Part shown: positions 1 through 64,000 of the stretch, piece by piece
Numbering within the stretch: position 1 is the first letter of the stretch
How the letters are laid out: every line of letters starts with the position of its first letter
Source: Bradyrhizobium sp. CIAT3101
Lineage (GTDB): Bacteria > Pseudomonadota > Alphaproteobacteria > Rhizobiales > Xanthobacteraceae
Length of the DNA: 64,000 nt
Direction of reading: 5' to 3'
Assembly: GCF_029714945.1 (NCBI RefSeq)
Contig: NZ_CP121634.1
Span: 744,001 to 808,000 of the forward strand
Made by a program: the position numbers and the translations under genes
The notes under the pieces: model-generated
Databases searched by the model: none
What the model was told of the DNA's origin: nothing
What the model saw: only the letters and a program-made list of their open reading frames with translations

Positions 1-623
1 ATAGCGCCACCCGACATGCCCTCGCCGGTGATGATGGCGACGTTCGGCACGGTCAGCGCCATGCAGGCATCGGTCGAGCGCGCGATCGCCTCGGCCTGGC
101 CGCGCTCCTCGGCGCCGATGCCGGGATAGGCGCCGGCGGAATCGGCGAGCGACAGCACCGGCAGGCCGAACCGCTCGGCCATCTCCATGAGCCGCACGCA
201 TTTGCGGTAACCTTCGGGGCGCGCCATGCCAAAGTTGTGCTTGATGCGGCTCTCGGTGGAATCGCCCTTTTCCTGGCCCATCACGCAGATGGCTTCGCCG
301 CGGAAACGGCCGAAGCCCGCCACCAGCGCCTCGTCCTCGCCGAACTTGCGGTCGCCGGCGAGCGGGGTGAATTCGGTGATCAGGCCCTTGATGAAGTCGT
401 TGAAATGCGGCCGCTGCGGATGCCGCGCCACCAGCGTCTTCTGCCACGGCGTCAGGTTCTGATAGAGGTCGGCCAGCGCCTGCGCCGCCTTGTCCTCGAT
501 CCGGCCGATTTCCTCGGCGATGTCGGTGCCGGAGGCAGCCAACGTCCTGAGCTCATCGACCTTGGAGTCGAGCTCGGCAACGGGCTTTTCGAAGTCGAGA
601 TAGCTGCGCATCTGGTCTGGCAT
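1..623 (-). CDS. accA: Acetyl-CoA carboxylase carboxyltransferase subunit alpha (partial, N-terminal part)
   Basis: Alpha subunit of the carboxyltransferase half of acetyl-CoA carboxylase, which with AccD moves the carboxyl group from carboxybiotin to acetyl-CoA to make malonyl-CoA, the first step of fatty acid synthesis. About 207 residues are visible from the ATG at 623. The N-terminal helix has the expected form (MPDQMRSYLDFEKP, then a coiled segment with ELDSKVDELR). It is followed by the carboxyltransferase core with GDRKFGEDEA, RFRGEAICVMGQEKG and ADSAGAYPGIGAEERGQ, the last being a family signature. The family is about 320 residues, so roughly the last third lies outside the window. 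It reads in the same direction as xerD upstream, 189 bases away. Confidence 0.96.
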   Translation of the reverse strand, partial: MPDQMRSYLDFEKPVAELDSKVDELRTLAASGTDIAEEIGRIEDKAAQALADLYQNLTPWQKTLVARHPQRPHFNDFIKGLITEFTPLAGDRKFGEDEALVAGFGRFRGEAICVMGQEKGDSTESRIKHNFGMARPEGYRKCVRLMEMAERFGLPVLSLADSAGAYPGIGAEERGQAEAIARSTDACMALTVPNVAIITGEGMSGGA

Positions 624-812
624 CAACTCAATATAGGAGGACGGGGCGAAGAGGCGAAGCGAGGTTGGCTTCTCGTAAAGAAGTGTAGCTTCTTCAAAGG
701 CTTGACCTGTGCACTCCCGGGAGCGCTCCAAATCACGAACAAGGCCACGGCTCTTTCTGCGGAGATGTGGCCGAAGTCAAGGCGGTTTCGGCTACCGCCG
801 CACGGTGGGCCT
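624..812. other. Gap between accA and xerD
   Basis: No gene seen. It lies downstream of xerD and upstream of accA, both on the minus strand, so it should hold the accA promoter. I could not identify a convincing -35/-10 pair. A short GAAGAAGCTACACTTCTT dyad lies near 679-697. Confidence 0.4.
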
Positions 813-1790
813 CTACTTCTCCGCCAGCGGGTGCAGGTCGCGCACGAGGCTCTTCAGCCGCTCCTCGACCACATGGGTATAGATCTGGGTGGTCGAGATG
901 TCGGTGTGGCCGAGCAGGGTTTGCACGATCCGCAGGTCGGCGCCGTTGTGCAGAAGGTGGCTGGCGAACGCATGGCGCAGCACGTGCGGGGAGACCAGCC
1001 GGGCCTGCAGCCCCGAGGCCACCGCGAGCTCCTTGAGGTCGCGGGCAAAATGCTGCCGCGTCAGATGTCCGCTCTCGCCGAAGGAGGGAAACAGCCATTT
1101 CGCGGTGACGACGCTGCCCTTCTCGCCCTTTTTGTTTTCCTTGGCAGCTTCCGTTGCCGACAGATAATCCGCCATCGCCTGCCGTGAGGCTTCGTTGAGC
1201 GGTACCAGCCGTTCCTTGTCGCCCTTGCCGCGTACCACGATCATGCGGGCGTCGCGCTTGGCGGCCGTGCGCGGCAGCGACACCAGCTCGGAGACGCGCA
1301 GGCCCGTGGCGTAGAGCACCTCGAGCAGGCAGTAGAGCCGCAATGCGCGCAGCCGCTGCAACGGCGAGGCGTCCGCCGCCTCGCTCATCTCCTTGGCGCG
1401 GCGGAGCATGCGGTCGACATCTGATATCGACAGCACCTTTGGCAGGCCGCGGCCGCGCTTGGGCCCGGACAGGATCGCCGCGGGATCCTCGGTTCGGATG
1501 CGCTCGTTGAGGAGAAACCGATAGAGATGCCGCATCGCCGACAGCCGTCGCGCGACGCTGGAGGATTTGAAGCCGCGCGCATCGAGATCGCCAAGATAAT
1601 CGCGCAGGACCTGCGTCTGTGCGTCCACGAAGCCGTGGCCGGTGCGGCCGAGGAATTCGGAGAAATCGGTGAGGTCGCGGCGATAGGCATCGAGCGTATT
1701 GGGGCCGGCGCCCTGTTCCGCCGCGAGCATGTCGAGGAACAGGCCGGTGAGCTTGGCGTCGGAGGGCTTGCTGGCGGAGGATTTGCGCAT
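813..1790 (-). CDS. xerD: Site-specific tyrosine recombinase XerD
   Basis: Tyrosine recombinase that, with XerC and FtsK, resolves chromosome dimers at dif during division. The 325-residue protein has an N-terminal SAM-like core-binding domain (about residues 10-110, with the LDAYRRDLTDFSEFL segment). The C-terminal catalytic domain shows the active-site residues: Arg in ATGLRVSELVSL, Lys in RGKGDKERLVPL, His-x-x-Arg in SPHVLRHAFASHLL, His in LGHTDISTTQIYTHV and the Tyr nucleophile in the same segment. Length is near the family norm of about 300. The start is the ATG at 1790. Lying directly upstream of accA on the same strand is a context I associate with rhizobial chromosomes. An integron or phage integrase is less likely because no mobile genes or att sites lie nearby. 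Confidence 0.94.
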   Translation of the reverse strand: MRKSSASKPSDAKLTGLFLDMLAAEQGAGPNTLDAYRRDLTDFSEFLGRTGHGFVDAQTQVLRDYLGDLDARGFKSSSVARRLSAMRHLYRFLLNERIRTEDPAAILSGPKRGRGLPKVLSISDVDRMLRRAKEMSEAADASPLQRLRALRLYCLLEVLYATGLRVSELVSLPRTAAKRDARMIVVRGKGDKERLVPLNEASRQAMADYLSATEAAKENKKGEKGSVVTAKWLFPSFGESGHLTRQHFARDLKELAVASGLQARLVSPHVLRHAFASHLLHNGADLRIVQTLLGHTDISTTQIYTHVVEERLKSLVRDLHPLAEK

Positions 1791-1807
1791 GCCCCTGAGG
1801 CTAGCTG

Positions 1808-1954
1808 CTATTTCTTGAGAAATTTATCCGGCGGGATCGTCACCGTCATTTCCCGCGACTTCGGATTGACGAAGTTGGCCAGCGTGAACACCACGCCATA
1901 GACGATGCCGGCGATCACGGCGACGACCGTCAGGAAGCGGAACAGGCTGGGCAT
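1808..1954 (-). CDS. Small single-pass membrane protein
   Basis: A 48-residue reading frame starting at the ATG at 1954 and ending 17 bases before xerD. The N-terminal half is one hydrophobic helix (FLTVVAVIAGIVYGVVFTLA) and the short C-terminal tail ends in PPDKFLKK. It probably sits in the inner membrane. The function is not recognised. It is placed between the divergent aroK and the same-strand xerD, so it may share a promoter region with aroK and be cotranscribed with xerD. Hydrophobicity and tight spacing support coding, but it is short. Confidence 0.7.
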   Translation of the reverse strand: MPSLFRFLTVVAVIAGIVYGVVFTLANFVNPKSREMTVTIPPDKFLKK

Positions 1955-2121
1955 CGGAAAAGGTCTCGACGAGGTCTCAGGTTTGCAAATTAACCAATGA
2001 AATCATCCAACATGTTCGCCGTTTCGTGGCAAGAGTCCTCTGGCGAGGGCCCCGAGGGGGTCGTATAGGTGGCCGGGATGCCGCCTTTGGCGGCACTTTG
2101 AGCGAGATCCAATCGAGCGAG

Positions 2122-2736
2122 ATGATGTCCGACGCCGCGCTGCCAGCACAAGCGAGCCCCGAGACCGACATCCTGTCGGTGCTGGGCGCGCGTTCCATCG
2201 TGCTGGTCGGCATGATGGGGGTCGGCAAATCGACCATCGGCCGCCGCATGGCCGCGCGGCTCAAGCTGCCCTTCGTCGACGCCGACACCGAGATCGAGGC
2301 GGCGGCCGGCATGACCATACCGGAGATTTTCGAGCGCCATGGCGAGCCGCATTTCCGCGACGGCGAGGCGCGGGTGATCGCGCGCCTGCTCGACGGCGGC
2401 CCTGTGGTGCTGGCGACCGGCGGCGGCGCCTTCATGCGCGAGGAGACGCGGAGCCGCATCGCAGCGAAGGCGATCTCGATCTGGCTCAGGGCCGACCACG
2501 ACGTCATTATGCGCCGTGTCCGCCGCCGCGCCGACCGTCCTCTGCTGCAGACCCCCGATCCCGAAGGAACCGTGACGCGCCTGCTCACCGAGCGCGAGCC
2601 GTTCTATGGCAAGGCCGACCTCACCATCGCCTCGCGCGATGTGCCGCACGACAGGATCGTCGATGAGACGATCGAGACGCTGCATGGGTATCTCTGCGGC
2701 CAACCACCAGCCGACCTCGCGAGTGCCGTTCGATGA
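2122..2736 (+). CDS. aroK: Shikimate kinase
   Basis: Phosphorylates shikimate to shikimate-3-phosphate, the fifth step of aromatic amino acid synthesis. The Walker A loop GMMGVGKSTIG is near residues 30-40, followed by the shikimate-binding DADTEIE (family DxD) and the GGGAF segment, then the RRRADRPLL lid. From the ATG at 2122 the protein has 204 residues, slightly longer than the roughly 175-residue E. coli enzyme because of an N-terminal extension common in rhizobia. An ATG at 2125 is an equal alternative, and the frame stays open upstream to 2026. The stop overlaps the aroB start by four bases (ATGA), so the two are translationally coupled. Confidence 0.95.
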   Translation: MMSDAALPAQASPETDILSVLGARSIVLVGMMGVGKSTIGRRMAARLKLPFVDADTEIEAAAGMTIPEIFERHGEPHFRDGEARVIARLLDGGPVVLATGGGAFMREETRSRIAAKAISIWLRADHDVIMRRVRRRADRPLLQTPDPEGTVTRLLTEREPFYGKADLTIASRDVPHDRIVDETIETLHGYLCGQPPADLASAVR

Positions 2737-3881
2737 CTGCGCCCCTCAAGCATTCCGATCCCGTCAATGTCGACGTCGCCCTCGGCGATCGCGCCTACGA
2801 CATCGTCATCGGTCGTGGCGTGCTGTCCTCGCTCGGCGAGCGGATCGCCGCTCGGCGTCCCGGCGTGCGCACGGCTGTTGTCACCGACCGTACCGTTGCC
2901 AAATACTGGCTCGAGCCGACCGAAGCCTCGCTCGCCGCCGCCGGCATTCCGACCTCGCGAATCGTCGTCGAGGAAGGCGAGATCTCCAAGACCTATGCCG
3001 GCCTGGAAAAGGTCAGCGAGGCCCTGATCGCGGCAAAAATCGAGCGCAACGATCTCGTCATCGCGCTCGGTGGCGGCGTTGTCGGCGATCTCGCCGGCTT
3101 TGCCGCCGCGATCCTGCGACGCGGCGTCGATTTCGTGCAGGTGCCGACCTCGCTGCTGGCGCAGGTCGATTCCTCCGTCGGCGGCAAGACCGGCATCAAC
3201 TCGCCGCAGGGCAAGAATCTGCTCGGCGCCTTCCACCAGCCGGTGCTGGTGATTGCCGACACCGCCGTGCTCGACACGCTGTCGCCACGGCAATTCCGTG
3301 CCGGCTATGCCGAGGTCGCCAAATACGGCGTGCTCGGCGACGAGGCCTTCTTCACCTGGTTGGAGAAGAACCATTCGGACATCTTCAAGGGCGGCTCCGC
3401 CCGTGAGCACGCGATCGCGACCTCGTGCCGCGCCAAGGCCGGCGTCGTCTCGCGCGACGAGCGCGAGACCGGCGAGCGCGCGCTGCTCAATCTCGGCCAC
3501 ACCTTTGGTCACGCGCTGGAAGCCGCGACCGGTTTCTCCGATCGCCTGTTCCACGGCGAGGGCGTTTCGATCGGCATGACCCTGGCGGCGCAATTCTCGG
3601 CGAAGCTCGGCATGATCGGCGAGGCTGATGCAGCGCGCGTCGAGCGGCATCTCATCGAAGCCGGCCTGCCGACGCGCCTGCAGGACATTGCGGGTTTCGC
3701 ACAGGAAGGCCTGGCGGACGCCGACGCGCTGATGGCGCTGATGGCCCAGGACAAGAAGGTCAAGCGCGGCAAGCTCACCTTCATCCTGCTGGAGGCCGTG
3801 GGACGTGCCGTCATCGCCAAGGATGTCGAGCCGACGCCGGTGCGCGACTTCCTCAAGGACAAGCTCGCGCTCAAGGCGTGA
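2733..3881 (+). CDS. aroB: 3-dehydroquinate synthase
   Basis: Converts DAHP to 3-dehydroquinate, the second step of the shikimate pathway, using NAD and a divalent metal. The 382 residues show the family blocks: the NAD-binding LGGGVVGDLAGFAAA, the VPTSLLAQVDSSVGGKTGIN substrate loop, and metal ligands in GYAEVAKYGVL, LGHTFGHALEA and LFHGEGVSIG. Length matches the single-domain bacterial enzyme. The ATG at 2733 lies inside the aroK stop, giving an aroK-aroB operon, a common arrangement that pairs two non-consecutive steps of the same pathway. Confidence 0.97.
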   Translation: MTAPLKHSDPVNVDVALGDRAYDIVIGRGVLSSLGERIAARRPGVRTAVVTDRTVAKYWLEPTEASLAAAGIPTSRIVVEEGEISKTYAGLEKVSEALIAAKIERNDLVIALGGGVVGDLAGFAAAILRRGVDFVQVPTSLLAQVDSSVGGKTGINSPQGKNLLGAFHQPVLVIADTAVLDTLSPRQFRAGYAEVAKYGVLGDEAFFTWLEKNHSDIFKGGSAREHAIATSCRAKAGVVSRDERETGERALLNLGHTFGHALEAATGFSDRLFHGEGVSIGMTLAAQFSAKLGMIGEADAARVERHLIEAGLPTRLQDIAGFAQEGLADADALMALMAQDKKVKRGKLTFILLEAVGRAVIAKDVEPTPVRDFLKDKLALKA

Positions 3882-3923
3882 GACGCGGCTCAACGGCACT
3901 TAGACAAGAAACCAGAGTGGTTC

Positions 3924-5228
3924 ATGGACTGGCTCGGCTTCACCATCGTCATTATCTGCCTGCTCGTGTCCGGCTTCTTCGCCGCGAGCGAGACCGCGCT
4001 GACCGGCGCCTCGCGCGCCAGCATGCTGCGGCTCTCCAAGCAGGGTAATCACGACGCCGACGTGGTCTCGCAACTGCTCGACATGCGCGAGCGCCTGATC
4101 GGCGCGCTGCTGCTCGGCAACAACATCGCCAATATCAGCGCTTCGGCACTGGCGACCTCCATCTTCACCGCCTGGTTCGGCGATGTCGGCGTGCTCTATG
4201 CCACCGGCGTGATGACGGCGCTGGTCGTGATCTTCGCGGAGGTTCTGCCGAAAACCATCGCCATCAACGCGCCGGACCGGATGGCGCTCGCGGTCGCGCG
4301 CCCGATGCGGCTGACCATGTACGTGCTGGGGCCGCTGCTGCGGGTGGTCGAGGTCATCGTGCGCGTGTTGATGCGCCTGTTCGGCCTCGCCGGCGAGCAC
4401 CAGGCGATCCTGTCGCCGACCGAGCGCCTGCGCGGCGCCGTCGACCTCTTGCACCATGAGGGCAAGGTCGAGAAGCAGGACCGCGACATGCTCGGTGGCC
4501 TGCTCGATTTGCGCGAGCTCCAGGTCTCCGACGTCATGATCCATCGCACCGAGATGATGATGATCAACGCCGATCTGCCGCCGGAAGATCTGGTGCGCGA
4601 GGTGCTGGCGACCGAATACACCCGCATCCCGCTGTGGCGCGAGAAGCCGGAAAACATCATCGGCGTGCTCCACGCCAAGGATCTCCTGCGCGCGATCCGC
4701 GCCTCCGACGGCGACACCTCGCGCATCGACGTCTCCACCATCGCGCTGCCGCCCTGGTTCGTGCCGGAGATGCGGCCCGTGTCCGAGCAGTTGAAGGCAT
4801 TCCGGCGTCGGAAAACCCATTTCGCGCTCGTCGTCGACGAGTATGGCGAAGTTGAAGGCCTTGTGACGCTGGAAGACATTCTGGAAGAGATCGTCGGCGA
4901 CATCTCCGACGAGCACGACGTCGTGGTCGCCGGCGTGCGGGCGCAGCCGGATGGCTCCGTCGTGGTCGACGGCTCGGTGCCGATCCGTGACCTCAACCGC
5001 GCCATGGACTGGCGTCTGCCCGATGGAGAGGCAACCACGGTTGCCGGCCTCGTCATTCACGAGGCGCGCTCGATCCCCGACCGCGGCCAGAGCTTCACGT
5101 TCCACGGCTTCCGCTTCCGCGTCCTCCGCCGTGAACGCAACCGCATCACCGCACTCCGTATTTCACCGGTCCCGCGTGAGGCGGAGGTGGAAGAGGCGAG
5201 GCCAAAGCGGGCCGGGACGTCGTTCTGA
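3924..5228 (+). CDS. HlyC/CorC-family CNNM-CBS membrane transporter
   Basis: Membrane protein of the CNNM/CorC family, linked in other bacteria to magnesium and cobalt efflux. The 434 residues begin with a CNNM domain (about 1-190) having hydrophobic segments and the polar SGFFAASETALTGASRA signature in helix 1. A pair of CBS domains (about 205-335, with VMIHRTEM and VVDEYGEVEGLVTLEDILEEIVGDI) follows, then a C-terminal CorC_HlyC domain ending near 420. Start ATG at 3924 is 42 bases after aroB, so it may be read through from that operon. The old name hemolysin does not imply toxicity. The transported ion is not shown by sequence. Confidence 0.9.
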   Translation: MDWLGFTIVIICLLVSGFFAASETALTGASRASMLRLSKQGNHDADVVSQLLDMRERLIGALLLGNNIANISASALATSIFTAWFGDVGVLYATGVMTALVVIFAEVLPKTIAINAPDRMALAVARPMRLTMYVLGPLLRVVEVIVRVLMRLFGLAGEHQAILSPTERLRGAVDLLHHEGKVEKQDRDMLGGLLDLRELQVSDVMIHRTEMMMINADLPPEDLVREVLATEYTRIPLWREKPENIIGVLHAKDLLRAIRASDGDTSRIDVSTIALPPWFVPEMRPVSEQLKAFRRRKTHFALVVDEYGEVEGLVTLEDILEEIVGDISDEHDVVVAGVRAQPDGSVVVDGSVPIRDLNRAMDWRLPDGEATTVAGLVIHEARSIPDRGQSFTFHGFRFRVLRRERNRITALRISPVPREAEVEEARPKRAGTSF

Positions 5229-5235
5229 TTTCTTT

Positions 5236-5264
5236 CTTACCCTCCCCTGGAGGGGGAGGGTAAG
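5236..5264. terminator. Bidirectional hairpin between convergent genes
   Basis: CTTACCCTCCCC pairs with GGGGGAGGGTAAG around a short CTGGA loop, lying between the ends of the CNNM/CBS gene (+) and bolA (-). A T-rich run precedes it on the + strand. The same CTTACCCTCCCC motif recurs at 8926-9130 and beside the insertion sequence at 16975, so it is both a terminator candidate and a member of a dispersed repeat. Confidence 0.6.
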
Positions 5265-5267
5265 AGA

Positions 5268-5546
5268 TCAGCCTTCCCCCGGGGCCTGCGCATGGATCGC
5301 CAGCGCATGCACGCTGCCGGAAAGTTCCGCGGCCAGCGCCGCATTTATCATGCGGTGACGGTCGACCCGGCTCTTCCCTTTGAAGGCCTGAGACACGATA
5401 TAAACGCGGAAGTGCGTCTCGCCGCTCGGCCGATGGCCGGCGTGGCCTTCATGCAAATGTGACTCGTCGACGACCTGCAGGCTTTCCGGCGTGAAAGCTT
5501 CCTGCAACTTGTTGCTGATAGTGTCTTTCATAACCATGGGTGCCAT
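5268..5546 (-). CDS. BolA-family protein
   Basis: Small BolA-like protein of 92 residues. The family partners with monothiol glutaredoxins to bind or traffic iron-sulfur clusters. Here the class II KH-like fold is recognisable from SHLHEGHAGHRPSGETHFRVYIVS with the His-rich loop, followed by the KSRVDRHRMINAAL helix and HALAIHAQAP. The start at 5546 has AGGA five bases upstream; internal ATGs at 5537 and 5531 are possible. It faces the J-domain gene across a 96-base divergent gap. Confidence 0.92.
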   Translation of the reverse strand: MAPMVMKDTISNKLQEAFTPESLQVVDESHLHEGHAGHRPSGETHFRVYIVSQAFKGKSRVDRHRMINAALAAELSGSVHALAIHAQAPGEG

Positions 5547-5642
5547 TAAATCCTGCGATCACGCTCCGTCAATTGCCGGGGTAGCCAGCTAATTGCAATG
5601 TCAAGACTTGAAGGTTTTTGCATTGCGTAGTCAAAGTCAGCC

Positions 5643-6281
5643 ATGCCAATCGATTCATCAAAGTTCTTCGACTCCATCCGCGTGAAGCCGCGGGGCAAGC
5701 AGCCCGAGGTGAAGCCGCGCGACACAGTGGTCGCCTGTGAATGGACCGGGTGTCAGAACAAGGGCGCGCACCGCGCGCCGAAGGGCCGTGATAACCAGCG
5801 CGAGTACTGGCACTTCTGCCTGGACCACGTCCGCGAGTACAATCAGAACTACAATTTCTTCTCCGGCATGAATGCCGACGCGGTCGCGCGCTATCAGAAG
5901 GATGCGCTGACGGGCCATCGTCCGACCTGGAAGATGGGCGCCAATGGCGGCGTCAAGAAGGGCGCGGAAGCCGAGATCGACGGTGCCTTCGATCCGTTCA
6001 GCATGTTCCAGGAGCTCAACGGTCGTACCGGCTGGCGCAAGGGTCCAGAGACCGCCCAGCCCAAGGCCGAGACGCGCAAGGTGATGAACGCCGAGCGCAA
6101 GGCGCTCCAGGTCATGGGCCTCGGCCCGGATTCCACGCTCGCCGACGTCAAGACCAAGTACAAGGCCCTGGTGAAGCAGCACCACCCCGACGCCAATGGC
6201 GGCGACCGCTCCACCGAGGATCGCCTGATCGAGATCATCAAGGCGTACAATTATCTGAAGACCGTGGTGCGGGAGGCCTGA
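5643..6281 (+). CDS. J-domain (DnaJ-like) protein
   Basis: 212-residue protein with a C-terminal J domain (about residues 150-212) carrying the HPD motif in VKQHHPDANGGD, preceded by LGPDSTLADVKTKYKALV. The N-terminal part is not a classical DnaJ region. It has a possible metal-binding cluster, CEWTGCQNKGAHRAPKG then WHFCLDHVREYNQNYNFFSGM, with two Cys, a His and a further Cys-x2-His, so it may recruit a specific client to Hsp70. There is no Gly/Phe region or CXXCXGXG zinc finger, so this is a type III co-chaperone. It is divergent from bolA. Confidence 0.9.
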   Translation: MPIDSSKFFDSIRVKPRGKQPEVKPRDTVVACEWTGCQNKGAHRAPKGRDNQREYWHFCLDHVREYNQNYNFFSGMNADAVARYQKDALTGHRPTWKMGANGGVKKGAEAEIDGAFDPFSMFQELNGRTGWRKGPETAQPKAETRKVMNAERKALQVMGLGPDSTLADVKTKYKALVKQHHPDANGGDRSTEDRLIEIIKAYNYLKTVVREA

Positions 6282-6328
6282 GGCCTCCGCGCCTGCCGTA
6301 TAGGCACTACGGCGCCCAACCCTCGGTG

Positions 6329-6478
6329 TCGTCCCGGACAAGCGAAGCGCAGATCCGGGACCCATAACCCCAGGGAGAGGTTTGGCGAAGACTCGCAGTG
6401 AAGTCTTCGTCGGTACTGACGCCGTCATTTCATCGATAGATCACGCGGTATGGGTCCCTGCCTTCGCAGGGACGACGG
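6329..6478. repeat. Dispersed intergenic inverted repeat, family A copy 1
   Basis: About 150 bases with imperfect arms of the type GTCCCGG...CCGGGACCCATA and TATGGGTCCCTGCC...GGGACGACGG. It shares long blocks, in reverse orientation, with 15031-15159 (ATAACCCCAGGGAGAGGTTT and GCGAAGA) and shorter ends with 11104-11224. It sits between convergent genes. Non-coding, REP/BIME-like in behaviour; a possible terminator. Confidence 0.75.
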
Positions 6479-6524
6479 CGGAGTGTTTGGCTCCGCCATC
6501 GCATTTCATTCGCATGCCGCCGCC

Positions 6525-7619
6525 TCACCCCTCCGGCATCGCCCCCACATACGACGAACTCGGCCGGATCAACCGTCCCGTCCGCTGCTGCTCGCGCGCG
6601 TGCGCGGTCCACCCGGCGCTACGTGCCACCGCGAAGATCGGCGTGAACGCCTGCCGCGGGATCGCCAGCGCGTCGAGCAGGATCGCGGTGAAGAACTCGA
6701 CATTGGTCTCCAGCGGCCGCTCCGGATTCTTCTTGCGCAGCGCTGCGCGGATATAGGCCTCGACCTCGCCGGCAAACGGCAGGTCGGTGCCGTTGGTCGC
6801 GAGCGCCTCGACCGCGGTCTTGAGCACGTCGGCGCGCGGATCGCGCACGCGATAGACGCGGTGACCAAAGCCCATCATCCGCTCGCCGCGCGCCAGCGCC
6901 GCATCGACCCAGGGCTGGATGCGTTCGCGCGAGCCGATCGCATCGAGCATTTCCAGCACCGGCTCCGGCGCGCCGCCATGCAGCGGACCCGTCAGTGCGC
7001 AATAGCCGGCGGTGACGGCCGCGAACAGATCGGCCTGCGTCGAGGCCACCACGCGCGCGGCGAAGGTCGAGGCGTTCATGCCGTGGTCGCTGGCGGTGAC
7101 GAGATAGGCATCCAGCGCCGTGACCTCGCGCGATGCGGGCGCGCGCCCATGCAGCATGCGCAGCGTATCGGCGGCATGGCTCACGTTCGGATCGGGCGCG
7201 ATCGGATCGAGCCCTTTCGCGCGCCGGACCAGCGCGCCCGCGATCACCGGAAACGCGCCGACGATGGTTGCTTCGTGCTCCAGCCCGGGCTCGGCGCGCA
7301 GGCCCGCGACCGCCGCACGAAACCCGTCGATGATGCCCATGCCCTGGGTCGCCGGCAGCAGTTCGGTGAGCCGTGCGAAAGCGCGCTCGCGCGCCGCACC
7401 CAGGCTCGCCCGGACATTGGCTTCGGTCAGGGTGGTCTTGCTGGCGCCGTTCCAGAGCCGGGCGGTGACGCCCTCAAAGCTCGATTTGGCGGCGAGGGTA
7501 CCGACATGCTCGCCGGCGATGATCAACTCGCCGCGTTCGCCGTCGACATGGCTCAGCACGGTTTCGGCCGCGGGAACGCCGTCCAGCCCGATCTGGCTTT
7601 TGGTGAGGTGGATGTTCAT
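6525..7619 (-). CDS. Citrate synthase / methylcitrate synthase family protein
   Basis: 364-residue citrate-synthase fold protein. Family members condense acetyl- or propionyl-CoA with oxaloacetate. The two catalytic His are present in TGPLHGGAPE and MGFGHRVYRVRDPRA. The segment that normally carries the catalytic Asp reads NVEFFTAILLDAL, with Glu in that place; the C-terminal FAVARSAGWTAHAREQ and RPSSSYVG are conserved. I start it at the ATG at 7619 because AAGGAGA lies a correct distance upstream; the frame is open to 7679. It is shorter than the main TCA enzyme (about 430) and paired divergently with a second paralogue, so a dedicated or regulatory role is more likely than being the housekeeping gltA. 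Substrate is not deducible. Confidence 0.88.
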   Translation of the reverse strand: MNIHLTKSQIGLDGVPAAETVLSHVDGERGELIIAGEHVGTLAAKSSFEGVTARLWNGASKTTLTEANVRASLGAARERAFARLTELLPATQGMGIIDGFRAAVAGLRAEPGLEHEATIVGAFPVIAGALVRRAKGLDPIAPDPNVSHAADTLRMLHGRAPASREVTALDAYLVTASDHGMNASTFAARVVASTQADLFAAVTAGYCALTGPLHGGAPEPVLEMLDAIGSRERIQPWVDAALARGERMMGFGHRVYRVRDPRADVLKTAVEALATNGTDLPFAGEVEAYIRAALRKKNPERPLETNVEFFTAILLDALAIPRQAFTPIFAVARSAGWTAHAREQQRTGRLIRPSSSYVGAMPEG

Positions 7620-7669
7620 GGCCCAATCTCCTTTTGCACTGCACCAGGAGAAAATCGGATCTCTCGACA

Positions 7670-7698
7670 GATTGATCAATCTTGATTACATCAATCAA
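7670..7698. promoter_or_regulatory. Cluster of TTGAT/ATCAA dyads between divergent citrate-synthase genes
   Basis: Within 29 bases there are a perfect 12-base palindrome GATTGATCAATC (7670-7681), a perfect odd palindrome TTGAT-TAC-ATCAA (7682-7694) and a wider dyad TTGATT-ACATC-AATCAA (7682-7698). The cluster is AT-rich in a GC-rich region and lies in the 80-base gap between the starts at 7619 and 7700. This is the expected location of an operator for the helix-turn-helix domain of the downstream protein. The spacing of three excludes a standard FNR/FixK box (N4). Confidence 0.7.
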
Positions 7699-7699
7699 T

Positions 7700-8914
7700 A
7701 TGAAAAATTCTGAAGGTCTCTATCTCTCTGCCCGGGAAGCCGCGGCCGAGCTCGCGATCTCGCCGGCCACGCTCTACGCCTATGTCAGCCGTGGCCTGAT
7801 CCGCTCCGAGCCGACCCCGGATTCGCGCAAGAACCGCTATCGTGCCGAGGACGTCCGTGCCCTGAAGGAGCGTCGGGTGCCGTCGCCGGAGCCGCGCGGC
7901 CTGCGCAGCTTCGATGCCGACCTGCCGGTCATGGACACGGAGATCTCGACCATCACCGAGGAGGGCGCGATCTACCGCGGCGTCAACTGCATCGTTCTCG
8001 CCGAGAACGACACGCTGGAGCACACCGCAACGCTGCTCTGGGACGTCTCCGACGTCGATCCCTTCGCGCCGGATAATCAGCCGAAGATTTCCGACGAGAT
8101 GCGTGCAATTGCGGACGCCGCGCGCCGCGCAGCCCCGATCGATCGCGCCATCGCGGTGCTCGCGCTCGCGGCCAGCGCCGATTCGCGCGCTTTCACCCGC
8201 GCGCCCGATGGCCGCGCGATGGTCGGCGCGCGCATCGTCCGGCTGCTCGTTGCCACGATGCTGAATTCCGAACCGTCATCGGAGCCGCTGCATCAGCAGA
8301 TCGCGCGAATCTGGGCGGGCGACAACAAGCACGCGCCCGACCTCATCCGCCGCGCGCTGGTGCTGCTCGCCGATCACGAACTGAACGCCTCGACCTTCAC
8401 CGCGCGCTGCGCGGCGTCCACCGGGCTCAATCTCTACGATGCCGTCATCGCCGGCCTCGCCGCGCTGAAAGGCCCGAAACACGGCGGCGCCGGCGTGCTG
8501 GCCTCGCAGCTGGTCAAGACGCTGGTCGATCGCGACGTCGAGCCGATGGTGCGCGAGCGCGTCGCGCTCGGCGAGCGTTTTCCGGGCTTCGGCCACGGCG
8601 TCTACAAGCGCGGCGATCCCCGCGCGCAATCGCTGCTGAACGCGCTGGCCCGTGCCGGCGCGCCGCGCAAATTCACCAAAGAGGTGCCTGAGCGGATCGC
8701 GGAGGCGACCGGAGAGTTCGTCAATATCGACTACGTCCTCGCCGTGCTCGTCCACGCGCTGCGCTTACCCGCGGGCAGCGAGCTCGCCCTGTTCGCGATG
8801 GCCCGCAGCGTCGGCTGGATCGCGCATGCGAGCGAGCAATTGCAGTTCGGCAAGCTGATCCGGCCGCGGGCAAGGTATGTGGGACCGGCGCCGGGGCGGA
8901 GGGCAGGGGGATAG
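7700..8914 (+). CDS. Helix-turn-helix domain fused to citrate synthase
   Basis: 404-residue fusion. Residues about 7-60 form a MerR/excisionase-like winged helix (LSAREAAAELAISPATLYAYVSRGLIRSE, then RYRAEDVRALKERR). The rest is a full citrate-synthase fold with both catalytic His (GPKHGGAG; PGFGHGVYKRGDPRAQ), the Asp (FVNIDYVLAVLVHAL) and the C-terminal MARSVGWIAHASEQ and RPRARYVGP. The Arg that usually follows the second His (GHRVY) is Gly here. I prefer the ATG at 7700; a TTG at 7682 is in frame but would cover the dyads. No Shine-Dalgarno is visible, so translation may be leaderless. The fold probably senses an acyl-CoA or oxo-acid and controls the divergent gene. That is inference from architecture. 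Confidence 0.88.
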   Translation: MKNSEGLYLSAREAAAELAISPATLYAYVSRGLIRSEPTPDSRKNRYRAEDVRALKERRVPSPEPRGLRSFDADLPVMDTEISTITEEGAIYRGVNCIVLAENDTLEHTATLLWDVSDVDPFAPDNQPKISDEMRAIADAARRAAPIDRAIAVLALAASADSRAFTRAPDGRAMVGARIVRLLVATMLNSEPSSEPLHQQIARIWAGDNKHAPDLIRRALVLLADHELNASTFTARCAASTGLNLYDAVIAGLAALKGPKHGGAGVLASQLVKTLVDRDVEPMVRERVALGERFPGFGHGVYKRGDPRAQSLLNALARAGAPRKFTKEVPERIAEATGEFVNIDYVLAVLVHALRLPAGSELALFAMARSVGWIAHASEQLQFGKLIRPRARYVGPAPGRRAGG

Positions 8915-8925
8915 GCCAGGCTGTC

Positions 8926-9130
8926 ACCCTCCCCTGGAGGGGTCCGAGACGAGCGTAGCTCGCTCGTGGGTCGATCGCGCGCAGCGCGAGCGGGGTGGGG
9001 TGATCTCTCAACACGGGCAGATTTCGATGACGAGGGACCGTCACCCCACCCCGCTACACATTGCGCTTCGCTTCATGTGTAGCGACCCACGAGCGAGCTA
9101 CGCTCGTCTCGGACCCCTCCAGGGGAGGGT
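8926..9130. repeat. Long inverted repeat between convergent genes
   Basis: Two arms, 8926-9003 and 9041-9130, are reverse complements over their outer part of about 48 bases (beginning ACCCTCCCCTGGAGGGGTCC and containing GACGAGCGTAGCTCGCTCGT). They match again over the inner GCGGGGTGGGGTGA. Between these blocks each arm carries a different insert. The element fills the gap between the fused citrate-synthase gene and dedA, and RNA of either strand would fold into a very long hairpin. No coding potential. Confidence 0.85.
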
Positions 9131-9135
9131 AAGCA

Positions 9136-9795
9136 CTACGCCCGCGGCTTGGCCGTTGCGACGACGCCGTTCTGCCGCCGGCGATAGATCCAGATTGTTA
9201 TGCCCGCCACGATCGCGACTGCCACCACAGTCAAAATCCAGAGATGCTTGAACGGATGCCCCTCGTGCGGCACCCCGAAATATTGGTGGAAGGCCGACAC
9301 CGCCAGCACGCCCGGCAGCACATGGGCCGGGGCCCAGACCAGGATCGCCGGAATGTTGACCGCATAGAACTTCGCGGGCGCCATGCCGAGCGCGCCGGCC
9401 GTTACGGGCACGAAGGCGCGGATCGGCGGCACGAAGCGCGCGAAGAACACGGCCCAGGTGCCGAAGCGGTGGAAGAAGGTCTCGCTCTCCTCGACCACGC
9501 GCGGATAGTTCGTCAGCGGCCAGGTGTTGAGGATTTCGCGCTGCCGCCGATGGCCGATCCAGTAGGCCGAGCCGTCGCCGATCACGGCGCCCACGGCGGC
9601 CGCGAGCAAGACCCATTGCAGTTTCAGGTCGCCGCCGGGAACCAGGGCGCTCAGCGCCAGGATGATGGTCGAGCCCGGAATCACCGACCCCACCACCGGG
9701 ACCGCCTCGAGAAGCGCCGCCAGGAATAGGGTCAGGTAAGCCAGCCACGCATGGACTGAGACGAACGATATCAGGGGGTCAAGGAACGACGTCAC
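9136..9795 (-). CDS. DedA-family membrane protein
   Basis: 219-residue integral membrane protein of the DedA/VTT family, related to undecaprenyl phosphate and phospholipid flippases and needed for envelope homeostasis. The hallmark segments are present: LLEAVPVVGSVIPGSTIILALSALV (re-entrant loop with the conserved Glu and Pro), AAVGAVIGDGSAYWIGHRRQ, FFHRFGTWAVFFARFVPPIRAFVPVTAG (conserved Arg-Phe-x-Pro-x-x-Arg) and a last helix at about 190-208 followed by a basic tail. Start ATG at 9795. The lipid substrate cannot be told from sequence. Confidence 0.92.
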   Translation of the reverse strand: MTSFLDPLISFVSVHAWLAYLTLFLAALLEAVPVVGSVIPGSTIILALSALVPGGDLKLQWVLLAAAVGAVIGDGSAYWIGHRRQREILNTWPLTNYPRVVEESETFFHRFGTWAVFFARFVPPIRAFVPVTAGALGMAPAKFYAVNIPAILVWAPAHVLPGVLAVSAFHQYFGVPHEGHPFKHLWILTVVAVAIVAGITIWIYRRRQNGVVATAKPRA

Positions 9796-10092
9796 GAGGT
9801 CTCTGTAGCGGGCTGGGGCATTCGGGTTCAGACCCTTACATAAGTAGGGTGGGGCGATGAAAGTGCCATTTGCCTGGGCAGGGCGCCTATCCGGCGCGAA
9901 ATTTGGGCGGGATTTGCAGGGCAGCCTTCCAAAAATCGCGTTCCTTGCCTATCTAAATGAAAAGACAACGGAACTTTGATTGGTGCATGGGCTTCTGCCG
10001 GCACGTTGTCTCTGATACGTTCGCAGACGCACCCAGCCGCAGCCAACGTGCAAATAACTGGTCTCGGGACCGCCCGGGGCCTCGGAGGATTG
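9796..10092. other. Gap upstream of cobS
   Basis: About 300 bases between the divergent dedA and cobS starts. I looked for a B12-riboswitch core and saw none. No supported gene. Presumably holds both promoters, which I could not place. Confidence 0.4.
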
Positions 10093-11091
10093 ATGACGAC
10101 CGCCGCCCTGTCCAAAGTTGAGGAAGTTTCCGGTTTGCCCGACATGAAGGTGTCGGTGCGCCAGGTGTTCGGGATCGACAGCGATCTCGAAGTGCCGGCC
10201 TATTCCGAAGTCGATCCTCACGTGCCCGAAGTCGATTCCGACTACCGTTTCGACCGCGCCACCACGCTTGCCATTCTCGCCGGCTTCGCCCGCAACCGCC
10301 GCGTGATGGTGACCGGCTATCACGGTACCGGTAAATCCACCCATATCGAGCAGGTCGCCGCCCGCCTGAACTGGCCCTGCGTGCGCGTCAACCTCGACAG
10401 CCACATCAGCCGTATCGATCTCGTCGGCAAGGACTCGATCGTGGTCCGCGACGGCAAGCAGGTCACCGAATTCCGTGACGGCATCTTGCCGTGGGCACTG
10501 CAGAACAACGTCGCGCTGGTGTTCGACGAATACGACGCCGGCCGTCCGGACGTGATGTTCGTGATTCAGCGCGTGCTGGAAGTCTCCGGCCGCCTGACGC
10601 TGCTCGACCAGAACAAGGTGATCAAGCCGCATCCGTCGTTCCGCCTGTTTGCGACAGCCAACACGGTCGGCCTCGGCGACACCTCGGGCCTCTATCACGG
10701 CACTCAGCAGATCAACCAGGGCCAGATGGACCGTTGGTCGATCGTCACCACGCTCAACTACCTCAGCCACGACGAGGAAGTGGAGATCGTGCTGGCGAAG
10801 GCCAAGCACTATCGCACCCAGGAAGGCCGCGACATCGTCAACAAGATGGTCCGCCTCGCCGATCTCACCCGTAACGCCTTCGCCAATGGCGATCTGTCGA
10901 CGGTGATGAGCCCGCGTACGGTGATCACCTGGGCCGAGAACGCCGACATTTTCGGCGATATCGGCTTTGCGTTCCGCGTCACCTTCCTCAACAAGTGCGA
11001 CGAGCTCGAACGTCCGCTGGTCGCCGAGTTCTACCAGCGCTGCTTCAATGCGGAGCTGCCGGAATCGGCAGTCAACGTGGCGCTGTCCTGA
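10093..11091 (+). CDS. cobS: Aerobic cobaltochelatase subunit CobS
   Basis: AAA+ subunit of the three-part cobaltochelatase (CobN, CobS, CobT), which inserts cobalt into hydrogenobyrinic acid a,c-diamide in the aerobic B12 pathway. The 332 residues carry an N-terminal CobS segment ([21 protein letters not shown]), Walker [10 protein letters not shown] (about residues 76-84), Walker [11 protein letters not shown] and a sensor region [14 protein letters not shown]. The start at 10093 has GGAGG just upstream; the frame is open to 9976 but the family begins here. cobT follows on the same strand; cobN is not in the window. Confidence 0.96.
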
Positions 11092-11103
11092 TCTCTCTCG
11101 TGG

Positions 11104-11224
11104 CATGGGTCCGGCGAAGGCCGGGACCCATGCCGCGAGGTCTCTCGATGACGCGACGCTGATCATTTTCCCTGACGCACCAACCGTCGGTGGCTATGGG
11201 TCCCCGCCTTCGTGGGGACGACGG
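11104..11224. repeat. Dispersed intergenic inverted repeat, family A copy 2
   Basis: Ends CATGGGTCCGGCGAAGGCCGGGACCCATG and TATGGGTCCCCGCCTTCGTGGGGACGACGG resemble the ends of the copies at 6329 and 15031, but the middle differs. It lies inside the cobS-cobT gene pair, immediately before the cobT ribosome-binding region, so it may affect the amount of CobT made relative to CobS. Confidence 0.7.
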
Positions 11225-11234
11225 TGAGATCGAG

Positions 11235-13139
11235 ATGAGCACGCCCTCCAACTCCAAATTCCGCAACACCAAGGAAGCGCCGACCGAGCCGTTCAAGCGC
11301 TCGGTGGCCTCGTGTCTCAAGGCGATCGCCAAGGCGCCCGAGCTCGACGTGAGCTTCGCGGCCGAGCGCCCGGGCCTCGCGCCCGGCAAGGCGCGGCTGC
11401 CCGAGCCGGCGCGAAAAATGACCAAGCGCGATGCCGCGATCGTACGGGGCCACGCCGACTCCATCGCGCTCAAGATCGCCTGTCACGACGCCAAGCTGCA
11501 TCGCAAGCTGATGCCCGGCAATCCGCAGGCGCGCGGCGTGTTCGAGGCGGTCGAGCAGGCCCGTGTCGAGGCGATCGGCGCGCGCCGCATGGCCGGCGTT
11601 GCCAAGAATCTCACCGCGATGCTCGACGATCATTTTCACCGCGGCAAGTTCGACGAGATCACCGACCGCGCCGATGCGCCGCTGGCCGATGCGCTGGCAA
11701 TGCTGGTGCGCGAGCGCCTGACCGGCATGGCGCCGCCGACGGCCGCCAAGAAGATGGTCGATCTCTGGCGTCCGATTCTCGAAGACAAGATCGGCAAGCG
11801 GCTCGATCGGCTCGATAACCTCGTCGAGGACCAGACCAGGTTCGGCGACGCCGTGCATGATCTGCTGACCGCGCTCGAGCTCGGCGACGAGCGCAGCGCC
11901 GACAGCGAAGACAATGACGACAACGACGAGAACCAGGACGGCGACAACGATCAGTCCGGCGCCGAGGGCTCGCCCGATTCCGATGCCGCGCAGGAGATGA
12001 GCGCCGACCAGGCGCAGGCGTCGTCGGAAGAGATGAGCGACAGCGCGATGGAAAGCGCGCAGGCCTCGACCTCGGATACGCTCGACGACGGCGAACTCGG
12101 CGACGACGAGACGCCGGGCGAGGCGACGCGTCCGAACGCGCACGGCAAGAACGAGCCGCGCGGGCCGGAATATCACGCCTTCGCGCCCAAGTTCGACGAG
12201 GTCATCGCGGCCGAAGATCTCTGCGACCATGACGAGCTGGAGCGCCTGCGCGCCTATCTCGACAAGCAGCTCGCGCATCTGCAGGGCATCGTCGCCCGTC
12301 TCGCCAACCGCCTGCAGAGGCGCTTGATGGCGCAGCAGAACCGCGCCTGGGAGTTCGATCTCGAAGAGGGCATCCTCGATCCCGCGCGCCTGTCGCGCGT
12401 CGTGACCGATCCCCATCATCCGCTGTCCTTCATGCACGAGAAGGAGGCGACGTTCCGCGACACCGTGGTGACGCTGCTGCTCGACAATTCCGGCTCGATG
12501 CGCGGACGTCCGATCACGGTGGCTGCGACCTGCGCCGACATTCTCGCGCGCACACTGGAGCGTTGCGGCGTCAAGGTCGAGATCCTCGGCTTCACCACGC
12601 GCGCCTGGAAGGGCGGGCAATCGCGCGAGGCGTGGCTTGCCGCCGGCAAGCCGGCCAATCCCGGTCGCCTCAACGATCTCCGCCACATCATCTACAAGTC
12701 CGCCGACGCCCCGTGGCGCCGTGCGCGGAAAAACCTTGGCCTGATGATGCGCGAAGGGCTGCTGAAGGAGAACATCGACGGCGAGGCACTGGATTGGGCG
12801 CACAAGCGCCTGCTCGGCCGGCCCGAGCAGCGCAAGATCCTGATGATGATCTCCGACGGTGCGCCGGTCGACGATTCCACGCTGTCGGTCAATCCCGGCA
12901 ACTATCTCGAGCGGCACCTGCGCCACATCATCGAGGAGATCGAGACCCGCTCGCCGGTCGAGCTGATCGCGATCGGCATCGGCCATGACGTGACGCGCTA
13001 CTATCGCCGCGCGGTGACGATCGTGGACGCCGAAGAGCTCGGCGGCGCCATCACCGAAAAACTCGCCGAACTCTTCAGCGAGACCAACACCGCGCCCACG
13101 CAACCGGCCAATCGCCCGCGACGCAAACTGCATTCGTGA
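11235..13139 (+). CDS. cobT: Aerobic cobaltochelatase subunit CobT
   Basis: CobT partner of the CobS AAA+ ring in cobalt insertion. The 634 residues match the rhizobial family length. The N-terminal domain (1-215) is followed by a very acidic stretch at about 215-290 ([17 protein letters not shown] and repeats rich in Asp, Glu and Ser). The C-terminal von Willebrand A domain begins near 400 with the metal-ion site DNSGSM (about 417-422) and has later [10 protein letters not shown]. The start at 11235 begins [11 protein letters not shown], the usual family N-terminus; an in-frame ATG at 11190 lies within the repeat and is rejected. The stop overlaps the next gene by four bases (GTGA). Confidence 0.96.
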
Positions 13140-14205
13140 GCAACAAGCAATCCCGCCGCCTCTTTCTCGGCCACGCGGCGGCGGGATTTTCAACTCTCGC
13201 TCTTTCCCGGCTCGCACAAGCGCAGGCCGCGCCTAAGCCGGCGCAGCCCGAGCATGCCGTCACCGAGCCTGCCGGCATCGAGGTCAATGCGCGGCCGATC
13301 CCGAATTTCGAGCCGCGCGACCGCGTGCGCACGCGGTTCGGTCAGCTCGTCTATCGCAGCGGGCTGGTTTTGACCTCGCCGCATCGCGGCTTTGGCGGCT
13401 TGTCCGGCTTCCGCTTCCTCGATGACAAGGGCGCGCGGTTCTTGCGCTGTCGGATCAAGGCACCTGGTTCACCGGCAGCATCCGCTATTCCGGCAGCAGG
13501 ATGATCGGGCTCGACGACGTCGAGGCCGCGCCGATGCTCAACACCGAGGGGCGGCCGATCACGGAAAAGCGGCTCTGGTACGACACCGAGTCGCTCGCGC
13601 GCGACGGCAACCTCGTCTATGTCGGCCTCGAACGCGTCAACCAGATCATGCGCTTCGACTTCGCCAAGGGCGGCACCCGCGCCCGCGGCGAGGTGGTGCC
13701 GACACCGCCGGGGTTACGCAAGCTGCCCTACAACAAGGGGCTCGAGGCGCTGGTGTTCGTGCCGAAGGACATGAAGGGCCAGCCGCTCGCGGGCACGCTG
13801 ATCGCGATGTCGGAAGGCGGCTTCGATGCTGACGGCAATCTGATCGGCTTTTTGATCGGCGGTCCGTCGCCGGGCCAGTTCAGCATCAGGCGCACCGACA
13901 AGCAGTTCATCAGCGACGCCGTGCTGCTGCCGTCAGGCCAGTTGCTGATTCTCGAGCGCAAATTCTCCTGGTTCACCGGCATCAACATCCGCATCCGCTC
14001 GCTACCGCTGAAGACCATCGCGCCGGGTGCCCTGGTCGACGGTCCCGTGCTGTTCGAAGCCGATCTCGGCCACGAGATCGACAACATGGAAGGCATCGAC
14101 GCCCATGTCACGGCCGAGGGAGAGACCGTGCTGACGATGGTGTCGGACGACAATTTCTCGTTGCTCCAGCGCACGCTGCTGTTGCAGTTCACACTGGCGG
14201 AGTGA
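13136..14205 (+). pseudogene. Tat-exported esterase-like/phytase-family protein, frameshifted
   Basis: The gene begins with GTG at 13136, overlapping the cobT stop. It encodes a twin-arginine signal (SRRLFLGHAAAGFSTLALS, cleavage expected after AQA) and an esterase-like-activity-of-phytase domain. The frame breaks near 13440-13444. The first frame reads GFRFLDDKGARF and then drifts into RCRIKAPG. The next frame, if entered at 13444, continues sensibly as ALSDQGTWFTGSIRYSGSRMIGL and runs to the stop at 14205. One missing base in the run GGTTCTTGCG explains it. Both halves look otherwise intact, so this is a recent mutation or a sequencing error. If intact the protein would be about 355 residues and periplasmic. 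Confidence 0.8.
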
Positions 14206-14308
14206 ACGCGAGCCGGAGCGCAGTAAGGCACGAACCGCCGTTCGCAATCGCGCCGCGGCGGAGCGCCGGCGAGCTTGAACGCCGCACGCAGTCCTGCGAC
14301 AAATTCAC

Positions 14309-15004
14309 ATGCCCCACCGCCGCGCCGTCCTCGCCCTTCTCCTCACCCTCGCCGCATCGCCCGCCTTCGCCACGGCCGAGCACAAATACGGCAAGGGCGA
14401 ATACGCCATCATCCTCGGCGGCAAGGCGCCGAACGGGAAGCTGTCGGTTGCGGCGCATGGCGAGGGCGATGCCGGCTCGGAGAATTTCCGCCTCTCGCTG
14501 ATGGCGGAGCCTGCGCATCGCAAGCTGATGACGCTCGACAACGTCACCGACGACAATATCCTCGACTCTGCGCCGGACGCCTTCCACGCGGCGTGGTCGG
14601 CGGATTCGCGGACCGTCGTGGTGTCATTCCGCAGCGAGCGCCACATCGTCACGCTGAACGTCTACGCTATCGACGGCGCACGCGCGAAACTGCTCGACGG
14701 CCCGGACTTATTTCGCGACGCCACCGGCATCAGCGCCGATAATGCCAAGGATCTCGACATGCGCAGCTCCGTGCCGGCGCTGACCTGGCTCGCGCCGCGC
14801 CGCTTCCACCTCACCGACTACCGCGTGTTCGTCACTGAGGACACTGCGCTCGCCGATAAGCTCGGCCCGCTCGGCAAGGCGACCAAGCGCGACGGCGGTG
14901 GCAATACGATCCAGTTCTCGGCGGAGGCCGATGGCGAGCTCTTGCCCGACGGCAAGATCCGCATGGGCAAGCCGCAGCCGGGGAAGTTCGAGGAATTGCC
15001 GTAA
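14309..15004 (+). CDS. Secreted protein of unknown function
   Basis: 231 residues with an N-terminal Sec signal peptide (RRAVLALLLTLAASPAFATA, cleavage near residue 22). The mature part has no family I can name. It contains beta-rich segments such as YAIILGGKAPNGKLSVAAHGEGDAG and WSADSRTVVVSFRSERHIVTLNVY that resemble one blade of a beta-propeller. It follows the phytase-like gene by 103 bases on the same strand and may share its transcript. Predicted to be periplasmic; function unknown. Confidence 0.75.
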   Translation: MPHRRAVLALLLTLAASPAFATAEHKYGKGEYAIILGGKAPNGKLSVAAHGEGDAGSENFRLSLMAEPAHRKLMTLDNVTDDNILDSAPDAFHAAWSADSRTVVVSFRSERHIVTLNVYAIDGARAKLLDGPDLFRDATGISADNAKDLDMRSSVPALTWLAPRRFHLTDYRVFVTEDTALADKLGPLGKATKRDGGGNTIQFSAEADGELLPDGKIRMGKPQPGKFEELP

Positions 15005-15030
15005 GGGTCGCTGTCGCCACATTCTCCGCC

Positions 15031-15159
15031 GCCGTCCCGGCGAAGGCCGGGACCCATACCGCGTGATCTGTCGATCACGAGCGGTAGAAGTACCGAACTG
15101 CGAATCTTCGCCAAACCTCTCCCTGGGGTTATGGGTCCCAGCCTTCGCCGGGACGACAG
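15031..15159. repeat. Dispersed intergenic inverted repeat, family A copy 3
   Basis: Starts CCGTCCCGGCGAAGGCCGG and ends GGTCCCAGCCTTCGCCGGGA. The middle holds GCGTGATCTGTCGATCACG and AAACCTCTCCCTGGGGTTAT, which appear in reverse orientation in the copy at 6329-6478. Non-coding, downstream of the secreted-protein gene. Confidence 0.75.
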
Positions 15160-15318
15160 CGGAATTTTACGCGCTACCTCACGCCAAACCCGCTGCGTAA
15201 TGCATGGCCCCGCCATCCGCCATGTCCCCCGCGCACCTCGCAATCCGCGCATCCCCCACTACACTTCATGCAATTGCTTTTATCCGCCCCGATCGCCCTC
15301 CATCCCCGGATCCCCCGC

Positions 15319-16431
<1,113 letters not shown>

Positions 16432-16562
16432 GGGGCCGCATGTGTGGCGCGAAGGCCGCGCCACATCACCCCCCACCTCACGCATCCGTAACTCTCCTCA
16501 CCTTCCGCCCGTCGCAAATCTGGCCTAACCTCCGTCCGTTCGGGGCATCACGGAGGCCGGCC

Positions 16563-16970
16563 ATGCGGTTTCGTGTTCGCAAGACTGCGCACTTTCTCGA
16601 GCGCGTGGGCCTCGCGATGGCCGGCGCGGCGTGCGGGCTGTTCGTCGGCGCCTATGTCGGATCGGCGATCGCCTCGCTCACCACGCAGGGCTTTCTGCTG
16701 CTGATGATGCTGCTCGGCGCCGTCGGTTTCTATCTCGGCATCGACACGCCGCAGCTGCCCTTCGACGAGGCGCACAGCCACATCGACGCCGCGGAATTCC
16801 TGAGCTCCGCCGGCACCCTTTGCGCCACGCTCGCAGCGCTCGCGTCGGTCGCCGTCATCGTGCTGCGCCTGGAGGCGGAGGGCGCGTTGAGCTGGCTGGT
16901 GCTGCTCGGCTGGATCGCCGGCGTCGCGATGCAGATCGTCGCGGGCGCGAAAGCGCGGATGCGGGCGTAG
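16563..16970 (+). CDS. Four-helix small membrane protein
   Basis: 135 residues with hydrophobic segments at about 16-40, 42-60, 78-98 and 106-125, linked by short loops including GIDTPQLPFDEAHSHIDAAEF. It starts at the ATG at 16563 after an upstream GGAGG-containing stretch. The family is not recognised. It is separated from the oxidoreductase by 131 bases and ends just before the insertion sequence, which has not damaged it. Confidence 0.75.
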   Translation: MRFRVRKTAHFLERVGLAMAGAACGLFVGAYVGSAIASLTTQGFLLLMMLLGAVGFYLGIDTPQLPFDEAHSHIDAAEFLSSAGTLCATLAALASVAVIVLRLEAEGALSWLVLLGWIAGVAMQIVAGAKARMRA

Positions 16971-16994
16971 CTTTCTTACCCTCCCCCTCCAGGG

Positions 16995-18264
16995 TGTTCA
17001 GACCGGGGAGAAGGTGGACAGGTGTTCGGAGACATCGTGGACACTTTCGAGCCGTCCGTCGAGAGGTCGGATGTCGGCGGTTGCAATCGTCTGGGTTCTG
17101 AAGAGGACGTCGAAGACGCCATCCTCCATGGTTGGCCGGAATGCGATGTCTTTGCCGCGGAAGGCCTTCGGGACTTTGAGATTGCGACCGCGGAAGCTGA
17201 CGTGACCGCTCTGCTGAACCCGGCGCACAGCGTCGTTTGGTGCGTATTCGAAGGGCGCGATCGTCTCGACATAATCGCGCGGGCTCGGTTGATAGCGGCT
17301 GGCCGGCACTGCGAGCTGGAGCGCTTCGTGCGGCCGTTGCGTGTTGTAGACGGTACGCCATCGCTCGAAAGCCCGCTGAGCGGCAGCGATGTCGGCGAAG
17401 GCAGGAGCCGACAACACTTCGGCCTTGAGGCTGCGGTGGAAGCGCTCGTCCTTGCCCATGGTCTGCGGATGATAGGGCCGGGAATGGCTGATCTTGACGC
17501 CATGCTCGATCAACCAGACGCCAAGCGGGGTAAACGGGCTGCCCGGACCGTCGCCCCAGGGCGAACCGTTGTCGGTGATCATCCTCTCGGGCAGGCCATA
17601 GCGGCGGAAGGCCGCGATGAGGTGCTGCCTGACCGTCTCGGTCTGCTGGTCGGCGCACGCCGCCAGTGTCACCGAAAAGCGCGAATGATCGTCGAGCACG
17701 GTCAATGGATGAAGCCGGCCGGTGTGCATGGCCACGTGGCCCTTGAAGTCCATCTGCCACAACTCGTTCGACCGCGACCGCTCGAAGCGAGTGAAGGTGG
17801 GCGAGCCGCCACCAAACTTGCCCAGTTCCACCCCATGACGCTTCAGGATTGCCGTCACCGTCGAGGGCGACGGAACGGCTTCCTGCCCCAGATCCTTCAG
17901 CCGCCTGGCGATCTTCCGCCCGCCCCAGGCCGGATGCTCGGCTCGAAGCGCAAGCACGGCCTCCTCGATCGCCGCAGCACTGCGTGCCGGCGACGTCTGT
18001 GGCCGCCGCGACTGCTTTTGAAGCCCGCTCATCCCGGCCGCTCGCCAACGCTCCAGCCACTTGTAGCCGGTCGTCGGGCTGATGCCGAACCGACGGCACA
18101 ACTGCCGAACATTGGCTCCCTCGTCCGAGGCCAGCACGACAAACTCCGATCTCGCGTCCATCCGGGACACCTCGTGGAACGGCATCCGACAGCCTCCTTA
18201 CTGAGCTGTCGAAAGTGTCCACGATGTCTCCGAACACCTGTCCACCTTCTCCCCGGTCTGAACA
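16995..18264. mobile_element. Complete IS481-family insertion sequence with 56-bp perfect inverted ends
   Basis: 1270-bp element. The ends 16995-17050 and 18209-18264 are perfect inverted repeats of 56 bases starting TGTTCAGACCGGGGAGAAGG. Inside is one transposase gene on the minus strand. No target duplication is obvious: the left flank is CTCCAGGG and the right flank GCGGGGGA. The element landed in a GC-rich hairpin-type repeat (TTACCCTCCCC on the left, GGGGGAGGGT on the right). Intact ends and an intact gene suggest recent arrival or current activity. Confidence 0.93.
16998..18185 (-). CDS. IS481-family transposase
   Basis: 395-residue DDE transposase. The N-terminal helix-turn-helix (LASDEGANVRQLCRRFGISPTTGYKWLERW) is followed by a second helix-turn-helix linker and the rve integrase core. 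The catalytic Asp residues are seen in ELWQMDFKGHVAM and ERMITDNGSPWG, and the Glu in MGKDERFHRSLKAEVL. Family length is normal. The stop is only three bases inside the element's end, so the last 17 or so codons (the SEHLSTFSPV tail) are encoded by the terminal inverted repeat. End sequence and protein tail cannot vary independently. Confidence 0.95.
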   Translation of the reverse strand: MPFHEVSRMDARSEFVVLASDEGANVRQLCRRFGISPTTGYKWLERWRAAGMSGLQKQSRRPQTSPARSAAAIEEAVLALRAEHPAWGGRKIARRLKDLGQEAVPSPSTVTAILKRHGVELGKFGGGSPTFTRFERSRSNELWQMDFKGHVAMHTGRLHPLTVLDDHSRFSVTLAACADQQTETVRQHLIAAFRRYGLPERMITDNGSPWGDGPGSPFTPLGVWLIEHGVKISHSRPYHPQTMGKDERFHRSLKAEVLSAPAFADIAAAQRAFERWRTVYNTQRPHEALQLAVPASRYQPSPRDYVETIAPFEYAPNDAVRRVQQSGHVSFRGRNLKVPKAFRGKDIAFRPTMEDGVFDVLFRTQTIATADIRPLDGRLESVHDVSEHLSTFSPV

Positions 18265-18391
18265 GCGGGGGAGGGTGGGGGAGAGGGGTGGCCCAGGAAG
18301 AGGTCCATCTGTGAGTCGTCGCGTGCGAACCGAGAGAGTCCCTGTGTGGTACCCCTCTCCCTAGCCCTCCCCCGCAAGGGGGGAGGGAACG
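18265..18391. repeat. GC-rich inverted repeat next to the insertion sequence
   Basis: GGGGGAGGGTGGGGGAGAGGGGTG at the left pairs imperfectly with ACCCCTCTCCCTAGCCCTCCCCC at the right, and a second small hairpin CCCTCCCCCGCAAGGGGGGAGGG follows. It continues the repeat in which the IS inserted. Between convergent or unlinked genes; no coding potential seen. Confidence 0.65.
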
Positions 18392-18428
18392 CACCGGTGT
18401 TGTGGCGGCCGATTTCGCCTGCAACGCC

Positions 18429-19289
18429 TCACGCCGCCTTCGCCTGCACGTCCTCGCAAAACTCCGCCAATCGATCCGCCAGCCGCAACGTCGCGGAGCT
18501 GGCGTTCGGCGCGGCCATCAGCGCCACCTCGGTCCTGTTGATCGGCGCAAAGCCGTCTTTCGCGGTCAGCACGCGATGGTCCGGCAGGATCGACATCTCC
18601 GACAGGATGCTCAGCCCCATGCCGGCGGCGACCGCGGCCTGGATGCCGGCGAGGCTCGACGACATATAGGACATGTGCCAGGCGCGGCCGGCGGTTTCGA
18701 GCGCATGGATGGCGCCGGCGCGGTAGAGGCAGCCGAGCGGAAAGCCGATCAGCGGCACCGACGGCACGTTGATATCGACCGGATGGCTCTTGCTGGTGAC
18801 CCAGTGCACCTCCTCCGGCCAGATCGCGATGGCTTCCTTGCCGCCGGCCTCACGCTTGTAGAGCGCGAGATCGAGTTCGCCGCGTTCGAGATCGCGGGCG
18901 AGGTTCTTGCTCTGGTCGGCGCGCACGTCGAGCCGCAGGTTCGGATGCGAGCGCGAGAACGCGCCGAGCAGCTTTGCCAGCCGATACGCCGCAAAATCCT
19001 CGGGGATGCCGAGCCGGACCGCGCCCCCGTCGGGCTCGCGCAGCACGTCACGCGCCTCTTCGGCCAGCGACAGCAGCCGCCGGGCATATGACAGCAGCCG
19101 CTCGCCGGCCTCGGTCGGGCGCACATCCTTGCCGTCACGGTGCAGCAGCACCTGGCCGACATCCTCCTCCAGCCGCTTGATCTGCTGGCTGACGGTCGAC
19201 TGCGTGCGATGGACGCGTTCGCTGGCGCGGGTGAAGCCGCCGGCCTCGACCACCGAAACGAAGCTGCGCAGGAGCTCCAGATCGAGCAT
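18429..19289 (-). CDS. LysR-family transcriptional regulator
   Basis: 286 residues. The N-terminal winged helix-turn-helix (LELLRSFVSVVEAGGFTRASERVHRTQSTVSQQIKRLEEDVG) is followed by a periplasmic-binding-like effector domain from about residue 90. I choose the ATG at 19289 because GGAGG lies five bases before it; the frame is open to 19331. It is divergent from the EamA exporter gene, the usual layout for a LysR protein controlling its neighbour. A TGAT-N9-ATCA dyad at 19314-19330 lies between them. The inducer is unknown. Confidence 0.93.
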   Translation of the reverse strand: MLDLELLRSFVSVVEAGGFTRASERVHRTQSTVSQQIKRLEEDVGQVLLHRDGKDVRPTEAGERLLSYARRLLSLAEEARDVLREPDGGAVRLGIPEDFAAYRLAKLLGAFSRSHPNLRLDVRADQSKNLARDLERGELDLALYKREAGGKEAIAIWPEEVHWVTSKSHPVDINVPSVPLIGFPLGCLYRAGAIHALETAGRAWHMSYMSSSLAGIQAAVAAGMGLSILSEMSILPDHRVLTAKDGFAPINRTEVALMAAPNASSATLRLADRLAEFCEDVQAKAA

Positions 19290-19313
19290 AGGCGCCTCCA
19301 TTCGAAAATCCAC

Positions 19314-19330
19314 TGATGACGAGTTAATCA
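19314..19330. promoter_or_regulatory. Possible LysR operator
   Basis: TGAT GACGAGTTA ATCA dyad in the AT-rich 95-base gap between the LysR gene and the exporter. Position fits; the motif is short, so chance is possible. Confidence 0.35.
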
Positions 19331-19384
19331 TTTAATTTCCAAATAGCAAGCGGCGTCCCTAGATCGAGGGCTCAGGAGAATGCC

Positions 19385-20293
19385 ATGTCCCTCGCCCCTT
19401 CGATTTCGGTCCCCCGCAGCCGTTTCAACACGTTGCCGCTCGCCATCGGCGTGTTCTGCCTGCTCTGGAGCTACGCCTTCGTCGCCGGCAAGATCGGCGT
19501 CACCCATTGCCCGCCGCTGATCCTGCTGGCCGCGCGCTTCTCGCTCGCCGGCATCTTGATCCTCGGCGCCACCGCCATCCGCGGCGACTGGTCGTTGTCG
19601 TGGCGCGATGCCCTGATTTTTGCCGTGCTCGGCATCGCCAACAACGCGCTCTATCTCGGGCTCGGCTACACCGGCCTGCAATCGGTCTCCGCCGGCCTCG
19701 GCGGCCTGATCGTCTCGGCCAACCCGGTGTTCACGGCCGCGCTCGCGGCGCTTCTGCTCGGCGAGGGCATGACCTGGCGCAAGGCGAGCGGCCTCTCGCT
19801 CGGAATCATCGGCGTCACCCTGATCGTCTGGCATCGCCTCTCGGTCGGCATGGACTCTCTGCACGGCATCCTGTTCACGCTGGCCTCGCTCGCCTCCATC
19901 GTCGCCGGCACCATCCTGTTCAAGCTGTTCGCGCCGAAGGGGTCCTTGTGGATCGGCAACGGCGTGCAGAATCTCGCCGCCGGCATCGTGCTGACGCCGG
20001 TCGCGCTCACCTTCGCCGACGTTCATGCGATCGATGTCACCCCAAGCCTGATCGGCGCCTTCGCCTTCCTCGTGCTCGGCGGCTCGATCCTGGCTTACTG
20101 GCTCTGGTTTCATCTCCTGAAAGTGTGTGGCGCCACGGCTGCCAGTGCCTATCATTTCCTGATGCCGCCGCTCGGCATGCTGTTCGCCTTCCTCGTGCTC
20201 GGCGAGCATGTCGAGATGCGCGACCTGCTGGGGATCATTCCGGTGGCGCTCGGCATTTACCTGGTGACGCGCCCCGCAAAGGCGATCGTGTAA
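19385..20293 (+). CDS. EamA/DMT-family exporter
   Basis: 302-residue drug/metabolite transporter with about ten hydrophobic helices arranged as two EamA repeats (about 18-145 and 155-298). Conserved features include LLWSYAFVAGKIG in helix 1, the Pro-containing SANPVFTAALAALLLGE, and in the second half LMPPLGMLFAFLVLGEHV. The family exports amino acids, nucleotides or other small molecules from the cytoplasm. Divergent from the LysR gene and followed by an MBL-fold gene 14 bases later, so the two are probably one transcript under LysR control. Confidence 0.92.
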   Translation: MSLAPSISVPRSRFNTLPLAIGVFCLLWSYAFVAGKIGVTHCPPLILLAARFSLAGILILGATAIRGDWSLSWRDALIFAVLGIANNALYLGLGYTGLQSVSAGLGGLIVSANPVFTAALAALLLGEGMTWRKASGLSLGIIGVTLIVWHRLSVGMDSLHGILFTLASLASIVAGTILFKLFAPKGSLWIGNGVQNLAAGIVLTPVALTFADVHAIDVTPSLIGAFAFLVLGGSILAYWLWFHLLKVCGATAASAYHFLMPPLGMLFAFLVLGEHVEMRDLLGIIPVALGIYLVTRPAKAIV

Positions 20294-20307
20294 GAGGAGT
20301 TCCCCTC

Positions 20308-21081
20308 ATGCCTGTGTCCATCACCCTGATCGGCGGCCCCACCGCGCTGATCGAGATCGACGGCTTTCGCCTGCTCACCGATCCGACCTTCGATGCGCCC
20401 GGCGCCTATCAGTTGCCGCATGTGAAGCTCGAGAAGACCATCGGTCCCGCGGTGAAGGCCGACGCGATCGGCCCGATCGATGCCGTGCTGCTCAGCCACG
20501 ACCAGCACTCCGACAATCTCGACAAGTCCGGCCGCGACTATCTGCTCAAGGCGCCGCGCGCGCTGACGACCGAGGCCGGCGCAAAACGTCTCGGCGGCCA
20601 TGTCGAGGGCCTCGCGCCCTGGGCGACGGCGCATCTGAAGGACGCCGACGGCAACACGCTGACCATCACCGCCACGCCGGCGCGTCACGGCCCGGCCGGC
20701 ATCGAGCCGCTGTCGGGCGATGTCATCGGCTTCGTGGTGCAGTCGAGCCGCAAGGACACGAGCGCGGTCTATATCAGCGGCGACACCACCTGGTTCGACG
20801 GCGTCGCCGAAGTCGCGCGCCGCTTCAAATGCGGCGTGGTGCTGCCCTTTGCGGGTGCTGCGCAAACCCGCGGGCCGTTCCATCTCACCATGGACACCAA
20901 CGACACCATCGAGACCGCGCGCGCCTTTCCCGACGCGATGATCGTGCCCGTGCATACCGAAGGCTGGGCGCATTTCCGCCAGAACAGCGAGGATTTGCGC
21001 AAAACGTTTGATGTGCTCGGCTTCGGGACGCGGTTGCGGTTGCTTGAGCCCGGCGTGCCGACGGTGGTTGAGGCGCCGTAG
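20308..21081 (+). CDS. MBL-fold metallo-hydrolase with altered metal motif
   Basis: 257 residues with a metallo-beta-lactamase fold related to the UlaG/RomA-type group. The metal motif reads LLSHDQHSDNLD rather than the usual HxHxDH: the last His is replaced by Asn and one position by Gln. Later ligands are seen in ATPARHGPAG, YISGDTTWFDG and MIVPVHTEGWAHF. It starts at the ATG at 20308 after AGAGGAG, 14 bases after the exporter. The substrate is unknown, and the changed motif may mean a single bound metal or weak catalysis. Confidence 0.88.
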   Translation: MPVSITLIGGPTALIEIDGFRLLTDPTFDAPGAYQLPHVKLEKTIGPAVKADAIGPIDAVLLSHDQHSDNLDKSGRDYLLKAPRALTTEAGAKRLGGHVEGLAPWATAHLKDADGNTLTITATPARHGPAGIEPLSGDVIGFVVQSSRKDTSAVYISGDTTWFDGVAEVARRFKCGVVLPFAGAAQTRGPFHLTMDTNDTIETARAFPDAMIVPVHTEGWAHFRQNSEDLRKTFDVLGFGTRLRLLEPGVPTVVEAP

Positions 21082-21095
21082 GCATCACTGCGTCT

Positions 21096-21213
21096 GTTGT
21101 CATGCCCCGGCTTGACCGGGGCATCCAGTACGCCGCGGCCATTGTTGTGAGAGCGAGCTACATAACGCCGGCCTCTGGAATACTGGATCGCCCGGTCAAG
21201 CCGGGCGATGACG
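21096..21213. repeat. Dispersed intergenic inverted repeat, family B copy 1
   Basis: Left hairpin GTCATGCCCCGGCTTGACCG...GGGGCATCCAGTA and right hairpin TACTGGATCGCCCGGTC...GGGCGATGAC enclose a spacer. The blocks GGGGCATCCAGTACGCCGCG and CTCTGGAATACTGGATC recur in reverse orientation at 56631-56748. It lies between convergent genes. Confidence 0.8.
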
Positions 21214-21248
21214 AAAGGAGAGAGTGGCGCGCCTCCCTACGGCGGAGG

Positions 21249-22019
21249 CTAATCCTTCCGAAACACGATCGACGCCATCCATCCCGTCATCAGCGCCATG
21301 GCCGCGGTGACGAGGCCATAGACCAGCCCGTTCTGCCGCGCCGTCGTCGCGACGAATTGCTCGAAGCCGACCTTGACGATCTCGAACGCGGTCTCGGTCT
21401 TGCCGATGAACGCGCCGTTCGCGAACAGTTTTATGTCCACCTCATAAGTGCCGATCGGCACCTCCGCCGGCAGCGGGATGCCGGTGCGGAACAATGTTGG
21501 GGTCAGGAACGTCACCGCGCTCGCATCCTCGCGATACAGCCCGCGCTGGGTGCGCAGGCGAATGAACGCGGAGCGGAAGGCGTCGTTCGGCACCACGTCG
21601 GCGTAATCGCCGCTGACGCGCTGGGTCAGCAGCACGTTGTTGAGCCCGATCTGCTGCCGCCGCGCGATCTCGGGCGAGGTGATGCTGTCGAACGGCCGAT
21701 TGGCGAACAGCGCCAGATAGCTCGGCACCTGCAGGAACTGTCGGTAGTCGGTGTTGATCCAGATGCCGAAGGTGCGCTCCTTGCGCCGCGTCACCATGTC
21801 GGCGCGCGGGCCCATCACGGTGACCACGAGATCGTAGGCCGTGCGGTCGGCCGGCGTGGAAGCGTCCTTCTCCACCGAACCGAACAGCACCAGCTCCTCG
21901 CCGGAATAGTTTGGCGTCACCGTGACGCGGTGGTTGGAGACCGACACGATCAGCCGCTCGGCCCGCGCGGACGCGCCGAGCCACAGGACCAGAAGCGCCG
22001 CGAGAACAACCCGCGTCAT
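21249..22019 (-). CDS. TIGR02186 family membrane-anchored protein
   Basis: 256 residues with an N-terminal signal (VVLAALLVLWLGASARA), a beta-rich extracytoplasmic domain (about 20-215, with LIVSVSNHRVTVTPNYSGEELVLFG) and one C-terminal membrane helix (about 230-250). It matches the TIGR02186 proteins often found beside TauE/SafE permeases. The start overlaps the stop of the upstream permease by four bases (ATGA), so the two are translationally coupled and probably act together in sulfur-anion export. The biochemical role is not known. Confidence 0.88.
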   Translation of the reverse strand: MTRVVLAALLVLWLGASARAERLIVSVSNHRVTVTPNYSGEELVLFGSVEKDASTPADRTAYDLVVTVMGPRADMVTRRKERTFGIWINTDYRQFLQVPSYLALFANRPFDSITSPEIARRQQIGLNNVLLTQRVSGDYADVVPNDAFRSAFIRLRTQRGLYREDASAVTFLTPTLFRTGIPLPAEVPIGTYEVDIKLFANGAFIGKTETAFEIVKVGFEQFVATTARQNGLVYGLVTAAMALMTGWMASIVFRKD

Positions 22020-22933
22020 CCGCTCACTCCCAGCTCACGGATGGTGAAGAGGTCTTCGGGGCGGATCACCAGCTCGACCGCGAAGCGGACGCCGACCGAA
22101 AGGATCAGCAGGCCCAGCAGCAGCCGCAGCTGCTCGCCGCGGATCTTCTGGCCGGCGCGGGCGCCGAATTGCGCGCCGGTCACGCCGCCGACCATCAGGA
22201 TCAGCGCCAGCACGGCGTCGACGAGATGATTGGTCACTGCATGCAGCATGGTCGCGAACAGCATGGTGACCAATGTCAGGATCATCGAGGTTCCGATTAC
22301 CGTCGAGGTCGGCACGCGCAGGATATAGATCATGATCGGAACCAGGATGAAGCCGCCGCCGATGCCCATGATCGCGCCGATGAAGCCGATCACGACGCCG
22401 ATGACGACGACCGGGATCACCGACAGATAGATCTTGGAGCGCTTGAACCGCATCTTCAGCGGCAGGCCGTGGATCCAGCTGTGCGTGCGCCGCGGCGGCA
22501 CGGCGCCGCGCCGGGTCCGCATCAATGCGCGCAGGCCTTCGGAGAACATCAGGCTGCCGACCGTGGTGAGCAGCACCACGTAGGAGAGCGCGATCATCAG
22601 ATCGAGCTGGCCGAGCGCGCGAAGCTGCGTGAAGGTCCACACGCCCAGCGCCGTTCCGGTCACGCCGCCGCACAACAACACGCTCGCCAGCGCCGGATCG
22701 ATCGCGCGACGTCGCCAATAGGTCAGCGCCCCGGAAAACGACGAGGCCGCGATATGGCTCGCCACCGAGGCGACCGCGACCGCGGGCGTGATGCCGATGA
22801 AGATCAACAACGGCGTCATCAGGAAGCCGCCGCCGATCCCGAACATGCCGGAGACGAAGCCGACGGCCGCGCCCATCGCCAGCACCAGGAACACGTTGAC
22901 CGGAAGATCGGCGATCGGAAGGTAGAGCTGCAT
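22016..22933 (-). CDS. TauE/SafE-family sulfite exporter
   Basis: 305 residues with about eight membrane helices in two halves, each containing the family motif (VGFVSGMFGIGGGFLMTPLLIF and IGFIGAIMGIGGGFILVPIMIY). The family exports sulfite, sulfoacetate or related anions. I start at the ATG at 22933 (MQLYLPIADLPVNVF). An in-frame ATG at 22990 has a better Shine-Dalgarno (GAAGGA) and would add 19 residues. Coupled to the TIGR02186 gene downstream. Confidence 0.9.
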   Translation of the reverse strand: MQLYLPIADLPVNVFLVLAMGAAVGFVSGMFGIGGGFLMTPLLIFIGITPAVAVASVASHIAASSFSGALTYWRRRAIDPALASVLLCGGVTGTALGVWTFTQLRALGQLDLMIALSYVVLLTTVGSLMFSEGLRALMRTRRGAVPPRRTHSWIHGLPLKMRFKRSKIYLSVIPVVVIGVVIGFIGAIMGIGGGFILVPIMIYILRVPTSTVIGTSMILTLVTMLFATMLHAVTNHLVDAVLALILMVGGVTGAQFGARAGQKIRGEQLRLLLGLLILSVGVRFAVELVIRPEDLFTIRELGVSG

Positions 22934-23099
22934 CGGACCCACGCTCCGGCGAGACGGATCGATTTCGCGGAGCGCTCGCTCGAAGGGCATGCCGCGTCCT
23001 TCAATAGCGGAATTCGGTGCGGGGCGGGACCGGGAAATTTGCGCGTGGTGAATGATCGGGACCAGCTTGTCTGAACTGATCAAGCCAGGGACGCGGATC

Positions 23100-23252
23100 A
23101 CCTCTCCCGAAGGGAGAGGTCGGAGCGCATCGAAGATGCGATCCGGGTGAGGGGTTACAGTCTCAGTGAGTACCGCGGCCCCTCACCCGGATCGCTCAGG
23201 CGCGCAATTGCGCGCCAAAGCGATCCGACCTATCCCCGCTGGGGAGAGGTGG
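23100..23252. repeat. Intergenic inverted repeat with nested hairpins
   Basis: Contains ACCTCTCCCGAAGGGAGAGGT, an ATCCGGGTGAGGGG / CCCCTCACCCGGAT pair around a central loop, GGCGCGCAATTGCGCGCC (perfect palindrome) and CCCCGCTGGGGAGAGGTG. Typical of the CTCTCCC-type repeats of Bradyrhizobium. It lies between the downstream end of the polarity-protein gene and the upstream side of the permease gene, both minus strand. Confidence 0.75.
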
Positions 23253-23276
23253 GCACCGGGCTCAATCTCATCGAGC

Positions 23277-26200
23277 TTAATGCGCCGCCGAGGCCGACTT
23301 CTTGGTCGCCACCGGCTTCGGCGCGGGCTTTGCAGCCGCCTGCGGAGCGCTGTCCCAGCCGCCGGCCGGCGCCTGGACGTTGACGGCGTCGTCGGGCTGC
23401 GGCTCGGCGCTGAAGGTCTGGATCGCGAGCTTGGCAGCGGCGAGCGATTGCGGGTCGAGACGCTTGGCGACGTCGTCGCGCTTGGTCGCTGCGTCCGCGT
23501 CGCCCTGCCCGGCGGCGAGGGTGAACCATTTGTAGGACTCGGCGAGGTTCTGTTCGACGCCGATGCCGCGGGCATAGAGGATGCCGAGGTTGAACTGGCT
23601 GTCGGCGACGCCGCGGTCGGCGGCTTTGCGGAACCACTGCGCCGCGCTCTTGTAGTTGGCGCCGCGTCCGCCGCCGTCGGCGTCGAGCACCGCGAGATTG
23701 TGCATCGCCTTGGCGTTGCCGCGCTCGGCGGCCTGCGTGTAGTAGCGGCGGGCGATGTCGGCGTCCTTCTTCACGCCCAGGCCCTTTTCGTAGAGCGTGC
23801 CGAGACGGAAGGTCGCGGGCACCACGCCGGCCTGCGCCGCGCGGTCGTACCACTTCGCCGCTTCGTCGTAATTCGCGGCCACGCCCTTGCCCTCGGCAAA
23901 GCGCACGCCGATCTCGTAGGCCGCGGTCGCATCGCCCTTCATGACGGCGGTGCGCAGGGCGGGACCAGCGATGCCGTCAGGCAGCTTCTCGCTCGGCGGC
24001 ACCTGGATCGTGCCGAGCCGTGCGCGGCTCGTGCCCGACAGCGCGCCGGTCACGTCGCCGGAGGACGCGGGCGGGGGCGGGGCTGCGGCGGGCGCGGGCG
24101 GAATTTCGACCGACGCCGTGTTGCCGGAGTTTGTCACAGGTGCGGGCGCCGGTGCGGCATTGTTCAGGGACTGCTTGCCGATCGGCGTCGGCGAGGTCAT
24201 CGACGGCGTGACCTGCTCGGGCGCGGCGGGCTTGTTCTCGACCGGCGGCGGCGCCTGCGGTGCGGGCTGGCTCGTGTTCTCCATCGCCTGCGGAGCCGGC
24301 TGCGTGCTGCCGCCTTCGAGCAGGTTCATCGCCATCTTGAAGGTGCCGAGCACGATCACGACGACGCTCGCGCCGACCAGCAGCGAGCGGATCTTCGAGG
24401 TGATGGTCGAGGCGCCTTGCTGGGCTTGCGCCTGTGCCTGACCTTGGCCCTTGTCCTTGACGCGGGCCGCGATGGCGGCCTTGACGCCGCGGGCGGGCTT
24501 CTCCGGCGGCTGCGCGGCGGCAGCTTGCGCCGCGCGGCGCGCGGCCGCGATGAAGCTCGACGACGACACCGGCTCCTTCGGAGCGGCGGGGATTTCGCTG
24601 ATCGCGCTTTCGGACGCGGCAATGCGCTCGGACGGCGTGGCGGGGCGGCCGTTCGGGCGCGTGCCGGGCTCGAGCGGATGATCCGGCGGCAGTTCGGGCG
24701 CGATCGCGGCGCGGGCAGGCGCCGTGTGCGGCTCGAGGATCTCGCTGATCGCGCGCGGCGGAACCGGCGTCATCGGCAGCGGCGGAGGCGCAGCCGGCAC
24801 GGCAGCATGGAATTCGCGCGGCGCGGCCACGAAGGTGGAGTGCGCATGCTGCGCGGCGGCGGGATTTTGCAGCTCGGGCTTCGGGTCGTATTTCGGCGGC
24901 TGCTGCTCGCGCGCCATCGGCGCCGGCTCCGCCGGTGCCGCCATCTGCATCGGCGCGGCCATCGGCATGGGCGCAGCCATTGGCATCGGCGCAGGCGCCG
25001 GCGGCGCGGTACGCACCGCACGCAGATCGCCCTCGATCATCGAAAGGCGGTCGACGACATGGCCGAGCGTGTTGTGGACGGCCTCCAGCGAATCCTGCGT
25101 GCTGCGGTTGGTTTCGGCCTGGCTGTAGCGGATGTCGGACAGCTCGCGCTTGACGAGGTCGACCATTCCGGAATCGGGCGACGGCGCCGAGCTGCGGCTC
25201 TCGGCGAGCGCGGAATAAGTGGCCTGCTGCCGCTCGAGGTGGCGCAGGATGTCGTGCAGCCCGTCCTCGACACGGCTCAGATTGCCGCCACGCGAATCGG
25301 AGTTGGCCTCGATCCGCTCCAGCAGATAGGAGACCCGCTGCTCCAGATGCGCGAAGGCCGATGCCGAGTCGTTGCCGACCGGCATGCGATCAAAGCGGTC
25401 GGACAGCGCGCGGATCGCGGCTTCCAGATGTTCGGTGCTCTCGACAGGTTGCGGCCGCTCGCGCGTTTCCAGCGCGGCGGTGAGTGCGGCAATGCGCTGC
25501 TCCAGCACGGCAAAGCTGTCGCCGCGGTCCGAGGAGCGATTGACCTGGTCGACTTTGGACGACAGCAGCTGCACGTCCTCGGAGAGCCGTGCCAGCGCTT
25601 CGTTGGAGGCGACGTTCGAGACGATGCCGCGCAATGCCGAGATCGCGCCTTCGAGCTGGCGTACGGTCGAGGGGTCGTCATTGGCGCGCAGGATCAGATC
25701 GAGCTTGGCGCCGAGATTGCGGATGGCTTCGTCGTAGCCGGTGAGCTGCTCGGCCGGCGTCAGCGTACGCAGCACCTGCTTGATGTCGGCGAGCGCGCGC
25801 TCGATGCCCGAGAGCATCTGGCCGTCGGTGCCGTTGGAGCGGGTCTCGTCGATGCGACGGTGCAGCGAGCGGATCTCGTTCTCGATCGATTCGATCGCGC
25901 GGCGCGGCATCGCCTCGGTGATGGCGTTGCGGATCTCGGCGAGCTCGGCGCGGAAGCCGTTGATCGCCTGCTCGGTGTTGTCGGGGCGCTGCAGCGACTC
26001 GATCTGGCTCGTGATCTTGAGCAGATGGCGTTCGAGCGAGGAGAAATCCGGCCCTGCTTGCGGCGGCGGCGGAGCATAGGCGGTCGCGAGCGGCGCCATT
26101 GGCGGAGCATAGGGAGCAGCCGAAGGCGCGATCGACGGCGCGGCGCGCGGCGGCAGCTGGCGCGGTGCGAACCCGTCGAGCTCGCTCTGCCGTGCGGTGA

Positions 26201-26777
26201 TCTCGGCGACCGCGACGTCGAACGACGCGGGGCTCAGGGGAGGCGAGCTGCGATAGACTTGCGCGGCCGCACGCTCGACCGCATCGGCCTGGCGCTGGCG
26301 CGTCTCGACCGGTGCGGGTCGCGGTGGTTGAGGCTGTGGCGCTTGGGGCTGTTGCGCTTGAGGCTGCGGCGGCTGGGGCCGCGAGATCTGCGACAGCCGG
26401 GCATCGAGCCGCGAGATCGCGTCGTTGAGCTGGCGGGCAACGCCCTGCTCGCGCGATACGTCTCTCTCACGCGACGAATCCTGGCGCGGCGCTGCGGGCT
26501 TCGAAATCCGTTCGATCTGCTGGGTGATTGCGTCGAGGCGCTGATGGATGTCGGCGACGTCGCGGCTTTCCTGGCTCTGCATCTGCTGCGCGCGCGGATC
26601 GGGACGTTGATCCTGACGCGGATCGTAAGGCCCGCGAAAGTTTTGCGGGGCAGTCTCGCCGAGCGTGGAGTTCAGCCAATCGTTGAGTGACATGCCGGCT
26701 CTGCGCGCAGCAGCTTCGGCCCGCTCCCTGACGGATGGATCGATACCGTCAACACTCCACGATACGCGCGAATTCAT
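23277..26777 (-). CDS. PodJ-like polar localisation protein with C-terminal Sel1 repeats
   Basis: 1166 residues. The N-terminus MNSRVSWSVDGIDPSVRERAEAAARRAG with SLNDWLN is typical of rhizobial PodJ/Sel1 proteins. A long cytoplasmic coiled-coil region (about 250-580) and Pro/Ala-rich linkers follow, including a PMPMAA tandem near 590-605. There is one membrane helix (VGASVVVIVLGTFKMAMNLL, about 797-816). The periplasmic part has a Pro-rich stretch and then Sel1/TPR repeats from about 940 (AYEIGVRFAEGKGVAANYDEAAKWYDRAA and successors). In Caulobacter PodJ organises one cell pole; a similar scaffold role is inferred. The start at 26777 is preferred over 26831 from the conserved N-terminus. Confidence 0.88.
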   Translation of the reverse strand: MNSRVSWSVDGIDPSVRERAEAAARRAGMSLNDWLNSTLGETAPQNFRGPYDPRQDQRPDPRAQQMQSQESRDVADIHQRLDAITQQIERISKPAAPRQDSSRERDVSREQGVARQLNDAISRLDARLSQISRPQPPQPQAQQPQAPQPQPPRPAPVETRQRQADAVERAAAQVYRSSPPLSPASFDVAVAEITARQSELDGFAPRQLPPRAAPSIAPSAAPYAPPMAPLATAYAPPPPQAGPDFSSLERHLLKITSQIESLQRPDNTEQAINGFRAELAEIRNAITEAMPRRAIESIENEIRSLHRRIDETRSNGTDGQMLSGIERALADIKQVLRTLTPAEQLTGYDEAIRNLGAKLDLILRANDDPSTVRQLEGAISALRGIVSNVASNEALARLSEDVQLLSSKVDQVNRSSDRGDSFAVLEQRIAALTAALETRERPQPVESTEHLEAAIRALSDRFDRMPVGNDSASAFAHLEQRVSYLLERIEANSDSRGGNLSRVEDGLHDILRHLERQQATYSALAESRSSAPSPDSGMVDLVKRELSDIRYSQAETNRSTQDSLEAVHNTLGHVVDRLSMIEGDLRAVRTAPPAPAPMPMAAPMPMAAPMQMAAPAEPAPMAREQQPPKYDPKPELQNPAAAQHAHSTFVAAPREFHAAVPAAPPPLPMTPVPPRAISEILEPHTAPARAAIAPELPPDHPLEPGTRPNGRPATPSERIAASESAISEIPAAPKEPVSSSSFIAAARRAAQAAAAQPPEKPARGVKAAIAARVKDKGQGQAQAQAQQGASTITSKIRSLLVGASVVVIVLGTFKMAMNLLEGGSTQPAPQAMENTSQPAPQAPPPVENKPAAPEQVTPSMTSPTPIGKQSLNNAAPAPAPVTNSGNTASVEIPPAPAAAPPPPASSGDVTGALSGTSRARLGTIQVPPSEKLPDGIAGPALRTAVMKGDATAAYEIGVRFAEGKGVAANYDEAAKWYDRAAQAGVVPATFRLGTLYEKGLGVKKDADIARRYYTQAAERGNAKAMHNLAVLDADGGGRGANYKSAAQWFRKAADRGVADSQFNLGILYARGIGVEQNLAESYKWFTLAAGQGDADAATKRDDVAKRLDPQSLAAAKLAIQTFSAEPQPDDAVNVQAPAGGWDSAPQAAAKPAPKPVATKKSASAAH

Positions 26778-27053
26778 GACTCTGTCCGGTTCCGACTCCG
26801 GCGCCCCACCCGGCGCCTCCAGTCTCCCCACGCGTGCCGGTTGTTAAGACAATCGGATTTGACGCGGGTCGTCTGCCTCGAAAACCGACTTTTTCCTGTT
26901 ACGGTAAATAACGGGTTAAGGAACGCGTCGCTGGTGTCTTAAAGTTGGGCGGCCTCGGCCTGCCTCGCCCGTGGGTACGGTCGGGATCCCGCCCTGGCAG
27001 GAACTCTCTGCGTGTTGGCAGCTTGGAACTTCAGCAACGAAGGATGGCTCAAA
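26778..27053. other. Gap between the polarity gene and the DUF2934 gene
   Basis: About 275 bases holding divergent promoters. There is an AT-richer stretch near 26880-26915 (TTTTTCCTGTTACGGTAAATAACGG) but no assignable promoter. No gene seen. Confidence 0.35.
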
Positions 27054-27230
27054 ATGGCAGGTCTGACCGAAGAGGACGTCCGCAAGCGCGCCTACGAGAT
27101 TTGGAAAGGCGCAGGCGAGCCCAGCGGGAAAATGGACACCTTCTGGTATGAGGCCGAAAAGCAGCTTCTGGCCGAGCGGTCAAAACAGGGCGAGGTGCCG
27201 CCCGGGATGACTGACAATTTGCCGGTCTAG
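27054..27230 (+). CDS. DUF2934 domain protein
   Basis: 58-residue soluble protein matching the DUF2934 family, with DVRKRAYEIWKGAGEPSGKMDTFWYEAEKQLL. These are small proteins common in rhizobia and without known function. The start at 27054 has AAGGA about nine bases upstream; an in-frame TTG/ATG region from 27012 is less likely because the family begins at MAGLTEEDVRKRAYE. It is convergent with the PadR gene, whose stop is five bases further on. Confidence 0.85.
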   Translation: MAGLTEEDVRKRAYEIWKGAGEPSGKMDTFWYEAEKQLLAERSKQGEVPPGMTDNLPV

Positions 27231-27235
27231 CGCCC

Positions 27236-27838
27236 TCAGCCCTTCCCCTCGCGCTTGCCGTCGTCCAGCGGCACCACCGTGCCGGTCCCCTTATCCTTGC
27301 CGCTCATCGCCGACAGCGCGTCGAGTGCTTCCTCGCAGAAGTCCGCCACCATCTGCTCGTGCCGCGCGCCGAGGCGGAGCAGCAGCAGATTGCCGAGGTC
27401 GAGCACATCAGATGCCGTTCCTTCGGGAAAACGCTTCTTCAGGATCCGCTCGTAATTCTCGTGCCGGTCGCGGTGATGCTCCAGGCGGTCCATCAAATCG
27501 GTGCGGATGGGCTCGATGTCGATGCTGTCGAGCGCATGCAGCCGGACCAGCAGGTCGTCCTTGATGGACGGAGGGGTGCTCGGCCGCGCGGCCCAGTGCC
27601 GCAGCGCTGTTCGTCCTTCCGGAGTGAGCGTATAAATGAGCTTATTGGGCTTGCCGGACTGTACGACCTCACGGCCCTGGATGTAGCCGCGGTCGCGCAG
27701 CTTGGAGAGCTCGCGATAGATCTGCTGGTGGTCGGCCTTCCAGAAGAAGCCGATCGAGGAATCGAATGTCTTGGCGAGCTCGTAGCCCGTCATCGGACGT
27801 TCCGTCAGGCATGCGAGGATCGCGTCGCCCAGCGCCAT
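27236..27838 (-). CDS. PadR-family transcriptional regulator
   Basis: 200 residues. The N-terminal PadR winged helix (ALGDAILACLTERPMTGYELAKTFDSSIGFFWKADHQQIYRELSKLRDRGYI) is followed by a C-terminal helical dimerisation domain (about 90-180). PadR proteins repress neighbours until a small molecule binds. It is divergent from a SnoaL-like gene that leads a beta-oxidation operon, and two dyads lie in the gap at 27881-27915, so it very likely controls that operon and itself. The effector may be a CoA thioester or free acid, by inference. Confidence 0.93.
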   Translation of the reverse strand: MALGDAILACLTERPMTGYELAKTFDSSIGFFWKADHQQIYRELSKLRDRGYIQGREVVQSGKPNKLIYTLTPEGRTALRHWAARPSTPPSIKDDLLVRLHALDSIDIEPIRTDLMDRLEHHRDRHENYERILKKRFPEGTASDVLDLGNLLLLRLGARHEQMVADFCEEALDALSAMSGKDKGTGTVVPLDDGKREGKG

Positions 27839-27880
27839 GTGACCTGCCTCCCTGTGACCTTAACCAAGCAGCTTGACTTT

Positions 27881-27915
27881 ATGCGTATCGACGCATATGC
27901 GTCAATGTGCATATG
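27881..27915. promoter_or_regulatory. Candidate PadR operator: two overlapping dyads
   Basis: ATGCGT-ATCG-ACGCAT at 27881-27896 and CATATGC-N8-GCATATG at 27894-27915, both perfect and overlapping by three bases. They lie 43 bases upstream of padR and about 100 bases upstream of the SnoaL-like gene. PadR boxes typically show ATGT-N8-ACAT symmetry; the N8 spacing matches the second dyad. Confidence 0.7.
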
Positions 27916-28012
27916 AGGTGGGGCTCCAGACCCCCGGAAGAGCACCCTTGACGCTACTGTGCATGGGGTTGTTTTCGCGTTTTTGCCAAAGCCCTTTGGG
28001 AGGCACCTGACA

Positions 28013-28399
28013 ATGACCGGCCTCGACTCCTGGTACGCCTTCATGAAGTCCCACGACCCCAAGGCATTGTGGGAGCTGCTCCACCCCGACGCCGTGTTCG
28101 AAAGCCCCGTCGTGCACTCGCCGCAGCGCGGTCGCGACATCACCTTCAAATATCTCGCCAGCGCCGAGAAGGTGCTCGGCGGCCCGGGCTTCACCTATGT
28201 CGGCGAATGGCGAAACGCCAACGGTGCCGTGCTCGAATTCAAGACCATCATCGACGGCATCGAGATCAACGGCGTCGACATCATCACTTTCGATGCCGAG
28301 GGACGAATCACGAATTTCAAGGTGATGGTGCGCCCGCTCAAGGCCATCAACATGCTGCACCGCCTGATGGCGGAGCAGCTCGCCGCCGCTCAATCATAA
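28013..28399 (+). CDS. SnoaL/NTF2-like protein
   Basis: 128-residue NTF2-like fold protein (WYAFMKSHDPKALWELLHPDAVFESPVV, GEWRNANGAVLEFKTIIDGIEINGVDIITFDAEGRITNFKVMVRPLKAI). Such proteins can be small-molecule-binding or isomerase/hydrolase domains. The start at 28013 has GGGAGG upstream; the frame is open to 27959. First gene of a run with acyl-CoA dehydrogenase, thiolase and the multifunctional beta-oxidation protein, so it may bind an acyl-CoA intermediate. That is inference. Confidence 0.88.
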   Translation: MTGLDSWYAFMKSHDPKALWELLHPDAVFESPVVHSPQRGRDITFKYLASAEKVLGGPGFTYVGEWRNANGAVLEFKTIIDGIEINGVDIITFDAEGRITNFKVMVRPLKAINMLHRLMAEQLAAAQS

Positions 28400-28432
28400 A
28401 CCAATAGTCAGAGCCCATGCCGGGAGACCGCA

Positions 28433-30223
28433 ATGCCGATCTATAAAGCCCCCGTCGAAGACGTGAACTTCCTGATGAACGACGTCTTCCAGATCGACCG
28501 CTACGACAATCTCGCCGGCTTCTCGGATGCATCGAGCGACGTGCGCGAGGCGATCCTCGGCGAAGCCGCCAAGCTCGCCGAAGAGGTGCTGCAGCCGCTC
28601 AATCGTGTGGGCGATCTCGAAGGCTGCAAGCGCGCCGATGACGGCAGCGTCACCACGCCGAAGGGTTTCAAGGACGCCTTCAAGCAGGTCGCCGAAGGCG
28701 GCTGGCTTGGTCTGTCGGCGCCGACCGAGTTCGGCGGCCAGGGCCTGCCGGTGACGCTCTCGCAGGCGGTCAACGAATTCCAGATCTCCGCCAACATGGC
28801 CTTCTCGATGTATGGCGGCCTCACTATGGGCGCGACCGCCGCGCTGATCGTTCACGGAAGCCCTGAGCAGAAGCAGACCTACGTGCCGAAGATGGTCGCC
28901 GGCGAGTGGACCGGCACCATGAACCTGACCGAGCCGCATTGCGGCACCGATCTCGGCATGCTCCGCACCAAGGCGGTGCGCCAGGCCGACGGCAGCTTCA
29001 AGATCACGGGCACCAAGATCTTCATCTCGGCCGGCGAGCATGACCTCGCCCCCAACATCATCCACCTCGTGCTCGCCCGCATCGAGGGCGCGCCCGCCGG
29101 CATCAAGGGCGTGTCGCTGTTCGTGGTGCCCAAGTTCCTTGTGAATCCGGATGGCTCGGTCGGCGCCCGCAACGGCGTGGTCTGCGGTTCGATCGAGCAC
29201 AAGATGGGCATCCACGGCAATTCGACCTGCGTGATGAATTACGACGGTGCCACCGGCTGGCTGATCGGCGAAGAGAACAAGGGCATGCAGGGCATGTTCG
29301 TGATGATGAACGAGGCCCGCCTCGGTGTCGCCGTTCAGGGCCTCGCGCAATCCGAGGTCGCCTATCAGAATGCCGTCGCCTACGCGCGCGAGCGCATCCA
29401 GGGCCGTTCGCTCACCGACGTAAAGGCGCCGGACAAGCCGGCCGATCCGATCATCGTGCATCCCGACGTGCGCCGCACGCTGCTGTCGATCCGCGCCTTC
29501 AACGAGGCCGCGCGCGCCTTCGTGATGTGGACCGCGCTGAAGAGCGACGTTGCCCATCGCTCCGAGGACCCGAAGGACCGTCAGGCCGCGGATGATCACA
29601 TGGGCCTGATGACGCCGGTGCTGAAAGGCTTCCTCACCGACTACGGCTTTGCCAACGCGGTGCAGGCGCAGCAGATGTATGGCGGCCACGGCTACATCGC
29701 CGAGCAGGGCATGGAGCAGTTCGTGCGCGATGCCCGCATCGCCATGATCTATGAAGGCGCCAACGGCATCCAGGCGCTCGACCTCGTCGGCCGCAAGCTG
29801 CCGCGCGACGGCGGCCGCGCCATCATGGCGTTCTTCGGCGAGGTCATGGCCTTCGCCAAGGAGAACGGCGGCGACGAGGCGCTCAAGCCCTTCATCGCCC
29901 CGCTCTCGGCCTCGCTCGGCCATCTCCAGCAGGCCACCACGTGGCTGATGCAGAACGCGATGGCGAAGCCGGACAATGCCGGCGCCGCCGCGACCGACTA
30001 TCTGCATCTCTTCGGCTTCGTCGCGCTCGGCTACATGTGGGCGAAGATGGCGAAGGTGACGCAAGCCAAGATTGCCGCCAGCGGAGCGACGCCCTATCTC
30101 TCGACCAAGCTCGTCACCGGCCGCTTCTTCATGGAGCGCATGCTGCCGGAAACCGCGGCCAATCTCGCGCGCATCCAGTCCGGCTGCGCCACCATCATGG
30201 AACTGCCGGCGGAAGCGTTCTGA
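28433..30223 (+). CDS. Acyl-CoA dehydrogenase (long, FadE-like)
   Basis: FAD enzyme for the first step of beta-oxidation. The 596 residues are longer than the 380-residue short form because of an N-terminal extension (APVEDVNFLMNDVFQIDRYDNLAGF) and a C-terminal helical domain typical of the Pseudomonas FadE5-type subfamily. The signatures GTMNLTEPHCGTDLGMLRTKA and ITGTKIFISAGEHD are present, and YGGHGYIAEQGMEQFVRDARIAMIYEGANGIQALDLVGRKL includes the catalytic-base region. It follows the SnoaL-like gene by 33 bases in the same transcript. Confidence 0.96.
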   Translation: MPIYKAPVEDVNFLMNDVFQIDRYDNLAGFSDASSDVREAILGEAAKLAEEVLQPLNRVGDLEGCKRADDGSVTTPKGFKDAFKQVAEGGWLGLSAPTEFGGQGLPVTLSQAVNEFQISANMAFSMYGGLTMGATAALIVHGSPEQKQTYVPKMVAGEWTGTMNLTEPHCGTDLGMLRTKAVRQADGSFKITGTKIFISAGEHDLAPNIIHLVLARIEGAPAGIKGVSLFVVPKFLVNPDGSVGARNGVVCGSIEHKMGIHGNSTCVMNYDGATGWLIGEENKGMQGMFVMMNEARLGVAVQGLAQSEVAYQNAVAYARERIQGRSLTDVKAPDKPADPIIVHPDVRRTLLSIRAFNEAARAFVMWTALKSDVAHRSEDPKDRQAADDHMGLMTPVLKGFLTDYGFANAVQAQQMYGGHGYIAEQGMEQFVRDARIAMIYEGANGIQALDLVGRKLPRDGGRAIMAFFGEVMAFAKENGGDEALKPFIAPLSASLGHLQQATTWLMQNAMAKPDNAGAAATDYLHLFGFVALGYMWAKMAKVTQAKIAASGATPYLSTKLVTGRFFMERMLPETAANLARIQSGCATIMELPAEAF

Positions 30224-30271
30224 GCCTGCTTCCGCGCTAACAGAATTCGAACACCAGATCAGGAGGGCGTC

Positions 30272-31480
30272 ATGCCTGAGGCATTCATCTACGATCACGT
30301 TCGCACCCCCCGTGGCCGCGGCAAGGCGGACGGTTCGCTGCACGAAGTCACCGCGCTGGCGCTCGCCACCGTGCCGCTGAAGGCGCTGAAGGACCGCAAC
30401 AATCTGCCGGAAGATTCCGTCGATGACGTCGTGCTCGGCGTGGTCGATCCCGTCGGCGAAGCCGGCTCCGACATCGCGCGCTTTGCCGCGCTCAAGGCTG
30501 GTCTCGGCGAAGCCGTGCCCGGCGTGCAGATCAGCCGCTTCTGCGCCTCCGGCCTCGACGCCGTGAACTTTGCCGCCGCGCAGGTGATGAGCGGTCAGCA
30601 TGAGCTCGTGATCGGCGGTGGCGCCGAATCGATGAGCCGCGTCGGCATCGGCGCCTCCGGCGGCGCCTGGCCGATGGACCCGTCGATGGCGGTGCCCGCT
30701 TACTTCATGCCGCAGGGCGTTTCGGCCGACCTGATCGCCACCAAATACGGTTTTTCGCGCGACGACGTCGATGCCTATGCGGTGCAGAGCCAGCAGCGTG
30801 CAGCAAAATCCTGGGAGGAAGGCCGCTTCGACAGGTCGATCGTGCCGGTGAAGGACATCAACGGCCTCACCATCCTCGCCAAGGACGAGCATATGCGTCC
30901 CTCGACGACGATGCAGTCGCTGGCGCAGCTGCAGCCGTCGTTCACGATGATGGCGCAGATGGGCGGCTTCGACGGCGTCGCGGTGCAGTCGCACCCGGAG
31001 ATCGAGCGCGTCAACTACGTGCATCACGCCGGCAACTCGTCGGGCATCGTTGACGGCGCCGGCGCCGTTCTGCTCGGCAGCAAGGACGCGGGCGCGAAGT
31101 ACGGTTTGAAGCCCCGCGCAAAGATCCGCGCGTTTGCCAATGTCGGCTCAGAGCCCGCGATGATGCTGACCGGTCCGGTCGACGTCACCGAAAAGCTGTT
31201 CGCGCGTTCCGGCATGAAGAAGTCGGATATCGACCTGTTCGAGCTCAACGAAGCCTTCGCTTCGGTCGTGCTGCGCTACATCCAGGCCTTCGACATCGAC
31301 AACGCCAAGATCAACGTCAATGGCGGCGCCATCGCGCTCGGTCATCCGCTCGGTGCGACCGGTGCCATGATTCTCGGCACCGTGCTCGACGAGCTCGAGC
31401 GCACCAACAAGTCCACCGCCCTGGTGACGCTGTGCATCGGCGGCGGCATGGGCACCGCGACCATCATCGAGCGCGTCTAA
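30272..31480 (+). CDS. Acetyl-CoA C-acyltransferase (thiolase)
   Basis: Thiolase of 402 residues carrying out the last step of beta-oxidation. The nucleophilic Cys lies in [15 protein letters not shown] (about residue 90), the His in [17 protein letters not shown] (about 355) and the second Cys in [15 protein letters not shown] (about 389). AGGAGGG precedes the ATG at 30272, 48 bases after the dehydrogenase. With its neighbours this completes a beta-oxidation set. Confidence 0.96.
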
Positions 31481-31500
31481 GGGGTAGGGGAGCAACCAAC

Positions 31501-33714
31501 ATGGCTTACAAGAATTTCAAGGTTGAGACCGATTCCGACGGCATCGCGCTGGTCACCTGGGACATCCCCGGCCGTTCGATGAACGTGCTCGACGAGACCT
31601 CGACCAGCGAGCTCGATGCGATCGTCAAGGCGACCACGGCCGACGCCGCGGTGAAGGGCGTCGTCATCACCTCGGCCAAGGACGCGTTCTGCGCCGGTGC
31701 AGACCTCTCCATGCTCGAAGGCATGAACCAGGCCTACGCCAAGGTCCTCAAGGAGCAGGGCGAGACCGCCGCGAATCAGATGCTGTTCGACCAGAGCCGC
31801 CGCTTCTCGCAGGTGCTGCGCTCGATCGAGACGTCGGGCAAGCCGTGGGCGGCCGCGATCAACGGCCTCGCGCTCGGCGGCGGATTCGAGATCACGCTGT
31901 GCTGCCACTATCGCGTGGCCGCCGAGAATCCCAAGACGCGTCTCGGCTTGCCCGAGGTCAAGGTCGGCCTGTTCCCCGGCGCCGGCGGCACCCAGCGCGT
32001 GCCGCGCCTGGTGCCGCCGCAGGACGCGATGACGATCCTGCTCAAGGGCGATCCGGTGACGCTCGACAAGGCCAAGGCGCTCAATCTGATTCACGCCATC
32101 GTGCCGGCTGCCGACCTCGTCAAGGCGGCGAAGGACTGGATCAAGGGCGGCGGCAAGGCTGTCGCGCCCTGGGACGAAAAGGGTTTCAAGCTGCCCGGTG
32201 GTCCTGTGTTCTCCAAGGCCGGCATGATGATGTTCCCGGCCGGCAACGCGATTTATCGCCGCGAGACCTACGACAACTATCCGGCCGCGCGTGCGATCAT
32301 GAGCTGCGTCTATGAAGGCCTACAGTTGCCGATCGACGCGGCACTGCGCGTGGAGTCGCGCTACTTCACCTCTGTGCTGCGCTCGAAGGAAGCGGCCGCG
32401 ATGATCCGCAGCCTGTTCCTGTCGATGCAGGAGCTGAACAAGGGCGCGCGCCGTCCGAAGGACGTGCCCGCGACCAAGGTGAAGAAGATCGCCGTGATCG
32501 GTGCCGGATTCATGGGCGCGAGCGTCGGCTACGTCTCGGCCCGCGCCGGCCTCGACGTCGTCTTGATCGATCGCGACCAGGAGAGCGCCGACAAGGGCAA
32601 GGCGCATGCGCAGAAGGTGATCGAGGACCAGATCAAGAAGGGCCGCGCCAAGCCGACTGATGCTGAGGCGCTGCTCGCGCGCATCACGCCGACGGCGGAC
32701 TATGCCGCGTTGAAGGACGTCGACCTCGTCATCGAAGCCGTGTTCGAGGACCGCAAGGTCAAGGCGGAGACGTTCGCGAAGGCGCAGGAATATCTCAAGC
32801 CGGACGTGATCTTCGCGTCGAACACCTCGACGCTGCCGATCACCTCGCTGGCCGAGGCCTTCAAGGACCAGGGCAAGTTCGTCGGCATCCACTTCTTCTC
32901 GCCGGTCGAGAAGATGATGCTGGTCGAGATCATCCTCGGCAAGAACACCGGCGATGTCGCACTCGCGACCGCGCTCGATTACGTCCGGCAGATCGGCAAG
33001 ACGCCGATCGTCGTTAACGACTCCAGAGGCTTCTTCGCCAACCGCTGCGTCGGCCGTTATGTCGCCGAGGGCAACGAGATGTTCCTCGAAGGCGTGCCGC
33101 CGGCGATGATCGAGAATTGCGCCAAGATGGCCGGCATGCCGGTGGGCCCGCTCTCGCTCTCGGACGAAGTCGCGCTCGACCTCGGTCTGAAGATCATGAA
33201 GGCGACCGAAGCCGATCTCGGCCCCAACGCCATCAACCCCGATCAGAAGAAGCTGATGGTCGAGATGGTCGAGAAGCAGGGCCGTTTGGGCCGCAAGAAC
33301 AAGAAGGGCTTCTATGACTATCCCGAGGGCAAGGGCCAGAAGAGCCTGTGGCCGGGCCTTTCGGCCTTGCAGCCGAAGCAGCTCGATCCTGATACGCTCG
33401 ACGTCGAAGAGCTGAAGCAGCGCTTCCTGGTGGTGCAGGCGGTGGAGGCCGCGCGCACGGTCGAGGATCACGTCATCACCGATCCGCGCGAGGCGGATGT
33501 CGGCTCGATCCTCGGCTTCGGCTTCGCGCCGTTCACCGGCGGCACGCTGTCCTACATCGACTTCATGGGCACGAAGAAGTTCGTCGAGCTCTGCCACAAG
33601 CTCGAGGCCAAGTACGGCTCGCGCTTCACGCCGCCGAAGCTGCTCGAGGAGATGGCTGCGAAGGGTGAAACGTTCTACGGCCGCTTTGCGCCGAAGAAGG
33701 CGGCTGCTGCCTGA
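31501..33714 (+). CDS. Multifunctional enoyl-CoA hydratase / 3-hydroxyacyl-CoA dehydrogenase
   Basis: 737-residue FadB/FadJ-type fusion. The N-terminal crotonase domain (about 1-300) has [20 protein letters not shown] and the oxyanion/catalytic region [21 protein letters not shown], with the family Glu residues in [22 protein letters not shown]. The dehydrogenase domain starts at about 320 with the Rossmann motif [22 protein letters not shown] and continues with [17 protein letters not shown] (catalytic His) and [11 protein letters not shown]. It starts at the ATG at 31501 after GGGGAG, 20 bases after the thiolase. Third enzyme of the operon and its last gene. Confidence 0.96.
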
Positions 33715-33740
33715 TCGCTTGAAAATCGCTCAAAGGCGGA

Positions 33741-33764
33741 GGCCGGATCATTGATCCGGCCTTT
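33741..33764 (+). terminator. Terminator of the beta-oxidation operon
   Basis: GGCCGGATCA / TTGATCCGGCC stem with a minimal loop and CTTT after it, 27 bases downstream of the last stop. A near-identical stem lies at 34653-34680. Confidence 0.8.
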
Positions 33765-34018
33765 CGCATGTCAGGGCCCTTTATCACGGTTACGTCAGAT
33801 TAATCCCCAGGTTGTGGAACCGGTCACAGAATCCGGGTAGGAACCGTGCGAGAATCCTTCGGTGCGCCCCGTCGCGTAATTGTCATATGCGCGTCAAAGC
33901 GGCGCCGTTCTTTTGCTTGGGTTGGCACTACTCTTGCTGACCAGTCGAGGAACGAAACCTTGTTGGGACACTTGCCGCACCACCGGCAAGTTGAAGACGA
34001 AATAAGAAAGTGTCCTTG
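33765..34018. other. Gap without a supported gene
   Basis: Contains a GTGGAACCGGTC and a TAGGAACCGTG stretch, each with the GGAAC of EcfG-type promoters, but I did not find a CGTT at the right spacing after either. Likely holds the promoter of the small gene at 34019. Confidence 0.35.
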
Positions 34019-34237
34019 ATGAACTCTTTGGTGCTGCGGAAGACCGCGTTCGATCGCGATCTCGCCGCGAAATATGCTGTTACGCCTGCGCTCGGCCGCG
34101 TTCTGCCGGCGCGAAAGCCGGCCCGATTGCGGCGCAGGGGGCCCATGCTTTGGGCGGCGTTTGCGTTACTTGTGCTCGGGGCGGATTTTCTTCTCGCCTA
34201 TCTCGCCTGGCTCGCCGTCGATTTCGTCATGCGGTGA
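34019..34237 (+). CDS. Small membrane protein, uncertain
   Basis: 72 residues from the ATG at 34019 (GTG at 34010 also in frame). A basic N-terminal half (KPARLRRRG) is followed by one hydrophobic helix (MLWAAFALLVLGADFLLAYLAWLAV). No family recognised. Its last 72 bases overlap the end of the convergent small gene on the other strand, so one of the two may be spurious. The AAGAAAG upstream is a weak ribosome-binding site. Confidence 0.45.
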   Translation: MNSLVLRKTAFDRDLAAKYAVTPALGRVLPARKPARLRRRGPMLWAAFALLVLGADFLLAYLAWLAVDFVMR

Positions 34238-34480
34238 GATGTCGCGCGCGTAGCGCAGATAGGTCGTCGCGAAGTAGGCGAGCTGCGAGACGGCAAGACA
34301 GATGGCAACGACGGCCACGCCCGCCATCATTCCGAATCCGTAAGCGCGAAGAATGATCGCCGCGAATATCGCGATGAAGGGCGAAAGCACGACCAGCGCC
34401 CAGATCCTGAAAAAATAACCTGTCGCTATTCCTACCAATACGCTTGCAACGATCAGGACGAAGGCAATCGTCAAGTTCAA
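34166..34480 (-). CDS. Small multi-helix membrane protein
   Basis: 104 residues with three hydrophobic segments (about 3-22, 26-46, 50-72) and a charged acidic tail (ISPHDEIDGEPGEIGEKK). It starts at the ATG at 34480. Predicted inner-membrane protein; no family recognised. Convergent with and overlapping the gene at 34019-34237. Confidence 0.65.
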   Translation of the reverse strand: MNLTIAFVLIVASVLVGIATGYFFRIWALVVLSPFIAIFAAIILRAYGFGMMAGVAVVAICLAVSQLAYFATTYLRYARDISPHDEIDGEPGEIGEKKIRPEHK

Positions 34481-34652
34481 ACCTCGATACGAGCCAAAAA
34501 TTATTCAATCAATCACGCCAAGCTCGCCCGCTTTGCGGGTACTGACAAGACAGCACCACTTACGTTCTGCGAACAGTAGTTCATAAGTCTAATGAGAGGT
34601 ACGATAGTCCGGCGAGCTGGTTCTGCGCCGCTGTCGCCCGACGACCAACGAG

Positions 34653-34680
34653 AAAGGCCGGATCGTCGATCCGGCCTTTT
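34653..34680. terminator. Bidirectional hairpin downstream of gst
   Basis: AAAGGCCGGATCG-TCGATCCGGCCTTTT stem flanked by T-runs on both strands, 23 bases past the glutathione S-transferase stop. Closely related to the hairpin at 33741-33764. Confidence 0.8.
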
Positions 34681-34702
34681 GGCTTGCTCATGTTGCGAGC
34701 GG

Positions 34703-35317
34703 TCAGGCGGCCTGCGCCAGCCCTTCCTTCTTCAAGGCCTCCTGCACCTTCGGCCGTGCGGCGACGCGGGCCTTGTAGGCGGTGAGGTTTGGCATCGCCG
34801 AGAGGTCGAACTTCATCCGGTCGCCCCAGGTCAGCATCGTGAAGAGATAGCCGTCGGCGACCGAGAACTGCTTGCCCATCAGGTAGTCGCGGCCGGCGAG
34901 CTCGCTGTCGATGTGCTTCAGCTTGCCCATGACGCGGTCCTTGAAGAACGCCTTGGCGTCGTCGTTCAGGGCCGGTGCGAACAGCGGGCCAAAGCTCTTG
35001 TGCACCTCGGAGGTGAGGAAGTTCAGCCATTCGAGCAGCTTGTAGCGCTCGGAACTGTCGCGTGCGGGCGCCAGCGCCTTCGCCGGAGCCTTGTCCGCGA
35101 TCATCTGGACAATGACCGGGCCTTCGGTCACGATCTCACCATTGTCGAGGCCCAGCGCGGGGACCTGACCCTTCGGATTGACCTTCAGATAGTCTTCACC
35201 GTTCTCGAGCTTCTTGGCCCGGATATCGACCTTGACCAGCTCGTAGGGAAGGTCGGCTTCGAGAAGCGCGATATGGGGGGACAGCGAGCAGGCGCCGGGC
35301 GAGTAATACAGTTTCAT
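34703..35317 (-). CDS. Glutathione S-transferase (beta/GstA-like)
   Basis: 204 residues. The N-terminal thioredoxin-fold domain (1-80) has KLYYSPGACSLSPHIAL with the Cys of beta-class GSTs, then VNPKGQVPALGLDNGEIVTEGPVIVQMIAD with the cis-Pro and glutathione-binding Glu-Gly. The helical C-terminal domain (about 90-200) includes YLMGKQFSVADGYLFTMLTWG. It conjugates glutathione to electrophiles in the cytoplasm. Divergent from a MarR regulator, with a perfect operator between; the glutathione synthesis gene gshA follows the regulator. The three together look like a thiol-stress module. Confidence 0.95.
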   Translation of the reverse strand: MKLYYSPGACSLSPHIALLEADLPYELVKVDIRAKKLENGEDYLKVNPKGQVPALGLDNGEIVTEGPVIVQMIADKAPAKALAPARDSSERYKLLEWLNFLTSEVHKSFGPLFAPALNDDAKAFFKDRVMGKLKHIDSELAGRDYLMGKQFSVADGYLFTMLTWGDRMKFDLSAMPNLTAYKARVAARPKVQEALKKEGLAQAA

Positions 35318-35363
35318 GGAATTTCCTCCTCTTGACGCTTGGTTGGGGCGAAAGAACGCCTAC

Positions 35364-35403
35364 ATGCACCTGCATGCAATAGTCAAGATTGATGCAGGTG
35401 CAT
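35364..35403. promoter_or_regulatory. Candidate MarR operator between gst and marR
   Basis: Perfect 12-base inverted repeat ATGCACCTGCAT (35364-35375) and ATGCAGGTGCAT (35392-35403) with a 16-base spacer containing AGTCAAGATT. Located 46 bases upstream of the gst start and 40 bases upstream of the marR start, so one site can control both promoters. Confidence 0.8.
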
Positions 35404-35443
35404 CGAGTGGGGTAAGAAGCGGACGACGAGCTTGAGCGGGACC

Positions 35444-35941
35444 ATGAAACGCAAACCATCAACCGAGGCAACCAGTGCCTGGATCCGCCTGATGCGGGTG
35501 CAGAGCCGTGTGCTCGACTGCGTCGAGCAGGACCTGAAGAAGGCCGGGTTCCCGCCCCTGGCGTGGTACGACGCGTTGCTCGAATTGTCGCGCGCACCGA
35601 GCGGTGAGCTGCGCCCGGTGGAACTCGAGCGGCAGATGCTGATCCCGCAATACTCGACCTCGCGCCTGATCGACCGGCTGGTCGATGAGGGGCTCGCCTG
35701 CAGGCGCGAATGCAAGATCGACAAGCGCGGCCAATTCGTCGAGATCACGGAGGCCGGCCGCGAGTTGCAGAAGCGGATGTGGGGCGCCTATTCGGCTGCG
35801 ATCGAGAAATATGTCGGCTCGAAACTGTCCGATGCCGATGCCGTCAAGCTCAGCGGTCTGCTCGACCGCCTGGGTTGCTCGTGCGGTGAGATGAAGCTGC
35901 CGCCGGCCGTCAACGTCAACGAAACTTCGCCGTCGCGATGA
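35444..35941 (+). CDS. MarR-family transcriptional regulator
   Basis: 165 residues with the winged helix-turn-helix of the MarR family. Helices run from WIRLMRVQSRVLDCVEQDLKKAG; recognition and wing segments are QYSTSRLIDRLVDEGLACRRECKIDKRGQFVEITEAGRELQKRMWGAY. The C-terminal tail has a CSC motif (GCSCGEMKLP), so redox or metal sensing is possible but unproved. I start at the ATG at 35444; an in-frame TTG at 35432 is possible. Divergent from gst, upstream of gshA by 101 bases. Confidence 0.92.
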   Translation: MKRKPSTEATSAWIRLMRVQSRVLDCVEQDLKKAGFPPLAWYDALLELSRAPSGELRPVELERQMLIPQYSTSRLIDRLVDEGLACRRECKIDKRGQFVEITEAGRELQKRMWGAYSAAIEKYVGSKLSDADAVKLSGLLDRLGCSCGEMKLPPAVNVNETSPSR

Positions 35942-36042
35942 CCGCGCGGCACACCAGCTCGTCCGTGGACCCGATGGGTTCGCGGACCGTCCCCGTCACC
36001 CGCGCGCCTTCGATCGAAGCGCCCTTTTGATTAGAGTTTGAT

Positions 36043-37413
36043 ATGGCGCGAGACCAGATCGATATGACGCCGCTGCAATCGCGCGACGAGCTCGTCGCGT
36101 GGTTCGAGGCCGGCTGCAAGCCGCAGTCCGAATGGCGGATGGGCACCGAGCACGAGAAGACGCCGTTCACGCTCGAGGGCCACCGTCCGGTGCCCTATGA
36201 GGGCGCGCGCGGCATCGGCGCACTGCTCGAAGGCATGAAGCTCCTGCTCGGCTGGGAGCCGATCATGGAGAAGGGCAACATCATCGGCCTCTACGATGTC
36301 ACCGGCGGCGGCGCGATCTCGCTGGAGCCCGGCGGACAATTCGAGCTCTCGGGCGCACCGGTCGAGAACGTGCACCAGACCCAGAGCGAGCTGATGGCGC
36401 ATCTGGCGCAGGTGCGCGAGATCGCGACCCCGCTCGGCATCGGTTTTCTCGGGCTCGGCATGACGCCGTCCTGGTCGCGGGCCGACATCCCGGTGATGCC
36501 GAAGGGCCGCTACAAGATCATGACCAATTACATGCCGAAGGTCGGCCAATACGGCCTCGACATGATGTACCGGACCTGCACGGTGCAGACCAATCTCGAC
36601 TTCTCGTCCGAAGCCGACATGGTCAAGAAGCTGCGCGTCTCGCTGGCGCTGCAGCCGGTCGCAACCGCGCTGTTCGCCAACTCGCCCTTCACCGAAGGCA
36701 AGCCGAACGGCTTCCTGTCGTTCCGCTCCGAGATCTGGCGCGACACCGACAATGCGCGCTCCGGCATGATGCCGTGGGCGTTCGAGGACGGTATGGGCTT
36801 TGAGCGCTATGTCGACTACGCGCTCGACGTGCCGATGTATTTCGTCAAGCGCGGCGACGATTATATCGACGTGTCGGGCTCCTCGTTCCGCGCCTTCTTC
36901 GACGGCCGCAACAACAATCTGCCCGGCGAGCGTCCCACCCTGTCGGACTGGGCCAACCATCTGTCGACGATTTTCCCGGAAGTGCGGCTCAAGCGCTATC
37001 TCGAGATGCGCGGCTCCGACGGCGGCCCGTGGGGCCGCCTGCCGGCGCTGTCCGCGTTCTGGGCCGGGCTGCTCTATGACGACGTGTCGCTCGACGCCGC
37101 CTGGGACCTGGTGAAGCACTGGACCGCGCCCGAGCGTCAGGCCCTGCGCGACGACGTGCCGCGGTTCGGCTTCAAGGCGCGGATCAAGGACCGCTATCTG
37201 TTCGAGATCGCCAAGGAGTGCCTTGTTCTGGCCCATGCGGGCCTGCGTCGCCGCGGCCGCATCGACGCGATCGGTCGCGACGAGACCCGGCATCTGGAGC
37301 CGCTCGACCGCATCATCGATTCCGGCCGGACTCCGGCCGAGGAGATGCTCGAGAAATTCAACGGCGCCTGGAAGGGCTCGGTGGAACCGGCCTACGCGGA
37401 ATACGCGTTCTAG
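36043..37413 (+). CDS. gshA: Glutamate-cysteine ligase (plant-type, GshA)
   Basis: Joins glutamate and cysteine to gamma-glutamylcysteine, the limiting step of glutathione synthesis. The 456 residues belong to the alphaproteobacterial/plant class. Signatures include LVAWFEAGCKPQSEWRMGTEHEKTPF near the N-terminus, YDVTGGGAISLEPGGQFELSGAP (ATP and metal ligands), YMPKVGQYGLDMMYRTCTVQTNLDFSSEADM and IFPEVRLKRYLEMRGSDGGPWG. Plant-type enzymes are redox-regulated homodimers. It follows the MarR gene on the same strand. Confidence 0.95.
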   Translation: MARDQIDMTPLQSRDELVAWFEAGCKPQSEWRMGTEHEKTPFTLEGHRPVPYEGARGIGALLEGMKLLLGWEPIMEKGNIIGLYDVTGGGAISLEPGGQFELSGAPVENVHQTQSELMAHLAQVREIATPLGIGFLGLGMTPSWSRADIPVMPKGRYKIMTNYMPKVGQYGLDMMYRTCTVQTNLDFSSEADMVKKLRVSLALQPVATALFANSPFTEGKPNGFLSFRSEIWRDTDNARSGMMPWAFEDGMGFERYVDYALDVPMYFVKRGDDYIDVSGSSFRAFFDGRNNNLPGERPTLSDWANHLSTIFPEVRLKRYLEMRGSDGGPWGRLPALSAFWAGLLYDDVSLDAAWDLVKHWTAPERQALRDDVPRFGFKARIKDRYLFEIAKECLVLAHAGLRRRGRIDAIGRDETRHLEPLDRIIDSGRTPAEEMLEKFNGAWKGSVEPAYAEYAF

Positions 37414-37547
37414 AGCCATCTCCCTCCCGCTCTAGGCAAATAGGCCAACGACCAGGATTTAGGCCGTTCATCGCCCATACAGGTTTGCGGCGATCAAATG
37501 ACCGGCCGAAAAACCTGAGCGCCGTCAATAACTCGAAAGCTGTTCCG

Positions 37548-38123
37548 ATGGGGAAGGGCCGCCTGCCTGCCGTCATGGCCAAGGTCTTGGCCAGCGTCGT
37601 GGCTTGCGTCACGCTGCTGTCGCTCGCCCTTGCGAGCGCGCCTGTGCGCGCCCAGACCGCGTTCGACCGGCCCGGCGGCGATTATTTCAGCACGCCGGTC
37701 ACCTCGGGCGATCCCGAGGATTGCGCGCTGCTCTGCGAGCGCGATCGCAAGTGCCGCTCCTGGAGCTTCAGCTATCCCGATATCGACGGCGCCGCGGCGG
37801 TGTGCTGGCTCAAGAATACCGTGCCGCCGCGACAGCCCGCCAATTGCTGTATCTCCGGGGTCCGCGGCGCCGGCGTGATCGAGCCGCGCGTCGAGGGCGT
37901 GGAGACCTCGATCGACCGCCCCGGCGGAGACCTGCGCAATTTCGAACTCAAGGAAGGCGAAGGCGAGGACGCCTGCAAGGCCGCCTGCACCGCCGACAAC
38001 AAATGCCGCGCCTTCACCTATGCCCGTCCCGGCTATACCGGTCGCGAAGCGCGCTGCTTCCTGAAAAAGGACATCAAGCCGCCGCGGCGGAAGGCCGGGT
38101 TCACGTCGGGTGTGGTGCGGTAG
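37548..38123 (+). CDS. Secreted PAN/Apple-domain protein
   Basis: 191 residues with a signal peptide (AKVLASVVACVTLLSLALASAPVRAQ) and two PAN-like domains (about 38-105 and 118-190). The repeated pattern is FDRPGGDYFSTPVTSGDPEDCALLCERDRKCRSWSF and then IDRPGGDLRNFELKEGEGEDACKAACTADNKCRAFTY, each followed by a CWLK/CFLK strand. At least ten Cys suggest disulfides in the periplasm. PAN domains bind protein or carbohydrate; the ligand is unknown. The start at 37548 has a plausible upstream region; the frame is open further upstream. Confidence 0.88.
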   Translation: MGKGRLPAVMAKVLASVVACVTLLSLALASAPVRAQTAFDRPGGDYFSTPVTSGDPEDCALLCERDRKCRSWSFSYPDIDGAAAVCWLKNTVPPRQPANCCISGVRGAGVIEPRVEGVETSIDRPGGDLRNFELKEGEGEDACKAACTADNKCRAFTYARPGYTGREARCFLKKDIKPPRRKAGFTSGVVR

Positions 38124-38130
38124 ACACGGT

Positions 38131-38257
38131 GCCGTAGGGCGGGCAAAGGCGCCAAGCGCCGTGCCCACCATCATTCAATGATTGCGAGAGGTCGTGGGCA
38201 CGCTTCCGCCTTCGCTCTTCGAGCTACGGCGGACAAGTCGCTTTGCCGACCCTACGA
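38131..38257. repeat. Intergenic inverted repeat (GTAGGGCGGGCAAAG type)
   Basis: GCCGTAGGGCGGGCAAAGGC at the left and GTCGCTTTGCCGACCCTACG at the right are an imperfect inverted pair. An inner GCCGTGCCCACC / GTGGGCACGC pair surrounds a TCATTCAATGA loop. Lies between convergent genes. Confidence 0.75.
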
Positions 38258-38261
38258 GAGC

Positions 38262-38840
38262 TCACTCCGCTGCAATCACCGTGAGCTCTGGCCACAGCGC
38301 TTTCCACCTCACGACTTTCGTCATGTAATTCGCCGCGGAGAAATTCGGACCGGGATTGGGGCGTGCAATCAGGCCTGCGGCGTCATCGAAGCCGTGCGGC
38401 GCATAGACCTCGAACCCGTCACCAGCGCGCCTCACGCCGACTTGTGTGTTCTGTGTGAGGAAGCGGTCGATACCGTCAGTCGAGCACGACAAGGGCGGAT
38501 AGGGCAGGCCGTGCTTGGCCGGGTACCACAGATGCACGCGCGCCTGGTTGCGGATCTCGATCTTGGCGTGGAGATGCCCGAGCCGGGCTTGCAGTGTGCG
38601 GATCACGGCGTCCTCCGCGTCCCAGGAGGTATCGGGGTCGAAGTAGAAGATGTCATAGTCGGCAATGCCGTGATCGATGGCGCGGCCGGTACGCACATTC
38701 CACACCGTCTGCACCAGACATCCCGACACCAGCCACGCATCCGGCAGCGCGATCCGATGAAGTTCGTCGAGGATCGCGACGTTGACCGGGTTCTTCAGCG
38801 CCAGCGCGAGGAAGCGGGCCTCATCCATGGCGCCGGTCAC
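38262..38840 (-). CDS. Nucleotidyltransferase-fold protein (PF06042-like)
   Basis: 192 residues with the nucleotidyltransferase core: LPDAWLVSGCLVQTVWNVRTGRAIDHGIADYDIFYFDPD carries a GxxxxxxW then DxD-like segment, and the family length is right. It belongs to the DUF925/PF06042 group, whose substrates are unknown. The GTG at 38840 overlaps the upstream MmcQ/YjbR stop by four bases; an internal ATG at 38828 is the alternative. The two genes form a coupled pair. Confidence 0.85.
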   Translation of the reverse strand: MTGAMDEARFLALALKNPVNVAILDELHRIALPDAWLVSGCLVQTVWNVRTGRAIDHGIADYDIFYFDPDTSWDAEDAVIRTLQARLGHLHAKIEIRNQARVHLWYPAKHGLPYPPLSCSTDGIDRFLTQNTQVGVRRAGDGFEVYAPHGFDDAAGLIARPNPGPNFSAANYMTKVVRWKALWPELTVIAAE

Positions 38841-39184
38841 GCGTTTGCGCGCGCATCATAATCCGCTCGCGCCGCCTTCGAGGCCAGCGTGCGCCAGCGC
38901 CGCCGCAGGAATGGTTCGACGATCGCGCGCTTCGCCTTGGACAGGCGGATCAGCACGATCGGATAATCAGCGTAGTGATCGGTGAAATAGAAGATCTTCG
39001 GCTGGCTCTCGACCAGCATTGCGCGCTCGTCGATCGGGACATCCGGCATCACGAGGCTGTCACCGTCCTCTTTCAGGCGCGCCAGCATCTTCTTGCGCAC
39101 TTTCAGCGCTGGCGTGCCGTAGGAGGTGCCGTCCTCGACCTCCGGCCACGTCAGCGCAAATTTTCTGACGTCGTCGAAGGTCAT
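38837..39184 (-). CDS. MmcQ/YjbR-family protein
   Basis: 115 residues, the CyaY/YjbR double-wing fold (TFDDVRKFALTWPEVEDGTSYGTPALKVRKKMLARLKEDGDSLVMP and FYFTDHYADYPIVLIRL). The family is annotated as DNA-binding but the function is not established. It starts at the ATG at 39184, nine bases after the lepB stop, so lepB, this gene and the nucleotidyltransferase may be one transcript. Confidence 0.9.
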   Translation of the reverse strand: MTFDDVRKFALTWPEVEDGTSYGTPALKVRKKMLARLKEDGDSLVMPDVPIDERAMLVESQPKIFYFTDHYADYPIVLIRLSKAKRAIVEPFLRRRWRTLASKAARADYDARANA

Positions 39185-39193
39185 GAGATCGGC

Positions 39194-39970
39194 TCAGTGC
39201 ACGGCGGTGAAGAACCGCGCGAGGCGGAAGCCGGAGAGCCAGGTCCACACCGGCTGGCCGCGCATGCCGAGATCCCAGGAGCCGAGCACGGCGTCGGCAC
39301 GGCCGACGAGATTGTCGACCGGCAGCAGGCCGACGCCGCCGGAGCGCAGCGGCACGCGGCTGTCGGCCGAGTTGTCGCGGTTATCGCCGAGCACGAACAG
39401 ATGTCCGGCCGGCACCGTCACTTCCTGCGTGTTGTCGAGCGGACCGTTGTCGCGCATCTTGAAGATCAGGTGCTTGACGCCATTCGGCAGCGTCTCGATG
39501 TAGCGGTAGGCAGGCTCGCTGCCGCCATTGTCGTCCTCGGCGGCGCCGACGCCATCCGGCTTGAGCTCGGCGGGACGATCGTTGATGAAGAGCTGCCCCT
39601 GCCGCATCTGGATGCGGTCACCGGGGAGGCCTACGACGCGCTTGACCCAGGCCTGCGAGCGGTCGCCCGGCCAGCGGAACACGACGACGTCGCCCGCTTT
39701 CGGCGTCTCCGCGAAAACGCGGCCGGTTTCCGGCAAATTGATCTGGATCGGCAGCGACGAGGTGCCGTAGCCGTAGGGGAATTTCGAGGCGAGCAGGGCG
39801 TCGCCGATCAGCAGCGTCGGCTCCATCGAGCCCGATGGCACGTAGAACGGCTCGGCCAGCGCGCCCTTGGCGATGAAGACCGCGGCGACGATGCCGGCGA
39901 GCTGCACCAGCTGACCGGCCCAGCCGCTGCTCTTCCGCTTGGTGCTGACAGTTACTTTTTCAACGCTCAT
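39194..39970 (-). CDS. lepB: Signal peptidase I
   Basis: Membrane serine protease that removes Sec signal peptides. 258 residues with one N-terminal helix (about 20-38), the catalytic Ser48 in YVPSGSMEPTLLIGD and the general base Lys110 in WVKRVVGLPGDRI, plus the box E motif LFVLGDNRDNSADSR. Start ATG at 39970 overlaps the tldD stop by four bases. The family often has a second helix that is missing here, as in other alphaproteobacteria. Confidence 0.95.
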   Translation of the reverse strand: MSVEKVTVSTKRKSSGWAGQLVQLAGIVAAVFIAKGALAEPFYVPSGSMEPTLLIGDALLASKFPYGYGTSSLPIQINLPETGRVFAETPKAGDVVVFRWPGDRSQAWVKRVVGLPGDRIQMRQGQLFINDRPAELKPDGVGAAEDDNGGSEPAYRYIETLPNGVKHLIFKMRDNGPLDNTQEVTVPAGHLFVLGDNRDNSADSRVPLRSGGVGLLPVDNLVGRADAVLGSWDLGMRGQPVWTWLSGFRLARFFTAVH

Positions 39971-41394
39971 GCGCCCGTTCCACCCACCGTAATGCGTTCC
40001 ATCAGCAGCGACGGCTGGCCGACACCGACCGGCACGCCCTGACCGTTCTTGCCGCAGGTGCCGATGCCGGTATCGAGCGCGAGATCGTTGCCGATCATGC
40101 GGATGCGATGCAGGTCGGTCGGCCCGTTGCCGATCAGCATGGCGCCCTTCAGCGGCGCGCCGATCTTGCCGTTCTCGATCTTGTAGGCCTCGGTGCATTG
40201 GAAGACATATTTGCCCGAGGTGATATCGACCTGTCCGCCGCCGAAATTGGCGGCAAACACGCCGTTCTTCACCGACGCGAGAATCTCGGCCGGGTCGCGG
40301 TCGCCCGCGAGCATGTAGGTGTTGGTCATGCGCGGCATCGGCACATGGGCATAGCCCTGGCGGCGACCGTTGCCGGTCGGCTTCATGTTCATCAGCCGCG
40401 CGTTCTGGCGGTCCTGCATGTAGCCGACCAGGATGCCGTCCTCAATCAGCACGGTGCGGTTGGTCGGCGTGCCCTCGTCGTCGATCGACAGCGAGCCGCG
40501 GCGCGAGGCAATGGTGCCGTCGTCGACCACGGTGACGCCCTTGGCCGCGACCTGCTGGCCCATCAGGCCGGCAAACGCAGACGTCTTCTTGCGGTTGAAG
40601 TCGCCCTCAAGGCCATGACCGACGGCTTCATGCAGCATCACGCCGGGCCAGCCGGCGCCGAGCACGACGTCCATCTCGCCGGCCGGGGCGGGAATCGATT
40701 CCAGATTGACCAGCGCCTCGCGCAGCGCGCCGTCAGCGGCGTCGCGCCAGTTCTTGCTCTCGATGAATTCGGCATAGCCGGCGCGGCCGCCATAGCCCTT
40801 GCTGCCGCTCTCCTGGCGGTCGCCCTGGCCGGCGACGACGGAGACGTTGACGCGCACGAGCGGGCGGATGTCGCGGTAGCTCTCGCCGTCGGGCCGCAGG
40901 ATCTCGACGACCTGCCAGGTCGCACCCAGGCTGACGCTGACCTGCCGCACCCGCGGATCCTTGTCGCGCAGGTAAGCGTCGATTTCGGCGAGCAGCTTGA
41001 CCTTGGTCTCGAAGCCCGGCGCGTCCAGCGGATTGTCGTCACTATAAAGCCGGACGTTGGTATGAGCCGGCGGGGCGGCAAAGCTGCCGGAATAGCCGCC
41101 GCGGACGGCGGCCACCGCGTCGGCGGCGCGAATCAGCGCCGGCAGCGACACGTCGGAGGAATGCGCATAGCCGACCGCATCGTCCTTTACGGCGCGCAGG
41201 CCAAACCCTTGCGAGGTGTCGTAGGTCGCCTGCTTCAGCCGCCCATTGTCGAACATCAGCGCTTCGGTCTGGCTGTATTCCAGGAACAATTCGCCGTCGT
41301 CGGCACCGGCAAGGCCGCGCGCGACCTCGTGGCGAACCTGGTCGCGGTCGAGATTGGCGCGGTCGAGCAGGGAGGTCGTGGCAGGGTTGGTCAT
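39967..41394 (-). CDS. tldD: Metalloprotease TldD
   Basis: 475-residue member of the TldD/PmbA family of zinc metalloproteases (with TldE/PmbA it processes microcin and degrades unfolded peptides). The HExxxH motif is in MLHEAVGHGLEGD (about 253-265), followed by the family's NRKKTSAFAGLMGQ and later MPRMTNTYMLAGDRDP. Start at 41394 follows GGACGG; the ATG at 41406 is in frame without a Shine-Dalgarno. Overlaps lepB. A TldE partner is not in the window. Confidence 0.94.
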   Translation of the reverse strand: MTNPATTSLLDRANLDRDQVRHEVARGLAGADDGELFLEYSQTEALMFDNGRLKQATYDTSQGFGLRAVKDDAVGYAHSSDVSLPALIRAADAVAAVRGGYSGSFAAPPAHTNVRLYSDDNPLDAPGFETKVKLLAEIDAYLRDKDPRVRQVSVSLGATWQVVEILRPDGESYRDIRPLVRVNVSVVAGQGDRQESGSKGYGGRAGYAEFIESKNWRDAADGALREALVNLESIPAPAGEMDVVLGAGWPGVMLHEAVGHGLEGDFNRKKTSAFAGLMGQQVAAKGVTVVDDGTIASRRGSLSIDDEGTPTNRTVLIEDGILVGYMQDRQNARLMNMKPTGNGRRQGYAHVPMPRMTNTYMLAGDRDPAEILASVKNGVFAANFGGGQVDITSGKYVFQCTEAYKIENGKIGAPLKGAMLIGNGPTDLHRIRMIGNDLALDTGIGTCGKNGQGVPVGVGQPSLLMERITVGGTGA

Positions 41395-41566
41395 GCGTCC
41401 GTCCATTATCGGGGGATGTGAGGCAAGATAATGGTTTCCCGGCAGTTCCGCGAGGGGCGGGCCGTCACATTACGGAAACGATAGATACGCCTTCCCCTTA
41501 AGCCGGCTTTCAAAATTTCAGTCTATCTGGATGGCTCATCCGGACTGACGTCGCGAGAGCCTCGGC

Positions 41567-41854
41567 ATGTGGAATTACCTGCTGGCATTGCTGGATCAGT
41601 ATCAAGGCCTGATCATCGGCTTCGCTGTTCTCGCGCTGGTTCTGCTCGCAAATCTGCTCATCTATCGCCGTAACTGGACATCCTATCCGACGCGCGCGGC
41701 CTATCTCGCGGCCCATCCCGGCTGCGACACGGCAGACGGCATCGTTTGCGCGAAATGCCGCCAGAAGGCGGCGAGCATGGCGGTGCCCCCTGTGGGGCGC
41801 CTTTATCGCTGCACCTGGTGTGACACGGAACTCTATCGCGTGGATAGCGTGTGA
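41567..41854 (+). CDS. Membrane-anchored zinc-ribbon-like small protein
   Basis: 95 residues. One N-terminal helix (about 16-34, LIIGFAVLALVLLANLLIY) is followed by a cytoplasmic or periplasmic tail with paired CXXC motifs (Cys61/Cys64 and Cys82/Cys85) that could bind zinc. No named family. It is convergent with the IalB-like gene, which ends eight bases after it. Confidence 0.8.
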   Translation: MWNYLLALLDQYQGLIIGFAVLALVLLANLLIYRRNWTSYPTRAAYLAAHPGCDTADGIVCAKCRQKAASMAVPPVGRLYRCTWCDTELYRVDSV

Positions 41855-41861
41855 GAGGGCC

Positions 41862-42395
41862 CTACGGCAGCTTGTCGTAGCCTTCGCCGAGCCCGTTCAA
41901 GCTGAGCGGGAAGCCGATGCCTTCTTCCGGCGTCTCGAAGATGATGAAGGTCGCGGTCTTGGCGCTGCGGAGCTGGCCGAGCAGCTTGTCGTCCATGACG
42001 ACCTCGGCGACGCAGCCATTGGGCAGGCAGCGGACGAAGCCGGCGCGGCCGACGTCCTGGTTGTCGAGCTTCAGCCCGAGGCCGGAGGGCAGCAGGACGC
42101 CCAAGGGCGCGACCACCCGCATCAGGCGGCTCTTCTGGTCGGCGGTCTTGAGCACGATCACGGTGAGGCCGGCGTTGGAGCGGTCTTCCGCCACCACGCT
42201 CTGGATCAGGGCGCATTGCTCGGCCTGGGCGCCCGGCGGGGTATCGCAGCGGATCTGCCAGTCGCCATGGACGGAGCGCACCGCGCCCTGCGCATGGGCG
42301 AGGCTCGGCAGGGCAAGGAAAAGGGCGGCGGCCAGCAGGCCGATCAGCGCCTTGAGGCCATCAGCCGGCCTTGCCATCCATCTCGAAAGCCCCAT
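41862..42395 (-). CDS. Invasion-associated locus B (IalB) family protein
   Basis: 177 residues with a signal peptide (GLKALIGLLAAALFLALPSLAHAQ) and the IalB domain: GDWQIRCDTPPGAQAEQCALIQSV, then LPSGLGLKLDNQDVGRAGFVRCLPNGCVAEVVMDDKLLGQL with paired Cys. In Bartonella IalB is linked to host-cell entry; in rhizobia the family is widespread and its role is unknown. Start at 42395 is chosen for the signal peptide; the frame is open to 42575. Confidence 0.9.
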   Translation of the reverse strand: MGLSRWMARPADGLKALIGLLAAALFLALPSLAHAQGAVRSVHGDWQIRCDTPPGAQAEQCALIQSVVAEDRSNAGLTVIVLKTADQKSRLMRVVAPLGVLLPSGLGLKLDNQDVGRAGFVRCLPNGCVAEVVMDDKLLGQLRSAKTATFIIFETPEEGIGFPLSLNGLGEGYDKLP

Positions 42396-42834
42396 CGGGG
42401 TCGGTCCCTCTGCTCGCTCGCGCTGGTGGACTGATACGGCAATGACGGCGTCTTGAAGGCAATTCCCAAGCAAATCCCGCGCCGCCTTGGCCCGCCACCG
42501 CCGGCACGAATCAGGTTCCTGCGCAACTGTCCGCCAGTGCCTACCGCGGGCAATGCGGCTGTCAAGCCACGGCATCCCGGGAAACGGTATTTTTGTCTGA
42601 TGTTGCTGGGAAATATCTTGCGGGTGACGGCAGACAGAGGGGGCTCAAGACTGCATTGCGATAGATCAAGAATTATGGTTTGAGAGGCTTGATTTCGGCG
42701 TTTGAGCGATCTGGCCCCAATTCCTCTTAGAGGTATTCTTGCGCGGCGGTTTGTCGGACGGGCGGGTCGAATAAGCATTTCCCGGAAACAGGGCAATGCA
42801 CTTGGGGTGATTTCGTAAGGGGAGCGCGAGCGGC
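42396..42834. other. Gap upstream of the cytochrome oxidase cluster
   Basis: About 440 bases without a supported gene; it holds divergent promoters of the IalB-like gene and ctaC. A degenerate FixK/FNR-like match TTGC-N6-TCAA lies at 42656-42669, possibly by chance. No reliable -35/-10 found. Confidence 0.4.
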
Positions 42835-43689
42835 ATGAGGATGTCGAAGAGTCGGGTGGGCCGGCATTTGCTGGGATTGGCCACCATCGCCTTGGTGTCG
42901 GCTGGCATCATGTTGGCGACGGGCGGTGCGGCATTTGCCGAGCTCGGGCAGCCCGAGCCGTGGGAATGGCATCTCCAGGCCTCCGGGTCCCCGGTGATGG
43001 ACAACATCGTCTGGTTCCATGACTTCCTGTCGGTCCTGATCATCGTCATCACGCTGTTCGTGCTGGCGCTGCTCGTGGTCGTGGTGGTGAAGTTCAATTC
43101 GAAGGCCAATCCGGTGCCGTCGCGGACCACCCACAACACGCTGATCGAGGTGGTGTGGACCCTGGTGCCGGTGCTGATCCTGGTCGGAATCGCGGTGCCG
43201 TCGTTCCGCCTGCTGTTCCTCGAGCTCGACGTGCCGAAGGCGGATCTGACCATCAAGGCCACCGGCAAGCAGTGGTACTGGTCCTATGCCTATCCGGACA
43301 ACGGCAAGTTCGAGTTCGACTCGCTGATGGCCCAGGACAAGCAGCCCCGCCTGCTCGGCGTCGACAACGAGATGGTGGTGCCGGTCAACAAGGTGATTCG
43401 CGTTCAGGTCACCGGCGCCGACGTCATCCACGCGTTCGCGCTGCCGGCTTTCGGCGTCAAGATCGACGCCATTCCGGGGCGGCTGAACGAAACCTGGTTC
43501 AAGGCCACCAAGACCGGCATGTTCTACGGGCAGTGCTCGGAGCTCTGCGGCAAGGACCACGCCTTCATGCCGATCGCCATTCGCGTGGTGAACGACCAGG
43601 AGTTCGCCTCCTGGGTTGAATCGGCGAAGAAGAAATATGCGAGCGGCGGCACCAGCACTTTCGCCTCCGCGGCCGGCCCGACGCAGTAA
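42835..43689 (+). CDS. ctaC: Cytochrome c oxidase subunit II (aa3)
   Basis: 284 residues. Signal peptide (GLATIALVSAGIMLATGGAAFA), two membrane helices (about 60-82 and 102-122) and the periplasmic CuA cupredoxin domain. CuA ligands are seen in the binuclear motif CSELCGKDHAFM (about 233-244) with the His in VIHAFALPAFG; the conserved aromatic KQWYWSYAYPD for electron entry from cytochrome c is present. First gene of the aa3 oxidase cluster. ATG at 42835 with GGAG upstream. Confidence 0.97.
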   Translation: MRMSKSRVGRHLLGLATIALVSAGIMLATGGAAFAELGQPEPWEWHLQASGSPVMDNIVWFHDFLSVLIIVITLFVLALLVVVVVKFNSKANPVPSRTTHNTLIEVVWTLVPVLILVGIAVPSFRLLFLELDVPKADLTIKATGKQWYWSYAYPDNGKFEFDSLMAQDKQPRLLGVDNEMVVPVNKVIRVQVTGADVIHAFALPAFGVKIDAIPGRLNETWFKATKTGMFYGQCSELCGKDHAFMPIAIRVVNDQEFASWVESAKKKYASGGTSTFASAAGPTQ

Positions 43690-43716
43690 GCGCCGGGCGA
43701 CGGCTTGAGGGACTGA

Positions 43717-45393
<1,677 letters not shown>

Positions 45394-45401
45394 GCCAACT
45401 T

Positions 45402-45428
45402 CCGCGGCGCCCGAGACGGGCGCCGCGG
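45402..45428 (+). other. Perfect 12-bp stem-loop between ctaD and ctaB
   Basis: CCGCGGCGCCCG and CGGGCGCCGCGG pair perfectly around AGA. It has no T-run (GGCTCTATAAC follows), so it looks like an mRNA-stability or partial attenuation element that could keep ctaD expression above that of downstream assembly genes. Confidence 0.6.
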
Positions 45429-45453
45429 CTCTATAACGAAGCGAGTTAAACTA

Positions 45454-46398
45454 GTGTCCGTCCTCGACCAGAACGCCATCGACATCAATCCCCGCATCTC
45501 CGAGGCGGAGGTCGGCGACTACCTCGCGCTGCTGAAGCCGCGGGTGATGTCGCTCGTGATCTTCACCGCGCTGGTCGGAATGGCGATGGCGCCGGGACAC
45601 TTCCACTGGGTGCTCGCCATCACCTCGCTGCTCTGCATCGCCGTCGGTGCCGGTGCGTCCGGCGCGCTCAACATGGCGCTCGAGGGTGACATCGACGCCA
45701 AGATGTCGCGCACCGCGAACCGCCCGATCCCGCGCGGCCGCATCACCCGGCCCGAGGCGATGGCGTTCGGCATGACGCTCGCCTTCTTCTCGGTGATGAC
45801 GCTCGGCATCCTCGTCAACTGGATCGCGGGCGCGCTGCTCGCCTTCACCATCTTCTTCTATGTCGTGATCTACACGATGGGCCTGAAGCGCTGGACCGCG
45901 CAGAACATCGTGATCGGCGGCGCCGCCGGTGCGCTGCCGCCGGTGGTGGCCTGGGCCGCCGTGACCGGCAAGGTCGACGTCGAGCCGCTGCTGCTGTTCG
46001 CCATTATCTTCTTCTGGACCCCGCCGCACTTCTGGGCGCTGGCGCTGTTCCGCTCCGACGACTATGCCCGCGCCGGCATTCCGATGCTGCCCAACGTCGC
46101 CGGCCCCGACGCGACCCGTCTGCAGATCCTGCTCTACACCATCGTGCTGATCGCCGTGGCTGCGGCGCCCTGGGCGCTCGGCTATTTCGACGCCATCTAC
46201 GGCGTCACCTCGCTGGTGCTCGGCGCCGGCATGCTGGTGCTCGCGATCAACGTCTATGTCCGCCGCGGGCGCAGCCAGTCCTTGCGCGCGACACGCAAAC
46301 TGTTTGCCTTCTCGATCCTGTATCTGTTCGCGCTGTTCGCGACCTTGCTGGCCGAGGTCGTCTTCCGGGCGCTTGCTCCGATGGTTGGGGGCGCATGA
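45454..46398 (+). CDS. ctaB: Heme o synthase (protoheme IX farnesyltransferase)
   Basis: 314-residue UbiA-family membrane prenyltransferase, which converts heme b to heme o for cytochrome oxidase. The Asp-rich [24 protein letters not shown] motif and a second [14 protein letters not shown] are present, with about eight membrane helices. GTG start at 45454. The stop overlaps the next small gene by four bases. Confidence 0.96.
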
Positions 46399-46571
46399 TC
46401 ACGGCGATGGCTGACAAACCCGAGCCAGATGGAATCGTCCTCACCGAGGCGCAGAAGAAGAGCCGTCGTCAGCGCTCCATTGCGATTGCTTTGGCGCTCG
46501 GTGTGCTCGTCATCCTTTTCTTCGCCGTTACCATGGTCAAGGGACCCGGCGTTCTAGTTCGCCCGATGTGA
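46395..46571 (+). CDS. Small cytochrome-oxidase-cluster membrane protein (CoxF/CtaF-like)
   Basis: 58 residues with one membrane helix ([20 protein letters not shown]) preceded by a basic segment (QKKSRRQR). It overlaps ctaB by four bases and ctaG by four, so all three are coupled. Position and form match the small CoxF-type protein of alphaproteobacterial aa3 clusters. The role in oxidase assembly is not settled. Confidence 0.85.
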
Positions 46572-47233
46572 CAGAGATGGATCAGAAGCAGACCATATCG
46601 CAGGATCAGAGCCGAACGGCCAGGAAGGGTCGTTCAGGGGGCTTGGGTCGCGATGCGCTGGTCGCTTCGATCTGCGGCGGCGTGGTCGCGCTGATGGTCG
46701 GCGCGTCCTATGCGGCGGTGCCGTTCTACAACTGGTTCTGCCGCGCCACCGGCTTCAATGGCACGACCCAGGTCGCGACCTCGGCGCCGGCCACCGGCCC
46801 GATCGCACGCAAGATCGCGGTGCGCTTCGATTCCAACGTCGCGCCGGGCCTGCCCTGGAAGTTCGAGCCTGAGCAGACCGAGGTCGAAGTCAACATCGGC
46901 CAGGTCACCACGATCTACTACACCGTGACCAACCAGGCCGCGCGCACCACCTCCGGGCAAGCCGCCTACAACGTCGCACCGCTGACGGTCGGGTCCTATT
47001 TCCAGAAGATCAACTGCTTCTGTTTCACCGAGCAGACCATGGCGCCCGGCGAGAAGCGGGAGATGCCCGTGGTGTTCTACGTCGATCCGTCGATCGTCGA
47101 CGACCACGACAATGACGGGCTCGGCACCATCACGCTGTCCTACACGTTCTATCCGGTGAAGGATCCGGTGGTGAAGCCGCTCGCATCCGGTGACGACGAC
47201 AAACGCAAGGGAAATCTCCAGCCGCCGGGTTGA
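46568..47233 (+). CDS. ctaG: Cytochrome c oxidase assembly protein CtaG/Cox11
   Basis: Copper chaperone that delivers CuB to subunit I. 221 residues, one membrane helix ([22 protein letters not shown], about 30-52) and a periplasmic beta domain with the copper-binding [11 protein letters not shown] motif (CFCF, about 148-151) and [17 protein letters not shown] at 46568 overlaps the upstream stop; an ATG at 46577 is possible. Confidence 0.96.
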
Positions 47234-47296
47234 CGCTCAGGGTTGGAATAAGGGGATAAGTGCCGGACAGGCACGGGATTGAGGAGACAGACCGCA

Positions 47297-48193
47297 ATGG
47301 CTACCGCGCAAGGCAAGCATCACGACTACCATCTGGTCGATCCCTCTCCGTGGCCGGCGGTCGGCTCGATCTCGGCCTTCATCATGGCGGTCGGCGCGAT
47401 CACCTGGATGCATCACATGGTCTCGGCCGCGCCGATCATCTTCGGTATCGGCACCGTCGGCGTGCTCTACACCATGGCGAGCTGGTGGGGCGACGTGATC
47501 AAGGAAGCCCAGTACAAGGGCGACCACACCCGGGTTGTCCAGATCAGCCATCGCTACGGAATGATCCTGTTCATCGCCTCCGAGGTGATGTTCTTCGTTG
47601 CCTGGTTCTGGGCCTATTTCAACGCCGCGCTGTTCCCGGCCGACGCCGTCCACGCCACCCGCGACGCCGTGTTCGGCTGCGGCCTCGGCACTGCGGCTGG
47701 TGCGTGCACCGTGCCCGGCACCTGGCCGCCGCATGGCATCGAGACCTTCGATCCCTGGCATCTGCCGCTGCTGAACACGCTGATCCTGCTCACCTCCGGC
47801 ACCACGGTCACCTGGGCGCACCACGCGCTGCTCGAGAACGATCGCCAGGGCCTGAAGTACGGCCTGATCCTCACCGTCCTGCTGGGCGCGGCCTTCACCT
47901 GCGTGCAGGCCTATGAGTACAGCCACGCGGCGTTCTCGTTCGGCGGCAACGTCTACGGCGCGACCTTCTTCATGGCGACCGGCTTCCACGGTTTCCACGT
48001 GCTGGTCGGCACCATCTTCCTGCTGGTCTGCCTGCTCCGCGCCTATGCCGGCCACTTCACGCCGACGCAGCATCTCGGCTTCGAGTTCGCCGCCTGGTAC
48101 TGGCACTTCGTCGACGTGGTGTGGCTGTTCCTGTTCCTGTGCATCTACGTCTGGGGACACGGCGCCGAGGCCATGGCCCACGGCGCGCACTGA
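47297..48193 (+). CDS. ctaE: Cytochrome c oxidase subunit III (aa3)
   Basis: 298 residues with seven membrane helices. Family signatures include [55 protein letters not shown] and [32 protein letters not shown] precedes the start at 47297. Supports stability of the catalytic core. Followed by a strong terminator. Confidence 0.97.
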
Positions 48194-48213
48194 GCCGCCG
48201 CGAATCGATCCGG

Positions 48214-48240
48214 AAAGGGCGGCCGCAGGGCCGCCCTTTT
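48214..48240 (+). terminator. Terminator after ctaE
   Basis: AAAGGGCGGCC-GCA-GGGCCGCCCTTTT stem and T-run, 20 bases past the ctaE stop. The DUF983 and surf1 genes further on may thus be read by partial read-through or by their own promoter. Confidence 0.85.
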
Positions 48241-48289
48241 GCTTTCCAGTGGCCGAGGCCAAACTGAAACTGTGATAGGCTTGCGCGTC

Positions 48290-48691
48290 ATGAGCGAACC
48301 TGCCGGCACTCCCGAGTCCCAGCCCACCGTCCTGCAGAGCGCACTGCGCGGGCTCGCGTGCAAATGCCCGCGTTGCGGTGAGGGCAAGCTCTATGCGGGC
48401 TTCCTGACGCTCGCGCCGTCCTGCAACCGTTGCGGCCTCGACTACGCCTTCATCGATGCCGGCGACGGACCGGCGATCTTCATCATCATGCTGGCCGGCG
48501 CGATCGTGGTCGGCTGTGCGCTCGTCGTCGAGGTCAAATATCAGCCGCCGTTCTGGCTGCACGCGGTGTTGTGGTTTCCGCTGATCCTCGCAACCACGCT
48601 GCTGCCATTGCGCTCCATGAAATCGCTGCTGATCGCGCTGCAATTCCACCACAAGGCAGCACCTGGCCGGCTGATCGACCGCGCGAAATGA
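48290..48691 (+). CDS. DUF983 family protein
   Basis: 133 residues with two membrane helices (about 60-80 and 85-105) and an N-terminal zinc-ribbon-like set of Cys (24, 26, 29, 45, 48 in CKCPRCGEG and CNRCGLDY). DUF983 genes are commonly next to cytochrome oxidase genes; their role is not established. The stop overlaps the surf1 start by four bases. Confidence 0.9.
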   Translation: MSEPAGTPESQPTVLQSALRGLACKCPRCGEGKLYAGFLTLAPSCNRCGLDYAFIDAGDGPAIFIIMLAGAIVVGCALVVEVKYQPPFWLHAVLWFPLILATTLLPLRSMKSLLIALQFHHKAAPGRLIDRAK

Positions 48692-49452
48692 GCGAGCTTG
48701 CGCGCAAGCCGGGCGTGGCCGGCTTCATGCTGTTCACGCTTCTGCTCACCGCGGCCTTTGTCGCGCTCGGTGTCTGGCAATTGCAGCGCCGTACCGCCAA
48801 GCACGAACTGATCGCCGCACTCACCGAGCGCCTCGCGGCAGCACCGATCGCGCTGCCGCCGCCGGCACAATGGGCCGCGCTGAATCCCGCGCGCGATGAA
48901 TTCCGTCGTGTCACTTTCACCGCAACCTATGCGGCCGCGCCGGATGCGATGGTCTATTCGTCCGGCTCCGCCGTCCGCAAGGATGCCTCCGGCCCCGGCA
49001 CCTGGGCCTTCCTGCCGGCACAGCTGCCGAGCGGCGAGATCGTCGTGATCGATGCGGGCTTCGTCGAGAACACGATGCAGGAGCGCAGTGTCGAGGATCG
49101 CGCGGTGAAGAAGCTCGTCACCGGCACGCCGGTCGCGCTCACCGGCTATCTGCGATTTCCCGAAGCGCCGGGATGGCTCACGCCGGCGGAAAACCGCGAG
49201 AAGCGGCTGTGGTTCGTGCGCGATCATCTGGCGATCGCAAGCGCGCTCGGCTGGGGGACGACCGCGCCGTTCTACGTCGACCTCGAGCAGCCGGCGCCCG
49301 AGAACAACATTCCACGCCCGGGGCCGCTCGACGTGAATCTGAAAGACGACCATCTGCAATACGCGATCACCTGGTTCGCGCTTGCGGGCGCGGTGCTGAT
49401 CGCATTCGCGGCGTGGGTGCGGGGACGACGAAAGAGCGCAGCGAATCCGTAA
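48688..49452 (+). CDS. SURF1-family oxidase assembly protein
   Basis: 254 residues with two membrane helices, at about 11-31 and 223-242, and a periplasmic domain between, with LGVWQLQRRTAKHELI and FVRDHLAIASALGW, NIPRPGPLDVNLKDDHLQYAITWFALAG. SURF1 assists heme a insertion into subunit I. It overlaps DUF983 and ends the oxidase cluster. Confidence 0.94.
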   Translation: MSELARKPGVAGFMLFTLLLTAAFVALGVWQLQRRTAKHELIAALTERLAAAPIALPPPAQWAALNPARDEFRRVTFTATYAAAPDAMVYSSGSAVRKDASGPGTWAFLPAQLPSGEIVVIDAGFVENTMQERSVEDRAVKKLVTGTPVALTGYLRFPEAPGWLTPAENREKRLWFVRDHLAIASALGWGTTAPFYVDLEQPAPENNIPRPGPLDVNLKDDHLQYAITWFALAGAVLIAFAAWVRGRRKSAANP

Positions 49453-49559
49453 GTTCCCGGAGGGAACCCGGTATCGCCCGGACTTTATTATTCAGCGCAT
49501 ATTCACGAGGGTGACCTTAAGCCGCCTCTGGATATTCCGCGGCAAACAGGATTGCTGGC

Positions 49560-49925
49560 GTGCGCGATTTCGATCAGATGGGACTTGTTGTCGATTGGGT
49601 AGATGCCTGCCGCAAGGGCGACCTCGCGACGCTGCTCGACCTCTATGCCGACGATGGCGAGGTCGAATGCACGTGCAACGGCATGCAGCTTTATCGCGGC
49701 CGGCGTGAGCTCGAGACCTATTGGGGTCCGAAGCTCAACGCGTTCTCGTCGGCGGGCTTCGGCCTCGAAGAGATCCATCCCGCGCAGAACGGCGTCGATC
49801 TCGAATACTCCGTCGCGGGCGCGCTGCGCATCCGCGCCTCGTTTCGCTTCAGTGCGGAAGGCAAGATCCACAGCACGCTGTGCGAACCGGCGCAGCAGGG
49901 TCCGCATCATTGCGGTGCGTGCTAG
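49560..49925 (+). CDS. NTF2-like protein
   Basis: 121 residues with a SnoaL/NTF2-like core (VVDWVDACRKGDLATLLDLYADDGEVECTCNG, YWGPKLNAF, LRIRASFRFSAEGKIHSTLCEP). It ends with a Cys-rich tail (HHCGAC). GTG at 49560 is the most upstream start; an ATG at 49578 is an alternative. Its stop overlaps the end of the convergent histidine kinase gene by four bases. Function unknown. Confidence 0.8.
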   Translation: MRDFDQMGLVVDWVDACRKGDLATLLDLYADDGEVECTCNGMQLYRGRRELETYWGPKLNAFSSAGFGLEEIHPAQNGVDLEYSVAGALRIRASFRFSAEGKIHSTLCEPAQQGPHHCGAC

Positions 49926-51274
49926 GGGGAAATCGAGACGTCCGCGAGCGGAAGGCGGCAGCGCACATAGGTTCGATCGTCCGCGCGCAGCAGTGACAGC
50001 GATCCGCTGAGCGCGCGCACGCGCTCATGCATGCCGGTGAGACCTCGGCCGAAGACATTATCGGTGGGAAAGCCGGCGCCGTCGTCAGAGATATCGATGG
50101 CGAGCGCCCCGCCGGCGATGCTCGCCTGCACATGGGCATTGCGTGCAGCGGCATGGCGCAGCACGTTGGTCAACGCCTCCTGGATCAGCCGATAGACAGT
50201 CTGGGCCAGCGGCCCGTCAATCCCGTTCAGACCAGGATCGAGCGCAGCCGTCAGGCCGATATGGGGCGCCTGTCTGCGGAAATTGTTGAGCAGCGTCTGC
50301 ACGCTGGCCTCGAGTCCCAATTCCTCGATGTAGAGTGGCCGCAGCCGGTCCAGGATGCGGCGGTTGGTGTGCTGCAGCGCCTCGACCGATCGCATCACCT
50401 CCTGCATGGAGTTGCCGAGATTTCCCGTCTGCGGCGACGCCTCGCTCAGCGCGATCGTGCCGGCACGGATGCTGAACAGCAGCGGGCCAAGCTCGTCATG
50501 CAGCTCGCGCGCGAGATCGCGGCGCTCATCGTCCTGCAGCGACACCATCCGGTGGAGCAGCTCGCGATTGTCCTGGCTCAATTGCGCGAGTGTCGCTGCC
50601 AGCGCGTTGGCTTCCTTGCAGCTCTGCCGGATTTCAGGCGGTCCGACCACCGGGATCGGCGTCGCATAATCACCGCGCCGGATGCGGGTGAGGCCCGCAC
50701 CGAGATCTTGCAGCGGACGCAGTGCCGAGCCTGCGAGCACGTAGGCGATGACTGCGGTCAGTCCGGCCAGTACGACGAGGACGCCGGCGAGCGCGAGAAA
50801 GCCGGCCCATGTCTCAAACAGCGCGGCCGACAGATCGGGCGAGAACACGATGTCGCCGACGCGCTGGCTGCCGATGGTAACGGGAAATGCGATATGCAGG
50901 TCGGGGACGGCGAGGAGATCGACGAACCATCCCGGCGGGCTATGCGGGCCCTGCAGGGGCCTCGGCGCAAACGGGGGAGAACCAGCCTCCGCGGAATGGA
51001 ATTGGATGTCAGACGACGCGTCGAGCCTCCCGACGAAATCGTCGAGGGTCCTGCGCGGGTTCTCGGACGACCGCAGGGCGCTGTTCAGGGCCTCGGCGAC
51101 CGCCCGGGTCGATCGCTGTGCCGGTTCGTTCTCTTCGGCGAGCTGGCCGGTTGTGAAAACGTGCAGGAGAATGCCGCCCATCAGCAGAGCCGCGATGAAC
51201 ATCACGCCGAGCGGAAGAAACAGCTGGGTCCTGAACGAGAGTCGTTGCCACATTAGGTCAATTCTAACGCGCAT
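49922..51274 (-). CDS. NarX/DegS-type sensor histidine kinase
   Basis: 450 residues. Two membrane helices (about 14-36 and 150-175) enclose a periplasmic sensor domain; a HAMP linker (about 175-225) and a HisKA_3 dimerisation domain follow. The phosphorylated His lies in LARELHDELGPLLFS (about 246-259), and the HATPase has IQEALTNVLRHAAARN, DISDDGAGF and GRGLTGMHERV. An ATG at 51253 is another possible start. Divergent from its response regulator. Confidence 0.93.
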   Translation of the reverse strand: MRVRIDLMWQRLSFRTQLFLPLGVMFIAALLMGGILLHVFTTGQLAEENEPAQRSTRAVAEALNSALRSSENPRRTLDDFVGRLDASSDIQFHSAEAGSPPFAPRPLQGPHSPPGWFVDLLAVPDLHIAFPVTIGSQRVGDIVFSPDLSAALFETWAGFLALAGVLVVLAGLTAVIAYVLAGSALRPLQDLGAGLTRIRRGDYATPIPVVGPPEIRQSCKEANALAATLAQLSQDNRELLHRMVSLQDDERRDLARELHDELGPLLFSIRAGTIALSEASPQTGNLGNSMQEVMRSVEALQHTNRRILDRLRPLYIEELGLEASVQTLLNNFRRQAPHIGLTAALDPGLNGIDGPLAQTVYRLIQEALTNVLRHAAARNAHVQASIAGGALAIDISDDGAGFPTDNVFGRGLTGMHERVRALSGSLSLLRADDRTYVRCRLPLADVSISP

Positions 51275-51308
51275 CGGCGGGATTTTCTCTTTCCATTTGT
51301 TCCCGCCG
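51275..51308. promoter_or_regulatory. Inverted repeat between the divergent two-component genes
   Basis: CGGCGGGA (51275-51282) and TCCCGCCG (51301-51308), perfect, 18-base spacer, within the 38-base gap between the starts at 51274 and 51313. If used, it would be the site for the response regulator to control both genes. Confidence 0.55.
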
Positions 51309-51312
51309 GTTT

Positions 51313-51984
51313 ATGAGTGAGATAACAAGAGAGCGTGCGATGCAAGATACCGCCAAGCTGGCGACCAGGGTCCTGATCGTCGACGACCATCCCGTGGTGC
51401 TGTCCGGTTGCCGCACCCTTTTCGCATCCGATCATTCGATCCGGATCGACGAGGCGACCGACGCGAAATCGGGCCATCGCGCCTATGTCAGCAAGCGGCC
51501 CGACGTGACCGTGATCGACATCAGCCTGCCTGATGTCTCGGGCTTCGAGCTGATGCGCCGGATCCGCAAGGACGATCCGGACGCCAAGATCATCATGTTC
51601 AGCATGAACGATGATCCGGCCTTCGTGGTGCGTGCCGTAGAGCTCGGGGCGCAGGGCTATGTCTCCAAGGGCGACGATCCCAGGATCCTGCTCAAGGCCG
51701 TGCGCAAGGTGGTCGCGGGCGATAACTACATTTCGCCGCAACTCGCGGAGGCCGTGACCTTCTCGGGCGCTGCGATCAAGGCCAATCCGGCCTCGCAGAT
51801 GACGCCGCGGGAGCTCGAAATTCTCCGCCTGCTCGGGCGCGGCAACAAGATCGTCGAGGTCGCCGAGGCGCTCGGCATCTCGTACAAGACCGTTGCCAAC
51901 ACCACGTCCCTGCTCAAGCAGAAGCTGGGGGCCAAGAACCACTCCGACCTGATCCGGATCGCGGTTGAAATCGGAATGACCTGA
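51313..51984 (+). CDS. NarL/LuxR-type response regulator
   Basis: 223 residues. Receiver domain (about 15-135) with RVLIVDDHPVVLSG (acidic pocket), the phospho-acceptor Asp in DVTVIDISLPDVSG and Lys in GAQGYVSKGDD, then a C-terminal LuxR helix-turn-helix (about 155-220, MTPRELEILRLLGRGNKIVEVAEALGISYKTVANTTSLLKQKLG). An ATG at 51340 is also possible. Divergent partner of the adjacent NarX-like kinase. The signal is unknown. Confidence 0.94.
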   Translation: MSEITRERAMQDTAKLATRVLIVDDHPVVLSGCRTLFASDHSIRIDEATDAKSGHRAYVSKRPDVTVIDISLPDVSGFELMRRIRKDDPDAKIIMFSMNDDPAFVVRAVELGAQGYVSKGDDPRILLKAVRKVVAGDNYISPQLAEAVTFSGAAIKANPASQMTPRELEILRLLGRGNKIVEVAEALGISYKTVANTTSLLKQKLGAKNHSDLIRIAVEIGMT

Positions 51985-52246
51985 CGCCGTCAGGGACTGG
52001 GCCGGCTGCTCCAGGATGCAGCCGGCTCAGTCGGCGGATCGGCACCGCCGCGCATCCGGGCAATGCGTGGACGACGGTGGATACCATCCGCCGACACAAT
52101 GGGCGGCTGAGGCCTTCGTTCCTTATCTGGCACCTCTATCGGGAAAAAACGGCAGTCAGGCCGGACGTCCGGCCGTCTGGTCGTCGGCCTCGACGCGGCG
52201 TATCGGGAAAAACAGGAACTTTTGGCGTCGCGCGCCGTTTTTGTGC
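51985..52246. other. Gap after the response regulator
   Basis: No supported gene. It holds the palindromic GGCCGGACGTCCGGCC at 52162-52177, and TATCGGGAAAAA occurs twice (about 52137 and 52201). The second half of the gap, 52247-52385, is treated as a possible RNA gene. Confidence 0.4.
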
Positions 52247-52385
52247 TTGACGATTTCGTGACAGGCGACGAAAGCTCGCGGGAACGATTTTTGGGGCTGA
52301 CGCCCCGGCACGGAAACCGGGTCTGCACACACAACGACAGACCTTCCAAGAGAAGGGCTGCGGCATCGCCGCAGCCCTTTTTCGT
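52247..52385 (+). ncRNA. Candidate small RNA with intrinsic terminator
   Basis: Starts after a TTGACG (52247-52252), which is like a -35, though no good -10 follows at 17 bases. It contains GGGGCTGACGCCCC and CCCGGCACGGAAACCGGG hairpins and ends with a strong terminator at 52353-52384. No open frame of quality is seen. It lies alone in a 525-base gene-free gap. It could instead be the end of a transcript from the response regulator. Confidence 0.4.
52353..52384 (+). terminator. Strong intrinsic terminator
   Basis: AAGGGCTGCGGC-ATC-GCCGCAGCCCTTTTTC: 12-bp stem and T-run. It is 369 bases beyond the nearest upstream gene, so it belongs to an unannotated transcript, probably the candidate RNA. 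Confidence 0.85.
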
Positions 52386-52470
52386 TGGGCATGGTGCGGC
52401 CCCGGAAAACACTCTATGGTGCCGCAAAGCCTCTGGCTGTGAACTAGGAACATCGTGAAATCAAAGGCTT

Positions 52471-52500
52471 AAGGCCCGAATTCAGCTCGGGCCGGCCTTT
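52471..52500 (+). promoter_or_regulatory. Leader hairpin upstream of thrC
   Basis: AAGGCCCGAATTCAGCTCGG ends in a pairing GGCCCGA / TCGGGCC, with an alternative AAGGCC / GGCCTT. It lies directly before the GGAGGG Shine-Dalgarno of thrC, so folding could affect translation start. No T-run follows, and it is not a classical attenuator leader peptide. Confidence 0.4.
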
Positions 52501-52510
52501 GGAGGGCAGT

Positions 52511-53929
52511 TTGACTCGTTATATCTCGACCCGGGGCGAGGCCCCTGAGCTTGGCTTCTGCGACGTGATGCTGACCGGGCTCGCCCGCGACGGCGGCCTG
52601 TATGTGCCGGTGACCTGGCCGCAGCTCTCCGTCGAGACCATCGCCGGCTTCTTTGGCCGCCCCTATTGGGAGGTCGCGGTCGACGTTATCCGTCCCTTCG
52701 TCGGCGGCGAGATTTCGGATGCCGAGCTCGGCCGCATGGCGAACGAGGCCTACGCCACCTTCCGTCATCCGGCCGTGGTGCCGCTGCGCCAGATGTCGCC
52801 GCATCAATTCGTGCTGGAGCTGTTCCACGGTCCGACGCTCGCCTTCAAGGACGTGGCGATGCAGCTGATCTCGCGGCTGATGGACCATGTGCTTGCCAAG
52901 CGCGGCCAGCGCACCACCATCGTGGTCGCGACCTCCGGCGATACCGGAGGTGCCGCGGTCGAGGCCTTCGCGGGGCTCGATAATGTCGACCTCATCGTGC
53001 TGTTTCCGCACAAGCGCATCTCCGAGGTGCAGCAGCGGATGATGACGACGACGGGCGCCGCCAACGTCCACGCGCTCGCCATCGAGGGCAATTTCGACGA
53101 TTGCCAGGCACTCGTGAAGGCGATGTTCAACAACCATCGCTTCCGCGATGCGACCTCGCTGTCCGGTGTCAATTCCATCAACTGGGCCCGCATCGTCGCG
53201 CAGGTGGTCTATTATTTCACCTCCGCGGTCGCCGCCGGCGCACCGGCGCGCGCGGTGGACTTCATCGTGCCGACCGGCAATTTCGGCGATATTTTTGCAG
53301 GCTACGTCGCCAAGCGCATGGGCCTTCCCGTGCGCACCCTGCGCATCGCCGCCAACGTCAATGACATCCTCGCCCGCACGCTCAAGACCGGCATCTACGA
53401 GGTGCGCGAGGTGCATGCGACCGCCTCACCCTCGATGGACATCCAGATCTCCTCGAATTTCGAGCGCCTGCTGTTCGAAGCGAGCAAGCGCGACGCGGCG
53501 AGCGTGCGCCGGCTGATGGACTCGCTGAAACAATCGGGCCGCTTCGTGCTGCCGGATGCGACGCTGGCCGCGATCCGCGAGGAATTCGACGCCGGCCGTG
53601 CCGACGAGACCGAAACGGCGGCTGCGATCCGTGCCGCCTGGCGCGAGGCCGGCGAGCTCGTCGATCCCCATACGGCCGTGGCGCTCGCCGTCGCCGATCG
53701 CGACACCACCGATACGACCGTGCCCAACATCGTGCTCTCGACCGCCCATCCCGCCAAATTCCCTGATGCCGTGGATGCGGCCTGTGGCCAGCGGCCGCAG
53801 CTGCCGGCCTGGCTCGACGGTCTCATGACCAAATCCGAACATATGAAGGTGATGAAGAACGATCAGGCCGAGGTCGAGCGGTTCGTGCTGTCGGTCAGCC
53901 GTGCCGCAAAACAGGGAGTTGCTGGATGA
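52511..53929 (+). CDS. thrC: Threonine synthase
   Basis: Converts O-phosphohomoserine to threonine with PLP. 472 residues; the N-terminal RYISTRGEAPELGFCDVMLTGLARDGGLYVP is typical. The PLP Lys113 is in GPTLAFKDVAMQ, with ATSGDTGGAAVEAF for phosphate binding and SINWARIVAQVVYY. The start is the TTG at 52511, following GGAGGG; a TTG at 52499 would place the Shine-Dalgarno inside the gene. The stop overlaps the M16 peptidase start (ATGA). Confidence 0.95.
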   Translation: MTRYISTRGEAPELGFCDVMLTGLARDGGLYVPVTWPQLSVETIAGFFGRPYWEVAVDVIRPFVGGEISDAELGRMANEAYATFRHPAVVPLRQMSPHQFVLELFHGPTLAFKDVAMQLISRLMDHVLAKRGQRTTIVVATSGDTGGAAVEAFAGLDNVDLIVLFPHKRISEVQQRMMTTTGAANVHALAIEGNFDDCQALVKAMFNNHRFRDATSLSGVNSINWARIVAQVVYYFTSAVAAGAPARAVDFIVPTGNFGDIFAGYVAKRMGLPVRTLRIAANVNDILARTLKTGIYEVREVHATASPSMDIQISSNFERLLFEASKRDAASVRRLMDSLKQSGRFVLPDATLAAIREEFDAGRADETETAAAIRAAWREAGELVDPHTAVALAVADRDTTDTTVPNIVLSTAHPAKFPDAVDAACGQRPQLPAWLDGLMTKSEHMKVMKNDQAEVERFVLSVSRAAKQGVAG

Positions 53930-55215
53930 GCGTCGAGATCTCCAAGCTTGCGTCCGGTCTGACCGTCGTCACCGACAACATGCCGCATCTCGAGACCGCC
54001 GCGCTCGGCGTCTGGGCCGGCGTCGGCGGCCGCGACGAGAAGCCGAACGAGCATGGCATCTCGCACCTGCTCGAGCACATGGCGTTCAAGGGCACCACGG
54101 GGCGCTCCTCGCGCGAGATCGTCGAGGAAATCGAGGCGGTCGGCGGCGACCTCAATGCCGGCACCTCGACCGAGACGACGTCCTATTATGCCCGGGTGAT
54201 GAAGGCCGACGTGCCGCTGGCGCTCGACGTGCTCGCCGACATCCTGGCCAATCCCGCCTTCGAGCCCGACGAGCTCGAGCGCGAGAAGAACGTTATCGTG
54301 CAGGAGATCGGCGCGGCCCAGGACACGCCCGACGACGTCGTGTTCGAGCATCTCAATGAGCTCTGCTATCCCGACCAGCCGATGGGCCGCTCGCTGCTCG
54401 GCACCGCCAAGACCCTGCGCGCCTTCAACCGCGACTCGCTGCGCGATTATCTCTCGACGCATTACCGCGGGCCCGACATGGTGGTCGCGGCGGCAGGTGC
54501 GGTCGATCACAAGCAGGTCGTCGCCGAGGTCGAGAAGCGCTTTGCGAGTTTTGACGCGGCGCCCGGGCCGAAGCCGCAGGCGGCTCAGTTCGGCAAGGGC
54601 GGCGCCAAGGTCGTGCATCGCGAGCTGGAGCAGGCGCATCTGACGCTGGCGCTGGAAGGCGTGCCGCAGACCGATTTGTCGCTGTTCTCGCTCCAGGTCT
54701 TCACCAACATCCTCGGCGGCGGAATGTCGTCGCGGCTGTTCCAGGAAGTCCGCGAGAAGCGCGGCCTCTGCTATTCGATCTACTCGTTTCACGCGCCCTA
54801 TACCGACACCGGCTTCTTCGGCCTCTACACCGGCACCGATCCCGCCGACGCGCCGGAGATGATGGAGGTCGTGGTCGACATCATGAACGATTCGGTCGAG
54901 ACCCTGACCGAAGCCGAGATTGCGCGGGCCAAGGCGCAGATGAAAGCGGGCCTGCTGATGGCGCTGGAGAGCTGCTCTTCGCGCGCCGAGCAGCTGGCCC
55001 GGCACGTGCTGGCCTATGGTCGGCCGCAGACGGTGCAGGAGCTGGTGGCCCGGATCGACGCGGTCAGCGTCGAATCGACCCGCGATGCGGCGCGTGCACT
55101 GCTTTCGCGTAGCCGCCCTGCGGTGGTTGCATTGGGCAGCGGCAGGGGTCTGGACACGGCGGTGTCTTTTGCGGAAGGATTGACGAAGGCGCGGGCCAAG
55201 GCGCGGCTGCATTAG
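53926..55215 (+). CDS. M16-family zinc peptidase (mitochondrial processing peptidase-like)
   Basis: 429 residues with the inverted zinc motif HxxEH: SHLLEHMAFKG, His47, Glu50 and His51, and a third ligand Glu in VIVQEIGAAQD. It is the bacterial relative of the beta subunit of the mitochondrial processing peptidase, with FFGLYTGTDP and other M16 core blocks (GGGMSSRLFQEVREKRGLCYSIYSF). No signal peptide. Coupled to thrC by overlap, a common alphaproteobacterial arrangement. Substrate unknown. Confidence 0.94.
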   Translation: MSVEISKLASGLTVVTDNMPHLETAALGVWAGVGGRDEKPNEHGISHLLEHMAFKGTTGRSSREIVEEIEAVGGDLNAGTSTETTSYYARVMKADVPLALDVLADILANPAFEPDELEREKNVIVQEIGAAQDTPDDVVFEHLNELCYPDQPMGRSLLGTAKTLRAFNRDSLRDYLSTHYRGPDMVVAAAGAVDHKQVVAEVEKRFASFDAAPGPKPQAAQFGKGGAKVVHRELEQAHLTLALEGVPQTDLSLFSLQVFTNILGGGMSSRLFQEVREKRGLCYSIYSFHAPYTDTGFFGLYTGTDPADAPEMMEVVVDIMNDSVETLTEAEIARAKAQMKAGLLMALESCSSRAEQLARHVLAYGRPQTVQELVARIDAVSVESTRDAARALLSRSRPAVVALGSGRGLDTAVSFAEGLTKARAKARLH

Positions 55216-55252
55216 GAGCCGCGCGAACCGCGCCGTCCCGGGAAGCATCACC

Positions 55253-55840
55253 ATGGCCCTGTTTCGCCTGCCATCCAGTGGACCTGCTGCTCTCGCCCCC
55301 CGCGGCAACGGATTGTTGCTGCGCGCGCCGCAGATGTCGGATTTCCTGCAGTGGGCGCATCTGCGCGAGACCAGCCGCGATTACCTGACCCCGTGGGAGC
55401 CGATCTGGCCGTCGGACGATTTGACCCGGTCCGGCTTTCGCCGCCGCCTGCGCCGCTATTCCGAGGATATCGCCGCGGACCGCTCCTACCCCTTCCTGAT
55501 CTTCCGCGAGCTCGACGGCGCCATGGTCGGCGGCATCACGCTCGCCAACGTGCGGCGCGGCATCGTCCAGGCCGGCACCATCGGCTATTGGGTCGGCCAG
55601 CCCCACGCCCATCGCGGCTACATGACCGCGGCGCTGCGGGTGCTGCTGCCGACTCTGTTCGGCGAGCTCAATCTGCATCGGGTCGAGGCCGCCTGCATCC
55701 CCACCAATGCGCCGTCGATCCGGGTGCTGGAGAAGTGCGGCTTCTCCCGCGAGGGCCTTGCCCGCCGCTATCTCTGCATCAACGGGGTCTGGCAGGACCA
55801 TCTGCTGTTCGGCCTGCTGCACGAGGATTTCCGCGGCTGA
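55253..55840 (+). CDS. GNAT acetyltransferase (RimJ-like)
   Basis: 195 residues with the GNAT fold: LRAPQMSDFLQWAHLRETSRDYLTPWEP, then YPFLIFRELDGAMVGGITLANVRRG, acetyl-CoA loop TIGYWVGQPHAHRGYMTAALRVLL and the RVEAACIPTNAPSIRVLEKCGFSREGLARRY. It resembles RimJ, which acetylates the N-terminus of ribosomal protein S5, but the target is not provable. It follows the peptidase by 37 bases on the same strand. Confidence 0.92.
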   Translation: MALFRLPSSGPAALAPRGNGLLLRAPQMSDFLQWAHLRETSRDYLTPWEPIWPSDDLTRSGFRRRLRRYSEDIAADRSYPFLIFRELDGAMVGGITLANVRRGIVQAGTIGYWVGQPHAHRGYMTAALRVLLPTLFGELNLHRVEAACIPTNAPSIRVLEKCGFSREGLARRYLCINGVWQDHLLFGLLHEDFRG

Positions 55841-55948
55841 ACGCGCGCCAAAGTCAGCTTTTTCCTGCCTTGGGATCGCCGATTTTGGCGATATAAACCG
55901 CATCACACCGGCGATCGGCCGGAATGTTGTCATGGAGTACAGGCGTTG

Positions 55949-56593
55949 ATGAACGAGCTTCGCTCATTGCGGAATGCGCTGCGGCGGGGTCCGGTGATCG
56001 CACTGGCGCTGTCGGTGTCGTTCGCATCCGTCTCGCCGGTCGCGGCACAGTCTCTGACCGACCGCTTCAAGAATCTGTTCGGTGGCAAATCCGACGATGC
56101 GGCCAAGCCGGCGCCGGCGCCGGGCCAGCCGGCGGCCGATGACGACATCGATTGCCCGCAGGTCACGGTGCGCGCCGGAGCCTCCACCTATGGGGTCGGG
56201 GCGACAGGCAAGCCGGCCGTCGGCAACGACGTGCGCTTCCAGGCCTCGATCACCAAGATGGCGCGCGAATGCGTCCGCAACGGCGGCGAGATCACCGCGC
56301 GCATCGGCATCCAGGGCCGCGTCATCGCCGGGCCAGCCGGCGCGCCGAACACGGTCGAGGTTCCGCTGCGCGTCGCCGTGGTGCTGGGCGGTGTCGGCGA
56401 GAAGGTGATCGCCTCGAAAGCCTACCGGACCACGGTCGCGATGTCGGAAGGCGGCAGCGTGCCGTTTACGTTCATTGCCGAGGACCTGTCCTACCCGGTG
56501 CCGTCAGCCGCAGTCGCCGACAACTACATCTTCTATGTCGGCTTCGACCCGCAGGCGCTGACGCCCGAGCCGAAGGCGCGGAAGAAGAAGTAA
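55949..56593 (+). CDS. Secreted protein of unknown function
   Basis: 214 residues with a signal peptide (VIALALSVSFASVSPVAAQ) and a short Ala/Pro-rich linker, then a beta-rich domain with DIDCPQVTVRAGASTYGVG and MARECVRNGGEITARIGIQGRVIAGPAGAPNTVEVPLRVAVVLGG. It ends in a Lys-rich tail (KARKKK). I know no named family. The TTG at 55946 could replace the ATG. Probably periplasmic. Confidence 0.82.
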   Translation: MNELRSLRNALRRGPVIALALSVSFASVSPVAAQSLTDRFKNLFGGKSDDAAKPAPAPGQPAADDDIDCPQVTVRAGASTYGVGATGKPAVGNDVRFQASITKMARECVRNGGEITARIGIQGRVIAGPAGAPNTVEVPLRVAVVLGGVGEKVIASKAYRTTVAMSEGGSVPFTFIAEDLSYPVPSAAVADNYIFYVGFDPQALTPEPKARKKK

Positions 56594-56630
56594 GTCGCCA
56601 CACGCTCAGCTGTCGCCGCAATTTCCGCTG

Positions 56631-56748
56631 TCATCACCCGCCTTGTGCGCAATTGCGCACTGGGGCGGGTGATCCAGTATTCCAGAGACGTCAGTCGTTC
56701 ACCGAGAGGCCGCGGCGTACTGGATGCCCCGCCTTCGCGGGGCATGAC
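56631..56748. repeat. Dispersed intergenic inverted repeat, family B copy 2
   Basis: Hairpins TCATCACCCGCCTTGTGCGC...GGGCGGGTGATCCAGTA and GGATGCCCCGCCTTCGCGGGGCATGAC around a spacer. Shares TACTGGATGCCCC and GATCCAGTATTCCAGAG (reverse orientation) with 21096-21213. Lies between convergent genes. Confidence 0.8.
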
Positions 56749-56779
56749 ACCTGTGTTGTGGTCGAGGTCTCGCACCAAC

Positions 56780-56809
56780 AAAAAAGCCGGCGCTCATCGC
56801 GCCGGCTTT
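56780..56809 (-). terminator. Terminator of the F0 operon
   Basis: On the minus strand GAAAGCCGGCGC / GCGCCGGCTTTTTT forms a strong stem and T-run 22 bases after atpF. A bidirectional role is likely. Confidence 0.85.
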
Positions 56810-56831
56810 CTGATGGGTGAGGCGTCTGCCC

Positions 56832-57317
56832 TCAGTTCAGCTTCTGGCGAACCTCGGTGATACCCTTGGCAAGCAGGTCGTCGGCGACCTGGCCCTTGAC
56901 CGACTGCGACAGGATCGTGGAGGCGGCCTGGACGGCGGCTTCCGCGGCTGCGGCGCGAACATCGGCCAGCGCCTGCGCCTCGGCGAGCGCGATCTTGCTC
57001 TCCGCGGTCTTGGTGCGGCGGGCGACGAAGTCTTCCATCTTCGCCTTGGCCTCGGTCGCGATGCGCTCGGCTTCGGACTTGGCGTTGGCGATGATGTCGG
57101 CGGCCTCGCGCTCGGCCGAGGCACTGCGCGCCTTGTAGTCGGCGAGCACCTTTGCGGCTTCCTGCTTGAGGCGCGTCGCGTCGTCGAGCTCGGCCTTGAT
57201 GCGCTCGGCGCGATGGTCGAGCGCGGTCATCGCCGACTTGAAGACCCCGAGATAGCCGAACACGACCATCAGGATCACGAAGGCGACGGCGACCCAGGTT
57301 TCAGGATCGAAGAACAT
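56832..57317 (-). CDS. atpF: ATP synthase F0 subunit b
   Basis: 161 residues: one membrane helix at the N-terminus ([17 protein letters not shown]) and a long amphipathic helix (about 35-155) forming the peripheral stalk. Five bases after the b' gene. Fits the alphaproteobacterial separate b/b' arrangement. Confidence 0.95.
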
Positions 57318-57322
57318 CTCGA

Positions 57323-57889
57323 CTAACCCTTCAAGGACGCGTCAACGGCAGCACTGACCGAGGCCGCATCCGGAACGACGCCGGTGAGCTGCTGGACGAT
57401 GGTGCCTGCCGCATCGGCCGCGATGCCGCGGACGTTGCTCATGGCGGTCGCGCGGGTCGAGGCGATGGTCTTCTCCGCCTCGGCGAGCTTGGCCGCCAGC
57501 TGCTCTTCCAGGGCCTTGCGCTCGGCGTCCGCCTGCGCATTCGCCTTGTCGCGGGATTCGTTGCCGATCGCCTGTGCCCGCGAACGCGCCGAAGCGAGCT
57601 CGCCTTCATAGGCCTTCAGCGCCGCCTCGGACTGATCCTTCAGCTTCTGCGCTTCGGCGAGGTCACCCTCGATCTTGTTCTGACGCGCTTCGATCGCGCC
57701 GCCGACCTTCGGCAGAGCGAGCTTGGACACGATCACGTAAAGCAGGACGAAGAAGATCGCGAGCGACACCAGCTGTGAAGCAAAAGTGCTGCTCTCGAAC
57801 GGCGGAAAGCCGCCGCCGTGATGACCGCCATCGGCTTCGGTGTGGGCGCCCGCCGCCGGTTCTTTTGCCCCGCCATGACTCTCGGCCAT
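57323..57889 (-). CDS. atpG: ATP synthase F0 subunit b'
   Basis: 188 residues: a His/Gly-rich N-terminus ([22 protein letters not shown]), a membrane helix ([18 protein letters not shown]) and a long coiled coil (about 70-170). The second stalk subunit typical of Rhizobiales. Lies between atpE and atpF. Confidence 0.93.
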
Positions 57890-57949
57890 GGAGTACTCCT
57901 GTTGCTGTCACGCGCCGCTTCGGATGAAGCGGCGCGAAAGAAGTCGTTC

Positions 57950-58177
57950 TTAGAAAACGAACAGCAGAAGCAGCGCGATCAGCAGCGAGAAGATGCCGAG
58001 CGCTTCGGTCACGGCGAAGCCGAAGATCAGGTTGCCGAACTGGCCCTGAGCGGCCGACGGGTTGCGAACGGCTGCGGCGAGGTAGTTGCCGAAGATCACG
58101 CCCACGCCGACGCCCGCACCGCCCATGCCGATGCACGCGATGCCCGCGCCGATAAGTTTTGCTGCTGCCGGATCCAT
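57950..58177 (-). CDS. atpE: ATP synthase F0 subunit c
   Basis: 75 residues forming a helical hairpin: [25 protein letters not shown], the polar loop RNPSA and the second helix with the proton-binding Glu58 in [12 protein letters not shown]. Located between atpB and b'. Confidence 0.97.
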
Positions 58178-58230
58178 TTTAGACTCCTTGGAAGAAAGAT
58201 TGGGTTGTGGGTGGAAATTCCCCGGACCGC

Positions 58231-58980
58231 TCAGTGTCCCGGATGAATGGCGTCGTTGAGATAGATGCAGGTCAGGATCGCAAACACATAGGCTTGCAGG
58301 AACGCGACCAGGATCTCGAGAGCGTAAAGCGCGATCGTGAGCGCCAGCGGCAGCACGCCGCCGACCCAGCCGAGGGCACCGAGGGAGAAGCCCAGCATGG
58401 CGACGAAGCCCGCGAACACCTTCAGCGCGATGTGGCCGGCCAGCATGTTGGCGAACAGACGAATGCTGTGCGAGACCGGGCGCAGGAAGAACGACAGGAT
58501 TTCGATGAACATGACCAGCGGCAGGATGTAGCCGGGGACGCCATGCGGAACGAAAATCGAGAAGAATTTCAGGCCGTTCTTGGCGACGCCGTAGATCAGC
58601 ACGGTGAAGAAGACCAGCAGCGCGAGTCCGACGGTCACGATCAGATGGCTCGAGATCGTGAAGGTATAGGGGATGATGCCGACCAGGTTCGAGACGCAGA
58701 TGAACATGAACAGCGAGAAGATCAGCGGGAAGAACTTCATGCCTTCCGCGCCGGCCGTCGAACGGATGGTCGAGGCGACGAATTCGTAGGAAATCTCGGC
58801 GACCGACTGGAGGCGCCCCGGAACCAGCTGCGTGCCGCTGGCAAGCATCAGGATCGAGATGATGGCGACGGCCACCAGCATGTAGAGCGATGAATTGGTG
58901 AAGGCGATCGTATGATTGCCGATATGGCCGATCGTGAAGAGAGGCTCGATGTTGAACTGGTGGATCGGATCGATTTTCAT
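58231..58980 (-). CDS. atpB: ATP synthase F0 subunit a
   Basis: 249 residues with about six membrane helices; the essential Arg is in [21 protein letters not shown], and further conserved positions are in [21 protein letters not shown] and [21 protein letters not shown]. Second gene of the F0 operon. Confidence 0.97.
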
Positions 58981-59092
58981 CGGCGCGGCATCTCTTGGTC
59001 TGCCGGGCTAGCCGGCGTGTCTCGGTCTGCCGGCCGGGCCGGCCCGCACCGGCGGAGCCGGTGCGAAAATTCCTCTCCTGTTCGGATCGGCC

Positions 59093-59467
59093 CTAAGAAC
59101 CACCGCGCCTGTTCTGACCCGCGCCCGCCGATCTCACCACATTCACCACGCCGGCCACGAAGCCCAGCAGCAGGAACACGATAAATCCGAAAGGCGACGT
59201 CGACAGCAAGCGGTCGAACCCCCAGCCAATCCCCGCTCCGACAGCGACACCGGCGACCAACTCGGAGGATAACCGAAAACCAAGCGCCATCGCCGAGGCT
59301 CTGGCCGCTCCGTCTCCACCGTCACCTGCGGGTTGCTCGGTCTTGATCTTGCGGTCGCGAAATTCGGACAACCGCTTATCAAGACTTCCGAGCCGTTCGG
59401 AAAGCGCAGCTTCCTCGGGCGATCTATCGCGATCTCCATTCTCGCCGTGTCCCGTGTCTTGAGCCAT
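59093..59467 (-). CDS. atpI: AtpI/AtpZ-family protein
   Basis: 124 residues: a charged N-terminal half with coiled-coil character (SERLGSLDKRLSEFRDRKIK) and two membrane helices near the C-terminus (SELVAGVAVGAGIGWGFDRLL and FIVFLLLGFVAGVVNVVRSA). It assists assembly of the c-ring or Mg handling in other bacteria. First gene of the operon, preceded by a good promoter. Confidence 0.92.
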   Translation of the reverse strand: MAQDTGHGENGDRDRSPEEAALSERLGSLDKRLSEFRDRKIKTEQPAGDGGDGAARASAMALGFRLSSELVAGVAVGAGIGWGFDRLLSTSPFGFIVFLLLGFVAGVVNVVRSAGAGQNRRGGS

Positions 59468-59533
59468 GCCACGAAGACCAGAAACGCCGCGGTTGAATGG
59501 AAATTACGCCCGCCACCCTCAAAAGCCGCGCGG

Positions 59534-59562
59534 ACCATACTGACCGCTCATAATCAAGTCAA
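59534..59562 (-). promoter_or_regulatory. Promoter of the F0 operon
   Basis: On the minus strand TTGACT (59562-59557), 17-base spacer, TATGGT (59539-59534). It would start transcription about 60 bases before the atpI ATG. Confidence 0.65.
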
Positions 59563-59850
59563 GCCAAGTCACGATCGCGTCGTGTTCGTTTATGTATCTG
59601 ATTTGATTGATGATATTGGCTTTTGCGCCAGCGCTGCACACAGCGTGACGCCGCACCGCAGCAGCTCTCCGCACGATCTGCCGACAGGACCGACATTTCG
59701 CCGTGGCTTCGGGATCAAAGGAGGTGCCGCCATCGTTGATTCCGCGGATGCGGTTTTGGCGGCGGATTCGAACGCGCGGGCGGTGCGCCGTCGCCCGCCC
59801 GGGTGTAGAATTTCGGGATGTGCCACCTGCGCGGCGTGGCGGAGAGCGCG
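59563..59850. other. Gap upstream of the F0 operon and the coiled-coil protein
   Basis: No supported gene. An antisense open frame here has no family features. Holds divergent promoters. Confidence 0.4.
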
Positions 59851-60369
59851 ATGAGACCGGCGAAATCATCCACAACATCATGGTGTGCTGCGGCGATCGT
59901 TGCCGTGATGACGGTCAGTGGCGGCCTGGTTGCCGCGCAATCGGCACCCGACGGGGAAAACGGCCGCTACAGCATGACCCCGATTCCCGAGGGCGTCTTG
60001 CGGCTCGACACCCGCACCGGCACGGTCTCGACCTGCACCAAGAATGGCGCCGGCTGGGCCTGCTACGCCGTGCCTGACGAGCGCTCCGCGCTCGATGCCG
60101 AGATCGGCCGCCTCCAGGCCGAGGTGGAGAAGTTGAAGGGGCAGATCGCCGCCGGTCCGACCGTCTCCGGCAAGATCGACGAGGCCTTGCCGAAATCGGA
60201 TTCCCTGAAGAAGGGCGAGCCCAAGGTCGCGGAGGGTGATCGCAAGCTCGAGATCCCGCTGCCCAGCGACCAGGATCTCGATCGGGCGATGTCGTTCCTC
60301 GAAAAGGCGTGGCGCCGGCTGATCGACATGGCCAACCGCGTGCAGAGGGACGTGTCGGGGAAGATTTGA
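59851..60369 (+). CDS. Secreted coiled-coil protein of unknown function
   Basis: 172 residues. Signal peptide (WCAAAIVAVMTVSGGLVAAQ), then a short domain with two Cys (STCTKNGAGWACYAVPDERS), a coiled coil (ALDAEIGRLQAEVEKLKGQI) and a second helix near the C-terminus (QDLDRAMSFLEKAWRRLIDMANRV). I start at 59851 because GGAGAG precedes it. No family recognised. Confidence 0.8.
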   Translation: MRPAKSSTTSWCAAAIVAVMTVSGGLVAAQSAPDGENGRYSMTPIPEGVLRLDTRTGTVSTCTKNGAGWACYAVPDERSALDAEIGRLQAEVEKLKGQIAAGPTVSGKIDEALPKSDSLKKGEPKVAEGDRKLEIPLPSDQDLDRAMSFLEKAWRRLIDMANRVQRDVSGKI

Positions 60370-60418
60370 TCTATCCACATGCCCACCCTACGGCAGCGTT
60401 CGAGTTGAGAGACGTTTG

Positions 60419-60892
60419 ATGACATCCGCCAAATCCGTCACGCGCTCGGCGCCATCGACCGTGCAGGCCATCGCGATCGTATCCTCGCTGCTCACCGTGC
60501 AGACGTCCGGGCGTGGCTTCACAGATTTCACCAGCGAGGTGGCGAAGTTCATCAACGAGGCCCGCGCAGCCGAGGGCGCGTTGACGCTGTTCATCCGGCA
60601 CACCTCGGCGTCGCTGACGATTCAGGAGAACGCCGATCCTTCCGTGCTCGTCGACCTCACCACCGCGCTGTCACGGCTGGCGCCGGAAAACGTGCCGTGG
60701 ACACATGATACCGAAGGGCCTGACGACATGCCCGCGCACGTCAAGACGATGCTGACGCAGACATCGCTGCACGTGCCGGTGCTGGGTGGCAGGCTCGCGC
60801 TCGGCACCTGGCAGGGAATCTATCTGGTCGAGCATCGCGCACGTCCGCACCGGCGCGAAATCGTGCTGCAATTCATCGGCAGCAACAAGTAG
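60419..60892 (+). CDS. YjbQ/UPF0047-family protein
   Basis: 157 residues. Signatures ALTLFIRHTSASLTIQENADPSVLVDL, YHDTEGPDDMPAH-like (here THDTEGPDDMPAHVK) and GTWQGIYLVEHRARPHRREIVLQF identify the UPF0047/YjbQ family, annotated as secondary thiamine phosphate synthase. The true substrate is uncertain. An in-frame TTG at 60416 is possible. It ends before a bidirectional terminator. Confidence 0.93.
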   Translation: MTSAKSVTRSAPSTVQAIAIVSSLLTVQTSGRGFTDFTSEVAKFINEARAAEGALTLFIRHTSASLTIQENADPSVLVDLTTALSRLAPENVPWTHDTEGPDDMPAHVKTMLTQTSLHVPVLGGRLALGTWQGIYLVEHRARPHRREIVLQFIGSNK

Positions 60893-60908
60893 CGCTGCCA
60901 GAAAAGCA

Positions 60909-60938
60909 AACCGGCCGCGGATCGCTCCGCGGCCGGTT
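60909..60938. terminator. Bidirectional terminator
   Basis: AACCGGCCGCGG-ATCGCT-CCGCGGCCGGTT stem with a T-rich end on the + strand, between yjbQ and the convergent MFS gene. Confidence 0.85.
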
Positions 60939-60963
60939 GTTTTGTCAGTGTCTGCGTAGCGAC

Positions 60964-62667
60964 TTACATCTTGGTGATGTCGACGTCCTTCGTCTCGGGG
61001 ACGAAGAGGAAGCCGACCACGGCCGTGATCAACGCGAAGACCACCGGATACCACAGGCCGGAGTAGATATCGCCGGTCGACGCGGTGATCGCGAAGGCGG
61101 TCGCCGGCAGCAGGCCGCCGAACCAGCCGTTGCCGATATGGTAGGGCAGCGACATCGAGGTGTAGCGGATGCGGGTCGGGAACAGTTCGACCAGCATGGC
61201 CGCGATCGGGCCGTACACCATGGTGACGTAGATCACGAGGATGAACAGCAGCCCGATGACGGCCGACACCTGCGGACGGAAGATGTCGAAGGGGTGCGCC
61301 ATCTTGATGATGCCCGCGTCCCCTACCTTCGGATAGCCCGCCGCCTGTACCGCCGCGGTGATCGCGGGGTTCGACGTCTTGGCGTCGGTGTAGGGCACTT
61401 CCTTGTCGTTGACCGTGATCTTCACCGCGCCGGCCGGTCCCGGAACGGTGGAGTACTTCACCGATGACTGGGCGAGGAAGGCGCGTGCCGTGTCGCAAGG
61501 CGCCGTGAAGACGCGGGTGCCGACCGGGTTGAACAGATCGCCGCAGTTTGCGGGATCCGCCACCACCTGCACCTTGACCGTTTCATAGGCCTTTTCCAGC
61601 GCCGGGTTGGCGTTGGAGGAGATCATCTTGAAGATCGGGAACAGGGTCAGTGCGCCGATCAGGCAGCCTGCCAGGATGATCGGCTTGCGGCCGATCCGGT
61701 CGGACAGCGCGCCGAACACCAGGAAGAAGCCGGTGCCGAGCAGCAGCGACCAGGCGATCAGCAGGTTGGCGGTGTAGCCGTCGACCTTCAGGATCGATTG
61801 CAGGAAGAACAGCGCGTAGAACTGGCCCGTGTACCAGATCACCGCCTGGCCCATGGTCAGGCCGAACAGCGCCAGGATCACGATCTTGGCGTTGCTCCAG
61901 GTGGCGAAGGCCTCGGTCAGCGGCGCCTTGGAGCCCTTGCCCTCGTCCTTCATGCGCTGGAACACCGGCGATTCGTTCAGGCGCAGACGGATCCAGACCG
62001 AGATGCCGAGCAACGCGACCGACACCAGGAACGGAATGCGCCAGCCGCCCCAATAGGAGCCGGGCGCGCCGGCGAAGGCAGCCTCGCCGGTCGCGGAGCG
62101 GGTGAACAGGATCACCAGCAGCGACAGGAACAGGCCGAGCGTCGCGGTGGTCTGGATGAAGGAGGTGTAGTAGCCGCGCTTGCCCTGCGGGGCGTGCTCG
62201 GCGACGTAGGTTGCCGCACCGCCATATTCACCGCCGAGGGCGAGGCCCTGCAGCAGGCGCAGGCCGATCAGGATGATCGGAGCCGCGATGCCGATCTGGG
62301 CGGCACCCGGCAGCAGGCCGACAATGAAGGTCGACAGACCCATGATCAGGATGGTGACGAGGAAGGTGTATTTGCGGCCGACGATGTCGCCGACGCGGCC
62401 GAACACGATCGCGCCGAAGGGGCGGACCAGGAAGCCTGCCGCAAAGGCCAGCAGCGCGAAGATGTCACGCGTGGCCTGGTCGAACATCGGCTTGCCGTCG
62501 GCGCCGGCGATGGTGAAGAACTGCGTGCCGATGATGCCGGCCAGCGATCCGTAGAGATAGAAGTCGTACCACTCGAAGACGGTGCCGAGGGACGAAGCGA
62601 GGATGACGAACCTCTCGTCCTTCGTCATGCCGGTCGACCGTGCCGACGTTGCAGCTAGTGTGGACAT
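60964..62667 (-). CDS. MHS-type MFS transporter with inserted periplasmic domain
   Basis: 567 residues, 12 membrane helices, with the family GTVFEWYDFYLYGSLAG in helix 1 and GRVGDIVGRKYTF in the 2-3 loop (sugar/metabolite:H+ symporter group). It is longer than the roughly 440-residue norm because of about 105 extra residues (about 375-480) between helices. That insert has Cys in VADPANCGDLFN and FTAPCDTARAFL, VKYSTVPGPAGAVKITVNDKEVPY and a MAHPFDIFRP end. Start ATG at 62667. Substrate unknown. Confidence 0.9.
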   Translation of the reverse strand: MSTLAATSARSTGMTKDERFVILASSLGTVFEWYDFYLYGSLAGIIGTQFFTIAGADGKPMFDQATRDIFALLAFAAGFLVRPFGAIVFGRVGDIVGRKYTFLVTILIMGLSTFIVGLLPGAAQIGIAAPIILIGLRLLQGLALGGEYGGAATYVAEHAPQGKRGYYTSFIQTTATLGLFLSLLVILFTRSATGEAAFAGAPGSYWGGWRIPFLVSVALLGISVWIRLRLNESPVFQRMKDEGKGSKAPLTEAFATWSNAKIVILALFGLTMGQAVIWYTGQFYALFFLQSILKVDGYTANLLIAWSLLLGTGFFLVFGALSDRIGRKPIILAGCLIGALTLFPIFKMISSNANPALEKAYETVKVQVVADPANCGDLFNPVGTRVFTAPCDTARAFLAQSSVKYSTVPGPAGAVKITVNDKEVPYTDAKTSNPAITAAVQAAGYPKVGDAGIIKMAHPFDIFRPQVSAVIGLLFILVIYVTMVYGPIAAMLVELFPTRIRYTSMSLPYHIGNGWFGGLLPATAFAITASTGDIYSGLWYPVVFALITAVVGFLFVPETKDVDITKM

Positions 62668-62964
62668 CGTGAATGCGCTCCCCGAAATTCGTTTCCTCGC
62701 GTCCCGGCTGTCCGGGCATGCCGGATCAACCTGGGTCTTGCCCCCAAGGTAACATCGGCGTGAAACCCGCCCCAATACGACTTTCGGCCTTGCGCACTGA
62801 CACGCAACTGACGGTGCTGACCTATAGTGCCGCGCTGCGGCGCCCGGCTTGCGGATTAACCCCTTTCCCGCAAAGGAATAATGTGCCCTTGCATGCCACG
62901 GCCGGCCGGGGAAGAATTGACCATTGCGCCGGTCCGGACTACTGGCGCTGACGTGAACGACAGC
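62668..62964. other. Divergent gap between MFS transporter and response regulator
   Basis: About 300 bases with no supported gene. TATAGT at 62823-62828 could be a -10, without a clear -35. Upstream starts for the regulator (for example GTG 62953) fall in it. Confidence 0.35.
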
Positions 62965-63645
62965 ATGAGATCGATGAGCGCTCCCTCCACCCATCTCGTC
63001 ATTGCCGATGACCATCCGCTGTTCCGCGATGCGCTGCGGCAGGCGGTGGCAGGCGTCCTCTCGACGGCGAAGATCGACGAGGCCGGGTCGTTCGAGGATC
63101 TGACGAAACTCCTGGAACAGACCTCCGACGTCGACCTGGTCCTGCTCGACCTCTCGATGCCCGGCATCTCCGGCTTCTCCGGCCTGATCTATCTGCGCGC
63201 GCAATATCCGGCGATCCCGGTGGTGATCGTCTCGGCCTCCGACGACAGCGCCACGATCCGGCGCTCGCTCGATTTCGGCGCCTCCGGCTTCATCCCGAAG
63301 CGGTTCGGCGTCGAGACGCTGCGCGACGCCATCCTCAAGGTCATGGAGGGCGACGTCTGGGTTCCCGCCGACACCGACCTGTCGGCCGCTTCCGATCCCG
63401 ACATGACAAAGCTGCGCGATCGCCTGGTGACGCTGACGCCGCAACAGGTGCGGGTGCTGATGATGCTGTCGGAGGGACTGCTCAACAAGCAGATCGCCTA
63501 CGAGCTCGGCGTCTCCGAGGCGACCATCAAGGCGCACGTCTCGGCCATCCTGCAGAAACTCGGCGTCGAGAGCCGGACGCAGGCCGTGATCGCCGCCGCC
63601 AAGATCGCCGGCGGCCAGTGGAGGCAGGGTACGCCGACGGGGTAG
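62965..63645 (+). CDS. LuxR/NarL-type response regulator, no adjacent kinase
   Basis: 226 residues from the ATG at 62965 (GTG 62953 and ATG 62974 also possible). Receiver domain with HLVIADDHPLFRDALRQAV, Asp in DVDLVLLDLSMPGISG, Lys in GASGFIPKRFG, and a LuxR helix-turn-helix at about 155-215 (LTPQQVRVLMMLSEGLLNKQIAYELGVSEATIKAHVSAILQKLG). No histidine kinase is adjacent, so it is an orphan in this window. It is divergent from the transporter. Confidence 0.92.
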   Translation: MRSMSAPSTHLVIADDHPLFRDALRQAVAGVLSTAKIDEAGSFEDLTKLLEQTSDVDLVLLDLSMPGISGFSGLIYLRAQYPAIPVVIVSASDDSATIRRSLDFGASGFIPKRFGVETLRDAILKVMEGDVWVPADTDLSAASDPDMTKLRDRLVTLTPQQVRVLMMLSEGLLNKQIAYELGVSEATIKAHVSAILQKLGVESRTQAVIAAAKIAGGQWRQGTPTG

Positions 63646-63771
63646 GGCGCTTGTTCGTCCCGACTCGTTACATCCACTCCTTGCCGCTGCGTTCCCGCTT
63701 GGAATGTTGCGTTGCGACGGCCGTTTGCTACAACCTGTGCGTCGGGCTGGTCAACGGGCTGGAGCAGGTAC

Positions 63772-64000
63772 GTGGGGTTGGAATGGAATGCGCGCGATCT
63801 CGTTCATTGCGCGGCGGTGCCGGATTGGGTGGATCACCAGCCCTATCGCTTTCCTATCCCTGACACGGAGGTCTCCTGCATCGCAAACGGCGTATGCCGG
63901 TTGCTGTCCGACATTCAAACCGATCTCAGCACCGGCACGGTGGCCTGGCACTATCGGGTCGCCAACCGGGTGCTGACCCGCGAAGGCGCGGAGCGGACCG
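63772..64000 (+). CDS. Partial gene of unknown function running off the window
   Basis: The frame from the GTG at 63772 (GGAGCAGG seven bases upstream) stays open to the end, with a coding-like composition: WNARDLVHCAAVPDWVDHQPY, then DTEVSCIANGVCRLLSDIQ and GTVAWHYRVANRVLTREGAERT. Other frames here give low-complexity Arg/Ala-rich reading. A TTG at 63778 is another possible start. No family recognised from the 76 visible residues. Confidence 0.55.
   Translation, partial: MGLEWNARDLVHCAAVPDWVDHQPYRFPIPDTEVSCIANGVCRLLSDIQTDLSTGTVAWHYRVANRVLTREGAERT

Follow-up and report, generated by a model that had tools for sequence, protein, structure and literature searches.

A gene of Bradyrhizobium sp. 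CIAT3101 that reads as a citrate synthase joined to a helix-turn-helix (HTH) most probably encodes a one-component regulator, which would sense an acyl-CoA or oxo-acid and control both itself and its divergent neighbour. This reading comes from sequence comparison: the protein carries an HTH, and a conserved site lies at its own promoter. The initial annotation had offered two possibilities, a regulator or a mixed enzyme formed with the neighbouring citrate synthase; the former is now strongly supported, whereas the latter does not hold as a general rule. Three observations favour the regulator: the site tracks the fusion across phyla, fusion and partner are present together or absent together in 35 genomes of the same genus, and the likely Caulobacter counterpart, CitC, does not complement loss of citrate synthase in the experiments described in PMC7083601.

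The window, meaning the whole stretch of 64,000 nucleotides that was analysed, corresponds to positions 744001-808000 of a genome of 9.37 Mb in a single contig. The features under study are collected in Table 1.

Table 1. Features of the divergent locus, in window coordinates
Feature	Position	Strand	Details and basis
HTH-citrate-synthase fusion gene, proposed one-component regulator	7700..8914	+	404 aa; ORF, Pfam HTH_17 and Citrate_synt
HTH_17/MerR-type DNA-binding domain, residues 8-59	7721..7876	+	Pfam HTH_17, 29.1 bits (cut-off 27)
Citrate-synthase-fold domain, residues 74-390	7919..8869	+	Pfam Citrate_synt (PF00285), 215.8 bits (cut-off 27)
CitA-type citrate synthase gene, divergent partner, proposed target	6525..7619	-	364 aa, ATG at 7619
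Likely ribosome-binding site of the citA-type gene, GGAGA	7627..7631	-	Read from sequence
Proposed operator, 24 bp, TCAATCTTGATTACATCAATCAAT	7676..7699	+	Conserved site in aligned gaps
Possible fusion promoter, TCGACA (7664-7669) - 17 bp - TACATC (7687-7692)	7664..7692	+	By eye

A DNA-binding head on a citrate synthase fold

The fusion reading frame begins with an ATG at 7700 and ends with a stop codon at 8912-8914; in the ORF list the same frame opens at a TTG at 7682. As the initial annotation had proposed, the 404-residue protein is headed by a MerR/excisionase-like HTH, recognised as HTH_17 at residues 8-59. The HTH_17 score of the window protein is barely above its cut-off, and the Pfam cut-offs for MerR and MerR_1 are missed (20.7 against 28.2 and 18.6 against 21.6, respectively). 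Such scores could be annotation noise, from a citrate synthase paralogue that resembles an HTH protein by chance while some other regulator binds the conserved promoter, but this is extremely improbable: HTH_17 is matched by 62 of 64 diverse fusions, and the site described below tracks the fusion rather than the partner gene or the lineage. In the same alignment (A2, n=64, E<=0.01) Citrate_synt is matched by all 64 members, MerR by 54 and MerR_1 by 58, and over 133 fusion loci the HTH residues Y26, S30, R31 and Y47 are conserved at 1.00 (rounded).

The catalytic and oxaloacetate residues are all kept in the window fusion (H226, H261, H299, D344, R308, R369 and R388), in agreement with the earlier observation that both catalytic histidines and the aspartate are retained. 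Across the 133 loci these seven columns are invariant save for one His to Gln (L047), a constancy that at H226 and R388 is partly selection, since both columns sit in the search patterns of the wider genome scan, and that is unaffected at the other five. The glycine reported in place of the GHRVY arginine is also present: G300 aligns with the position where E. coli GltA carries Arg. The residue after the catalytic histidine is variable among the fusions, with proline the commonest, and both PrpC rows carry proline at that position, so the Arg-to-Gly change was rejected as the mark of a dead fusion. Similarly, the absence of a segment at CitA 294-300 was rejected as a sign of lost function, as both PrpC rows are without it too.

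Describing the citrate synthase fold as complete was slightly too strong. The Citrate_synt match does extend over residues 74-390, but the segment corresponding to CitA 129-142 amounts to three residues or fewer in 36 of 38 fusions, including that of the window, compared with 10-14 residues in 26 of 26 enzymes; two fusions (L047 and L061) retain it. This region presumably carries the CoA-phosphate-binding arginine in pig citrate synthase, and if an arginine of the region binds the CoA phosphate, loss of the segment could weaken catalysis. The fusion misses all curated NCBIfam synthase cut-offs, its best scores being 162.7 against 332 (NF009005) and 162 against 421.3 (TIGR01800). In a tree of 65 rows, a branch with 100/100 support separates the 26 enzymes (GltA, CitA and PrpC) from all 38 fusions, and on this basis a recent duplication of the partner was rejected as the origin of the fusion. 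A citryl-CoA-lyase-like row falls on the fusion side of the tree on a very long branch, where its placement is unsure.

The near invariance of the catalytic residues counts against the regulator reading, since a pure DNA-binding protein would need fewer of them. It would suit a trigger enzyme: an active synthase of the citrate or methylcitrate type, able to bind the operator as well, whose turnover, perhaps of propionyl-CoA or another acyl-CoA, is the signal. The proline that the fusions share with PrpC, and the prpB/prpBC and CoA-transferase neighbours counted below, point in the same direction. This version of events, which is compatible with the regulator reading, is nevertheless rather unlikely: the segment found in every enzyme is missing from nearly all fusions, the fusion falls below each NCBIfam synthase cut-off, and CitC fails to complement an E. 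coli gltA deletion in the experiments described in PMC7083601.

The divergent partner is a CitA-type citrate synthase

The gene opposite had been described as a 364-residue citrate synthase paralogue with Glu where Asp is usual. This description was correct, and glutamate proved to be the normal residue of the subfamily. The partner scores 330 bits with Citrate_synt (Pfam) and 436.2 with the citrate synthase model NF009005, above the cut-off of 332; by sequence, its nearest solved structure is B. subtilis CitA (2c6x). Residues H179, H214, H253, R262, E308, R333 and R352 supply the catalytic His/His/acid set and the oxaloacetate arginines, with E308 aligned to the Asp of E. coli GltA. Glutamate at the catalytic acid was rejected as the mark of a dead partner, since it occurs in 71 of 71 CitA-type partners (10 Caulobacter-type ones included) and in 2c6x. 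The starts of the two genes are 80 bp apart. The other citrate synthase genes of the genome are a housekeeping GltA-type gene at 4327802 and two shorter citrate-synthase-like genes.

In B. subtilis, citA is divergent from the LysR regulator gene citR. The two loci are alike in placing a CitA-type synthase with Glu for Asp opposite a regulator; CitR, however, is a LysR protein, whereas the regulator proposed here has a citrate synthase fold.

A conserved site, the proposed operator, abuts the fusion gene

Alignment of the gaps beside the fusion start gave the operator pattern TCAATNTTGATT-N6-ATCAAT. In the window the inner palindrome consists of TTGATT (7682-7687) and AATCAA (7693-7698) separated by 5 bp; the last base of the operator abuts the fusion ATG, and the citA-type start is about 55 bp away. 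The 9.37 Mb genome contains a single exact match, at 7676-7699, and every other match has 3 mismatches, a tolerance at which 0.01 chance matches are expected in the window. One of the 3-mismatch matches is the window operator itself on the opposite strand. As nothing but the exact match scores under 3 mismatches, the idea of a wide regulon for this genome was rejected.

Another 3-mismatch operator-like sequence of the same genome (L039:8387-8410; G000:C1:7000386-7000409) lies about 126 bp upstream of a gene pair that is CoA-transferase-like (by eye) and citryl-CoA-lyase-like. It may be a chance match, as it falls within the beginning of a reading frame that runs the other way.

The operator overlaps the candidate fusion promoter, which would possibly yield a nearly leaderless mRNA. 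A consensus promoter scan returned no promoter at its threshold, this candidate included.

The fusion and the proposed operator occur together

Among 35 genomes of the same genus, the fusion and a CitA-type match occur together in 31, and the remaining 4 have a GltA-type match only. At one mismatch or fewer, the operator is found in 30 of the 31 genomes with the fusion and in none of the 4 without it (Fisher p 1e-4). The sole fusion-bearing genome without an operator match is G014, where a contig end truncates the fusion and the CitA-type match is found on a different contig. Additional operator matches were seen elsewhere in three genomes of the genus, at 1 mismatch in G018 and G019 and as a second exact match away from the fusion in G017 (C1:7786013-7786035), the latter possibly an extra target.

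In a sample of 385 alphaproteobacterial genomes, the fusion was detected at E<=1e-40 in 42, a set that includes the genome of the window and one other of its genus; weaker fusions exist below this threshold, such as that of G122, which was matched by profile. The exact operator occurs in 19 of the 42 fusion genomes, each time beside the fusion, and in 1 of the 343 genomes below the threshold (p 1e-19), a value to be read, like that for the genus, in light of the pattern being partly drawn from the same loci and of related genomes sharing descent. When 1 mismatch was permitted, 79 of the 385 genomes gave matches, and at that tolerance chance matches are common.

The gene facing these 42 fusions is a divergent citrate synthase in 31 cases (30 CitA-type, together with the GltA-type gene of L061), a CoA-transferase, DUF2332 or cation-efflux gene in 2 cases each and another gene in 3 (L047, L068 and L159); 2 loci are cut by a contig end. 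Five alphaproteobacterial sites are degenerate (L042, L049, L054, L056 and L068), and the operator was not found at three Caulobacterales-type fusions (L154, L158 and L168); these sites and absences count against the regulator reading. The neighbour of L158 and L168 is a cation-efflux gene (Pfam), and that of L154 looks similar by eye. The DUF2332 pairs come from two genomes of one genus (L163:5224-6345 and L164:2809-3900), each with an operator, and are a possible clue to DUF2332, a family of unknown function.

The proposed operator is kept while the partner changes

A wider scan searched named genomes with IRPRARY[TVI]G and ADHELN[AP]S as patterns. From at least 590 loci the best 80 were taken, so the proportions that follow are not unbiased; partner families were checked on a subset, with the rest classed by tblastn to those, and some neighbours are out of view because the contig ends or the flank is short. 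Bradyrhizobium accounts for 14 of the best 80, all with a divergent CitA. At the other 66 loci the fusion faces a CitA-type gene directly in 31 and with a gene between in 3, the intervening gene being leuB-like in L117 and a PLP-enzyme gene in L129 and L139, where it is on the fusion's strand and the fusion follows it. A CoA-transferase family III gene faces the fusion at 19 of the 66, mostly in Burkholderiales, and prpB at 7 (six Xanthomonadales-type and one Eremiobacterota), followed by prpC wherever the contig extends far enough. The others face an HMGL-like gene (3 loci), an MFS transporter (1) or none of the searched families (2; L132 and L154).

Characterised HMGL-like proteins, of the homocitrate/isopropylmalate-synthase type, condense an acyl-CoA with an oxo-acid and belong to a family unrelated to citrate synthase. 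Two of the genes found here (L133:2550-3848 and L145:2596-3936) have homocitrate synthase as their best match, far below its cut-off, and the third locus (L131) was grouped with them by tblastn only. The neighbours of such fusions, whose survey the initial annotation had recommended, are mostly citrate or acyl-CoA genes; the partner varies and the site stays.

We trained a weight matrix on 28 alphaproteobacterial sites and applied it to 61 further loci. The top score lay upstream of the fusion, exceeding that of any other 275-bp segment of the locus, in 57 of the 61, a figure that includes some remaining alphaproteobacterial loci close to the training set; for loci outside this class, as judged from record titles, the count was 34 of 37. 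The failures were L122, L129, L139 and L154. Compared with 100 shuffles of each upstream region (fixed 6-bp spacer), the best shuffle was beaten in 55 of 61, the exceptions being L102, L111, L129, L133, L139 and L154. By mismatch count, a site with 3 or fewer mismatches among 17 fixed bases occurs no more than 260 bp ahead of the fusion at 63 of the 66 non-Bradyrhizobium loci (spacer of 6 bp in 53 and 5 bp in 10), and at 35 of 37 loci outside Alphaproteobacteria. In L129 and L139 the PLP-enzyme gene and the fusion look like one operon, and the site precedes that operon, between it and the CitA gene; L154 has no operator, with a 5-bp spacer allowed. The operator remains beside all four kinds of partner (CitA, prpB, CoA-transferase and HMGL-like); L132, with no recognised member of the partner families searched, has it too. 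Because the site persists whatever the partner, it is assigned to the fusion itself, and this is the strongest reason for doing so.

The same survey bears on the mixed enzyme, in which the fusion and the CitA-type protein would make a hetero-oligomeric synthase tethered to DNA. The two proteins share a fold and a conserved neighbourhood, and around the window's genes the fusion and partner subtrees branch alike. A CitA-type partner is, however, absent from the flank examined at 32 of the best 80 loci, 19 of which face a CoA-transferase, and Caulobacter CitB functions alone in E. coli (PMC7083601, in the work on CitB and CitC). A mixed enzyme is therefore very improbable.

Caulobacter CitC is a probable orthologue of the fusion

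CitC (CCNA_03758) and CitB (CCNA_03757) of C. crescentus are citrate synthase paralogues with adjacent gene numbers; an E. coli gltA deletion is complemented by CitB but not by CitC, and CitC is presented as a paralogue without citrate synthase function (PMC7083601). The main text of that report contains neither 'helix-turn-helix' nor 'MerR', and the identities it gives to B. subtilis CitA and E. coli GltA are 37/30 for CitB and 32/33 for CitC. For comparison we used ten genomes of one Caulobacter-type genus (g320); its family was reached through a locus that shares 67% identity with a Caulobacterales record. In all ten the fusion is divergent from a CitA-type gene and the operator is present. 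Identities to the same two enzymes are 35-37/27-30 for the ten partners; the fusions give about 32/33 in four genomes and 27-31/31-34 in the other six.

The adjacency of the two genes, which resembles that of fusion and partner, and the similar identity figures suggest that CitC is very probably an orthologue of the fusion. Among the 120 matches listed in a protein search from a Caulobacterales fusion, none was named as a protein of Caulobacter crescentus. If CitB is of this CitA type, glutamate at the catalytic acid is compatible with function, because all ten g320 partners carry it. Orthology would offer a testable reason why CitC is without citrate synthase function; its failure to complement could reflect poor expression instead.

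A model for control of both genes

In the regulator reading, the N-terminal MerR/excisionase-type HTH would bind the conserved palindrome at 7676-7699. Known citrate synthase enzymes are dimeric, and a dimeric fold could offer two HTH heads to such a site. We infer that the fusion senses an acyl-CoA or oxo-acid: oxaloacetate and/or a short acyl-CoA, or the condensation product, would shift the fold between its open and closed states and thereby change DNA binding. Because the site touches the fusion start and lies close to that of the citA-type gene, occupation of this one site could govern the two genes together.

Whether control is positive or negative is a guess. We favour ligand-relieved repression of both promoters, and self-repression in Bradyrhizobium in particular, because there the operator runs up to the fusion ATG and may overlie a promoter. 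The opposite sign, in which the fusion would act as a MerR-like activator that binds a promoter whose spacer is too long and, once ligand-bound, remodels it, is somewhat unlikely. It is consistent with the MerR/HTH_17 type of the HTH and with the position of the site, at several non-Bradyrhizobium loci, between TNGTCA and TATAAA/TATATA elements about 20 bp apart (by eye). It is at odds with the Bradyrhizobium arrangement, where the abutting ATG means that such a promoter cannot serve, and with the variable distance from the site to the partner start (20 to 130 bp for CitA-type partners; it is 152 for the GltA-type partner of L061).

In the regulator reading, Bradyrhizobium would bring in its auxiliary CitA-type synthase when the supply of acetyl-CoA or oxaloacetate demands it; elsewhere this pairing of protein and site would control prpBC, CoA-transferase or homocitrate-synthase-like genes, depending on the lineage. 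A bolder proposal, which we consider unlikely, is that these are ancient cross-phylum regulators whose citrate synthase sensor has its active site intact and still turns over substrate, the condensation being read out at one conserved operator ahead of CitA, the methylcitrate cycle, a CoA-transferase or a homocitrate-type synthase.

Regulators built on enzyme folds are known, among them MocR/PdxR (aminotransferase fold) and the ROK repressors (sugar-kinase fold). As proposed for the fusion, these combine an HTH with a former enzyme fold as sensor, and they differ from it in not using that of citrate synthase. The MerR family shares with the fusion a MerR/HTH_17-type head and a short palindromic site; the window protein differs in missing the MerR and MerR_1 cut-offs and in the citrate synthase fold that follows the head. 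A literature search found no description of an HTH-citrate-synthase regulator. An earlier prediction for the prpBC loci is possible, and the work likeliest to bear on them is reportedly the comparative genomics of malonate and propionate regulation by Suvorova and co-workers (J Bacteriol 2012). No such regulator is described in the available portions of PMC9739823, PMC12542777, PMC7083601 and PMC11475020, and a term search of the text of PMC5343134 came back empty; that CitC corresponds to the fusion is our proposal.

Public genomes label the fusion class 'citrate synthase' or 'citrate synthase family protein'. A class so labelled that is probably regulatory affects metabolic models and gene counts, and it would add an enzyme fold of central metabolism to the known sensors. 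Moreover, an operator shared across phyla lets target genes be called straight from sequence. Elsewhere in the window, at 9976-13139, an AAA ATPase-like ORF is followed by a 649-aa ORF, a pair that has a CobS/CobT look by eye.
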